A program made the translations under genes and the position numbers. DNA of 41,889 bases from an uncultured Solirubrobacteraceae bacterium. Its GTDB lineage: Bacteria; Actinomycetota; Thermoleophilia; Solirubrobacterales; Solirubrobacteraceae. This document shows, piece by piece, positions 1 through 41,889 of this stretch. Every line of letters begins with the position of its first letter. Within the stretch, counting starts at the first letter, position 1. The notes below the pieces were generated by a model. It searched no databases. It worked only from the letters and a program-made list of their open reading frames with translations, and was not told the DNA's origin. The stretch is from the NCBI GenBank assembly GCA_902806175.1, contig CADCVQ010000175.1:1-41889 (forward strand), in the 5' to 3' direction.

Positions 1-1
1 G

Positions 2-337
2 GTCTCGCGCGCGATCGCCGTCGCCGGCACCGCCACCGCCTCTGCCGCGATCGAGCTCGGCCTGGAGCCCTACGACCCGACGAAGGTCCACGGGCACACG
101 CTGACGCGCGCGACCACCGAGCAGATCCTCGAGCGGCTCATCCCGCTCACGAACGACGAGCGGCGCGCCATCAAGGGCCTGCATCCCGATCGCGCTCCGA
201 CGATCCTGGCGGGCGTCGCGATGCTGCTCGAGGTCTTCGCGGCGTTTGACCTCGAGCGCGTCGAGGTCTCAGAGCACGACATCCTGCGTGGCGCCGCATT
301 GCAGCTCGCCGGCCGTTCGGGCGGTGCGCCCGTCTAG
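2..337 (+). CDS. Ppx/GppA family phosphatase, C-terminal part (5' end outside the window)
   Basis: The frame is open from the left edge and ends at a TAG. It encodes the last 111 residues of an exopolyphosphatase/guanosine pentaphosphate phosphatase-like protein. The glycine-rich segment VAGTATASAA near the start matches the conserved 'GT(A/T)T' loop that lies between the two halves of the actin-like ATPase fold. The end, with ERVEVSEHDILRGAAL, matches the typical family C-terminus (v-Se-g-lReG). Family members hydrolyse polyphosphate or pppGpp in the cytoplasm. The N-terminal phosphate-binding residues lie outside the window, so Ppx and GppA activity cannot be separated. A structured RNA locus and its terminator follow directly on the same strand. 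Confidence 0.85.
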   Translation, partial: VSRAIAVAGTATASAAIELGLEPYDPTKVHGHTLTRATTEQILERLIPLTNDERRAIKGLHPDRAPTILAGVAMLLEVFAAFDLERVEVSEHDILRGAALQLAGRSGGAPV

Positions 338-399
338 TACAGCAGTGCGAATAGAGCGCGGACACATGATCTATTCAAGTTCGGCTGCGCGCGCGCCGA

Positions 400-405
400 T
401 ACTGT
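400..405 (+). promoter_or_regulatory. Candidate -10 element (TACTGT) for the structured RNA
   Basis: TACTGT fits the TANNNT hexamer seen before many genes in this window and would start transcription near 410-413, at the 5' edge of the hairpin-rich segment. The overlapping GATACT (398-403) is an alternative. TTCAAG at 374-379 is a weak possible -35. Confidence 0.35.
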
Positions 406-590
406 GGCTGCCGGCAACGGAAACCCAGTGGGGGACCGAGCCGGATATAGGTTCGAGCATGCCGTGTCTTCAGATCGGCGCCTCCCGCCGCTCGAACCGC
501 TCATACGGCTCGTCAGGAACGCACCCCCTGCTTCGTCCTGGCACAGCCGATACAGGAAGCCGCCCTTTCCCCTGGGGGCGGCTTCCGCCT
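406..590 (+). ncRNA. Candidate structured small RNA (6S-like long hairpin), orphan
   Basis: No credible protein frame occupies this intergenic stretch, but the plus strand folds into one long interrupted hairpin. Pairs visible by eye from outside in: GGCTG (406-410) with CAGCC (544-548), GGGGG (430-434) with CCCCC (524-528), GAGCCG (438-443) with CGGCTC (506-511), and a perfect 9-bp GGTTCGAGC (450-458) with GCTCGAACC (490-498). Unpaired asymmetric bubbles lie between the helices. An 11-bp terminator hairpin follows at once. The overall shape, about 150-180 nt as a rod with a central bubble and its own terminator, resembles 6S/Ms1-type RNAs that bind RNA polymerase. That identity is inference from shape only. 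It lies downstream of the ppx-like gene and convergent with the ThDP enzyme, so it could also be a long 3' UTR. The strand is chosen from the terminator. Confidence 0.45.
555..586 (+). terminator. Intrinsic terminator-like hairpin, 11-bp perfect stem
   Basis: GGAAGCCGCCC (555-565) pairs perfectly with GGGCGGCTTCC (576-586) around a 10-nt loop and is followed by GCCTTTAA. It ends the candidate RNA on the plus strand. It also lies 50 nt past the stop of the convergent ThDP enzyme gene and may act in both directions. Confidence 0.7.
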
Positions 591-636
591 TTAACCGGAT
601 CCACCAGGTTTACGCGGCGCCGCGCGCCGGCCAGGC

Positions 637-2289
637 TCAGGCGAGGTTCGAGCGCCGCGGGTAGGCGACGGACGGGTCCGTCAGCACGTTGACGAGCGCG
701 GGCGCCCCCGCCGCGAACGCCCGCTCGAGCGCCGGGCGCAGCTCGCCGGGCGCGCGCACGAGCTCGCCGTGACAGCCCAGCGCCTCGACGACGCTGTCGT
801 AGCGCGTCTGCGGCGTGAGCTGCGCCGCCACCGAGTAGCCGTAGATGAGCTCCATCGGGTGCTTCTCCAGGCCCCAGATGCCGTTGTTGCCCATGACGCC
901 GACGACAGCCACGCCGTGGCGCGCGAGCGTGTCGAACTCCATACCCGCAAAGCCGAAGGCGCCGTCTCCCAGCAGCAGCACGACCTGACGCTCCGGATGT
1001 GCGAGCTTCGCCGCAAGCGCGTAGCCGGGCCCGGACCCCAGGCACCCGAACGGCCCCGGGTCAAGCCAGCAGCCGGGCTCGTAGGAGTCGATCATCCGGC
1101 CCGCATAGGAGACGAAGTCGCCGCCGTCGCCGATCACGATCGCGTTGCGGTCAAGCTGCTGCGCGAGCTCGCCGTACACCCGCATCGGGTGAAGCGGGGC
1201 GCGGTCGTCGCGCAGCTGCTCGCGCTCGGCCGCGCGCGCCGCGTCCTCGGCGGCGCGCAGCGACGGGACCCACGACTGCTCCGACCCGGCGCCGGCGCCG
1301 GCGAGCGCCAGCGCGTGGAGCGTCTGGCTCACCACGCCGTACAGCTCGACGTCGGCGGCGCGCGCATGGCCGCGCGCGGGCTGCGCTCGATCGACCACGA
1401 CGATCGCGGTCTCGTCCCCGAAGGCGCCGCCGAAGCCGAGCCGGAAGTCCATCGGCGCGCCCACGACGAGCGCCACGTCGGCGCCCTTGAGCCCTGCCGA
1501 GCGCGCGCGAGAGAAGAAGAGCTCGTGGTCGGCGGGCACGCACCCGCGCGCCAGGCCGTTGAGGAAGACCGGGATCCGCAGCTCCTCGGCCAGCGCGCGC
1601 AGCGCCGTCTCTCCATGCCCCCAGTACAGGTCGGTGCCCGCCATGATCACCGGCCGCCGCGCGCCGCGCAGCAGCGCGATCGCGCGGTCCAGCGCCGCAC
1701 CGTCGGCCTGCGGACCGGCGGAGTGGCACGCGATCGCCACGACGTCGCCCTCCTCGGCGCCCTCGGAGAACACGACGTCCAGCGGGAAGTCGAGGAACGC
1801 GGGACCTCCGTGCGGTGTCGTCGCTGCGCCCAGCGCGGCGTCGATGAGCGACGGGATGTCCGACGTGCGCTGCGGCGTCGCCGCCAGCTTCGTCAGCGGC
1901 GCGACGAACGGCACGTGGTCGATCTCCTGCAGCGAGCCCTGCCCCCAGCGCAGCGCGGGTGCGCGGCCGCCGAGCACGAGCATCGGCGAGTGGTTCTGCT
2001 GCGCAGATGCGATCGCGCTGATCCCGTTCGTGACGCCGGGCCCGGCCGTCAGGGCCGCGACACCGGGGCGGCGCGTGACCTTCGCCCAGCCCTCGGCTGC
2101 GAACGCCGCGGTCTGCTCATGGCGCACGTCGACGATGTCGATGCCCTGCGCGCGACAGCCGTCGTAGATCGAGAACAGGTGGCCGCCGGAGAGCGTGAAC
2201 AGCTTCGTGATCCCGTGCGCGTTCAAGCGGCGCGCGACGAGATGGCCTCCGACGTATGCGCGCGCCTGCCTGGACGATTCGGTCGCCAT
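637..2289 (-). CDS. Thiamine diphosphate-dependent enzyme, acetolactate synthase / 2-hydroxyacyl-CoA lyase-like
   Basis: The 550-residue product has the three-domain layout of the ThDP decarboxylase family. The N-terminal Pyr domain carries the [15 protein letters not shown] segment with the catalytic Glu, then [13 protein letters not shown]. The C-terminal PP domain has the ThDP/Mg motif, starting [15 protein letters not shown] and ending in the NN pair of [11 protein letters not shown]. It probably cleaves or forms a C-C bond of a 2-oxo or 2-hydroxyacyl substrate in the cytoplasm. No small regulatory subunit gene is adjacent, so biosynthetic acetolactate synthase is less likely than a lyase, oxalyl-CoA decarboxylase-like or unknown member. 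ATG at 2289 has no ribosome binding site, but TAAAGT lies 9 nt upstream, suggesting a leaderless mRNA. An inverted repeat lies just beyond that hexamer. Confidence 0.85.
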
Positions 2290-2298
2290 CGCGCGGCG

Positions 2299-2304
2299 AC
2301 TTTA
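2299..2304 (-). promoter_or_regulatory. -10 element TAAAGT of the ThDP enzyme gene
   Basis: The hexamer is nine bases from the ATG at 2289, which puts the transcription start at or next to the start codon. Confidence 0.5.
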
Positions 2305-2308
2305 TCAG

Positions 2309-2324
2309 TGAACACAAACGTTCA
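2309..2324. promoter_or_regulatory. Candidate operator, TGAAC-N6-GTTCA inverted repeat
   Basis: A perfect 5+6+5 inverted repeat sits 4 bp upstream of the TAAAGT hexamer, in the spacer between the -10 and where a -35 would be. That is a typical repressor position. The regulator is unknown. The spacing of six differs from the N4 SOS box. Confidence 0.4.
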
Positions 2325-2362
2325 GCTGGAGCGGCTTCAGCACCTGCCAGCGGCGTGCGCGC

Positions 2363-2983
2363 TCAGACTGCAGCGCGCGCGGCGGCGGCGGCCTCCAGTA
2401 GCCGGTCCTCGCCACAGAAGAGCGTCCGCCCGACGCGCAGCGCCGGCAGCCGCACGGCGCCCGCGGCGAGCAGCAGCCGTCCGGCGTCCTCGATCGCGCC
2501 GTCGCGGCCGACGTCGCGCGCCGCAGCGAGCGTCTCACGCAGGCCGATCCCGGCGGCGGCCGCCGCCTCCGCGAGGATCTCCGGGTCGTCGATGTCAAAG
2601 CCGCCGCAGAAGGCCAGCCGCGACGCCGCGAGCACGAACGCCGACCCGCAGCCGCGCTCGGCTGCCAGCGACGCGACCCGCATCGCCTCGCGCACGGCAT
2701 GCAGCGGCTCCTCGGGCCAGACGAACGGCAGCCCGAGCAGCAGCGCACGATCGGACACCACACGCATCTCCTGCTCGGTGAGCTGTGTCGCGTGCAGCGC
2801 GTCGGCGGATGCCGGCAGCCACTCCAGCCGCGCGAACAGCCGGTCGGCGCGCTCGGCGGCGAGGTACGTGTGGGGCGACCCGAGGTCGAAGAACAGCGTG
2901 GCGCGCGGCCGGGCACCGCGTGGGGCGCCGACCCTGCTGCGGCGCGCGAGACGGCGCTCCTGCAATGAGATGACGGTGCCCAT
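2363..2983 (-). CDS. DsbA-family thioredoxin-fold protein, 2-hydroxychromene-2-carboxylate isomerase-like
   Basis: The 206-residue protein begins its fold with LFFDLGSPHTYLAAERA (about residues 30-46), the HCCA-isomerase/DsbA-like first strand and helix ('fDf.SPysYLA'). It ends with LPALRVGRTLFCGEDRL, matching the family's closing cis-Pro and G-x-F-x-G-x-D segment. It lacks the CxxC of true disulfide oxidoreductases: the position after the first strand reads SPHT. A glutathione- or mycothiol-type isomerase/transferase role is therefore more likely than disulfide formation. The middle region is Ala/Arg-rich and divergent, so the substrate is unknown. It is divergent from the HxlR regulator and shares an intergenic region with an inverted repeat, which suggests control by that regulator. 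Confidence 0.7.
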   Translation of the reverse strand: MGTVISLQERRLARRSRVGAPRGARPRATLFFDLGSPHTYLAAERADRLFARLEWLPASADALHATQLTEQEMRVVSDRALLLGLPFVWPEEPLHAVREAMRVASLAAERGCGSAFVLAASRLAFCGGFDIDDPEILAEAAAAAGIGLRETLAAARDVGRDGAIEDAGRLLLAAGAVRLPALRVGRTLFCGEDRLLEAAAAARAAV

Positions 2984-3021
2984 CGCAGTACATAACGGAC
3001 GGCGCGGTCGAAACCTGCGGG

Positions 3022-3037
3022 AACCTTCGCATAGGTT
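3022..3037. promoter_or_regulatory. Candidate operator, AACCT-N6-AGGTT inverted repeat
   Basis: A perfect 5+6+5 inverted repeat lies between the divergent DsbA-like and HxlR genes. It is flanked by GGAAC and GTTCC, which extend the dyad loosely. Its position suits autoregulation by the adjacent MarR/HxlR-type protein. Confidence 0.45.
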
Positions 3038-3150
3038 TTCGTTCCGAAAGGGTCCATCAACAGGCGCACCCCCTTCCGGTGCGTGGGTGCACGACTAATC
3101 TGCGAAACGGTCCGCAGGAGCGCCACGCCGCTGCCGACATCCGACATCTC

Positions 3151-3834
3151 ATGCCAGCCACGCCACCCCCGAAGCGCCATCCCTACCACCAGTGGGCGCC
3201 CGACGCCCGCGCCCTCGACCTCGTCGGAGACAAGTGGACGCTGCTCATCGTGCGCGATCTGGCGCCGGGGCCCAGGCGATTCGTGGAGCTTCAGCGCGTG
3301 CTGCCCGGAATCTCCACCGAGCAACTGCGCTCGCGCCTGAACCGCATGGTCGCGGACGGCCTGCTGACGCGCCAGCGCTACCGCGAGGTCCCGCCGCGCG
3401 TCGACTACGAGCTCACGCAGCGCTCGCGCGCACTGCTGCCCGTGCTCGGGGCGCTTGCGCGCTGGGGCTATGACTGGGCCTGGACGGCGCCCCGCGACGG
3501 GGAGGCGATCGACATCGGCGCGATCCTGCGCGTCGCGCCCGGGCTCGTCAACGCGCCCCACGCCCTGTCGGGCACGGCACAACTCGCCGTCGCGCGTCCG
3601 GACGGCAGCACGCGCACCTACGCGATCACCGTCAAGCGCGGAGCGACGACGATCGCCGAGCAGGATGCGCCCGACGCCGGCGCCCGCATCGCCGGCAGCG
3701 AAGCCGACTGGATCGACGCGCTCGGGCCCGAGGCAGACCGCGGCGCGCTCAGCATCACGGGCGACGAGCGCCTCGCCAAGGTCGTGCTCGACGGCGTCTG
3801 CGCGAGTGCCGCGCGCGGCGTGCGCGCCGCATAG
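3151..3834 (+). CDS. HxlR-family winged-helix transcriptional regulator with C-terminal SCP2-like domain
   Basis: Of 227 residues, about 1-110 form the HxlR winged helix. LVGDKWTLLIVRDLAPGPRRF is the family's first helix, followed by the recognition region LPGISTEQLRSRL and the wing around YELTQRS. Residues from about 120 to the end (RVAPGLVNAP..., GDERLAKVVLDG) resemble the sterol-carrier/SCP2-like C-terminal extension of a known HxlR subgroup. It probably represses or activates the divergent DsbA-like gene and itself. The ATG at 3151 is chosen because an upstream GTG at 3079 would add residues before the domain and overlap a possible -10 (TAATCT, 3096-3101). No ribosome binding site is evident, so the start is not certain. 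Confidence 0.8.
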   Translation: MPATPPPKRHPYHQWAPDARALDLVGDKWTLLIVRDLAPGPRRFVELQRVLPGISTEQLRSRLNRMVADGLLTRQRYREVPPRVDYELTQRSRALLPVLGALARWGYDWAWTAPRDGEAIDIGAILRVAPGLVNAPHALSGTAQLAVARPDGSTRTYAITVKRGATTIAEQDAPDAGARIAGSEADWIDALGPEADRGALSITGDERLAKVVLDGVCASAARGVRAA

Positions 3835-3885
3835 CGTCCCGCCAGAGTTCCGTGAGAAAGCGCAACGCGGGTCCGGCCGCCGGGT

Positions 3886-3891
3886 TAGGCT
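3886..3891 (+). promoter_or_regulatory. Candidate -10 element TAGGCT of the secreted glycosidase gene
   Basis: TAGGCT lies 64 nt before the GTG start. This gene would have a real leader, consistent with its visible ribosome binding site. Confidence 0.4.
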
Positions 3892-3955
3892 CCAGAACTC
3901 GCCCGTTCGTGCCGATGTGGTCTTAGAACCCCCGCTGAAAGGAAGCGACCCTCTC

Positions 3956-4927
3956 GTGAACCGCCGTTTGCTCCCCATGCTGCTCATCGCCCTCGGGCTC
4001 GTCGTCGCCGGTCCGGTGTCGACGTCGGCAGCGAAGATCAAGGTCGCCGTCGGCATCGGCGACCAGAGTCCCGCGATGTTCGCCGACGCCAACTGGAAGG
4101 CGCTGAACATCAAGAAGACGCGCTACTTCATCGAGTGGAACGCGATCGACCAGCCCGACCAGCTCGCGTCCGCCGATGAGTTCGTCGGTGCCGCCCGCGC
4201 GGCGGGCGTGAAGGTGTTCATGCACATCTCTACCGATGACATCAACTCCATCCCGCGCCGCCCGTTGCCGAGCAACTCGAGCTACAAGACGAAGGTCAAG
4301 GCGCTCGTCCAGCGCTACAAGCCCATGGGCGTCAGCGAGTGGGGCGTCTGGAACGAGGCCAACCACAAGTCCCAGCCGACGGCGCGCAACCCCAAGCGCG
4401 CCGCCCAGTTCTTCAAGAGTTTCAAGAGCGTCTGCAAGAACTGCAAGATCGTCGCGCTCGACGTGCTCGACCAGTCTGGCGTGGAGCGGTACATCGCCAG
4501 CTGGATGAAGGCGGCCGGTTCCGCGGGCCGCAGCGCGAAGGTCATCGGGATCCACAACTACTCCCAGGTCAACCGCCGCATCACGGCCAAGAAGGCGAGC
4601 AACAAGTACCCCGGCACGGCCCGCATCATCAAGGCGGTCCGCAAGAAGAACAAGCGGGCGAAGTTCTGGTACACGGAGACCGGCGGCCTCGCGAGCTTCG
4701 GCAGGGCGTTCCGCTGCGACCTCGGCCGCCAGGCCAGCCGCACGAAGTTCATGTTCGACATGATCAAGACCTACGACAGAGACGTCGAGCGCCTCTACAG
4801 CTACAACTGGTTCGGCACGACGCCCGCACGCTGCAACGGCTTTGACGCCGGCCTCGTCGACGCCGACGGCGCGGCCCGCCCCGCCTACGCGGCGTTCAAG
4901 AAGGGCCTGAGGAACACCGGCAGGTAA
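3956..4927 (+). CDS. Secreted glycoside hydrolase, clan GH-A-like TIM barrel
   Basis: The start is a GTG preceded by AGGAAG at about 9 nt spacing. The 323-residue product opens with a signal peptide: basic NRR, a hydrophobic stretch LLIALGLVVAG, then an Ala-rich cleavage region near residue 22. The remainder looks like a compact TIM barrel. WGVWNEAN (about residues 127-134) is the typical 'NE' of clan GH-A with the acid/base Glu, and FWYTETGG (about 238-245) supplies the nucleophile Glu on a later strand. It is related to the GH5/GH39-like superfamily; the exact family and sugar are unknown. It probably acts outside the membrane on polysaccharide. The gene stands alone, between the HxlR regulator and tRNA-Leu. 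Confidence 0.75.
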   Translation: MNRRLLPMLLIALGLVVAGPVSTSAAKIKVAVGIGDQSPAMFADANWKALNIKKTRYFIEWNAIDQPDQLASADEFVGAARAAGVKVFMHISTDDINSIPRRPLPSNSSYKTKVKALVQRYKPMGVSEWGVWNEANHKSQPTARNPKRAAQFFKSFKSVCKNCKIVALDVLDQSGVERYIASWMKAAGSAGRSAKVIGIHNYSQVNRRITAKKASNKYPGTARIIKAVRKKNKRAKFWYTETGGLASFGRAFRCDLGRQASRTKFMFDMIKTYDRDVERLYSYNWFGTTPARCNGFDAGLVDADGAARPAYAAFKKGLRNTGR

Positions 4928-4951
4928 CGGCTGCGCTTCCGGGCGCGCGCG

Positions 4952-4957
4952 TAGGAT
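4952..4957 (+). promoter_or_regulatory. -10 element TAGGAT for tRNA-Leu
   Basis: TAGGAT ends 10 nt before the mature tRNA 5' end, a normal distance for a tRNA gene with a very short 5' leader. Confidence 0.5.
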
Positions 4958-4967
4958 TTGCGCGCGC

Positions 4968-5051
4968 GCCCGGGTAGCCGAACGGCATAGGCAGGCGGTC
5001 TTAAAAACCGCTGCTCGCAAGAGCGTGCGGGTTCGAATCCCGCCCCGGGCA
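4968..5051 (+). tRNA. tRNA-Leu(UAA)
   Basis: The acceptor strands GCCCGGG (4968-4974) and CCCGGGC (5044-5050) pair perfectly, with discriminator A. The anticodon stem GCGGT/ACCGC encloses CTTAAAA, giving anticodon TAA. The long variable arm GCTC-GCAA-GAGC and the T arm GCGGG-TTCGAAT-CCCGC complete a class II tRNA of 84 nt. CCA is not encoded. It reads UUA (and UUG by wobble), the rarest leucine codon in such GC-rich genomes, as bldA does in Streptomyces. Confidence 0.97.
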
Positions 5052-5090
5052 TCCTCACCGCATCCTCACGAAGCGCGACCGCCGGGCCGC

Positions 5091-5096
5091 TAGGCT
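5091..5096 (+). promoter_or_regulatory. Candidate -10 element TAGGCT of the sigma factor gene
   Basis: It lies 66 nt before the ATG. The leader between them can form two mutually exclusive small hairpins that share bases 5118-5119: CCGAG/CTCGG at 5106-5119, and GGAAC/GTTCC at 5118-5144. Confidence 0.35.
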
Positions 5097-5162
5097 GAGC
5101 GCTGGCCGAGAAACCTCGGAACTTCGCGCCGCGCGCGGGGTTCCAACCGACCAACGGCACGA

Positions 5163-6656
5163 ATGCCCACCCCCAACTCCGTGGAAGCCACAGCTCTCAG
5201 ATCAGCCACAGTCGGCGTGCGGGGCCCAACGCCGCTGCTTCGCCTGCAATCCGACGAGCGCCTGATCGCGCTCGTGCGGCGCGGCAACCACGCCGCGTTC
5301 GAGATGCTCGTGTCGCGCTACCAGGCGCGCCTGCTGGCCTTCTGCCGACACATGCTCGGGTCGCGCGAGGATGCAGAGGACGTCCTGCAGGAGGTCTTTG
5401 CCGCGTCGTTCAACGCGATCCTCGCCGACGACCGGCCGATCAACGTGCGCCCGTGGCTGTACCGCATCGCGCGCAACCGCTCGTTGAACCACCTGCGCCG
5501 CGTGCAGCCGATCGGCGTCGACTCGATGGACGTACACCTCTCCGAGGGCGGCGTCACGACCGCCGACAAGGTGCACAAGCGCGAGGACTTCCGCCTGCTC
5601 GTCGGCGACGTGCAGGAACTGCCCGAGACCCAGAAGACGGCGCTGCTGCTGCGCGAGATCGACGCGCTGTCCTACGAGCAGATCGCCGAGGCGATGGAGA
5701 CAACGATCCCGTCGGTGAAGTCGCTGCTCGTGCGCGCGCGCGTGTCGCTCGCCGAGGCCGCCGAGGCGCGCACCCTGAGCTGCGAGCAGGTGCGCGAGGA
5801 GCTCGGCGAGGTCGCCGAGGGCCTGCAACGCTCAACGGCTCCGGCCCGGCGCCACGTGCGCGGCTGCGAGCGCTGCCAGGGCTTCAAGTCCCAGCTGCGC
5901 ACGACGAACAAGGCGCTGGCCGCCGTGTTTCCCGTCGCGCCGCTGCTGCTGCTCAAGAAGGCGCTGCTGACGCAGTTCGGCATGTCCGCCTCGGCGGGCG
6001 CCGGCGGCGCCGCCGGCGCCGCGGCGGCGACGGTCGCCGCCACGGGCGGCACCTCGGCGATGTCGGCCGGCATCAGCACGATCGCCACGAAGACCGCCGC
6101 CACGCTGGCCGCCGCCGCGATCGTCACGGCGGGCGCCGTCGAGGTCAAGCACGTGCAGACGAAGTCCGCGCCGCGCGCCGCCGCCTCGGCGACGGCCGCG
6201 CCCGCGCCCGCGGCGCCGGTCGCTCCCGAGGTCGTCGCGGCTGCCCAGCAGCCGACCGCCGCCGCAGCGGCCAAGCCCGCGCCCGCCGACGCCGACGATG
6301 ACGACGACAAGGCGACGAAGCCCGCCGCGTCCGCGCCCGTCGCCGATTCGAAGGCCGCCGCCGAGCCAGTGAAGACCGCCGGCGCGAACGCGACTACGGT
6401 CCCGGCCAAGAGCCCGGCCGAGACCGCGACGCCGACCGCTCCCGTCCAGGGCGTGACGGAGACGACGACGCTCAGCCAGAAGCCCGGGCCTCCCGCGCAG
6501 ACCGGTGGCGCCGCGGCGCCGCACGAGCCCGTCACGGCGCCCGTCGCCGCTGCGCAGACGCCGGTGGCTGCCGTCGCGCCGCCGGCGCCGGCGGAGCCCA
6601 ATCCGGATGCGACAGCGGCCGCTCCGGGCACCGGCGGCATGCCGCTGCGCCCCTAG
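5163..6656 (+). CDS. ECF-type sigma factor fused to a zinc anti-sigma-like domain, one membrane span and an Ala/Pro-rich tail
   Basis: Of 497 residues, about 30-105 are sigma region 2 (AFEMLVSRYQARLLAFCRHM, then EDAEDVLQEVF and the PWLYRIARN segment). About 150-205 are region 4 (ELPETQKTALLLREIDALSY, then PSVKSLLVRAR). Directly after comes LSCEQVREELG and then RHVRGCERC (about 230-238), the H-x3-C-x2-C signature of zinc-binding anti-sigma (ZAS/zf-HC2) domains. A hydrophobic stretch near 310-327 could span the membrane. The last 170 residues are Ala/Pro/Thr-rich and probably extracytoplasmic. Sigma and anti-sigma are usually separate neighbouring genes; here no separate anti-sigma gene is adjacent, so this single chain may be a self-inhibited, membrane-tethered sigma factor. 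The gene stands alone after tRNA-Leu and converges with csaA. Confidence 0.85.
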   Translation: MPTPNSVEATALRSATVGVRGPTPLLRLQSDERLIALVRRGNHAAFEMLVSRYQARLLAFCRHMLGSREDAEDVLQEVFAASFNAILADDRPINVRPWLYRIARNRSLNHLRRVQPIGVDSMDVHLSEGGVTTADKVHKREDFRLLVGDVQELPETQKTALLLREIDALSYEQIAEAMETTIPSVKSLLVRARVSLAEAAEARTLSCEQVREELGEVAEGLQRSTAPARRHVRGCERCQGFKSQLRTTNKALAAVFPVAPLLLLKKALLTQFGMSASAGAGGAAGAAAATVAATGGTSAMSAGISTIATKTAATLAAAAIVTAGAVEVKHVQTKSAPRAAASATAAPAPAAPVAPEVVAAAQQPTAAAAAKPAPADADDDDDKATKPAASAPVADSKAAAEPVKTAGANATTVPAKSPAETATPTAPVQGVTETTTLSQKPGPPAQTGGAAAPHEPVTAPVAAAQTPVAAVAPPAPAEPNPDATAAAPGTGGMPLRP

Positions 6657-6659
6657 CGT

Positions 6660-6677
6660 CCAGGCGGCTTAGCCTGG
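6660..6677. terminator. Hairpin between convergent genes
   Basis: CCAGGC (6660-6665) pairs with GCCTGG (6672-6677). It occupies nearly all of the 22 bp between the stops of the sigma factor gene and csaA. The stem is short and has no T tract, so the terminator call is tentative. Confidence 0.35.
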
Positions 6678-6678
6678 C

Positions 6679-7008
6679 TCAGGCGACCCGATCGCCCGGC
6701 TGCGAGCCCTCGTCGGGCTCGAGCAGCAGCACCGGATGCTCGTCGGCGACGGCCCCGAGCACGAGCACCTCGGAACGCACCGGCCCGATCTGGCGCGGCG
6801 GGAAGTTCACGACAGCGACGACGAGGCGGCCCTCCAGCTGCTCGCGCGCGTAGTTCGTGATCTGCGCCGACGAGCGCTTCTCGCCGATCTCTGGGCCGAA
6901 GTCGATGCGCAGCTTCCACGCCGGCTTTCGCGCCTCGGGGAAGTCCTCGACGGCGACGATCCTGCCGACGCGCATGTCGACCTTCTCGAAGTCCTGCCAG
7001 TCGATCAC
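6679..7008 (-). CDS. csaA: CsaA-like tRNA-binding domain protein
   Basis: The 109-residue length is that of the CsaA/Trbp111 family, a single OB-fold that dimerises and binds structured RNA; Bacillus CsaA also has export-chaperone activity. It opens with DWQDFEKVDMRVGRIV, the family's typical 'F.kvdiRvG.I', and continues with EARKPAWKLRIDFG, SSAQIT and VVAVVNFPPRQIG. The start is a GTG at 7008, supported by GAGGA in the upstream GGGAGGAACGGC. It overlaps the TGA of the previous gene by 4 nt, so it is translationally coupled as the last gene of a five-gene operon. Confidence 0.93.
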   Translation of the reverse strand: MIDWQDFEKVDMRVGRIVAVEDFPEARKPAWKLRIDFGPEIGEKRSSAQITNYAREQLEGRLVVAVVNFPPRQIGPVRSEVLVLGAVADEHPVLLLEPDEGSQPGDRVA

Positions 7009-7664
7009 GCCGTTCCTCCCTCGCGGGACTCGCCGAAGCGGAAGGACCGCAGCGGCGTCTTCAGCGCGCCATGGTTGCCGATGTCGACGGCGCTGGGCGT
7101 GCCCGCCGCCGGCGTCGACTCGAGCTCCAGGACGACGCCGCGGCGCACCCCATCGGGCTCCTCCTCGACGAGCAGATAGTGGCGGCCGTAGAGGCGGCGG
7201 GTGCCGAGGCGGGCGCGGAACGTGACTTCGTAGCCGATCGCGTTGTTGATGCGCGCGCGACCCTCGCCGAGCTGCTCGAACGCCTTGTAGCGCCCGCGGA
7301 TGCGGCGTACATAGCTGTCGGCGTAGACGGGCAGCGTGCCGCTCACGACCCCGCGGTAGGACGGTAGCCGCAGCTCGCGGATCGTGTAGGCGTCCAGGAA
7401 CAACCCGCCCTTGCCGGTGTTGCGCAGCGCGACGAGCGCGCCGCGCCGCTGGACCGGATCCCACTGCTTGCCGTGGATGAGGTTGAACGTCACCGGTGCG
7501 CGGACGAGCACCTCGGTCGCGTCGGCGCGCGAGGTGAGCGCGATGAGCGCCGCGGCGAGCAGGATCGCGCCCGCGAGCGCGGCGGCGCCGGCGCGCACGG
7601 CCGGCGGGCGGGGTGCGAGCAGTTGCGGGAGCGTGGGACCGTACTCGGCCTTGATCACGGGCAC
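7005..7664 (-). CDS. Single-pass membrane protein of unknown function
   Basis: The 219-residue product has a short cytoplasmic N-terminus, one hydrophobic span (AGAAALAGAILLAAALIAL, about residues 24-42) and an external domain rich in beta-forming segments (YTIRELRLPSYRGVVSGTL, then GYEVTFRARLGTRRLYGRHY). No enzymatic motif is recognised. GTG at 7664 lies 2 nt after the stop of the RAM-domain gene; a second GTG at 7658 is nearly as good. Its stop overlaps the csaA start by 4 nt. It is fourth in the operon. Confidence 0.7.
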   Translation of the reverse strand: MPVIKAEYGPTLPQLLAPRPPAVRAGAAALAGAILLAAALIALTSRADATEVLVRAPVTFNLIHGKQWDPVQRRGALVALRNTGKGGLFLDAYTIRELRLPSYRGVVSGTLPVYADSYVRRIRGRYKAFEQLGEGRARINNAIGYEVTFRARLGTRRLYGRHYLLVEEEPDGVRRGVVLELESTPAAGTPSAVDIGNHGALKTPLRSFRFGESREGGTA

Positions 7665-7666
7665 GA

Positions 7667-7942
7667 CTACTCGCCGATCGAGAACATCGTCTCCAGGTCG
7701 TGGCTCGAGAACGCCTCGAAGGCGACCATCGTGTGGGTGCGCGCGACGCCGTGCATCGACGAGATCTGGCTCGTCACGACGTTCGCCAGGTCCTCGTGGC
7801 GCTTGACGTGCACGATGCAGACGAAGTCCCACTCGCCGGTGACCGAGTACGCCTCGCGGACGCCCTCGACCTCCGCCAGCGCTCCGCCGAGCGTCGACAT
7901 CACGTCCCGCTCGGCTTCGACGAGCACGATCGCGTGTGTCAT
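7667..7942 (-). CDS. Stand-alone Lrp/AsnC ligand-binding (RAM) domain protein
   Basis: The 91 residues correspond to the effector-binding alpha/beta sandwich of Lrp/AsnC regulators with no helix-turn-helix attached. AIVLVEAERD forms the first strand, EGVREAYSVTGEWDFVCIVHV the core, and ISSMHGVARTHTMVAFEAF the last helix and strand. In the family, the Gly-rich turn and TGEWD region bind amino acids and mediate ring assembly. Without a DNA-binding domain it may sense a metabolite or modulate a full-length Lrp. Its ATG overlaps the stop of the upstream 114-residue gene (ATGA). Confidence 0.88.
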   Translation of the reverse strand: MTHAIVLVEAERDVMSTLGGALAEVEGVREAYSVTGEWDFVCIVHVKRHEDLANVVTSQISSMHGVARTHTMVAFEAFSSHDLETMFSIGE

Positions 7943-8283
7943 CCCTCGCTTCCTTCCCGGTTGTTGCGCCGCGCGGCAAGCTCCCGCGCAAGCTCGAAGC
8001 CGACCGACACGCCGACGAGCATGCCGAGGCGCGTCTCCTCCTCGACGAGCGCCTGCACGGCTGCGACACGCTCGGACGGATCGTCGGTCGCCGCCGCCGC
8101 GGCGAGCTGCGCGTCATGCGCCTGATCAAACCAGCCGCCCTGCTGCAGCGCTGCGCCGAGCACGCGCTGCAGTCCGGGCGCGGCGTGGGTCACGACCTCC
8201 TGCGCGTGCCCGAAGCGCTCCGGATCAGACAGCGCCTCGACGGCGGCGTCGACCTCTTCGGCGCTGTACTGCTCCGCGCTCAT
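7939..8283 (-). CDS. Helical protein of unknown function
   Basis: The 114 residues are Ala/Glu-rich and probably all-helical, with no cysteine and no membrane span. I recognise no family. It is coupled on both sides by 4-nt overlaps, with the rhomboid-like gene before it and the RAM-domain gene after it. This supports its being a real protein that works with them. Confidence 0.7.
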   Translation of the reverse strand: MSAEQYSAEEVDAAVEALSDPERFGHAQEVVTHAAPGLQRVLGAALQQGGWFDQAHDAQLAAAAATDDPSERVAAVQALVEEETRLGMLVGVSVGFELARELAARRNNREGSEG

Positions 8284-9101
8284 GCGCGCGAGCGCGCGGC
8301 GGCGGCGAAGCCGAGTCCGACGACCGCTCCGAACGCGGCGCCGAGTACGCCTGCGATGGCGCTGCCCTGCGAGAGCAGCGGCACGAGCAGCAGCACCGCG
8401 GAGATGACGAGCACACCGAGCAGGTCAGCGTCGTCGTCGCCGTCGTCACCGCCGCGCTCGAGCAGGACGGGGACGACCCACGCGCAGAGCAGACCGAGCG
8501 CCGCGCCATGCGAGCCGAACACGAGCGACTCGACGTCGATCGCCGCCGCCGCGGCGAGCGCGCCGGGTCCGCAGAGCAAGAACAGCAGCACGACGGCGAT
8601 CGGTCCCCGGCGCCGTTCGATGAGCCAGCCGAAGAGCCCGATCCCGACCGCGGCGGCGAACTGCGCGGCCGTCCCGTCGTTGAGCAGCGAGGCGGTGAAG
8701 AAGCGCCACGGGTCGCCGCCGACCGCGTTGATCGCGAAGTCCGAGCGCACGTAGAACGCGAGCGACAGCCACAACCCGAACGACAGTGCGACGAGCACCA
8801 TCGTCGCGTACGGGCGGCCGTGGTCCTCCCCGCGGATCCCTGGGATCTCACCGCTGCGCAGCTTGCCCAGACGCGACGCGGCCTTGTCCTGCTTTGGCCT
8901 CGCCTTGGCGTGCTCGCGGCTTCGGCCGCCGACGCGCGGGCCGCGCTTGGACCGGTTGCCCGGCTTGGCAGGCGCGTCGGGTCGCTCGATGCGCGGCGCG
9001 CGCTTGCGCAGCCGCGTGCCGCAGTACGGGCACTCCGTGATGTACGGGCTGACCTCCGCCTGACAGTTCTTGCACACCACGAAGAGGTCCGGGGACGACA
9101 T
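8280..9101 (-). CDS. Zinc-ribbon rhomboid-like membrane protein lacking the protease catalytic residues
   Basis: The 273-residue product starts with a zinc ribbon (VCKNCQAEV ... ECPYC, Cys-x2-Cys-x10-Cys-x2-Cys), then a basic linker of about 60 residues, then six or so hydrophobic segments. The membrane part follows rhomboid topology: GGDPWRFFTASLL and LFGWLIERRRG match the 'WRllTa.flH' and 'lG..lE...G' landmarks, and FGSHGAALGLL stands where active rhomboids have G-x-S-G. The serine position is His here. The His usually found in the 'flH' segment and in the last helix (around SAIAGVLGAAFG) is also missing. It is probably an inactive rhomboid-like scaffold. It heads the five-gene operon. TAGAAT 8 nt before the ATG suggests a leaderless start. 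Confidence 0.75.
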   Translation of the reverse strand: MSSPDLFVVCKNCQAEVSPYITECPYCGTRLRKRAPRIERPDAPAKPGNRSKRGPRVGGRSREHAKARPKQDKAASRLGKLRSGEIPGIRGEDHGRPYATMVLVALSFGLWLSLAFYVRSDFAINAVGGDPWRFFTASLLNDGTAAQFAAAVGIGLFGWLIERRRGPIAVVLLFLLCGPGALAAAAAIDVESLVFGSHGAALGLLCAWVVPVLLERGGDDGDDDADLLGVLVISAVLLLVPLLSQGSAIAGVLGAAFGAVVGLGFAAAARSRA

Positions 9102-9109
9102 CTCAACCG

Positions 9110-9115
9110 ATTCTA
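9110..9115 (-). promoter_or_regulatory. -10 element TAGAAT of the five-gene operon
   Basis: It is eight bases from the ATG at 9101, with no ribosome binding site in between. Further upstream lies a 12-bp perfect palindrome, CCGGCATGCCGG (9154-9165), of unknown role. Confidence 0.55.
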
Positions 9116-9240
9116 GGGACCGGCTGCGGGCACCCGTCGAAGAACCGTCAATCCCGGCATGCCGGCCGCATCCACGTGGCGCTTTTCACGGGCGATCGGC
9201 CCGAACGCGGCGGCACAGGAGTCGGCGCAGCCGCTCGGCA

Positions 9241-10362
<1,122 letters not shown>

Positions 10363-10370
10363 CGCGGCGC

Positions 10371-10376
10371 AGCGTA
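10371..10376 (-). promoter_or_regulatory. -10 element TACGCT of the carboxylate-amine ligase gene
   Basis: It is eight bases from the ATG at 10362. No ribosome binding site is visible. Confidence 0.5.
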
Positions 10377-10489
10377 TCCATCCGCGTGGCGCATCGACGC
10401 GCGGACTGCTCGGGCGGTAGGGCCGTTCCCGCGCGTCCCGGACGGCGTCGTCGCGCTGGTGAACGATCCAGGACCCCCCGCCTACGAGA

Positions 10490-11452
10490 TCACGATCGCG
10501 CGGCCGGGGCGCTGCCCGTCGCCAGCTCGCAGACGTAGCCGGGCGCGGACGCGCGCCGCAGGGTTGCAGGCTCGGGCGGCTGCGGAGCGACCCGCGGCCC
10601 GCGCCACGGCGGCGGGCGCTTCCAGCAGCTGCGCGGCAAGCCTTGCCGGTAGCGCTCGATCAGGCGCTCGTCGGCGCGCAGTTGCGCGACCGTGCGCGGC
10701 AGCTTGATCCGCCCGCGCAGACCGTGCTGCGCGGCGTAGGGATGGGCGCCATCGCTTCCGGGGATCGGACGAGTCAGCCAGCAGGCGCGGTGGCGGCGCC
10801 GTCGCTCGAGCATGATCTGCGCCTCTTCGGGATCGTCGCGGCCCGTCGCCGCGCCGTCGATCATGTCCTGCCTGAAGAGCACGTCGAGGCCCGCGCTCAG
10901 CTCTGCGCGCGTGCGGCGTTCGCCGCGCGCGATCTGCAGCGGCGTGCGGCCGATCAGCCGCTCGTGCCAGTAGGCGCGCGGCGCGAGGCCGAACAGGGTG
11001 CGCGCGTTCTCGCGCACCGCGAGGTAGTGGTAATCGTGGAAGAACTGGTGCTGGGCAAGGTGACCCTGCGTCAGCACGCGACGCGCGCGGTCGCGCATGA
11101 GCGCGAAGTGCGCGGGCGAGGAGCGCGCGCGGATCGGCTCCATCAACCGGTCGACGAGCGGCTCGAGCGCGAGCCCTTTCGCCGCGGCGAGCGCCGCCAG
11201 CGTGCGGCGATCGTCGAACAGGTAGGCCTCCAGGTCGCGTCCGCGCAGGCCGAGCTCGGCGCGCAGCGCGTACTCGTCGAACGGCAGCCAGTGGCGCCTG
11301 ACCCAGTCCTCGCGCGGCAGCCAGTGATCCGGCGCTCCGGCCGGCGCGAGCGTGTCGCGCGCGTGCGCACCGCCCGGTGCAGCGACCAGCGCGGCCACGG
11401 TAACCGTCACGAAATACACGCACAACGCGGCGTAGTGGCCTCGGCTTCGCAT
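10490..11452 (-). CDS. Secreted or membrane-anchored protein of unknown function
   Basis: The 320-residue product has a signal sequence or anchor in its first 30 residues (ALCVYFVTVTVAALVAAPGG, then AHA). It continues as a largely helical, Arg-rich domain with HWLPREDWVRRHWLPFDEY near the start and a His/Tyr-rich stretch HLAQHQFFHDYHYLAV in the middle. That stretch could bind metal, but no known motif is matched. I do not recognise the family. The ATG at 11452 is chosen because it places the signal sequence at the terminus. It is divergent from the thermonuclease gene. Confidence 0.6.
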   Translation of the reverse strand: MRSRGHYAALCVYFVTVTVAALVAAPGGAHARDTLAPAGAPDHWLPREDWVRRHWLPFDEYALRAELGLRGRDLEAYLFDDRRTLAALAAAKGLALEPLVDRLMEPIRARSSPAHFALMRDRARRVLTQGHLAQHQFFHDYHYLAVRENARTLFGLAPRAYWHERLIGRTPLQIARGERRTRAELSAGLDVLFRQDMIDGAATGRDDPEEAQIMLERRRRHRACWLTRPIPGSDGAHPYAAQHGLRGRIKLPRTVAQLRADERLIERYRQGLPRSCWKRPPPWRGPRVAPQPPEPATLRRASAPGYVCELATGSAPAARS

Positions 11453-11492
11453 CGGTGATGAAACGGATCCTGCATGACGGTTGTTGCGCTCG

Positions 11493-11498
11493 TAGGGT
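11493..11498 (+). promoter_or_regulatory. -10 element TAGGGT of the thermonuclease gene
   Basis: It is nine bases before the ATG at 11508, with no ribosome binding site. Confidence 0.5.
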
Positions 11499-11507
11499 CT
11501 GACGGCC

Positions 11508-12023
11508 ATGTCGCGCCGCCCGCTCCTCGTCCTGCTGCTGATCGCCGTCGCCGCCGGCGCCGGCGCAGCGACCGCGGGTGACGTGCTGGAAAGCGGCGAC
11601 GATCCGGCTGCAGGCGACGGCCGTGGCGGCCGTGTCGTGAGGGTCGTCGACGGCGACACCATCCACGTACAGGTCGGCGCCACGCGCGAGAAGGTGCGCT
11701 ACATCGGCGTCGACACCCCCGAGACGAAGCATCCGACCAAGGGTGTGGAGTGCTACGGCCAGAAGGCCGCGGACTTCAACGCGCAGCTCGTCGCCGGCGA
11801 GCGCGTTCGGCTCGTGCGCGACGTCGAGGAGCGCGATCGCTACGGGCGCTTGCTGGCCTACGTCTACCGCGTGCGCGACGGGCTGTTCGTCAACGCCGAA
11901 CTCGCCCGCCTGGGCTTCGCCCAGCCGCTCACGATCGCGCCCGACGTGCGCTTCGCAGACCGCTTCGCCGACCTCGCCCGGCGCGCGCGCGAGCACGGCC
12001 GCGGCCTGTGGTCAGCGTGCTGA
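11508..12023 (+). CDS. Secreted thermonuclease (staphylococcal nuclease homologue)
   Basis: The 171 residues comprise a signal peptide (RRPLLVLLLIAVAAGAGAA) and one SNase OB-fold. VVRVVDGDTIHV carries the calcium-binding Asp, and VRYIGVDTPETKHP has the catalytic Arg and second Asp region. RDVEERDRYGRLLAYVY holds the Glu and second Arg of the active site, and NAELARLGFAQ follows. All key positions look intact, so it should cut DNA and RNA outside the cell or at the envelope with calcium. The gene is probably leaderless and is followed by a small membrane protein with its own promoter. Confidence 0.95.
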   Translation: MSRRPLLVLLLIAVAAGAGAATAGDVLESGDDPAAGDGRGGRVVRVVDGDTIHVQVGATREKVRYIGVDTPETKHPTKGVECYGQKAADFNAQLVAGERVRLVRDVEERDRYGRLLAYVYRVRDGLFVNAELARLGFAQPLTIAPDVRFADRFADLARRAREHGRGLWSAC

Positions 12024-12040
12024 GCGGCGCCGATGTCGGC

Positions 12041-12046
12041 TAACCT
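12041..12046 (+). promoter_or_regulatory. -10 element TAACCT of the 81-residue membrane protein gene
   Basis: It is nine bases before the ATG at 12056 and 18 bp after the thermonuclease stop, so the small gene has its own promoter. Confidence 0.55.
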
Positions 12047-12055
12047 CTGTAACGC

Positions 12056-12301
12056 ATGGCAACCAAGATGCGCCAGTCGCTCGACGAATTCGAACGCGCC
12101 TTCGTCGAGGAGACCCACACCGATCGCGCCCGTCGCGAGACGTTGCGACGCAAGGCTGTCCTGCGATCACGCCAGCGCTCCCTGGAGAAGGTGCACAAGC
12201 GCGGCACGGCACGCTTCGTCCTGCTCGTGCTGATGATCGTCGCGACGGCGGTCATCGTGACGATCGCGATGTTCCACACGCTCGCCTACGTGATGGGCTA
12301 A
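12056..12301 (+). CDS. Small single-pass membrane protein, unknown function
   Basis: The 81 residues comprise a highly charged N-terminal half, probably helical or coiled (DEFERAFVEET, then RRETLRRKAVLRSRQRSLEK). A C-terminal membrane span follows (FVLLVLMIVATAVIVTIAMF). The topology is N-in with a short external tail. No family is recognised. The leaderless promoter and strong GC bias at third positions support a real gene. It converges with csrA, 19 bp from its end. Confidence 0.7.
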   Translation: MATKMRQSLDEFERAFVEETHTDRARRETLRRKAVLRSRQRSLEKVHKRGTARFVLLVLMIVATAVIVTIAMFHTLAYVMG

Positions 12302-12320
12302 GGCCGCACCGCGGCGAGGC

Positions 12321-12542
12321 CTACGAGCTGAGCTTGCGCAGTGCCGCGTCGACGTCGCCGCCGGCGGTGACCTCGCCGCGCTCGGCCTGGATCTCCAGGT
12401 AGACCTCCTTGCGAAACACCGGGATGTCCCGCGGGGCCTGGATGCCGATCCGGACTTTCTCGCCCATGATCGACAGGACGGAGATCTCGATCTCGTCCCC
12501 GATCATGATGCTCTGGTTGGACTTGCGTGTCAGGACCAGCAT
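12321..12542 (-). CDS. csrA: Carbon storage regulator CsrA, RNA-binding translational regulator
   Basis: The 73 residues begin [20 protein letters not shown], the family signature, with both RNA-binding edges: the LTRK strand, and [19 protein letters not shown] with the conserved GIxAP and the VxRxE-like segment. CsrA dimers bind GGA motifs near mRNA start sites and block or aid translation; in many Gram-positives it acts with FliW on flagellin. No fliW or flagellar gene is visible within this window. The ribosome binding site AAGGAGGGTGG is the strongest in the window, and unlike most neighbours the gene clearly uses a leader. Its leader contains GGA triplets, so self-control is possible. 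Confidence 0.97.
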
Positions 12543-12668
12543 GGATTGGCCACCCTCCTTGTCGCCGCGTCAACTCAAGCAGGTTGCCACGGCAAACACA
12601 ACCGGCCGAAGTCCAGCAATCGTCGTGGAGTTCCTATCGTGCCAGATCGGCCGTCCGGCGCGTTCTTG

Positions 12669-12674
12669 TAAGGT
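12669..12674 (+). promoter_or_regulatory. -10 element TAAGGT of the 196-residue acidic protein gene
   Basis: It is eight bases before the ATG at 12683. It is divergent from csrA, which starts at 12542. Confidence 0.5.
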
Positions 12675-12682
12675 CCGCGCCC

Positions 12683-13273
12683 ATGGCACGCCGCTCATTG
12701 CGCCCGCATCTCAACCAAATCCGAGGTTGGGTGCGCCAGGGCCGCACCGATGCCTGGATCGCCCATCAGCTCGAGGCGACAGTCCAGCAGATCGAGACCT
12801 TCAAGAAGGACAACGACCTTGCGCCCGCCGACCCGGACACGGGGGAGGCCGTGGCCGACTTCGACGACGAGATCGACCTGCGGGCCGAGGATGACGCGCT
12901 GGTCGCGGCGGAGCTGGAAGCGGCCGAAGCCGAACGCATCGAGGCGGAGGCCGCGCGACTCGCCGAGGAGGAGGCCGAGAAGCTCCGCCGCGCGGAGGCG
13001 GGCGAGGACGAGGAGGCCGACGCCGACGGCGACGCCAAGCCGGCACCGCGCAGGCGCGGGCGCCGCGGTGGTCGCGGGCGCGCCCGCTCCACGGCCGAGG
13101 CGCTCGAGGGCACGTTCGACCACGGCGAGGAGGGCTACGGCCTGTGGCTCGACCCGGCCGTCGCCGACAACGCGATCTACGCCGAGCACTGGGCCGGCCA
13201 CCGTCCCGTCGAGGTCACGGTCGAGGAGGACCAGATCGTGATTCGCCGCGCCGGTGCCGACGGCGAGGACTGA
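12683..13273 (+). CDS. Acidic/basic modular protein with N-terminal helix-turn-helix-like segment, unknown function
   Basis: The 196 residues divide into three parts. Residues 1-45 (RPHLNQIRGWVRQGRTDAWI, then HQLEATVQQIETFKKDN) look like a helix-turn-helix of the resolvase/'IRxWVRQGRTD' type. Residues 60-125 are a very acidic, Ala/Glu-rich helix or coiled coil. Then comes a basic Arg/Gly patch (RRRGRRGGRGRARS) and a C-terminal folded segment (YGLWLDPAVADNAIYAEHW, then RPVEVTVEEDQIVIRR). The basic patch and HTH suggest nucleic-acid binding. No known family is recognised. The ATG is set by the -10 hexamer 8 nt upstream. Confidence 0.75.
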   Translation: MARRSLRPHLNQIRGWVRQGRTDAWIAHQLEATVQQIETFKKDNDLAPADPDTGEAVADFDDEIDLRAEDDALVAAELEAAEAERIEAEAARLAEEEAEKLRRAEAGEDEEADADGDAKPAPRRRGRRGGRGRARSTAEALEGTFDHGEEGYGLWLDPAVADNAIYAEHWAGHRPVEVTVEEDQIVIRRAGADGED

Positions 13274-13344
13274 GGACCCAGACTTCGAGCGCGGTCGCGT
13301 GGGAGCGGCGCGCGCACGAGCAGATCGCCGGCCACAGCGGCGCC

Positions 13345-13671
13345 CTACGGCTCGGTGCGCCGGCCGCCGGCGAAGTCGCGCGCGTCGCGCACGTAGCGCA
13401 GAAACGCCGCGTCGGCGACGGTCCGCGCATCCCAGGCCCACGGCGCGTCGGGCGCGACCGCGGTGGCGAGATCGGTGCACCAGTCCGTCCCGCGCTCGTA
13501 GAGCTCGGTCAGCTCGTCGGTCGTGAACGTCCCCCCCAGGCGCTTGCGCAGCTCTGCAACGATCCGGCCCACGACGTCCTCGAGCGCCGCGCGGTGCTCG
13601 AGCGGCGCACCGGCCATCCGGCGCTCCCCCTCGCGCCACTGGCCCAGCGCCGTCTCGAAGCTCGTCAGCAC
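13345..13671 (-). CDS. Small soluble protein, unknown function
   Basis: The 108 residues are probably mostly helical. Conserved-looking features are the LEDVVGRIVAELRKRLGG helix, FTTDELTELYERGTDWCTD and a final ARTVADAAFLRYVRDARDF. I do not recognise the family. The GTG at 13671 is supported by TAGCCT 8 nt upstream, which fits the local leaderless pattern. It follows the divIC-like gene on the same strand but has its own promoter. Confidence 0.65.
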   Translation of the reverse strand: MLTSFETALGQWREGERRMAGAPLEHRAALEDVVGRIVAELRKRLGGTFTTDELTELYERGTDWCTDLATAVAPDAPWAWDARTVADAAFLRYVRDARDFAGGRRTEP

Positions 13672-13679
13672 CGGCGGGC

Positions 13680-13685
13680 AGGCTA
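13680..13685 (-). promoter_or_regulatory. -10 element TAGCCT of the 108-residue protein gene
   Basis: It is eight bases from the GTG at 13671. Confidence 0.5.
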
Positions 13686-13728
13686 CCCGGCCGTGCGAGA
13701 CCTCATGAGCGGTCGACGCGGACGACCG

Positions 13729-14025
13729 CTACTCGGCGGGCAGCCCGCGGATGACGTAGGCGCGCTCGTCGCGCTTGACCATGCCCAGGCGCCGCGCCTC
13801 GGTCTCGATGCTGCCGTCGGCGCGCAGCGCGCGCGAGCGCCGGACGAGCTCTGCGTGTTCGCGCTGCAGCTGCGAGACCTCGGCGCGCTTCGTGCGCGCC
13901 TCCTGCCAGGTCGCGAGGTAGGTGCGCGCGGGATTGATGTAGAGGTAGATCAGCAGCAGCCCGACGAACAGCAGCGCGAGCCGACCGATCCGGTCCCAGC
14001 GCACGTGCGGCGCGAAGTCGGTCAT
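13729..14025 (-). CDS. FtsB/DivIC-like septum formation initiator
   Basis: The 98 residues have a short cytoplasmic N-terminus, one membrane span (LALLFVGLLLIYLYI, about residues 16-30) and an external coiled coil (ARTKRAEVSQLQREHAELVR). A conserved end follows, EARRLGMVKRDERAYVIRGLP, matching the family's 'A-Re-l-g-v-kpgE-vvi'. These proteins bridge FtsL and FtsQ in the divisome. The position, downstream of eno on the same strand and in the mazG...divIC order known from Bacillus, supports the call. Confidence 0.9.
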   Translation of the reverse strand: MTDFAPHVRWDRIGRLALLFVGLLLIYLYINPARTYLATWQEARTKRAEVSQLQREHAELVRRSRALRADGSIETEARRLGMVKRDERAYVIRGLPAE

Positions 14026-14094
14026 GGGGTGCGGGTTCGGCGCGCGCGCGCGGACTCCTCCCGCTGATGGTTTCGCCCCGACGCGGCGGCGCGA

Positions 14095-16037
<1,943 letters not shown>

Positions 16038-16055
16038 GATCCGCCGCGCGCCGGC

Positions 16056-17258
16056 TCAGCCCTGGGGCTGCTGCGGCTGCTGCGGAGGTGCCTGCTGCGG
16101 AGGTGCCTGCTGCTGCGGAGGTGCCTGCTGCTGAGCGCCCGCCGGAGCCGTCGTGTTCGTCTTCGGCTTCGGCGCGTTCTTGCACTGCGACATGACGTAC
16201 GCGTCGGCGCAGTTCGTGCGCGCCTTCCACTTCTTGCGCAGCGCCTCGTTGAACTCGTCGTCGGCCTTCTGCTTGTTCTGCGCGTCGAGCTGCTGCTTGA
16301 TCGCCGGGGTCGCCTGCTTCAGCGACTGCTGCTTGGCCGCGGTGATCTTCTGCACCTGAAAGACGTAGTAGCCGAACTGCGTCTTGACCGGGCCCGTGAG
16401 CTGGCCCTTCTGAGCGGCGAAGATCGCGTCGTCGAAGGACTTCTCCTGCGTGCCCTTGGCGATGCCGAGCAGCGACCCGCCCTGGTTCTTGGAGGCCTGG
16501 TCGATCGAGAACTTCTTGGCGACGGTGGTCCAGCTCTGGCCGGACTGAAGCGCCTGCTTGGCCTGCTGGGCCTTGGCCTGGTCCTTCGTGAGGACCACGC
16601 GCAGGTCGCGGGTGGCGGGCGTCGCGAAGCGCGCCTTGTTCTTGTCGTAGAAGTCGGCGATGGCCTTGTCGGTGACCTTCGGCGCGTTCTTGGCGGCCTT
16701 CTCGCGCAGCTTCGTGTAGACGGTGCTGAAGCGGACCTGGAACTTCGCGTCGTTGAGCGTCATCCCGGACTGCTTGAGGAAGTCCTGGAAGTCCTTGGTC
16801 TTCGGAAACGAGCTCTTGACGGCTTTGTCGAACTCCGTCTCGGCCTCCTTGGCGGAGAGCTCGACGCCCTGGTCCTCGGCCTCCCCGTTGACCCATTTCT
16901 CGAGGATGAGGAACTGCATGACCTGATCGCGCAGACCCTCGTACTCCTGCTTGCACTGGGCCTTGAACTGCGCGTCTGTCTGCTGCGGCTGGCCCTTGGC
17001 GGGCTTAGGCGCGGTCTTCTTCTTGTTTGCGACGCAGGCGGTGTACTGCGGCGGCGCGTACGCGACCTTGGCTGAGCCCTGCGGCTGGCTGGTCGAGGCG
17101 GCGATGCCGAGCCAGTGCGTGAAGTCGTTGCGGGTGATCGTCTCGCCGTCGACGCTGGCGACCGAATTGCCGGGGACCGAGTCGCCGCAGGCCGCGAGGA
17201 CGAGCACAACCACAAAAAAGGCGCCTAGCGCCGGGAGGGAACGAATCTTTTTGCGCAC
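16056..17258 (-). CDS. PpiC-type peptidyl-prolyl isomerase lipoprotein (PrsA/SurA-like foldase)
   Basis: The 400-residue product has a lipoprotein signal: basic RKKIRS, a hydrophobic stretch, then LAAC with Cys at about residue 23. A SurA-N-like region follows (VASVDGETITRNDFTHWLG), then a parvulin domain from about 215 (RDLRVVLTK ... GGSLLGIAKGTQEKSFDDAIF ... FGYYVFQVQK). The last 25 residues are a Gln/Pro-rich low-complexity tail. It should assist folding of exported proteins at the outer face of the membrane. GTG at 17258 is chosen because TACAGT lies 7 nt upstream and because it gives a proper lipobox; an upstream in-frame start would spoil both. Four direct repeats lie further upstream. 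Confidence 0.93.
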   Translation of the reverse strand: MRKKIRSLPALGAFFVVVLVLAACGDSVPGNSVASVDGETITRNDFTHWLGIAASTSQPQGSAKVAYAPPQYTACVANKKKTAPKPAKGQPQQTDAQFKAQCKQEYEGLRDQVMQFLILEKWVNGEAEDQGVELSAKEAETEFDKAVKSSFPKTKDFQDFLKQSGMTLNDAKFQVRFSTVYTKLREKAAKNAPKVTDKAIADFYDKNKARFATPATRDLRVVLTKDQAKAQQAKQALQSGQSWTTVAKKFSIDQASKNQGGSLLGIAKGTQEKSFDDAIFAAQKGQLTGPVKTQFGYYVFQVQKITAAKQQSLKQATPAIKQQLDAQNKQKADDEFNEALRKKWKARTNCADAYVMSQCKNAPKPKTNTTAPAGAQQQAPPQQQAPPQQAPPQQPQQPQG

Positions 17259-17265
17259 GGCGCCG

Positions 17266-17271
17266 ACTGTA
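17266..17271 (-). promoter_or_regulatory. -10 element TACAGT of the PpiC lipoprotein operon
   Basis: It is seven bases from the GTG at 17258. It would drive the PpiC gene, mazG, eno and perhaps divIC. Confidence 0.55.
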
Positions 17272-17307
17272 GCGAACGTACGCGCGCCGCTGCGCAGTCG
17301 CGGCACG

Positions 17308-17348
17308 CTTCATACAGGCTTCATACACGCGCTTCATCTGGCCTTCAT
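17308..17348. promoter_or_regulatory. Four direct repeats of CTTCAT with near-helical spacing, candidate activator site
   Basis: CTTCAT begins at 17308, 17319, 17332 and 17343, at 11, 13 and 11 bp steps; three of the copies continue as CTTCATAC. The array fills the gap between the mfd stop and the PpiC lipoprotein promoter, 37-77 bp upstream of its -10. Such spacing is typical of OmpR/PhoB-type response regulators binding head to tail. Confidence 0.5.
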
Positions 17349-17374
17349 ACGGCGCTGCAACCAGCAGCCGCGGC

Positions 17375-20300
17375 CTACGCGGCTTCGCGCGTGACGGCCA
17401 GCAGAACCTCCGCCGCGCGCACGACCGCGGGGAAGCGCTGCTCAGGATCGTCGGGCACGCGCACCGAAAGCTGGCTCTTGCCGGATTCGTACAGGGCCCC
17501 CGGGATCTCGGCGCGCACACGCTTGGCGCGCATCGAATCAAGCTCGATCGGCGTCACCGCCAGGCGCCCGCCGCGGAAGGAGACCGCGGTCGCGCCGGCC
17601 TGGCCGAGCTTGATCCGCGCGCGTTGCAGGTCGATGAGGTTCGACATCGGCTGCGGCAGGTCGCCGAAGCGGTCGCCGAGCTCGTCGCGCAGCAGTTCGA
17701 GGTCGGCGACGTCGACGGCGCCCGCGATGCGCCGGTGCACGTCGATCTTGGCCTGCTCGTACGGGATGTAGTCGGCCGGCACGTAGGCGTCGACGTTGAC
17801 GTCCAGGCGGACGGGCTCCGGCGTCTCGAAGCCCGCTCGTCCCTCGCGCTCGGAATCCACGCGCTCGGCCTCGGCGACCGCCTCGTCGAGCATCTGCATG
17901 TACAGCTCGAAGCCGAGCGCCGCGACGTGGCCGGACTGCTCGTCGCCGAGCAGGTTGCCCGCGCCGCGCAGCTCGAGGTCGCGCATCGCGATCTTGAAGC
18001 CGGCGCCGAGCTCGGTGTAATCGCTGAGCGCGGCGAGCCGGTGCGCGGCCTCGGGCGTCAGCGTGGCGGCGCTGGAGTACAAGAGGTACGCGTAGGCGCG
18101 CTCGCGCGCGCGGCCGACGCGCCCGCGGATCTGGTAGAGCTGCGACAGGCCGAAGACGTCGGCGCGGTCGACGATCAGCGTGTTGGCCTGCGGGATGTCG
18201 ATGCCCGACTCGATGATGCTCGTGCAGACGAGCACGTCGGCCTCGCCGCGCAGAAACGACAACATGCGGTTCTCGAGCTCGTGCTCGTCCATCTGCCCGT
18301 GCGCGACCTCGAAGCGCATGGCCGGGCACAGCCCGCGCAGGCGCTCCGCCGTCTCGTCGATCGTCTCGACGCGGTTGTGCAGGAAGAACGCCTGGCCACC
18401 GCGCGCGTGCTCGCGCTGCAGCGCCTGCTTGACGAGCTCCTCGTCGTACTCGCCGACGTAGGTCTTGACCGGCCGGCGGCCCTCCGGCGGCGTGTTGATG
18501 ACAGAGATGTCCCGCAGCCCGGCGAGCGACATCTGCAGCGTGCGCGGGATCGGCGTCGCGCTCATCGAGATGACGTCGACGCGCAGCTTCAGCTGGCGCA
18601 GCAGCTCCTTCTGCTTGACGCCGAAGCGCTGCTCCTCGTCGACGATGATCAGCCCGAGCTCCCTGGCGCGCACGTCGCGCGACAGCACGCGATGGGTGCC
18701 GATCAGGATGTCGACGGCTCCGGACTGAAAGCCCTCGATCGCCTGCTTCTGATCGGCGGGCGAGCGGAAGCGGCTGACGTGCGCGATCGTGAACGGGTAG
18801 TCCTTCAGGCGCTCGGTGAAGGTGCCGTAGTGCTGCTGGGCGAGGATCGTCGTCGGCACGAGCATGAGCACCTGCTTGCCGGCGTCGGCGGCCTTGAAGG
18901 CGGCCCGCAGCGCGACCTCGGTCTTGCCGAAGCCGACGTCGCCGCAGATCAGGCGGTCCATCGGCCGCTCGGACTCCATGTCGGTCTTGACGAGCTCGAT
19001 CGCTTCGGCCTGGTCGGCGGTCTCGTTGTAGGGGAAGGCGGCCTCGAACGTGCGCAGCCAGTCGCTGTCGGGCGGGTAGGCGAGGCCCGTCCGCCGGCGC
19101 CGCTCGGCGTAGAGGTTGAGCAGCTCGCCGGCGAGCTCCTGCGCCGCGCGGCGGGCGCGCGCCTTGAGGCGGTCCCACGCCTTGCCGCCGAGCTTTGACA
19201 GCGTCGGCGCCGAGCCGCCGCCCGTCGCGCCGACGTAGCGGCTGATCTTCGCAAGCTGGTCGCTCGGCACGAAGACGCGGTCGTCGCCGTGGTACTCGAG
19301 GTAGAGGTAGTCGCGCGTGACGCCGGCGACGGTCTTCGTCTCGAAGCCCGCAAAGCGGGCGATGCCGTGGTCCTCGTGGACCACGATGTCGCCGGTGCGC
19401 AGGTCGGCGAACGAGCGCAGCGCGCCGCGGCGGCGAGCGTGGATGTCGCGAGAAGAACGCCCACCGGCGATGTACCGCTCTCGGCGCCGGCGAAACAGCC
19501 GGTGCTCGGGCAGGACGGCGAGCTTCAGCCCCGCGGCGATGAAGCCGTCGCGCAGGTTGACGTGCGCGAAGCGCAGCGGGTTGTCGTGATCCCAGCCTGT
19601 ACCCCCGTCGCCCTCCCCCAGCCACGAGGACTTCAGCCGCGCGAGGTTATACGCGGCCCGCTCGCCCTCCCCGCGCTGCGGCCACGTGACGACCGTGCGG
19701 TAGCCGGAGCGCACGAGCTTCTCGAGCTCGGGCTCGGCCTCCTTGAGCGAGCGCGCGGCGAGGTCAGGGGCCTGCGCGCGAAACTGCAGCGGCTGGTCGG
19801 CGTCGTAGGAGGACAGGCGCACGTGCGCGCGGGCGTCGAGCGCCGCGCTGATCTGCGCGGGCGCGACGTAGAGGTGGTGGGCGTCGGCGTCGTGGAAGGC
19901 GGCGCAGACGTCCTGCCAGTGGTCGTCGAGCGCGGGCTTGATCTCCTCCTCGGCGCCGATCAGCACGGCGGCCGCGGGCGCGAGGTCGAGGAACGCCGCG
20001 AATCGCTCGACGGGCAGCAGCTCGGCGATGTCGGGCCGCTCGTCCTCTGCCTCGAGCGCCGCCATCTCGGCCAGCTCGCGGTGCTCGGCCGCGAGCTCGG
20101 CGGCGGGTGCGATCTCGACCTCCTGCGCCTCGCCGAGCGAGCGCTGCGTGAACGTCGAGAACCAGCGCAGCGACTCGATCTCGACGTCGAACATGTCCAC
20201 CCGCACGGCGCGTTCCTCGGTCGCCGGGTAGATGTCGAGCAGGCCGCCGCGCGCGGCGAACTGGCCGCGCTCGGAAACCTGGTCGACGCGCTCGTAGCCG

Positions 20301-20785
20301 GCCGCGACGAGCTCGGCCATGCACTCGTCGAGGTCCAGCAGCTCGCCGACGCGCAGGCGAAAGGAGCGTGGCCGCAGCGCGGGGTCGGGCACCTTCTCGC
20401 TCAGCGCGACCGCCGATACCACGACGACGGGCGCTCCCTCCGCGGTGTCGAGGTCGTCGTCGGCGAGCAGCGCGTCGAGCGCCGCCACGCGCAGGCCGAC
20501 GAGGTGCGGCGGCGGCGTCAGGTGCGACTCGTAGGCGACGCCGCGGCTCGGATAGAAGCGCACCGGCCGCGGGAGCAGCCAGGCGCGCAGGTCGGCGGCG
20601 AGATCGCGTGCCTGGCGGTCGTCGCCCGCGACGACGAGCGCGGGCCGCGCGCGGTCCTCGTCGGCCAGCGCCGCGAGCACGTAGGGCCGCAGTGAAGTCG
20701 AGACGAACGCGGCGCCGCCGACGCGCGCGAGCGTGGCGCCGTCGTCGGCATCGGTGAGGTGGGAGAGCAGCGGGCGCAGGGACAT
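17375..20785 (-). CDS. mfd: Transcription-repair coupling factor Mfd
   Basis: The 1136 residues have the full layout. A UvrB-like N-terminal part includes FYPSRGVAYESHLTPPPHLVG. The CarD-like RNA-polymerase interaction domain, near residues 450-510, runs through TGDIVVHEDHGIARF. The translocase has Walker A in ICGDVGFGKTEVA (about 610), the DEEQ box in IIVDEEQRFGVKQKE (about 715), SATPIPRTLQMS, and motif VI QIRGRVGRARERAYAYLL. A C-terminal TRCF domain follows. It removes RNA polymerase stalled at lesions and recruits UvrA. ATG at 20785 gives the expected N-terminus. TACACT at 20831-20836 implies a leader of about 38 nt, containing a 7-bp hairpin at 20800-20816. Confidence 0.98.
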   Translation of the reverse strand: MSLRPLLSHLTDADDGATLARVGGAAFVSTSLRPYVLAALADEDRARPALVVAGDDRQARDLAADLRAWLLPRPVRFYPSRGVAYESHLTPPPHLVGLRVAALDALLADDDLDTAEGAPVVVVSAVALSEKVPDPALRPRSFRLRVGELLDLDECMAELVAAGYERVDQVSERGQFAARGGLLDIYPATEERAVRVDMFDVEIESLRWFSTFTQRSLGEAQEVEIAPAAELAAEHRELAEMAALEAEDERPDIAELLPVERFAAFLDLAPAAAVLIGAEEEIKPALDDHWQDVCAAFHDADAHHLYVAPAQISAALDARAHVRLSSYDADQPLQFRAQAPDLAARSLKEAEPELEKLVRSGYRTVVTWPQRGEGERAAYNLARLKSSWLGEGDGGTGWDHDNPLRFAHVNLRDGFIAAGLKLAVLPEHRLFRRRRERYIAGGRSSRDIHARRRGALRSFADLRTGDIVVHEDHGIARFAGFETKTVAGVTRDYLYLEYHGDDRVFVPSDQLAKISRYVGATGGGSAPTLSKLGGKAWDRLKARARRAAQELAGELLNLYAERRRRTGLAYPPDSDWLRTFEAAFPYNETADQAEAIELVKTDMESERPMDRLICGDVGFGKTEVALRAAFKAADAGKQVLMLVPTTILAQQHYGTFTERLKDYPFTIAHVSRFRSPADQKQAIEGFQSGAVDILIGTHRVLSRDVRARELGLIIVDEEQRFGVKQKELLRQLKLRVDVISMSATPIPRTLQMSLAGLRDISVINTPPEGRRPVKTYVGEYDEELVKQALQREHARGGQAFFLHNRVETIDETAERLRGLCPAMRFEVAHGQMDEHELENRMLSFLRGEADVLVCTSIIESGIDIPQANTLIVDRADVFGLSQLYQIRGRVGRARERAYAYLLYSSAATLTPEAAHRLAALSDYTELGAGFKIAMRDLELRGAGNLLGDEQSGHVAALGFELYMQMLDEAVAEAERVDSEREGRAGFETPEPVRLDVNVDAYVPADYIPYEQAKIDVHRRIAGAVDVADLELLRDELGDRFGDLPQPMSNLIDLQRARIKLGQAGATAVSFRGGRLAVTPIELDSMRAKRVRAEIPGALYESGKSQLSVRVPDDPEQRFPAVVRAAEVLLAVTREAA

Positions 20786-20830
20786 GGCAGGCGAAGCGAC
20801 CGCGCTGACAGCGCGGCCGGGGCGCCACCA

Positions 20831-20836
20831 AGTGTA
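20831..20836 (-). promoter_or_regulatory. Candidate -10 element TACACT of mfd
   Basis: It lies 45 nt from the ATG. The leader in between contains CCGCGCT/AGCGCGG with a 3-nt loop (20800-20816). Confidence 0.4.
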
Positions 20837-20887
20837 GGTCGGCGGGTTTCTGCGAAGGTGCGCAGCACGCAACCCGGGAGGCGCGCC

Positions 20888-21622
20888 ATGTCGGACTCTC
20901 TCAACGCCGGCAAGCTGTGGTTCCTCGGGGCCGGCCCCGGCGCGGCCGACCTGCTGACGGTACGCGCCGCGCGGGCGTTGGCCGCGGCCGACGTCGTGGT
21001 CTGGGGCAAGGCGCTGATGACCGACGGCGTCGTCGAGGAGCACGCGCGCGCGGAGGCCGAGCTCGTGTCGTGGCCGCCCGCGGAGATGGCCGACATCCAC
21101 GCCGTCTACGACCGCGCGGCGCAGGAGGGTCTCGTGGTCGCGCGGCTGCTCTGGGGCGAGCCGTCGCTCTACGGCTCGGTCCGCGACGAGGTCCGCGCCG
21201 CGCGCGAGCGCGGCCTGGACTACGAGCTCGTCCCGGGCGTCACGTCGCTGTTCGCGGCCGCGGCGGCGCTGGAGATCGAGCTCACCATCGCGCCGCAGTC
21301 GTCGCGGCCGCTGATCCTCTCGCAGGGCCGCGGCGACCCGGTGCCGGTGCGCGAGCTCGCCCGCCACGGCGCCACGATGGCGCTGTTCATGGTCGGCGAG
21401 CGGGCGGAGGAGCTGCAGCGCGAGCTGATCGCCGGCGGCTATGAGGCGGGCGCGCGCTGCGCCATCGCCCACCGCGTGACGTGGCCGCAGGAGGTCGTGC
21501 TTACGTGTCGCCTCGACGAGCTCGCCGCGACGATCGCCGCGCGCGACCTGGACCGGCACACGATCATCCTCGTCGGCCCCGCGCTCGAGGCCGACGGGCC
21601 GGGCGTCAGCCCGCCGTCGTAG
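20888..21622 (+). CDS. cobM: Precorrin-4 C11-methyltransferase (CobM/CbiF)
   Basis: The 244 residues form a tetrapyrrole SAM-methyltransferase. LWFLGAGPGAADLLTVRAARAL is the N-terminal glycine loop, AADVVVW and LLWGEPSLYGSV follow, then PGVTSLFAAAAALEIELT, which is characteristic of the C11 enzymes. HRVTWPQEVV and IILVGPAL end the fold. It methylates C11 of precorrin-4, or of the cobalt form, in cobalamin synthesis. GGGAGG 6 nt upstream supports the ATG. No other cobalamin gene is adjacent. It is divergent from mfd, and its end overlaps the convergent decarboxylase gene by 17 bp. Confidence 0.93.
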   Translation: MSDSLNAGKLWFLGAGPGAADLLTVRAARALAAADVVVWGKALMTDGVVEEHARAEAELVSWPPAEMADIHAVYDRAAQEGLVVARLLWGEPSLYGSVRDEVRAARERGLDYELVPGVTSLFAAAAALEIELTIAPQSSRPLILSQGRGDPVPVRELARHGATMALFMVGERAEELQRELIAGGYEAGARCAIAHRVTWPQEVVLTCRLDELAATIAARDLDRHTIILVGPALEADGPGVSPPS

Positions 21623-22994
21623 CTCGCAGCGCGGAGAGCATCGCGTCAGCCGAGCGATCGGCGTCGGCGGCCGTCGTCTGCCAGCCGCTGACCGAGATCC
21701 GCATCACCGCCTTGCCGTGCCAGCGGCTGCCGCTCGCCCAGCAGGTTCCCTCCTGCTGGACGCGCTCGATGACCTCGTTGGTCACCTCGTCGCTGTCGGC
21801 GAAGCGCACGAGCACCTGGTTGAGCACCACGTCGTTGAGGATCTCGACGCCGTCGTCGGCGTCCAGCCGCGCGGCGATCCGCTGCGCATGCTCGCAGCAG
21901 CCGTCGACGAGATCGGTGAGGCCGGCGCGCCCCAGCGAACGCAGGGCGGCGTAGAGCGGCACACCACGCGCGCGGCGTGAGAACTCGGGCGTCGCCTCGA
22001 GGCCCCAGAGGACGTCGCTCTCGTTCGGCGGGATGTAATCGGCGGTCGATGCCATCGCCCCGCGCTGCTTGGCGGCATCGGCGACGATCGCGATCCCGCA
22101 GTCGTAGGGGACGTTGAGCCACTTGTGGCCGTCGGTGGCCCAGGAGTCGGCCTCGCGGAAGCCGTCGACCAGGTGGCGGCGTGACGGGCTGACCGCGGCC
22201 CAGAGCCCGAAGGCGCCGTCGACATGGCACCACGCGCCGTGCTCGCGGCAGGCCGCGATGATCTCGGCGAGCGGGTCGAAGGCGCCGCTGTTGACGTTGC
22301 CGGCCTGCGCACAGACGATCTGCGGACCGTCGTGCTCGCGCAGGATCGCGCCGAGGTCGGCGGCGAGCATCCGCCCGTCGTCGTCGGCCGGCACGACGCA
22401 AATGCGCTCGGCGCCGAGGCCGAGGATCCGGCAGGCACGCGCGATCGTGACGTGCGCCTGGGCACCGGCGAGGACCCGCACCACAGGCGCGCCCTGCAGC
22501 CCGTCGGCCTCGACGTTCCAGCCGGCGGCGGCGAGCACGGCATGGCGTGCCGCGGCCAGGCACGTGACGTGCGCCATCTGGCAGCCCGTGACGAAGCCGA
22601 CGCCGCTCGACGCGGGCAGCCCGAGCAGCTCGCGCACCCAGTCGGCCGCGACGGCCTCGGCGACGGCGGCCGCAGGCGCGGCGATCGTGCCGCCGGTGTT
22701 CTGGTCCCAGGCCGAGACGAGCCAGTCGGCGGCGACCGCCGCCGGCAGCGAACCGCCGATGACGAAGCCGAAGTAGCGCGGACCGGCTGACGCCGTGAGG
22801 CCCGGTTCGGCGTCGGCGGCGAGCTCGGCGATGACCGTCCGCGGGTCCTCGCCCGCGTCGGTCAGCTCGCGTTCCAGGCGCCCGCGCAGCTCGTCCAGCG
22901 TGGCCTTGGCCCCGACCGCGCGCCCGTCCAGCGAGTCGACGAATGCTCGGCCCAGTCGGGCGGCATCCTCGAGCACGTCATAGCGGGGATCCAT
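21606..22994 (-). CDS. PLP-dependent group II amino acid decarboxylase (aromatic-L-amino-acid decarboxylase-like)
   Basis: The 462 residues form a fold-type I decarboxylase. SAGPRYFGFVIGGSLPAAVA and the DQNTGGTIAAPAA segment shape the substrate pocket. The HVDGAFGLW Asp contacts the PLP pyridine, and the PLP Lys lies in WATDGHKWLNVPYDCG. A family-typical Thr/Ser phosphate site lies in GFVTGCQMAHVTCL. The substrate is probably an aromatic or acidic amino acid and cannot be fixed from sequence; a few relatives are aldehyde synthases. TAGGCT 7 nt before the ATG suggests leaderless initiation. It follows pth but has its own promoter. Confidence 0.9.
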   Translation of the reverse strand: MDPRYDVLEDAARLGRAFVDSLDGRAVGAKATLDELRGRLERELTDAGEDPRTVIAELAADAEPGLTASAGPRYFGFVIGGSLPAAVAADWLVSAWDQNTGGTIAAPAAAVAEAVAADWVRELLGLPASSGVGFVTGCQMAHVTCLAAARHAVLAAAGWNVEADGLQGAPVVRVLAGAQAHVTIARACRILGLGAERICVVPADDDGRMLAADLGAILREHDGPQIVCAQAGNVNSGAFDPLAEIIAACREHGAWCHVDGAFGLWAAVSPSRRHLVDGFREADSWATDGHKWLNVPYDCGIAIVADAAKQRGAMASTADYIPPNESDVLWGLEATPEFSRRARGVPLYAALRSLGRAGLTDLVDGCCEHAQRIAARLDADDGVEILNDVVLNQVLVRFADSDEVTNEVIERVQQEGTCWASGSRWHGKAVMRISVSGWQTTAADADRSADAMLSALRATTAG

Positions 22995-23001
22995 CCGGGT
23001 G

Positions 23002-23007
23002 AGCCTA
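23002..23007 (-). promoter_or_regulatory. -10 element TAGGCT of the PLP decarboxylase gene
   Basis: It is seven bases from the ATG at 22994. Confidence 0.5.
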
Positions 23008-23028
23008 ATGCCGCTAGGCGCGGGCGCG

Positions 23029-23616
23029 TCACGGCTCCCGCTCGCCGAGCACGATCGCCTCGGCCGCGCGCGCGGCGTCGTCGACGAGCGCGGCGACCTG
23101 CGCCTTGGACTGCCTGAACGCGCCGAGCACGTAGGCGACGACGATCTCGGGATCGGTCGAGTCGGGCCGTCCGACGCCGATGCGCACGCGCGCGAAGTCC
23201 GGTCCCCCGAGCTCGGCCTTCAGCGACTTCAGGCCGTTGTGGCCGGCAAGGCCACCACCGACGCGGGTTCGCACCTCGCCGAACGGCAGGTCGATCTCGT
23301 CGTGGATCACGAGCACCCGCTCGAGCGGGAGCTTGTAGGTCCCGCGTGCGGGGCCGACCGAGCGGCCCGCCTCGTTCATGTACGTCTGCGGCAGCAGGAC
23401 CGCCACGCGCGGGCCGCCGGGACCGGTGCGCCCCTCGGTCAGCAGCCCGCCGAACTTCGTCTTGGCGCGCGGCAGCTCCCAGCGCTGGGCGAGCAGGTTG
23501 GCGACCTCGAAGCCGACGTTGTGCGGCGTGCCGGCGTAGCGCGCGCCCGGGTTGCCGAGCCCGACGACGAGCCAGTCGACCGGCGCGCCCGATCCGCCGC
23601 GACCGGGGATCCGCAC
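23029..23616 (-). CDS. pth: Peptidyl-tRNA hydrolase
   Basis: The 195 residues have all family landmarks: VVGLGNPGARYAGTPHNVGF with the catalytic His and Asn, LLPQTYMNEAGRSV, IHDEIDLPFG with the catalytic Asp, and GGLAGHNGLKSL with the tRNA-binding Asn. It rescues tRNA from dropped peptidyl-tRNA. The GTG at 23616 adds about 14 residues before the first strand; no better start is visible. It lies 10 nt after rplY, in the ctc-pth order common across bacteria. Confidence 0.98.
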   Translation of the reverse strand: MRIPGRGGSGAPVDWLVVGLGNPGARYAGTPHNVGFEVANLLAQRWELPRAKTKFGGLLTEGRTGPGGPRVAVLLPQTYMNEAGRSVGPARGTYKLPLERVLVIHDEIDLPFGEVRTRVGGGLAGHNGLKSLKAELGGPDFARVRIGVGRPDSTDPEIVVAYVLGAFRQSKAQVAALVDDAARAAEAIVLGEREP

Positions 23617-23626
23617 GGCCGTGTCG

Positions 23627-24301
23627 CTAGCTGGCGTCGCCCACGTCGCCCGCGTCGGCGTCCGCGGCCGAGCCCTCGGCGGAGCCCGCGCCTTCGCCGA
23701 CGACGCCGGTCTCTTCCTCGATCTCGTCGTCCTCGGTGTCGACGCGCGGCGGGCTGAGCGTCGCGATCGTCGTCTCCTCGGGATCGTCGAGCAGCGTGAT
23801 GCCGGCCGGCACGGTCAGCTCGGCGAGCGTGATCGTGTCGTTGATGTCCATGCCGGAGACGTCGTGCGAGATCGACTCGGGGATCGCCGTCGGCAGGGCC
23901 TCGATGTTCAGTTCGCGCGTGATCTGCTCGAGCACGCCGCCTTCCTTGACGCCCGGCGATTCGTCGCCGCCGGTCAGCTCGAGCGGGACGACCGCGTGGA
24001 TCGCGACGTTGAGGTTCACGCGCAGCAGGTCGATGTGCAGCGTCTCGCCGCGGACCGGGTGATAGTGCGCGCTCTTGAGGATCGCCGGCGTCGCGGCACC
24101 GCCGTCGGAGACCTCGAGCACGGCGCCGGTGGCAGCGAGGGCGTGACGCAGCTCGCGCGCGTCGGTGCTGAACGCCAGCGGCTCGGCGTCGCCGCCGTAG
24201 AGGATCCCGGGTACGCGGCCGCTGCGGCGCAGGCGGCGCGTGGAGCGCGAGCCCGCGGGCTCGCGCGGGGAGATGGTGAGCTTCGTCGTCTGCGATGCCA
24301 T
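23627..24301 (-). CDS. rplY: 50S ribosomal protein L25/TL5 (general stress protein Ctc type)
   Basis: The 224 residues comprise the 5S rRNA-binding L25 domain (AGSRSTRRLRRSGRVPGILYG, then the Ser/Thr-rich strand before ILKSAHYHPVRGETLHIDL). The C-terminal TL5 beta domain has HAVVPLELTGGDESPGVKEG and SHDVSGMDINDTITLAEL. A 35-residue acidic tail follows, as is usual in actinobacteria. The protein binds 5S rRNA in the central protuberance. TACCCT lies 11 nt before the ATG, so any leader is only a few nucleotides. Pth is the next gene in the operon. Confidence 0.97.
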   Translation of the reverse strand: MASQTTKLTISPREPAGSRSTRRLRRSGRVPGILYGGDAEPLAFSTDARELRHALAATGAVLEVSDGGAATPAILKSAHYHPVRGETLHIDLLRVNLNVAIHAVVPLELTGGDESPGVKEGGVLEQITRELNIEALPTAIPESISHDVSGMDINDTITLAELTVPAGITLLDDPEETTIATLSPPRVDTEDDEIEEETGVVGEGAGSAEGSAADADAGDVGDAS

Positions 24302-24354
24302 GGCGACGGCGAAGGGTAGCGGACGCGCGCGGGGCCGGGCCCGGGAAGGATCGT

Positions 24355-26247
24355 CTAATGGCCGGCGAGTTGCGGCGTCGCCGCGAACAGCCGCTGGACG
24401 TCAAACCAGGCCGGCTTCTTGGAGCCGTCGAAGCGCAGCAGGCCCTTCTCGTGGACCGGCGGGTTGGGCCGCGGGTTGCCGCCTTCCCAGTTCGGGCGCA
24501 CGCGGAACTCCTGCAGCGCCCAGTAGAACGAGCCGCTGAGCCAGGGCTTGGAGCCGTGGACGGCCAGGTGGTAGTTCACGAAGTCCTGCTGGTACTGAAA
24601 CGTACCCTTCTCCTCGATCGGGCCGTCGCGGTTGGCCTCGGCGCCGAACTCCGAGACGAAGATCGCCTTGTCCGGATAGCAGGCGCGAACGGATTCCAGG
24701 TAGTCGGGCAGCGCGTCGCGATCGGCGATCTGGCCGTTGGGGCCGGGATACCAGCCGAAGTACTCGTTGATGCCGATGACGTCGAGCGCCGCGTACTGCG
24801 GCCGGCAGCCCGCCGACGGGTAGCCGGCGACGGCGAGCGCGACCGGGCGCGACGGGTCCAGCGCCTTGGCCTGGCGCACGGCGCGGTTGATGTAGAAGCT
24901 CTGCACGGGACCCGGCCGCGCGGACAGCTCGTTGCCGATCGACCAGAGCATGACCGACGGGTGGTTCTGGTTGGCGAGGATGTTGGACTCCAGCTCGCGC
25001 GCCGCGAGCTTGCGCACGGTCTCGCGCTTGAGGTACTGCGTCTTGATCGAGTAGACCGGGATCTCCGACCAGACGAGCAGCCCCAGGCGGTCGGCCAGCT
25101 CGTGCATCTCGGGGTGCAGCGGATAGTGCGCGCGGATCACGGCCCCCCCGAGCTCCTTGGCCTGCGCGGCGATCTGCTCGCGGCGCGCGCTGTCGATCGC
25201 AAAGCCGCGCTGCGGGTCGTCCTCGTGCAGGCCGACGCCGCGCAGGTTCACCGCGCGGCCGTTGAGCGTCAGCTTGCCGCCGGCGACCTCGATCGAGCGG
25301 ATGCCGCTCTTCAAGCGGTAGCCGAGCACGCGCCGGTCGCCCGCGCGGACGGTGAAGCGCGCCGCGTAGAGGTACGGGCTGGCCGGCGACCACAGCCGCG
25401 GGTTGGGCACGCGGATGCGCGCCTGGAAGCTCTTGAAGTCGCGTGCGCCCACGCGCCGCGAGCCGAGGTTGATCGCGCGCCCGCCGAAGCTGCCCGCGAC
25501 TCGCACGCTCGTCGCGCTGTCGCCGTAGTTGCGGATGACGACGCGCGCGAGCACGCTCGCGGCGCACGTCGCGCACGGCAACTCCGGACGCACGACGAGG
25601 CTCGTGATGTCGACGCGGTCCACGCGTTGCAGGTAGACCTCGCGCAGCAGACCGCCGTAGTTCCACCAGCCGCCCGCCGGGTCGCCCGCGCCGGTCAGGC
25701 CCGACGGCGGGAAGTCGGTGCGCAGGCGGCGGTTGTCGACGCGCACGACGAGCCGGTTGGTGCCCTGGCGCTTGAGGACGCTGCGCGGCAGGCGCAGGTC
25801 CCACGGCAGATAGGCGCCGGTGTTGCGGCCGATCGGCCGGCCGTTGAGCCAGACCTGGGCGCGGTAGTTGACCGACTCGAAGCGCACGAGCCAGTCCATC
25901 CGCGAGCGCCGGTCGGGCAGGCGGAAGTCCTTGCGATACCAGCCGACGGTGCCGGTCATCGAGGCGACCGAGTTGTCGCCCGCGTTCCACGCGTTGGGCA
26001 CGGTCGTCTTCGCCCACCCGGCGCTCGCCGTCTGGCGCTGGAAGCGCTGCGTCGTGCCCTGGCCGTCGTCGAGGCGAAACAGCCAGTCGCCGCCGAGCAG
26101 GTAGCGGTTGTCAGGGCCGTCCTTGTAGACGGTGCCGCGCGTGATCCCGTCAGCCGCGGCGGCGGGCGCGGGCACGGCACACGCCAGAGCGGCGAGCACT
26201 GCGAGCGTGAAAGTGGGAGCGAGCAGGCGGTGCATTCGTCGGCGCAC
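24355..26247 (-). CDS. Secreted glycoside hydrolase family 2 enzyme (beta-glucuronidase/beta-galactosidase-like)
   Basis: The 630 residues begin with a signal peptide (RRRMHRLLAP, then a hydrophobic stretch ending AAAA near residue 32). A jelly-roll sugar-binding domain follows (GTVGWYRKDFRLP, VNYRAQVWLNGRPIG), then an Ig-like domain, then the TIM barrel. LRGVGLHEDDPQRGFAID starts the barrel, WSIGNELSARPG holds the acid/base Glu and FVSEFGAEANRDG the nucleophile Glu. Both catalytic residues are intact. It acts outside the cell on beta-linked sugars; glucuronidase is favoured by the layout but not proven. GTG at 26247 and ATG at 26235 are both possible starts. It follows a small membrane protein gene by 27 nt. 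Confidence 0.92.
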   Translation of the reverse strand: MRRRMHRLLAPTFTLAVLAALACAVPAPAAAADGITRGTVYKDGPDNRYLLGGDWLFRLDDGQGTTQRFQRQTASAGWAKTTVPNAWNAGDNSVASMTGTVGWYRKDFRLPDRRSRMDWLVRFESVNYRAQVWLNGRPIGRNTGAYLPWDLRLPRSVLKRQGTNRLVVRVDNRRLRTDFPPSGLTGAGDPAGGWWNYGGLLREVYLQRVDRVDITSLVVRPELPCATCAASVLARVVIRNYGDSATSVRVAGSFGGRAINLGSRRVGARDFKSFQARIRVPNPRLWSPASPYLYAARFTVRAGDRRVLGYRLKSGIRSIEVAGGKLTLNGRAVNLRGVGLHEDDPQRGFAIDSARREQIAAQAKELGGAVIRAHYPLHPEMHELADRLGLLVWSEIPVYSIKTQYLKRETVRKLAARELESNILANQNHPSVMLWSIGNELSARPGPVQSFYINRAVRQAKALDPSRPVALAVAGYPSAGCRPQYAALDVIGINEYFGWYPGPNGQIADRDALPDYLESVRACYPDKAIFVSEFGAEANRDGPIEEKGTFQYQQDFVNYHLAVHGSKPWLSGSFYWALQEFRVRPNWEGGNPRPNPPVHEKGLLRFDGSKKPAWFDVQRLFAATPQLAGH

Positions 26248-26274
26248 AACACCGCCGGTCGCGTCGAGTTGTGC

Positions 26275-26727
26275 TCATGGCGTCGGGTTGGACGGGCAGC
26301 TCGATTCGCGGCCGATCGGGGCGGTGACGCGCAGGAGGCTAACGGTCGCTCCGGCGAGGACGTTGCCCCTGCGCCGCACGAGGACGCACTGCACCGTCGT
26401 CAGCCGGCCGCGCGTGAACCAGACGACCCGCGTAAAGCGCGTTCTCGAGGACAGCGCGTGCGCGGTCTGCGACTGGTAGAGCGCGATCTTCAGCTCGCCG
26501 TCGCCGCGCAGCTTCGCGGCGTTGTCGCGCACGACCGCGACGCAGCGCGGGTCCCCGCAGGCCTGCAGGCGGCGCAGCATCGCGTCGGCGTCGCCGCGGA
26601 TCTGCGCCTCCAGCAGCTCGGTGACCTTGGCGCGCTCGACCGTGTCGTTGTTGAGCCAGCGGGCGACGACGAACGAGATCGCCAGCAGCGCGATGACCGC
26701 GACCGCGATGAGCACTGGGCGCTTCAC
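26275..26727 (-). CDS. Small membrane-anchored protein, unknown function
   Basis: The 150 residues have an N-terminal membrane anchor (LIAVAVIALLAISFVVARWL) and an external alpha/beta domain. The domain starts with AKVTELLEAQIRGDADAMLRRL and ends in strands such as VVWFTRGRLTTVQCVLVRR. The cone-like order suggests an NTF2-like fold. Four cysteines in the external part could form disulfides. The GTG at 26727 has CACAAT 7 nt upstream, consistent with a leaderless start. It may be cotranscribed with the GH2 gene that follows. Confidence 0.65.
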   Translation of the reverse strand: MKRPVLIAVAVIALLAISFVVARWLNNDTVERAKVTELLEAQIRGDADAMLRRLQACGDPRCVAVVRDNAAKLRGDGELKIALYQSQTAHALSSRTRFTRVVWFTRGRLTTVQCVLVRRRGNVLAGATVSLLRVTAPIGRESSCPSNPTP

Positions 26728-26734
26728 GCGCCCA

Positions 26735-26740
26735 ATTGTG
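26735..26740 (-). promoter_or_regulatory. -10-like element CACAAT of the small anchored protein gene
   Basis: It is seven bases from the GTG at 26727. The same hexamer stands at the same place before the gene at 37228-37452. Confidence 0.4.
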
Positions 26741-26761
26741 GTGGCTGGACTGGGCGCGGTT

Positions 26762-27460
26762 TCAGCCGGCGCGGTGGAAGTCGTCGCCGTTGAGCTCGAG
26801 GAAGCGCATGACCGACGCGTCCTGGTGGTCGAGCCACTGGGCGGTGCGGCGCGCGTGGACGGCGGCGCGTTCCTCGAAGTCCTCGAGGCAGCTCTCCGGG
26901 TCGTCGGACAGCTGGTAGACGTGCGCGAGATCCTGTTGGGCGCAGACGATGCCCAGCGGCGGCCGGCCCTGGGCCAGCGTCCGCGCGCCGCAGACCGCGG
27001 CGACGAACAGGCGCCGCTCGGGTGCCGAGAGCGCGACCGGCATGAGGCGATGGGCGGGCAGCTTGACGTGGAGCTCGATCGAGCGGTCGACGGCGACGTC
27101 GTCGCCGGTGGCGCAGGCCAGCGGGCCGGCCCAGACCGCGAGCACGTTGTCGGCGGCGACGATCGCGTCGCGCAGCGCCCGTGCCTGCGCGGCATAGAGC
27201 TCTTCGGCCTCGTCGCGGCTGGCGGCGTCGGCGAGGTCGAGGTCGCACGGGACGCGCAGCAGCTCCGAGGCGCCGACGGCCGAGCCGGCGGGGCGGCCGC
27301 CGTTGGTGACGTAGGTCTGCAGCGTGCCGAGATCGCGGCGGCCGTGGAAGATGACGGTGAGCGCTTCGGCGAGCGGAAGCTCGGAAACCTTCAGCGCGAC
27401 GGCCGCGCTGGCCTCGGCGTCGGTGAGCGCGCGCTGGAGCAGATCGTCGGCATCGGTCAT
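26762..27460 (-). CDS. Soluble protein of unknown function
   Basis: The 232 residues show no membrane span. The middle contains SIELHVKLPAHRLMPVALSA and VCGARTLAQGRPPLGIVCAQ; the end has LSDDPESCLEDFEERAAVHA and WLDHQDASVMRFLELNG. It appears to be an alpha/beta protein; no known motif is matched. AAGGAAGG sits about 5 nt before the ATG, so this gene uses a ribosome binding site. It is divergent from the DUF4235-like gene. Confidence 0.7.
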   Translation of the reverse strand: MTDADDLLQRALTDAEASAAVALKVSELPLAEALTVIFHGRRDLGTLQTYVTNGGRPAGSAVGASELLRVPCDLDLADAASRDEAEELYAAQARALRDAIVAADNVLAVWAGPLACATGDDVAVDRSIELHVKLPAHRLMPVALSAPERRLFVAAVCGARTLAQGRPPLGIVCAQQDLAHVYQLSDDPESCLEDFEERAAVHARRTAQWLDHQDASVMRFLELNGDDFHRAG

Positions 27461-27504
27461 GTCAGGCCTTCCTTGGATTCTGACTCATGGTGACGCGCGA
27501 GGGG

Positions 27505-27510
27505 TACTCT
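27505..27510 (+). promoter_or_regulatory. -10 element TACTCT of the DUF4235-like gene
   Basis: It is eight bases before the ATG at 27519. CTGACT at 27480-27485 is a possible -35 with a 19-bp spacer. Confidence 0.55.
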
Positions 27511-27518
27511 CCGCAACC

Positions 27519-27794
27519 ATGAAGCTTCTCTACAAGCCCTTCGGGATCGTCATCGGCATCATTGCCGGCGTCCTTGCGCGGCAGGTCTTCAATCAGGTCT
27601 GGGGTCACCTCGACCACCGTGAGCCACCGAAGGCCACGACGCAGGAGACCACGTGGGGCAAGCTCCTGGGCGCGTCGGCGGTTCAGGGCGCGACGTTCGC
27701 GGTCACGAAGGCGGTCGTCAACCGCAGCGGCGCCAAGGGCTTTCACTGGCTGACCGGCATCTGGCCGGGCGAGAAGCGCCCCGACAAGGAGTAG
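27519..27794 (+). CDS. DUF4235-like small membrane protein
   Basis: The 91 residues begin MKLLYKPFGIVIGIIAGVLA, a membrane-inserted start typical of the actinobacterial DUF4235 group. A short polar linker (WGHLDHREPPKATTQETTWG) and a second hydrophobic helix (LLGASAVQGATFAVTKAVV) follow, then an end with WLTGIWPGEKR. The function of the family is unknown. The ATG is supported by the -10 hexamer 8 nt upstream; further upstream starts would overlap the divergent gene. Confidence 0.8.
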   Translation: MKLLYKPFGIVIGIIAGVLARQVFNQVWGHLDHREPPKATTQETTWGKLLGASAVQGATFAVTKAVVNRSGAKGFHWLTGIWPGEKRPDKE

Positions 27795-27897
27795 GGCCGC
27801 CGGTCCTACGCTCGGGCAGCGCGGTGCCGACGACCCAGAGGCGAAGGCTGCCGGATGGCCCGCGGCGCCTGGACGAAGGTTCGACACGACGCGGACG

Positions 27898-28206
27898 CTA
27901 CGTGCTGCGCAGGACGTAGCCGCGCGCGGCGAGCACGGTCAGGTCGTCCTCGAACGCCTGGAAGTCACGCGCCTTCAGATGCTCGGCCGGCACGCCGTTG
28001 GGGCCGCGGCGCCGCAGCCAGCTTCTGAGCGTCGCGGCGCCCACGCGATCGGCCGCCTCGGCGGTCAGCGCGAGCAGGATCTGCAGTTCGGGCCGGTGGT
28101 CGAGCTCGTTTGTGATGATCGCGAGCGGGTCGACGGCGAGCACTTCGCAGAGCTCCTCGTCGCTGAGGCCCAAGCGCTCCATCAGGGCGACGGCAAGAGA
28201 GTCCAC
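27898..28206 (-). CDS. Small helical protein with helix-turn-helix-like N-terminus
   Basis: The 102 residues start with ALMERLGLSDEELCEVLAVD, a pattern like the first helices of Xre-type or antitoxin DNA-binding domains. ELDHRPELQILLALTAEAAD and a last helix around DFQAFEDDLTVLAARGY follow. No toxin gene is adjacent, so an antitoxin role is unsupported. GTG at 28206 has TATTCT 6 nt upstream, the closest leaderless spacing in the window. Confidence 0.65.
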   Translation of the reverse strand: MDSLAVALMERLGLSDEELCEVLAVDPLAIITNELDHRPELQILLALTAEAADRVGAATLRSWLRRRGPNGVPAEHLKARDFQAFEDDLTVLAARGYVLRST

Positions 28207-28212
28207 GTCGCG

Positions 28213-28218
28213 AGAATA
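28213..28218 (-). promoter_or_regulatory. -10 element TATTCT of the 102-residue protein gene
   Basis: It is six bases from the GTG at 28206. Confidence 0.5.
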
Positions 28219-28239
28219 CGCGCGTGGCCCGCGCGCGGG

Positions 28240-28386
28240 CTACAGCGCGCGGATGAGCACGTTGAGGATGATCGTCAGTGCGAGGGAGAGCAGCAGGGAC
28301 GTGGCAAGGCAGCCGGGTGCGCATCCAACCACGCGCACCCGGCTGCCGCCACGGCGACGGCGGCGGCGCCTGCCGCCGCCGAACAT
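28240..28386 (-). CDS. Very small membrane protein, 48 residues, Arg-rich start and one membrane span
   Basis: The ATG at 28386 opens a 49-codon frame ending in TAG. The product has MFGGG, seven consecutive Arg, a CAPGC motif near residues 22-26 and one hydrophobic helix (LATSLLLSLALTIILNVLI) before RAL. About 40 of 48 third positions are G or C, as in the neighbouring genes, which favours real coding. No ribosome binding site is visible in the 23 nt after the upstream stop, so translation may depend on coupling. A perfect 15-bp inverted repeat lies inside the frame, so the segment could instead be only a terminator region. The function is unknown. Confidence 0.45.
   Translation of the reverse strand: MFGGGRRRRRRRGGSRVRVVGCAPGCLATSLLLSLALTIILNVLIRAL
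28308..28347. repeat. Perfect 15-bp inverted repeat with 10-nt loop
   Basis: GGCAGCCGGGTGCGC (28308-28322) is exactly complementary to 28333-28347. It would form the strongest short hairpin in the window. It may terminate the 108-residue membrane protein transcript on the minus strand. There is no clear T tract on either side. Confidence 0.8.
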
Positions 28387-28409
28387 CACGCGCTGGTGAA
28401 CCGGGTCGG

Positions 28410-28736
28410 CTAGTGGCTGCCGTTGCCGTCGTGGTCGTGCGCGTCAGCCGTGTACGGGTCACGGCTGCCGGCCTTGGCGAGCCCGCGGCTGATCATGTAG
28501 GCGGCCGTCACGATCGAGACGTAGAGCCATGCCTGGCGGGCGATGAACTCGTCGGTTCCGCCGGAGTCGCCGCCCTTGATCAGGGCCGCGGCGGCGAGGA
28601 TGCCGAGCACGACGGCGACGAACGCGTACAGCTCGCTGGTCTTCGACGAGTGCTTCGTCTCGGTGGACAAGCGCTGCGCCATCGGGCGCGCGGCGGATCG
28701 ACGCGGACGGGTGGTGCCTGCAGGTGTGGCTGCCAT
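28410..28736 (-). CDS. Small membrane protein, two spans, unknown function
   Basis: The 108 residues have a basic, Ser/Thr-rich N-terminus, a first span (FVAVVLGILAAAALIKG) and a second (AWLYVSIVTAAYMISRGLA). A His/Asp-rich tail (DAHDHDGNGSH) could bind metal. AGGAGAG 5 nt before the ATG is a good ribosome binding site, so this gene has a leader. TACGTT at 28754-28759 and a 16-bp palindrome just upstream look like its control region. Confidence 0.75.
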   Translation of the reverse strand: MAATPAGTTRPRRSAARPMAQRLSTETKHSSKTSELYAFVAVVLGILAAAALIKGGDSGGTDEFIARQAWLYVSIVTAAYMISRGLAKAGSRDPYTADAHDHDGNGSH

Positions 28737-28766
28737 GTGAACTCTCCTAAAAGAACGTAGGGAACC

Positions 28767-28782
28767 CGGATCGGTCGATCCG
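28767..28782. promoter_or_regulatory. Candidate operator, CGGATCG-GT-CGATCCG palindrome
   Basis: A 7+2+7 perfect inverted repeat lies 8-23 bp upstream of the possible -10 TACGTT (28754-28759, minus strand) of the 108-residue membrane protein gene. It overlaps where the -35 would be. Confidence 0.45.
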
Positions 28783-28914
28783 CGTTGAGCGACGTGACCC
28801 CCGGCGGCAAGCCCATCCCTGAGCTCCTGCGTTTGTCACGTCTACGTGGTGCCTCGACGTCGCCCGGTGAGACGATCGTCGTGGCCTGGGGCTCAGATTC
28901 CCGCCCCGGTCTAG

Positions 28915-28936
28915 GCGCAAACCCGCTCTTTTGCGC
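28915..28936 (-). terminator. Hairpin downstream of prs
   Basis: GCGCAAA (28915-28921) pairs with TTTGCGC (28930-28936), 41 bp beyond the prs stop on its strand. It is a plausible weak terminator. The remaining 28787-28914 stretch shows no gene or other structure that I can support. Confidence 0.4.
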
Positions 28937-28976
28937 GTCGCTCCGGCGGCGCGCTGAGCAACAAAGGTCCCACTTC

Positions 28977-29999
28977 CTAGAAGAGCTGGTTCTCGCCGCC
29001 GAAGACGTCGCTCACGGAGCTGTCGCTGAAGATGCTGCGGATCGAGTCGGTCAGCAGGTCCGCGCAGGAGAGAACCTTGATGTTGTCCGGTCCGCCGGCG
29101 CGCAGCGGGATCGTGTCGGTGACGACGATCTGCTCGAAGCCGGCGTCGTCGAGGTTCTGAAACGCGTTGCCGCTCAGCACGGGATGGGTCGCCGCCGCGT
29201 AGACGGCGCGGGCGCCTTCGTCCAGGACCGTCCGCGCGGCGACCTTGAGCGTGCTCGCCGTGTCGATGATGTCGTCGACGATCACCGCGGTCTTGCCCTT
29301 CACGTCGCCGATGACGTAGCCGATCTCGGAGACCTGCTGGGCCGGGCGCTCCTTGTCGAGGATCGCGAGGTCGGCACCGAGCTTGGAGGCGAACTTCTTG
29401 TTGAGCTTGACGCGACCGGCATCCGGCGCCACGACGACGAGGTCCTGCAGGCCGAGGTCGCGGAAGTACTGCGTGAGGATGAACAGCGCGGTCATGTGGT
29501 CGACCGGCTTGCGGAAGAAGCCCTGGATCTGCCCGGCGTGGAGATCCATCGTCAGGACGCGGTCGGCGCCGCCGTGCTCGAGCATGCGGGCGACCACACG
29601 CGCGGAGATCGGCTCGCGCGGCGCGGACTTCTTGTCCTGGCGGCTGTAGCCGAACCACGGCGTGACGGCGATGACGCGGTGCGCGCTGGCGCCGACGGCG
29701 GCGTCGATCATCAGCAGCAGCTCCATGATCGCGTCGTTGGGCGTCAGCCCGACGGTCGGGTTGGCGCACATCGGCTGGACGATGAAGACGTCGGCGCCCC
29801 GGATCGACTCGCCGTAGCGGCAGTAGACCTCGCCGTTGGTGAACGTCTTCAGCGTGACCGGGCCCGGCTCGATGCCGAGCTTGCCGGCGATTCTGGCCGC
29901 GAGGTCTGGGTTCGCGCGCCCGGAGAACAGCATGAGGTTCTTGTCGTAGCCGAGTTCAAGACGGGTTTTCGGCATCGGCTTCGGCTGAACCGTAGTCAT
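28977..29999 (-). CDS. prs: Ribose-phosphate pyrophosphokinase (PRPP synthetase)
   Basis: The 340-residue product has two PRTase-like domains. LMLFSGRANPDLAARIAGKL is the N-terminus, GEVYCRYGESIRGADVFIVQ and PWFGYSRQDKKSAPREPISA carry the ATP site, LTMDLHAGQIQGFF is the signature, and IVDDIIDTASTL the PRPP loop. It makes PRPP for nucleotide, His and Trp synthesis. ATG at 29999 is chosen because TATGCT lies 10 nt upstream; an upstream start would add 33 residues with no counterpart in the family. It follows glmU, an order shared with Bacillus. Confidence 0.98.
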   Translation of the reverse strand: MTTVQPKPMPKTRLELGYDKNLMLFSGRANPDLAARIAGKLGIEPGPVTLKTFTNGEVYCRYGESIRGADVFIVQPMCANPTVGLTPNDAIMELLLMIDAAVGASAHRVIAVTPWFGYSRQDKKSAPREPISARVVARMLEHGGADRVLTMDLHAGQIQGFFRKPVDHMTALFILTQYFRDLGLQDLVVVAPDAGRVKLNKKFASKLGADLAILDKERPAQQVSEIGYVIGDVKGKTAVIVDDIIDTASTLKVAARTVLDEGARAVYAAATHPVLSGNAFQNLDDAGFEQIVVTDTIPLRAGGPDNIKVLSCADLLTDSIRSIFSDSSVSDVFGGENQLF

Positions 30000-30009
30000 C
30001 CGGTCAGAC

Positions 30010-30015
30010 AGCATA
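30010..30015 (-). promoter_or_regulatory. -10 element TATGCT of prs
   Basis: It is ten bases from the ATG at 29999, so any leader is at most a few nucleotides. Confidence 0.5.
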
Positions 30016-30084
30016 AGGCTGTGTCGGCCGAGGATCGCGGCTGGCTCGGCGCCGGCGGCCGCCGCGAGATCGGATCGATCGAAG

Positions 30085-31464
30085 CTACGAGGAGCCACGG
30101 CGCTTGCGCTCGGCGTAGCCCTCGATGTTCGTCTGGCGCTCCCGCGCCACGCCCAGCGCCCCCGGTGGGACGTTCTTCGTGATGGCGGAGTTGGCCGCCG
30201 TGAAGGCGTCGTCGCCGAGCGTGACGGGCGCGATCAGCGTCGTGTCGACGCTCGTGTGGACGCGGTCGCCGATCGTCGTGCGGTGCTTGTTGACGCCGTC
30301 GTAGTTGGCGGTGATCGTCGCGGCGCCGATGTTCGTGTCCTCGCCGATGTCGGCGTCGCCGATGTAGGACAGGTGCGGGACCTTGCTGCCGGGGCCGACA
30401 TCGGAGTTCTTGATCTCGACGAACGTGCCGGCCTTGGAGCGCTCGCGCAGGATTGTCCCGGGCCGCAGGTACGCAAACGGCCCGACGGTGGCCTTGGACT
30501 CGATCTCGGCTTGCACGACGTAGGAGTGCGGGATCGCGACCTCGTCGTGCAGCGTGGCGTCGATCAGCGTGGTCAGCGGGCCGACGGTGCAGCCGCGCCC
30601 GATCGTCGTGGCGCCGCGCAGAAACGAGCTGGGCTCGACGACGGTGTCCGGGCCGATCTGCACGCCGACGTCGATCAGCGTCGCGGCCGGGTCGATGATC
30701 GTCACGCCCGCGTGGCCATGGGCGGCGTGGATGCGCCCCTGCGCGATGGCGCGGACCTGCGCGAGCTGGACGCGGTCGTTGACGCCGAGCGCCTCCTCGG
30801 GGTCCTGCAGCACGTAGGCGCCGACGGTGAGACCGCGGCCGCGCAGCGCGGGCAGGACGTCGGGCAGGTACAGCTCGCCCTGGGCGTTGTCGGCCTCGAG
30901 CTCCTGCAGCGCGACGCGCAGCGCCGAGCTGTCGAACGCGAAGATCGAGCTGTTGACCTCGTGGATCTGCAGCTGCTCGGCGCTGGCGTCGCCGGGCGTC
31001 TTCGTCTCGACGACGCGCTCGACGTCGCCGCCGGCGTCGCGCACGACGCGCCCGTAGCCGGTCGGGTCGGCGAGGATCATCGTGGCCATCGTCGCGGCGG
31101 CCTTGGCGGCCTCGTGGGCCGCAACGAGCTGCGCGATCGATGTGGCGCTGATCAGCGGCGCGTCGCCGGGCAGGACGACGACCGTCGTGTCAGCCTCGAG
31201 CTGCCCGGCCGCGGCCCGCACGGCGCCGCCGGTGCCGTTGGGGGCGGGCTGCACGACGGTGGTGACGCCCTGCGGCAGTTGCCCCTCCAGCGTGCGCGCG
31301 GGCGAGTCGACCACGACGACGCGCCGGGCGCCCGCCGCGTTCGCCGCCGCGATCGGCCACGCCACCAGCGGGCGTCCGCACAGCGGGTGCAGCATCTTCG
31401 GAAGCTCCGAGCGCATGCGGGTGCCCTGGCCGGCGGCGAGGATGACGGCGATGAGGCCTGGCAT
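30085..31464 (-). CDS. glmU: Bifunctional UDP-N-acetylglucosamine pyrophosphorylase / glucosamine-1-phosphate acetyltransferase
   Basis: The 459 residues start PGLIAVILAAGQGTRMRSEL with the uridyltransferase loop and continue PKMLHPLCGRPLVAW and GDAPLIS. The second half is a left-handed beta helix of hexapeptide repeats (for example ESKATVGPFAYLRPGT and IGEDTNIGAATITANYDG) with the acetyl-CoA site. It makes UDP-GlcNAc for peptidoglycan. Two in-frame ATGs exist, at 31476 and 31464. TATGGT sits 7 nt before the second, so 31464 is taken as the start; the first overlaps that hexamer. Confidence 0.98.
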   Translation of the reverse strand: MPGLIAVILAAGQGTRMRSELPKMLHPLCGRPLVAWPIAAANAAGARRVVVVDSPARTLEGQLPQGVTTVVQPAPNGTGGAVRAAAGQLEADTTVVVLPGDAPLISATSIAQLVAAHEAAKAAATMATMILADPTGYGRVVRDAGGDVERVVETKTPGDASAEQLQIHEVNSSIFAFDSSALRVALQELEADNAQGELYLPDVLPALRGRGLTVGAYVLQDPEEALGVNDRVQLAQVRAIAQGRIHAAHGHAGVTIIDPAATLIDVGVQIGPDTVVEPSSFLRGATTIGRGCTVGPLTTLIDATLHDEVAIPHSYVVQAEIESKATVGPFAYLRPGTILRERSKAGTFVEIKNSDVGPGSKVPHLSYIGDADIGEDTNIGAATITANYDGVNKHRTTIGDRVHTSVDTTLIAPVTLGDDAFTAANSAITKNVPPGALGVARERQTNIEGYAERKRRGSS

Positions 31465-31471
31465 GGGCAGA

Positions 31472-31477
31472 ACCATA
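31472..31477 (-). promoter_or_regulatory. -10 element TATGGT of glmU
   Basis: It is seven bases from the ATG at 31464. It includes part of the alternative ATG codon, which it therefore argues against. Confidence 0.5.
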
Positions 31478-31487
31478 TGCGAGGCCG

Positions 31488-31991
31488 TCAGCGCGGCAGA
31501 TGCTTATGCGTGCGACCGAGCCGCAGGTCGTAGATGCACCACACGCTCGTGCCGAACCGTGCGGCGACCTCACGCACGCTGCAGCCGCAGCCCAGCATCG
31601 CGAGGGCGTCGCCCGCACGAGCATCGTTCAACAATGTGACAGGTCTGGGCTCGTAGCTCGCGACGGCACGATCGATCTGCGTCTGGCGCCGACTGCCCAT
31701 CAGCGGCCGCAATGCCGTCATCCATGCCACCGCCTTGGCGCCCGTGACGCGAGCGATGTAGGTCGGTTGCCACCGTGCCTCGCGTGGCGTCCAGCAGCTG
31801 GCCTTGCGGCCGAACATCGTCGCCACTCTGACGACCACGTCCTCGTCCGTCATCTGGACGGCGAGCACCGGGTGTCGGGGCGCGCTCGGTGGCCCTGTGA
31901 GAAACGTTCCCTCCCCTTCGAGCAACCCCGCAAGCCAATGCAGATCTTCGCTCGGGACGTTGTCCGGGAAGCCGGGGGTCGCCGTCGTCAT
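31488..31991 (-). CDS. Free-standing LAGLIDADG homing-endonuclease-like protein with C-terminal helix-turn-helix
   Basis: The 167-residue product starts near a single LAGLIDADG-type motif, HWLAGLLEGEGTFLTG (about residues 18-33), with the acidic residue in place for metal binding. HPVLAVQMTDEDVVVRVATM and YIARVTGAKAVAWMTALRPL follow as in this fold. Its last 40 residues (GCGCSVREVAARFGTSVWCI, then GRTHKHLP) form the helix-turn-helix often appended to these proteins. One motif implies action as a homodimer. No intron or intein host is visible; it is free-standing beside and divergent from tRNA-Gln. A perfect SOS-type palindrome abuts the start codon. GC content looks somewhat lower than in neighbouring genes, suggesting transfer. 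It could also act as a regulator related to WhiA rather than as a nuclease. Confidence 0.8.
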   Translation of the reverse strand: MTTATPGFPDNVPSEDLHWLAGLLEGEGTFLTGPPSAPRHPVLAVQMTDEDVVVRVATMFGRKASCWTPREARWQPTYIARVTGAKAVAWMTALRPLMGSRRQTQIDRAVASYEPRPVTLLNDARAGDALAMLGCGCSVREVAARFGTSVWCIYDLRLGRTHKHLPR

Positions 31992-32009
31992 TGCGAACAC
32001 ATGTTCGCA
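31992..32009. promoter_or_regulatory. SOS (LexA) box-like palindrome at the start codon
   Basis: The 18-bp sequence TGCGAACA-CA-TGTTCGCA is a perfect dyad containing CGAAC-N4-GTTCG, the LexA box of Bacillus and actinobacteria. It ends at the base before the ATG at 31991. A -10-like GAACAT on the minus strand lies within it, so LexA binding would block transcription directly. Confidence 0.75.
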
Positions 32010-32047
32010 CACCGTTCGGACGGTCCCCGCGCCGAGGGATGCTCGGC

Positions 32048-32053
32048 TATCTT
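32048..32053 (+). promoter_or_regulatory. -10 element TATCTT for tRNA-Gln
   Basis: It lies 25 nt before the mature tRNA 5' end and leaves a leader of about 18 nt. It lies 39 bp from the SOS-type box of the divergent gene. Confidence 0.4.
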
Positions 32054-32078
32054 GATGAAGGCCGAAGGGCCGATTTAC

Positions 32079-32150
32079 TGAGGAGTGGTGTAATCGGTAG
32101 CACACCTGGTTTTGGTCCAGGCAGTCCGGGTTCAAGTCCTGGCTCCTCAG
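32079..32150 (+). tRNA. tRNA-Gln(UUG)
   Basis: TGAGGAG (32079-32085) pairs with CTCCTCA (32143-32149), with discriminator G. The anticodon stem CCTGG/CCAGG encloses TTTTGGT, anticodon TTG. The T arm is CCGGG-TTCAAGT-CCTGG. The length is 72 nt, with no encoded CCA. It reads CAA and, by wobble, CAG. Confidence 0.96.
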
Positions 32151-32195
32151 CTCGCCGGCACCAAGACTGCGTGCTCTTCGCATTCTCCGCGCCGG

Positions 32196-35067
32196 TCAGC
32201 GCAGCGGCCGCACGATCGCCAGCGGCAGGCGCTGCACCGCCGCAGGGCCCGACGTCCCGCGCGCGGTGACGACGAGCCCATAGCGGCCCGTTGCGAGCTT
32301 CTTCAACTGCGCGGACGCGAGCGCGACGACGTTCGGGCCGGTCGTCCCCCGCGCGACGACGTTCACCACGCGCTTGCGGCCGCGGAAGATCTCGACCTGC
32401 AGCGCCGCGGGACGGTTGAGCGCGAGGCGTACGAGCACCGGCCGGCGCGCTAGCGCCACGCCGCGTTCTATCACGAGGTTCGCCTGCAGCCCGACGATCA
32501 TCGTGTCGAGCGTGGACGGGGCGACCGTGGTCACCATCTCGCCCGTCGTGACGGTGGCGCTCGAGCCCGGCACGAACTGGCGAGCCTGCAGCGTGTGTCG
32601 GCCGGCATGCAGGATCGGCAGCCGGAACGCCGCCGGGCACGCCTCCCACGGCGCGCCGTCGATGCCGGCATTCGAACCTCCCCCCGTACGGCTGCGGGCT
32701 CGCGGTCCCCGAGAGGGCAACCTCCGCGCGCGCCCCCGCGAACGTCGCGAGGCCGGCATCGCGGCCCTGGAAACCCTGGCCGTGGCGCGGGATCGGAAAC
32801 CACACGATGTGCGGGTCGATATTGCCGGCGCTGTCGACCGCCCGTGCGGAGACTGAGATGTCGCGCGCCACCTTGGAGTGGCTGGCGCAGGGAAACCATG
32901 GTGCAGGCCCGCCCGGCAGCCCCGCTGCGAGACCCGGCGCCGGTGCCGCCGTCGATGCGGGGCCCGGCACCACCGGTACGCCACCGGGCGCAAAGCACTC
33001 GAACGTGCCCGGCTTGTCGGAGCCCATCACGACGGTCGGACGCAGGTCGCCGTCGGCCGGCAGCCACACGAGCGCGACCGTCTTCGGAAGGCGCGCATCG
33101 ACAACGAACGTCAGCACCGCCGGCGCGGCCGTCGTCGCCGAAGCGGGCGTGCGCGCGGATCGTCGCGGCGTCGAGCGCGCGGTCGTACAGCGCGATCTCG
33201 TCGATTGCGCCCAACCAGCCGCGGTACTGATCGCCGAAGGCTCTGCCGAGGTACCAGTAGCGCGCCGGGCTGGTGTCGAGGACCCGCTGCGCCGGCCCTT
33301 CGGCGACGACCTCGCCGTCGATCGACAGCGCGATCCGCTCCGGGCTACGCGTGAGCGCCAGGTGGTGCCAGGCGTGGCCCAGGTTCAGCGGCGGCGTGCG
33401 CAGCTCGACGGCGCCGCTGCCGGAGGACGCGCCGATCGTCGCGCGCAACGAGTTGTCGGCCTCGCTGACCAGCAGGACCCCGACCGCGGGATCGCTGACA
33501 GACGGCGTGGCGTTGAGGATCGCACGCCGGCCGCTGCCGCCCGACCGAACCTAACCCTCGAACGTGAACGCGTCGCCGCGCAGGACGGCATCCAACACCC
33601 CCATGCTGACATCGGCATGCTCGCCCACCTCGAACGCCGCATCGCCGTCGTCGGTGACACCGCGCGCAGGCGACACACCCGTGTTGTAGTAGCCGCGAGA
33701 CCCCGTGATCCGGTCGGCGCTCGCGCCCGTCTGTACGTACGAGCTGGCCGGCAGCTCGCTCTTGCCCAGGCGCCACCAGTGCCGCAGGCCGGGCGTCCCC
33801 GCGACGAGCTCCGCGTACGTGGAAGCCTCTCCCGCCGCGGTCGCGGTCACGCGAGCGGGTGCAGTTGCGCGGGTGCGCCGCAGCGGCTTGCCGATCACGC
33901 GCTCGCAGTTGCGGCTGACGGTGTCAGCGCGATCGACGTGGGCGACGTCATGGCCCTTGCCGCAGTCGAGCGTCACGCGCGCCGGACCACGCGCGTAGAT
34001 CGTGTCGTGTCCGTCGCCGGCACGCACGACGTTCGTCCCGCCCCCGCGCAACCGCACGGTGTCGGCGCCCGCGCCGCCCCGGATGACGTTCTCGCCGAGC
34101 CCGCCCTCGAGGAAGTCGTCGCCGTCGCCGCCGGAGATCCGTTGTGGTCCCGGCCCGCCGTAGACCGTGTCGTCGCCGGCCCCGGCGTCGATGACGTCGG
34201 GCAGCGCGGAGGTCAGGCCGGCCTGGCGCAGGCCCCACAGCACGTCGTTGCCATCGCGGCCGCGCAACGTGTCGGCGCCCGGCCCACCGAGCAGGACGTC
34301 ATCCAGCGCGGTGCCCTCGCGCGTGCCGCCCGCGTCCTTCGCCAGGTACGTCACACCGCGGTTGGGATCCTGTACGGCGTCGGTGAGCTGTACGACCTCG
34401 CAGTCCTGCGACCGCGTGCCCGCCGTCCCGGGCCCCGCGTAGTCCGCCGTCACCGACGGCGGGACCGTCAGGTAGACCGTGTCGGGCCGGGGCCGCACGT
34501 CACGTGCGCATAGGCCGAGCCATCGACGACGATGACGTCATCGCCGAGCCCGCCGACAATCGCGTCGCCGCCGCTGTCGGCGAAGATCCGGTCGTTGCCG
34601 GGCCCGCCGTCGATGCGATCGATGCCCGACCCCCCGTGCACGACATCGTCGCCGGCGCCGCCGAAGATCGTGTCCCTGTCCTGGTCGCCGTTGAGCGCGT
34701 CGCCGCCAGGTCCGCCGTTGAGCCCGTCGGCGCCGAACCCGCCGCTGGCGATGTCGTCGCCGTCTCCGCCGACGAGGGCGTCGTTGCCCGATCCCCCGGT
34801 CAGCGTGTCGCTGCCCGATCCGCCCGAGACGACGTCTGGCCCGGTATCGCCCGTCAGCAGGTCGCTTCCGCCGCGGCCGTACACCCGGTCGTGGCCCTCG
34901 GCGCCGCGCAGAAAGTCCGCGCCGCTGCCGCCGCGCAGCGTGTTGGCTCCGAAGCCGCCCGAGCGCGGCGGGCCCCAGGCGACGGCGACGGCGCTCGGCC
35001 CCGCGACGAGCGCAAGCAGAGCCACGGCCAGAATCCGAGCAGTGACATGGGAGGGAGATCTGCGCAT
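32196..35067 (-). pseudogene. Degraded RTX-repeat / LamG-domain secreted protein
   Basis: About 957 codons can be followed from an ATG at 35067 to a TGA at 32196, but only across four lesions. The order is signal peptide (ILAVALLALVAGPSAVA), about ten RTX calcium-binding nonapeptides of the GGxGxDxLx type, a short link, a second RTX block, a concanavalin/LamG-like domain (LRHWWRLG ... GGWLGAIDEIALYDRALDAA region) and a C-terminal beta domain. The lesions are a one-base loss at about 34484-34487, a TAG at 33551-33553 where Trp is expected after FTFEG, an indel at 33131-33143, and a six-C run at 32680-32685 where five restores frame. The intact ancestor was probably a large surface or extracellular adhesin. 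The genes around it are intact, which argues against general sequencing error. Confidence 0.8.
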
Positions 35068-35141
35068 CGGCTGACGGCAGACCGTAGACGAGCCGTAGCG
35101 TACGCTAGACGATCGAGCGCGCGGCGCCGTCGTGCGGGTCC

Positions 35142-35170
35142 TTGACCGCCGCGACGTTGCGCGCGGTCAA
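35142..35170 (-). terminator. Hairpin at the end of the phosphorylase gene
   Basis: TTGACCGC (35142-35149) pairs perfectly with GCGGTCAA (35163-35170), which includes the stop codon of the phosphorylase gene. No T tract follows on the minus strand. The rest of the 35068-35141 gap holds TACGGT/TACGCT hexamers that could serve the pseudogene, and nothing else I can support. Confidence 0.45.
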
Positions 35171-35961
35171 TCGAAGCGAAAGAAGGTCCCGACGGGCTCG
35201 AGCTTCTCGGCCTCGATCCGCGGGACGGCGGCCGCGAGCGTCTTCGCGAACGTCTCGCCGCTGGCGCCGATCAGCCTGATCAGCTCCTCGACGGGGGGCG
35301 CCTCGGCCTTGACGCCGTTGGCGTAGTCGGTCGCGTAGCCGAGCAGCGCGTACGGGATCTCGGCCTCCCCCGCGAGCACGGTCTCGGGGCCGGCGGTCTG
35401 GCTGACGACGGTGACGCCGCAGTTCTGCAGCATCCTGATCTCGGTCCTGGTGTTGAAGCGCGGCCCGTCGACGTGGCCGTAGCAGCCGCCGTCGATCACG
35501 AAGTTGCCGGCCTCCTCGGCGCCCGCCAGCAACGCCTCGCGCAGGTGCTGGGAGAACGGGCGCTCGTAGATCCAGTGCCCGCGGCCCTTCTCCCCCGGCT
35601 CGGTGAAGAGCGTGCAGATCTCGCCGTTGGGCAGCCGGTTGGTGAGGAAGTGCAGGTCGTCGAAGACGACGAGGCTGCCGAGCGACATGCTTGCGTCGAG
35701 CGTGCCGCAGACCGTGACGGAGAGGATCGCGTCCGCCCCGCGCTCCTTGAGCGCCGCGATGTTCGCCTGGTGGGTGACCTGGCTGGACAGCAGCTCGTGA
35801 CCGGGCCGGTGGCGCGAGACGTGCAGCACGTCGACGCCGGCGAAGCGGCCGGTCGTGACCGGCGCCGCGCCGAAGCGCGTCTCGACGAGCTCGGGCTCGC
35901 CGTCGGATTCGATGCCCGGCAGCGCGTAGGTGCCCGACCCCGTGAGGATTCCTATCCGCAT
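35167..35961 (-). CDS. MTAP/PNP-family purine nucleoside phosphorylase
   Basis: The 264 residues match 5'-methylthioadenosine phosphorylase-type enzymes. IGILTGSGTYALPGI holds the phosphate-binding Gly/Ser loop, LHVSRHRPGHELLSSQVTHQ has the RH motif and the 'p..vnyrANi' region, and TVCGTLDASMSLGSLVVFDD, GPRFNTRTEI and SQTAGPETVLAGEAEIPYAL carry the purine site. The purine loop reads SQTAGPE where typical MTAP has N-M-T-x-x-P-E, so the base or sugar preference may differ. It cleaves a nucleoside with phosphate in purine salvage or polyamine recycling. TACGAT 9 nt before the ATG suggests a leaderless start. Confidence 0.9.
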   Translation of the reverse strand: MRIGILTGSGTYALPGIESDGEPELVETRFGAAPVTTGRFAGVDVLHVSRHRPGHELLSSQVTHQANIAALKERGADAILSVTVCGTLDASMSLGSLVVFDDLHFLTNRLPNGEICTLFTEPGEKGRGHWIYERPFSQHLREALLAGAEEAGNFVIDGGCYGHVDGPRFNTRTEIRMLQNCGVTVVSQTAGPETVLAGEAEIPYALLGYATDYANGVKAEAPPVEELIRLIGASGETFAKTLAAAVPRIEAEKLEPVGTFFRFD

Positions 35962-35970
35962 CAGCGCGGC

Positions 35971-35976
35971 ATCGTA
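35971..35976 (-). promoter_or_regulatory. -10 element TACGAT of the phosphorylase gene
   Basis: It is nine bases from the ATG at 35961. Confidence 0.5.
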
Positions 35977-35993
35977 GTTCGTTGCAGGCTCAC

Positions 35994-37217
35994 TCAGCGG
36001 CCCGGCACGCGACCGGCGCCCGCTCCAGGCTCCGTCGCGGGCCCGCCGGGCGCGGCGACGCCGAGTACGCGCATCGCCTTCAGGCCGAGCGAGAGCTTCT
36101 CGCGCCCGTCGGTCGAGCCGACGTCCAGGCCGGACAGGTCGCGCACGCGCTCGAGGCGGTAGCGGATCGTGTGACGGTGGGTGTAGAGCTTCTGCGCCGT
36201 GCCGGCGACGTTGCCGTCGTTGTCGAGAAACGCCTCGACGGTCCGCACGAGGTTGGCCTCGTACTGGTCGTCGTAGGCGACCAGCGGCTCGACGGTCTCC
36301 GCATAGAATCGCTGCAGTTCGGCCGGATCCTCGCTCATCGCCGACAGCAGGAGGCGATACGCGCCGGTCTGCTCGAATGCCAGCAGGGGGCGCTCCTCGT
36401 CGCCCTCGGCGACGTTCACCGCCAGGAGCGCCTCGTTGGCCGCGCGGTGCAGGTCAAGGGGATCCGTCGCGACGCGGCTGCGACCGATCGCGAACGTATG
36501 GCCCGAGAGCCCGGCCTGCAACTCGCGCAGGACGCCCTCGGCGGCGCGCCTGGCGACGGCATCGTCGCTTCCGGGCACGAGGACGACGACCTCCGCGGCG
36601 CTCGTCTCGCGCGCGGCATGCGCGGCGATCGCCGTTGCCACGACGGCGCGCGCGCCGCGCTCGGCCGTCGCGAGGACGCGGGCGCGCCAGCCCTCCTCGG
36701 CCGTGACGTGCGCGTGGGCGCGCGCGACGAGGACGCTTCCCCCCGCGGTCAGGTCGATGCCGACGTCGCTGCCGCGCGCGACGATCTCGTCGCTCTCGAG
36801 CACGTCGCGGTTGAGGATCGCGCGCAGGAACGCGGCGCTGGCCTCCTGCGAGGCGCGCGCCGGCGCGCGGACGCGCTCGACCTCGGACGCGACGAGCGTC
36901 GTCACGAGCCGCACGAGCGCCGGCCCCGGCTCGGCGCGGGCGCGCATCCGCAGCTGGCCGACCGGCGTGTCGGCAACGCGCAGCTCGATCATCACGACGC
37001 CCGGGGCACCGTCGAGCAGCGAGCGCTCGTCGGCGGGCGAGCGTGCGGCGACCGCGAGCACCGAACCGGTGCGGTCAAGCAGGACGAGGCTGGCCTCGAG
37101 TGCGCGCGCGGCGGCGCGCACGACGTCGGGCAGACCGGCGCCGGACTCGACCGCTTCTGTGATCGCATCCAGCGCGGCGAGATCGAGTCCCATCGACCGT
37201 TCGGCGGAGGTCGCCAT
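35994..37217 (-). CDS. PucR-type (CdaR-like) transcriptional regulator
   Basis: The 407 residues have a GAF-like N-terminal sensor region (about 20-130; SLVLLDRTGSVLAVAARSP), a central GGDEF-related linker domain (GGSVLVARAHAHVT, then GHTFAIGRSRV) and the C-terminal PucR helix-turn-helix. In the HTH, VRTVEAFLDNDGNVAGTAQK is followed by YTHRHTIRYRLERV, the family signature. Relatives control purine catabolism, glycerate use or amino-acid pathways. The adjacent phosphorylase gene downstream makes purine sensing an attractive guess. TAGCCT 7 nt before the ATG marks a leaderless start, and that hexamer contains the TAG stop of the upstream gene. Confidence 0.93.
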   Translation of the reverse strand: MATSAERSMGLDLAALDAITEAVESGAGLPDVVRAAARALEASLVLLDRTGSVLAVAARSPADERSLLDGAPGVVMIELRVADTPVGQLRMRARAEPGPALVRLVTTLVASEVERVRAPARASQEASAAFLRAILNRDVLESDEIVARGSDVGIDLTAGGSVLVARAHAHVTAEEGWRARVLATAERGARAVVATAIAAHAARETSAAEVVVLVPGSDDAVARRAAEGVLRELQAGLSGHTFAIGRSRVATDPLDLHRAANEALLAVNVAEGDEERPLLAFEQTGAYRLLLSAMSEDPAELQRFYAETVEPLVAYDDQYEANLVRTVEAFLDNDGNVAGTAQKLYTHRHTIRYRLERVRDLSGLDVGSTDGREKLSLGLKAMRVLGVAAPGGPATEPGAGAGRVPGR

Positions 37218-37224
37218 GGCCTAC

Positions 37225-37230
37225 AGGCTA
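37225..37230 (-). promoter_or_regulatory. -10 element TAGCCT of the PucR-type gene, overlapping an upstream stop codon
   Basis: Seven bases separate it from the ATG at 37217. Its first three bases are the TAG of the 74-residue membrane protein gene. Confidence 0.5.
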
Positions 37231-37452
37231 CGCCGCGATGCGATCCCAGTAATACGCGATGGCCGCCCCGCCTGCCGCGCCGATGAGCACGAGGGCGGCG
37301 AGGACGTACAGGCTCAGAAACGCCGCGGCGGCCCGCTCCCATGTCCTGCTGTACGCGGTGCACGCCGGCCACGCGATGAACCAGACGAAGGCCAGGAGCG
37401 CGAACACGCCGCACGTACCGGCGATGAGGATCGTGACTCCGGCGTTCGTCAT
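37228..37452 (-). CDS. Small membrane protein, two spans, unknown function
   Basis: The 74 residues have a first span (TILIAGTCGVFALLAFVWFI), a short Trp/Arg-containing loop (YSRTWERAA) and a second span (LSLYVLAALVLIGAAGGAAI), ending WDRIAA. No family is recognised. The ATG has CACAAT 8 nt upstream. It lies between ispE and the PucR-type gene, and its stop codon is shared with the next promoter. Confidence 0.7.
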   Translation of the reverse strand: MTNAGVTILIAGTCGVFALLAFVWFIAWPACTAYSRTWERAAAAFLSLYVLAALVLIGAAGGAAIAYYWDRIAA

Positions 37453-37460
37453 GGCACCGG

Positions 37461-37466
37461 ATTGTG
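37461..37466 (-). promoter_or_regulatory. -10-like element CACAAT of the 74-residue membrane protein gene
   Basis: It is eight bases from the ATG at 37452. Confidence 0.4.
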
Positions 37467-37512
37467 ACGTAGTTGCACGACGGGTGGCCGCTGCCGCGCG
37501 TACGACGCGCCG

Positions 37513-38400
37513 TCAGCGCAGCGTGAACGGGCCGGCCGGGCGCGCCAGCACCGGCGCCGGGGCGCGCCCCTCGGCGGCGATCGACTCGCAGACGCGCGCG
37601 GCCCGCTCGGCGTGGCCGGACTCCGCGAACACGCCGAGGACAGTGGGCCCCGAACCCGATACGAGCGCGTGGTCGGCGCCCGCCGCGAGCACCGCCTCGA
37701 GCGCGTCGTCGATCTGCGGGCACAGCGAGCGCGCGGCGTCCTGCAGGTCGTTGTGGAGATGTTCGAGGATCGTCTCGGACGACAGCGCCGCCTGCATCCG
37801 CGTCAGCGCCCGGGCCAGGTCGAGCGTCTCGCGCGACAGGCACAGCCGATCGGCCTCGGCGTAGACGTCGGCGGTCGGAAGCTCGACGTCGATCGGCATG
37901 ACGACCACGGTGTAGGGCAGGCTGACGTTCAGCGGCCGCAGGCGGCTGCCCTCGCCGGTTGCCAGCACGAGCCCGCCGCGAACCTGGCTCGCGACATCGG
38001 AGCCGAGTCTCGCGGCGACGTCCTCCAGCAGCCGGCGGTCGCCGCGCCCCGACGCCTCGCTGGCGAGCCGCAGTGCCGCGGCCGCGTCCGCCGAGCCGCC
38101 ACCCATCCCGCCCGCGACCGGGATGCGCTTGTCGATCTCCAGCCGGACGGGCGGGCCGTCCCAGCCGGTGGTCTCGCGAAAGGCGCGCAGCGCAGCCGCG
38201 GCGAGGTTCGGCCCCTCGACGCCGCGGCAGAGCACCTCGTCGGCGACGACGCCCGGCGGGTCTGTCTGCATCCGCACGTCGTCGCACAGCGTCAGCGAGT
38301 CCATCAGCGTGACGACCTCGTGGCGGCCGTCGCCGCGCTGCGGCCCGACGAAGAGGCACAGGTTGATCTTTGCCCGGGCCTCGGTCGTCAGGACGGTCAT
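37513..38400 (-). CDS. ispE: 4-diphosphocytidyl-2-C-methyl-D-erythritol kinase
   Basis: The 295 residues are a GHMP kinase of the MEP isoprenoid pathway. TEARAKINLCLFVGPQRGDG has the substrate-binding Lys, and IPVAGGMGGGSADAAAALR is the ATP loop. HNDLQDAA and ALVSGSGPTVLGVF match motif 3. It phosphorylates the 2-hydroxyl of CDP-methylerythritol. The ATG overlaps the rsmA stop by 4 nt, so translation is coupled to rsmA, an order seen in many bacteria. Confidence 0.98.
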   Translation of the reverse strand: MTVLTTEARAKINLCLFVGPQRGDGRHEVVTLMDSLTLCDDVRMQTDPPGVVADEVLCRGVEGPNLAAAALRAFRETTGWDGPPVRLEIDKRIPVAGGMGGGSADAAAALRLASEASGRGDRRLLEDVAARLGSDVASQVRGGLVLATGEGSRLRPLNVSLPYTVVVMPIDVELPTADVYAEADRLCLSRETLDLARALTRMQAALSSETILEHLHNDLQDAARSLCPQIDDALEAVLAAGADHALVSGSGPTVLGVFAESGHAERAARVCESIAAEGRAPAPVLARPAGPFTLR

Positions 38401-39230
38401 GAACGCAGAGTTTCGTACATGGCGGCGAAGTCCTGCGGTGAGAGGCGCTCGGCGCGCACGTCGCTCGGGTGCCCGAGCGCGGTCAGGGCGGCGCGGGCGC
38501 GGGCGCGTACGTCCGGCGACGCACCGGGTGCGAGCGCCAGCGAGCCCGGGAGCGCCTTGCGGCGATGGGCAAACGCGGCGTTGACGAGGTCGCGCAGGCC
38601 GGGCTCGGGCGCCGGGCCAGTTCGCTGCAGGCCGACGAGCACGGAGTCGACGTTCGGCACCGGCGTGAAGACGGTGCGCGAGACAGGGCGCAGGACCTGC
38701 ACGTCGCAGGCCAGCTGGGCGAGCACCGACGGCACGCCGTAGGCGCTGGAGCCGGGCGCGGCCGCCAAGCGCTCGCCGACCTCCTTCTGGACCATCCCGA
38801 CCCAGCGCCGCACGTCTTCGAGCTCCTCGATCGTGCGCAGGATCGCCCCGGCGGCGATGCCGTAGGGCAGGTTGGCGACGACCTTCGTCGGCGCCGGGTC
38901 CAGCGCGCGCAGGTCGAGCTTCATCGCGTCGGCGAAGTGCAGCGTGACGTTGGCAAACGGCTGCACCGCAGCGCGCAGCGCCGGCTCGAGCGCGCGGTCG
39001 AGCTCGACGACGTGGACGTGCGCGACGCGCTGCGCGAGGTGCTCCGACAGCACGCCGAGGCCGCCGCCGATCTCGAGCGCGACGTCGTCGGCCCGCAACC
39101 GCGCCTCGCGCGCGATGACGCCGAGGATGTTCGAGTCGATGAGGAAGTTCTGGCCGAGGTCGCGCTTGGGCCGAATGCCGAACTCGCGCATGCGGCGCAG
39201 GCTCGGCTGGCTCGGGCCGGTGACGCTCAC
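38397..39230 (-). CDS. rsmA: 16S rRNA (adenine1518/1519-N6)-dimethyltransferase
   Basis: The 277 residues begin with a short tail and then GIRPKRDLGQNFLID. EIGGGLGVLSEHLAQR is the SAM motif, NLPYGIAAGAI the catalytic NLPY, and VFTPVPNVDSVLVGL and AFAHRRKALPGSL the C-terminal domain. It dimethylates two adjacent adenines near the 3' end of 16S rRNA; loss gives kasugamycin resistance. The start is a GTG at 39230 whose GTGA overlaps the tatD stop by 4 nt, matching the coupled style of this operon. An internal ATG would truncate the N-terminus. Confidence 0.97.
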   Translation of the reverse strand: MSVTGPSQPSLRRMREFGIRPKRDLGQNFLIDSNILGVIAREARLRADDVALEIGGGLGVLSEHLAQRVAHVHVVELDRALEPALRAAVQPFANVTLHFADAMKLDLRALDPAPTKVVANLPYGIAAGAILRTIEELEDVRRWVGMVQKEVGERLAAAPGSSAYGVPSVLAQLACDVQVLRPVSRTVFTPVPNVDSVLVGLQRTGPAPEPGLRDLVNAAFAHRRKALPGSLALAPGASPDVRARARAALTALGHPSDVRAERLSPQDFAAMYETLRS

Positions 39231-39976
39231 CAGCCGAAGACGGCGGCGGCGTTGCGCTCGACGAGCTGCTCGAGCTCCTCGTAGGACACGCCGCGCTGCT
39301 GTGCGACGAAGCGCGCGGTGTGGGCGACGTAGGCGGGCTGGTTTGGCTGCTTGCGCACGGCTTGCGGGGTGAGGTACGGCGCGTCGGTCTCGACGAGCAG
39401 GCGCTCGGCGGGGACGCGGCGGGCCGCCGCGGCGAGATCCTGCGCCGTGGGGTAGGTGACGTTGCCGGCGAACGAGATCCACCAGCCCTGCTGCACGCAT
39501 TCGTCCAGTCGCGCGGGCATCGAGAAGCAGTGAAGGATCACCTCCAGGCCGCCGGCGTGGTCGCGCAGCATCGCGATCGTGTCGTCCTCCGCGGCGCGCG
39601 TGTGGATGACCAGCGGCTTGGCGGTCGCACGCGCCAGCTCGATCTGGGCGACGAACGCGCGCTCCTGATCGGCGCGCGGAGCGTAGTCGCGGAAGTCGTC
39701 AAGGCCCGTCTCTCCGATCGCGACGCAGCGCGGGTGCGCGGCGAGCGCCTGCAGCTCGCTGAGGTGACCGTCGTCGAACCCGGTCGCCTCGTTGGGGTGA
39801 TGGCCGATCGCGGCGCACACCTGCGGATAGAGCTCGGCGGCCTGCAGCGCTTCGCGGCAGGTGGCGCCGTTCGTGCCGACCGTGAGCATCCGCGTGACGC
39901 CGGCGGCGACGGCCGCCGCGACAAGATCGGCGTCGTCGGGCTTGCAGACGTGCAGGTGCGTGTGGCTGTCGATCAT
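39227..39976 (-). CDS. tatD: TatD-family metal-dependent deoxyribonuclease
   Basis: The 249 residues form an amidohydrolase-like barrel. MIDSHTHLHVC has the HxH metal pair, AIGETGLDDFRDYAP the bridging Glu, LVIHTRAAEDD and VILHCFSMP the His ligands, and LLVETDAPYLTPQ the Asp. Relatives remove 3' nucleotides and help in DNA repair and clean-up. TAGCCT at 39989-39994 lies 12 nt before the ATG, so the leader is very short. It heads the tatD-rsmA-ispE operon and follows metG by 90 bp. Confidence 0.97.
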   Translation of the reverse strand: MIDSHTHLHVCKPDDADLVAAAVAAGVTRMLTVGTNGATCREALQAAELYPQVCAAIGHHPNEATGFDDGHLSELQALAAHPRCVAIGETGLDDFRDYAPRADQERAFVAQIELARATAKPLVIHTRAAEDDTIAMLRDHAGGLEVILHCFSMPARLDECVQQGWWISFAGNVTYPTAQDLAAAARRVPAERLLVETDAPYLTPQAVRKQPNQPAYVAHTARFVAQQRGVSYEELEQLVERNAAAVFGW

Positions 39977-40066
39977 CGGACAGCGATGAGGCTACGCGGC
40001 TGGTCCGCGCGCACCGAGGTTCTGCCCGGCTCGGCCGGATGCGCCGCGGCCGTGCACCGACGCCGG

Positions 40067-41563
40067 CTACCGCTTGGGGAACAGCGGCGCGAGCTTGGCG
40101 ATCTCGCCGAGGCGGCCCGCCTGCATCCGCGCGCACTCGAACTCGACCTGCGGCGAGCGCAGCGCGTCGAGCAGCTTGTCGGTGCTCTGCGGCAACCACG
40201 GATGCAGCACGACGGCGAGGACCCGCAGCCCCTCGGCGAGCGACGCCAGCACCGTGTCGAGCTCGTCCGCGCGATCAGGGTCCTTGGCGAGCGTCCAGGG
40301 CGCCCGCTCCTCGACGTAGCGGTTCAGCCGCCGCACGCGCAGCCAGATCGCGTCGCCCGCCGCGGTCAGGTCGAGCCGGTCCAGCTGCTCGCAGACCTCG
40401 CCGCTCAGCGCGTCGACCTCCGCCGCCCGGTCGGCGTCGAGCTCGGCACCTGGTACGACGCCGTCGCGATAGCGGTGGACCATCGCGATCGTACGGCTCG
40501 CGAGGTTGCCGAAGTCGTTGGCGAGCTCGGACTCGTAGCGCGCGCGGAAGCCCTCCTCCGACACCGCGCCGTCGTGGCCGAAGGACACCTCGCGCATGAG
40601 GTAGAAGCGCAGCGCGTCGGTCCCGTACTCGTCCATGATCTTGAACGGGTCGATCGCGTTGCCCGCCGACTTGCCCATCTTGTCCTTGCCGATCAGCAGA
40701 AAGCCGTGGACGAAGACGTGCTCGGGCAGCGGCAGCCCGGCCGCCATCAGCATCGCGGGCCAGAAGATCGTGTGGAACTTCAGGATGTCCTTGCCGATGA
40801 GGTGAAACTGCGCCGGCCAGAAGCGCTCGGTCAGGTCCTCGCCTGGGCGCGCATAGGCCAGCGCCGTGTAGTAGTTCAGCAGCGCGTCGAACCAGACGTA
40901 GAAGACGTGGCCCTCGTCCCACGGGACGGGAACGCCCCAGGTGAACGTCGAGCGGCTCAGCGACACGTCCTGCAGGCCCGACTCGATGAACGCGCGCGCC
41001 TCGTTGTAGCGATGGCGCGGCATGACGAAGTCCGGCTGCTCGTCGAACAGCTCGAGCAGATCGTCCTGGAACGCCGACAGCCGAAAGAAGTAGTTGTTCT
41101 CCTTCTGGCGGACGAGCGGTGTCCTGTGGATCGGGCACAGGTGGTCCTCGCCGGCCTCGGCGTCGGTCTTGAAATCTGCGCAGCGCGGGCAGTACCAGCC
41201 CTCGTAGATGCCCTCGTAGACGTGCCCGTTGGCGCGGATTCGGCTGAGCACCTCCTGCACCCTGGTCTTGTGCTCGGAGTCCGTCGTGCGGATGAAGAAG
41301 TCGTTTGAGACGTTCAACCGCGGCATGAGGTCGATGAAGCGCGGCGCGTTGCGGTCGACGAGCTCCTGCGGCGTCACGCCCTCGCGCTCGGCGGCGAGGG
41401 CGACGGGCTCGCCGTGCTCGTCGGTGCCGGTCAGAAAGAAGACGTCCTCCCCACGCTGGCGCATGTGTCGCGCGATCACGTCGGCGGCGATCGTCGAGTA
41501 CGCGTGGCCCAGATGTGGCGCCGCGTTGACGTAATAGATCGGCGTCGTCACGTAGAAGGACAT
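40067..41563 (-). CDS. metG: Methionyl-tRNA synthetase
   Basis: The 498 residues form a class I synthetase. PHLGHAYSTIAAD is the HIGH region, GTDEHGEP the substrate loop, and YCPRC with the following CPIH the zinc knuckle (one finger, three Cys and a His). DKMGKSAGN is the KMSKS motif. FYVWFDALLNYY and GKDILKFHTIFWPA line the active site. The C-terminal anticodon-binding helices are present, but there is no extra EMAP/Trbp111 domain. Interestingly, a stand-alone CsaA of that fold is encoded elsewhere in the window. TAGCCT 9 nt before the ATG indicates a leaderless start. Confidence 0.99.
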   Translation of the reverse strand: MSFYVTTPIYYVNAAPHLGHAYSTIAADVIARHMRQRGEDVFFLTGTDEHGEPVALAAEREGVTPQELVDRNAPRFIDLMPRLNVSNDFFIRTTDSEHKTRVQEVLSRIRANGHVYEGIYEGWYCPRCADFKTDAEAGEDHLCPIHRTPLVRQKENNYFFRLSAFQDDLLELFDEQPDFVMPRHRYNEARAFIESGLQDVSLSRSTFTWGVPVPWDEGHVFYVWFDALLNYYTALAYARPGEDLTERFWPAQFHLIGKDILKFHTIFWPAMLMAAGLPLPEHVFVHGFLLIGKDKMGKSAGNAIDPFKIMDEYGTDALRFYLMREVSFGHDGAVSEEGFRARYESELANDFGNLASRTIAMVHRYRDGVVPGAELDADRAAEVDALSGEVCEQLDRLDLTAAGDAIWLRVRRLNRYVEERAPWTLAKDPDRADELDTVLASLAEGLRVLAVVLHPWLPQSTDKLLDALRSPQVEFECARMQAGRLGEIAKLAPLFPKR

Positions 41564-41572
41564 CGATCTCGC

Positions 41573-41578
41573 AGGCTA
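41573..41578 (-). promoter_or_regulatory. -10 element TAGCCT of metG
   Basis: It is nine bases from the ATG at 41563. Confidence 0.55.
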
Positions 41579-41656
41579 GTGGCTCGGTGGCAGGCGCGGC
41601 CGGCGCGCGGGGCGCGCAGCAAGAGGGCGCCGGCGAGGCGCGGTTTGACTCCGCGC

Positions 41657-41889
41657 TCATGACGCGGTCCGCGCAAGCGGCCCAGCGGTGCGGCGCCGTC
41701 GTTCGCGAAGGCGCACGAGCCCGCCGAGCGGCAGGCCGAGGCCGAAGAGCGCGAGGCCGAGCCAGACGGGCCAGGGCAGGCGGTCCTCACGCGCAGGCGG
41801 TGGATGCAGCGCCGCCGGGACCTCTCGCGGCGCGGCGAGCGGGCGCCACCGCAGACGCGCGGGCGCGCCCCGGACCCGCACCGGCCGAC
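41657..41889 (-). CDS. C-terminal end of a membrane protein, cut by the window edge
   Basis: The frame is open to the right edge. It encodes a Pro/Arg/Ala-rich segment, one membrane span (WPVWLGLALFGLGLPLGG) and a basic cytoplasmic tail (RLRERRRR ... LARTAS). This is the usual end of an extracytoplasmic protein with a C-terminal anchor. The family cannot be named from this fragment. It lies upstream of metG on the same strand, but metG has its own promoter. Confidence 0.55.
   Translation of the reverse strand, partial: RPVRVRGAPARLRWRPLAAPREVPAALHPPPAREDRLPWPVWLGLALFGLGLPLGGLVRLRERRRRTAGPLARTAS

Follow-up and report, generated by a model that had tools for sequence, protein, structure and literature searches.

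The window, meaning the whole 41,889-nucleotide stretch of DNA from an uncultured Solirubrobacteraceae bacterium that was analyzed, carries on its reverse strand an open reading frame for a 167-residue LAGLIDADG-HTH protein (P0001; 31488..31991, (-)). Based on the frame itself, its homologues and its predicted fold, the product is a putative free-standing homing endonuclease. The frame begins 2 bp past CGAACATGTGTTCG and is divergent from a tRNA-Gln(TTG) gene (32079..32151, (+); ARAGORN), its proposed target and partner. An 18-bp palindrome, TGCGAACACATGTTCGCA (31992..32009), abuts the ATG and holds the LexA core CGAAC-N4-GTTCG (31994-32007). Upstream of this box, sequence comparison picked out a CCGTCCG element (32017..32023, (-)) that resembles a -35 hexamer and is a candidate promoter element. 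On the other side, glmU (30085..31476, (-)) follows the stop codon of the nuclease gene after 11 bp. Because glmU is expected to be essential and sits this close to the stop (31476-31491), its promoter may lie inside or before the putatively LexA-repressed gene. Beyond the tRNA, about 3 kb (32196-35067) separate tRNA-Gln from an MTA-phosphorylase-like gene. This segment is missing in the same-genus genome G001, and it holds reading frames with laminin-G and RTX calcium-binding repeats that are apparently frameshifted.

Used as a single query, the 167-residue protein matched no family in Pfam or NCBIfam. It matched two PHROGs, one of them annotated as HNH endonuclease, and gave no match in viral sequences, although an alignment query did. 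The LAGLIDADG assignment was therefore made from the Pfam matches of its homologues, a PDB profile match and the predicted fold. PF14528 (LAGLIDADG_3) was found in 22 of 46 homologues and PF00961 in five, assorted HTH models matched the C-terminus of the family, and the PDB profile search returned I-HjeMI/I-AniI at 4e-5. An AlphaFold2 model, computed from an alignment from which phage and plasmid rows were left out, has a mean pLDDT of 95 and the element order helix-strand-strand-helix-strand-strand-helix followed by a three-helix HTH; the first part is the LAGLIDADG core fold (alpha-beta-beta-alpha-beta-beta-alpha). The top structural match of the model in VIA-align is I-CreI (Z 12.0, rmsd 2.0, 97 residues aligned). 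The single LAGLIDADG motif, WLAGLLEGEGTF (31902..31937, (-); residues 19-30), was placed by homologue alignment, and the C-terminal tri-helical HTH domain (31518..31625, (-); residues 123-158) by AlphaFold2 secondary structure and the HTH Pfam matches in homologues. W19, A21, G22, E25, E27, F30 and R102 are invariant among the 46 homologues. Judging from the motif, E27 would stand at the position of the catalytic Asp20 of I-CreI. An earlier note on this DNA, made from the letters alone, had described the gene as a free-standing, single-motif LAGLIDADG protein with an appended HTH, and both the homologues and the predicted fold bear this out. The protein shares with I-CreI, I-MsoI and I-CvuI the fold (Z ~11-12 over 96-99 residues) and the single motif, and would be expected to form a homodimer. 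That group is intron-encoded and organellar, however, whereas the window protein is not in an intron, has the extra HTH and reads LLEGEG in place of FVDGDG.

A bacterial LAGLIDADG fold joined to an HTH is also the design of WhiA, and the protein could in principle be a domesticated, non-cutting DNA-binding regulator of this kind, damage-induced and with tRNA-Gln or other promoters as its targets. WhiA shares the two-part architecture and is among the structural matches (8dy9, Z 7.9, but with an rmsd of 12.6), and the HTH is retained in tRNA-linked relatives. We nevertheless think a regulator distinctly unlikely: E25, E27 and R102 are invariant in the 46 homologues, as expected of an enzyme, and a patchy presence with an unrelated HNH gene substituting at the same tRNA (see below) is ill-suited to a resident regulator. 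WhiA itself is a conserved resident transcription factor, whereas the window gene is patchily distributed and linked to tRNA genes, and its product retains the acidic motif residues. Identity with WhiA was rejected given those residues and the absence of the gene from same-genus genomes.

The core at 31994-32007 is the only perfect match to CGAAC-N4-GTTCG within the window. A position weight matrix made in this analysis from such boxes scores it at 25.5 bits, equal to the dinB box, while the second-best site in the window reaches 10.7 bits. The probability of finding a perfect core by chance in the 87 bp that separate the start codon from the tRNA is about 3e-4. The 4.12-Mb genome as a whole contains 16 perfect cores and 13 matches to a reversed control pattern. 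The raw count is thus no evidence and was dropped as an argument, and the position of boxes and the identity of the genes behind them were used instead. In a genome scan, the strongest-scoring boxes belonged to lexA, dinB, an imuB-like gene (a Y-family polymerase), dnaE2, an Rv2578c-family gene (radical SAM), uvrA and a second HTH gene. The lexA box lies 60 bp upstream of its ATG, and most SOS-gene boxes lie a few bases from their start codons. A CCGTCCG-like element about 8-25 bp before the box is common to lexA, the Rv2578c-family gene, dnaE2 (as CCGTCTG), the window gene and most of the HNH genes described below. One further top-scoring box (25.5 bits; L002 1006-1019, G000 C7) has no clear gene behind it.

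Because the same box precedes lexA itself and several classical SOS genes, we count it as that of LexA. The operator of the nuclease gene matches theirs and sits at the promoter, and LexA control of the gene is, on this motif evidence, well supported. The earlier note had proposed a perfect LexA-type box ending at the base before the start codon, which is confirmed for the palindrome at 31992-32009, and had raised the possibility that LexA of this organism recognizes a different motif, which is contradicted by the box shared between lexA and the classical SOS genes. Its interpretation held up in part, and its main idea, DNA-damage control, has independent evidence behind it. The motif places the gene in one regulon with lexA, dinB, the imuB-like gene, dnaE2 and the Rv2578c-family gene. 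Of the two genes that note had suggested inspecting, lexA has the box and recA does not (no LexA-like box within ~3.5 kb upstream; L183, L214). Since the box leaves no space for a Shine-Dalgarno sequence before the ATG, the message is probably leaderless. Our literature search found no paper combining LexA, its binding motif and Thermoleophilia. Endonuclease-type genes do occur in an actinobacterial LexA regulon, namely the SOS-regulated 13E12-repeat HNH proteins of Mycobacterium tuberculosis, for which we know of no tRNA link.

In each of the six same-genus genomes, glmU and tRNA-Gln are direct neighbors, ~40-100 bp apart, so that the site 5' of the tRNA is empty. Apart from one weak partial match, a full homologue of the nuclease gene is absent from these six and from 54 further family and order genomes. 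Full-length copies were found in only two of 299 class genomes, this one and Miltoncostaea oceani (G161), where the copy is on an 816-kb plasmid within a run of tRNA genes; this distribution puts the window in or near the class Thermoleophilia. As judged from these comparisons, the nuclease gene is a newcomer at the locus. The earlier note had regarded the tRNA as a landing site for mobile DNA. This was not upheld: no integrase was found among the reading frames listed around the locus, and a search of the window for a duplicate of the tRNA-Gln 3' end, with up to three mismatches allowed, found none. An integrase-borne tRNA-site element was rejected on these grounds. The tRNA appears to be the partner of this gene class rather than an integrase landing site, and its role is larger than that note assumed.

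The same tRNA is flanked in relatives by a different, boxed gene. In three same-genus genomes (G002, G003 and G005), an HNH endonuclease gene has a LexA box at its start, immediately 3' of tRNA-Gln. Two family mates have a boxed HNH gene between glmU and tRNA-Gln: that of G015 is divergent from the tRNA, in the same slot and direction as the window gene, and that of G014 is in tandem with it. These genes have HTH-like ends, and PF01844 was matched in the G015 homologue. Among 60 relatives searched, 27 of 27 distinct HNH loci (28 rows, one gene being split in two) flank tRNA-Gln, with anticodon TTG in 16 cases and CTG in 11, and in both orientations. A box with at most one mismatch was present at 25 of the 27. 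The distance from box to start is 0-5 nt, and the layout of CCGTCCG, box and start is common to the window gene and the HNH genes at tRNA-Gln. More distant HNH relatives in other Actinomycetota stand just before tRNA-Leu at 21 of 25 loci (L364-L388), without a LexA box, and some of these are tandem HNH pairs. Phage relatives of the family lie in tRNA clusters, one of them annotated F-TflIV. We found no paper joining LexA, an HNH endonuclease and tRNA-Gln.

These HNH loci raise the question of whether the tRNA matters to the window gene at all. It could be a neutral safe harbor, the gene having simply dropped behind the existing SOS promoter of an earlier HNH element. The shared promoter layout, the HNH gene of G015 in the identical slot and orientation, and the lack of a box in homologues of the window gene elsewhere would all agree with this. 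Yet those unboxed homologues in other phyla also stand by tRNA genes, from which it follows that the tRNA matters to the gene itself, and a purely neutral harbor is in our view very unlikely. Promoter capture is a separate matter. An HNH element may have left its SOS promoter at tRNA-Gln for the nuclease gene to acquire, and such a capture is compatible with the explanation we prefer, that of a tRNA-associated homing endonuclease.

Across phyla, 31 of 43 homologues with the HTH have a tRNA or tmRNA gene within 500 bp, versus 1 of 90 without it (Fisher p 2e-19, for loci that are not phylogenetically independent and with an HTH profile built mostly from tRNA-linked loci). For example, Chloroflexota homologues stand by tRNA-His, those of Myxococcus phage Mx1, an Acidobacteria bin and a viral contig directly follow tmRNA, and others are inside phage and plasmid tRNA arrays. 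In Mycobacterium phage JPickles, the homologue frame runs out of tRNA-His (L020 2303-2465) with no ATG, GTG or TTG between the tRNA and the LAGLIDADG motif, and a protein beginning at the annotated start (2465) lacks the motif. Whereas the window protein has one motif, several homologues, found on plasmids of Miltoncostaea and Variovorax and in Chloroflexota, carry two motifs and two HTHs in a tandem fusion. PLSDB lists no gene at the double proteins of the Miltoncostaea/Variovorax megaplasmids (L021 3371-4477, L022 3308-4462). The tandem forms lend support to an obligate dimer, as though the two subunits of a homodimer had been joined into a single polypeptide. None of the homologues of other phyla and phages has CGAAC-N4-GTTCG at a plausible position, and the LexA wiring therefore belongs to this lineage. 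The question of the earlier note whether homologues keep both box and tRNA-Gln thus found a divided answer: no ortholog exists in the genus, family or order mates searched and the LAGLIDADG-HTH homologues elsewhere are unboxed, while the box is retained by the HNH genes at the same tRNA, which are not homologous.

A strict link to one tRNA isotype would also be expected if the protein were an RNA-directed enzyme that cleaves or matures tRNA-Gln itself as a damage-induced brake on translation. Some LAGLIDADG proteins are RNA maturases, with bI3 among the structural matches, and a tRNA-cleaving defense system exists in Septu, which acts on tRNA-Tyr (PMC13096335). A trans-acting ribonuclease, on the other hand, requires no linkage of its gene to its tRNA. 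Linkage on both sides and in both orientations better fits a partner at the DNA level, and the appended HTH is typical of DNA binding. We consider an activity on RNA highly improbable.

Association with a single tRNA gene extends to a third family. Located 3' of tRNA-Glu(TTC), a gene that encodes an N-terminal HTH_23 domain (G000 C81:22620-23309; L007 805-1494 (-)) is boxed at its start, and its homologues in G004, G041 and G044 (L180-L182) are likewise boxed and beside tRNA-Glu(TTC). All four have the box, one with a mismatch; two are in tandem with the tRNA and two divergent. The C-terminal domain of this family has no family assignment and may be LAGLIDADG-like. A profile comparison aligned the HTH alone and gave no confirmation, so the family was not accepted as another LAGLIDADG protein. 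The tRNA-Glu genes of G001 and G005, which lack the element, are identical to each other; that of G000, where the element is present, shows 86 percent identity to them.

When 22 isoacceptors were compared within the genus, tRNA-Gln(TTG) diverged most, with a mean identity of 0.77, followed by tRNA-Val(TAC) at 0.80; the other 20 range from 0.90 to 1.0. In genus pairs across the order, the identity of tRNA-Gln is often 0.65-0.73, compared with 0.96-1.0 for a few control tRNAs, which are the best-scoring ones and hence a biased set. G043 and G056 have no element nearby and show tRNA-Gln identities of 0.73 and 0.70, as divergent as pairs with an element, and hypervariability was therefore rejected as a direct mark of current elements. 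The variability fits repeated replacement or escape and is only a hint of it, because element-free pairs show it too and the controls were picked by score. It would be accounted for by a cleave-and-rescue arrangement, in which an SOS-fired nuclease destroys the ordinary, essential tRNA-Gln gene and the diverged tRNA-Gln next to it acts as an immune replacement. We regard such an arrangement as tentative and rather unlikely.

The explanation we favor, at a probability of roughly two in three, is that the gene encodes an SOS-inducible, free-standing homing endonuclease that lives beside tRNA-Gln(TTG) and works in the manner of SegB. It draws on the sequence, the box, regulon membership by motif, the empty sites, the HNH replacement, the tRNA linkage and the predicted fold. 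LexA would repress the gene by binding the box, which overlaps the promoter and reaches right up to the start codon. Induction, and with it cutting, would occur only upon DNA damage, when RecA and the recombination functions are available. Like I-CreI, the protein would bind DNA as a homodimer formed through its LAGLIDADG helix, the HTH would supply further DNA contacts, and cleavage would fall on element-free tRNA-Gln alleles or on the flank of such alleles. The target would thus be in or next to the tRNA gene, and homing would follow when recombinational repair from an occupied allele copies the nuclease gene together with its tRNA-Gln into the cut one. Several observations speak against this explanation: with the gene beside and not within the tRNA, protection of the occupied allele from its own enzyme is left unaccounted for, the homologues elsewhere are unboxed, there is no nearby ortholog to compare and recA is without a box.

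Free-standing endonucleases of phage tRNA arrays are already known. The nearest case studied is SegB of phages T4/T6, a GIY-YIG enzyme of the phage tRNA region that cuts within tRNA genes at the motif RAWTSGAAC and causes the tRNA segment to be inherited or amplified (PMC13096335). Like the window gene, SegB is free-standing and beside tRNA genes. It differs in being a phage GIY-YIG enzyme with no LexA control reported, whereas the window gene is LAGLIDADG, chromosomal and next to a single tRNA that is its putative target. Identity with SegB was rejected, since the protein lacks a GIY-YIG nuclease domain and both fold and motif are LAGLIDADG; the similarity is one of setting only. Among the coding genes of mycobacterial tRNA arrays, that for an HNH endonuclease is the most widespread (PMC5966550). 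Relatives of the HNH family described here occur in phage tRNA clusters, and the F-TflIV-type heg genes of T5-like phages are another known parallel. The known HNH arrays of mycobacteria, plasmids and phages have many tRNAs on mobile genomes, while here single chromosomal tRNA-Gln or tRNA-Glu genes are combined with a LexA box. We found no report of such a LexA-wired chromosomal version in the literature.

Single chromosomal tRNA-Gln and tRNA-Glu genes repeatedly flanked by different LexA-wired families of endonuclease type would constitute a new setting for these enzymes. The locus links homing, the SOS response and the hypervariability of tRNA-Gln in the order. If our reading is true, selfish or defensive nucleases would here be aimed at essential tRNA genes and triggered by DNA damage.
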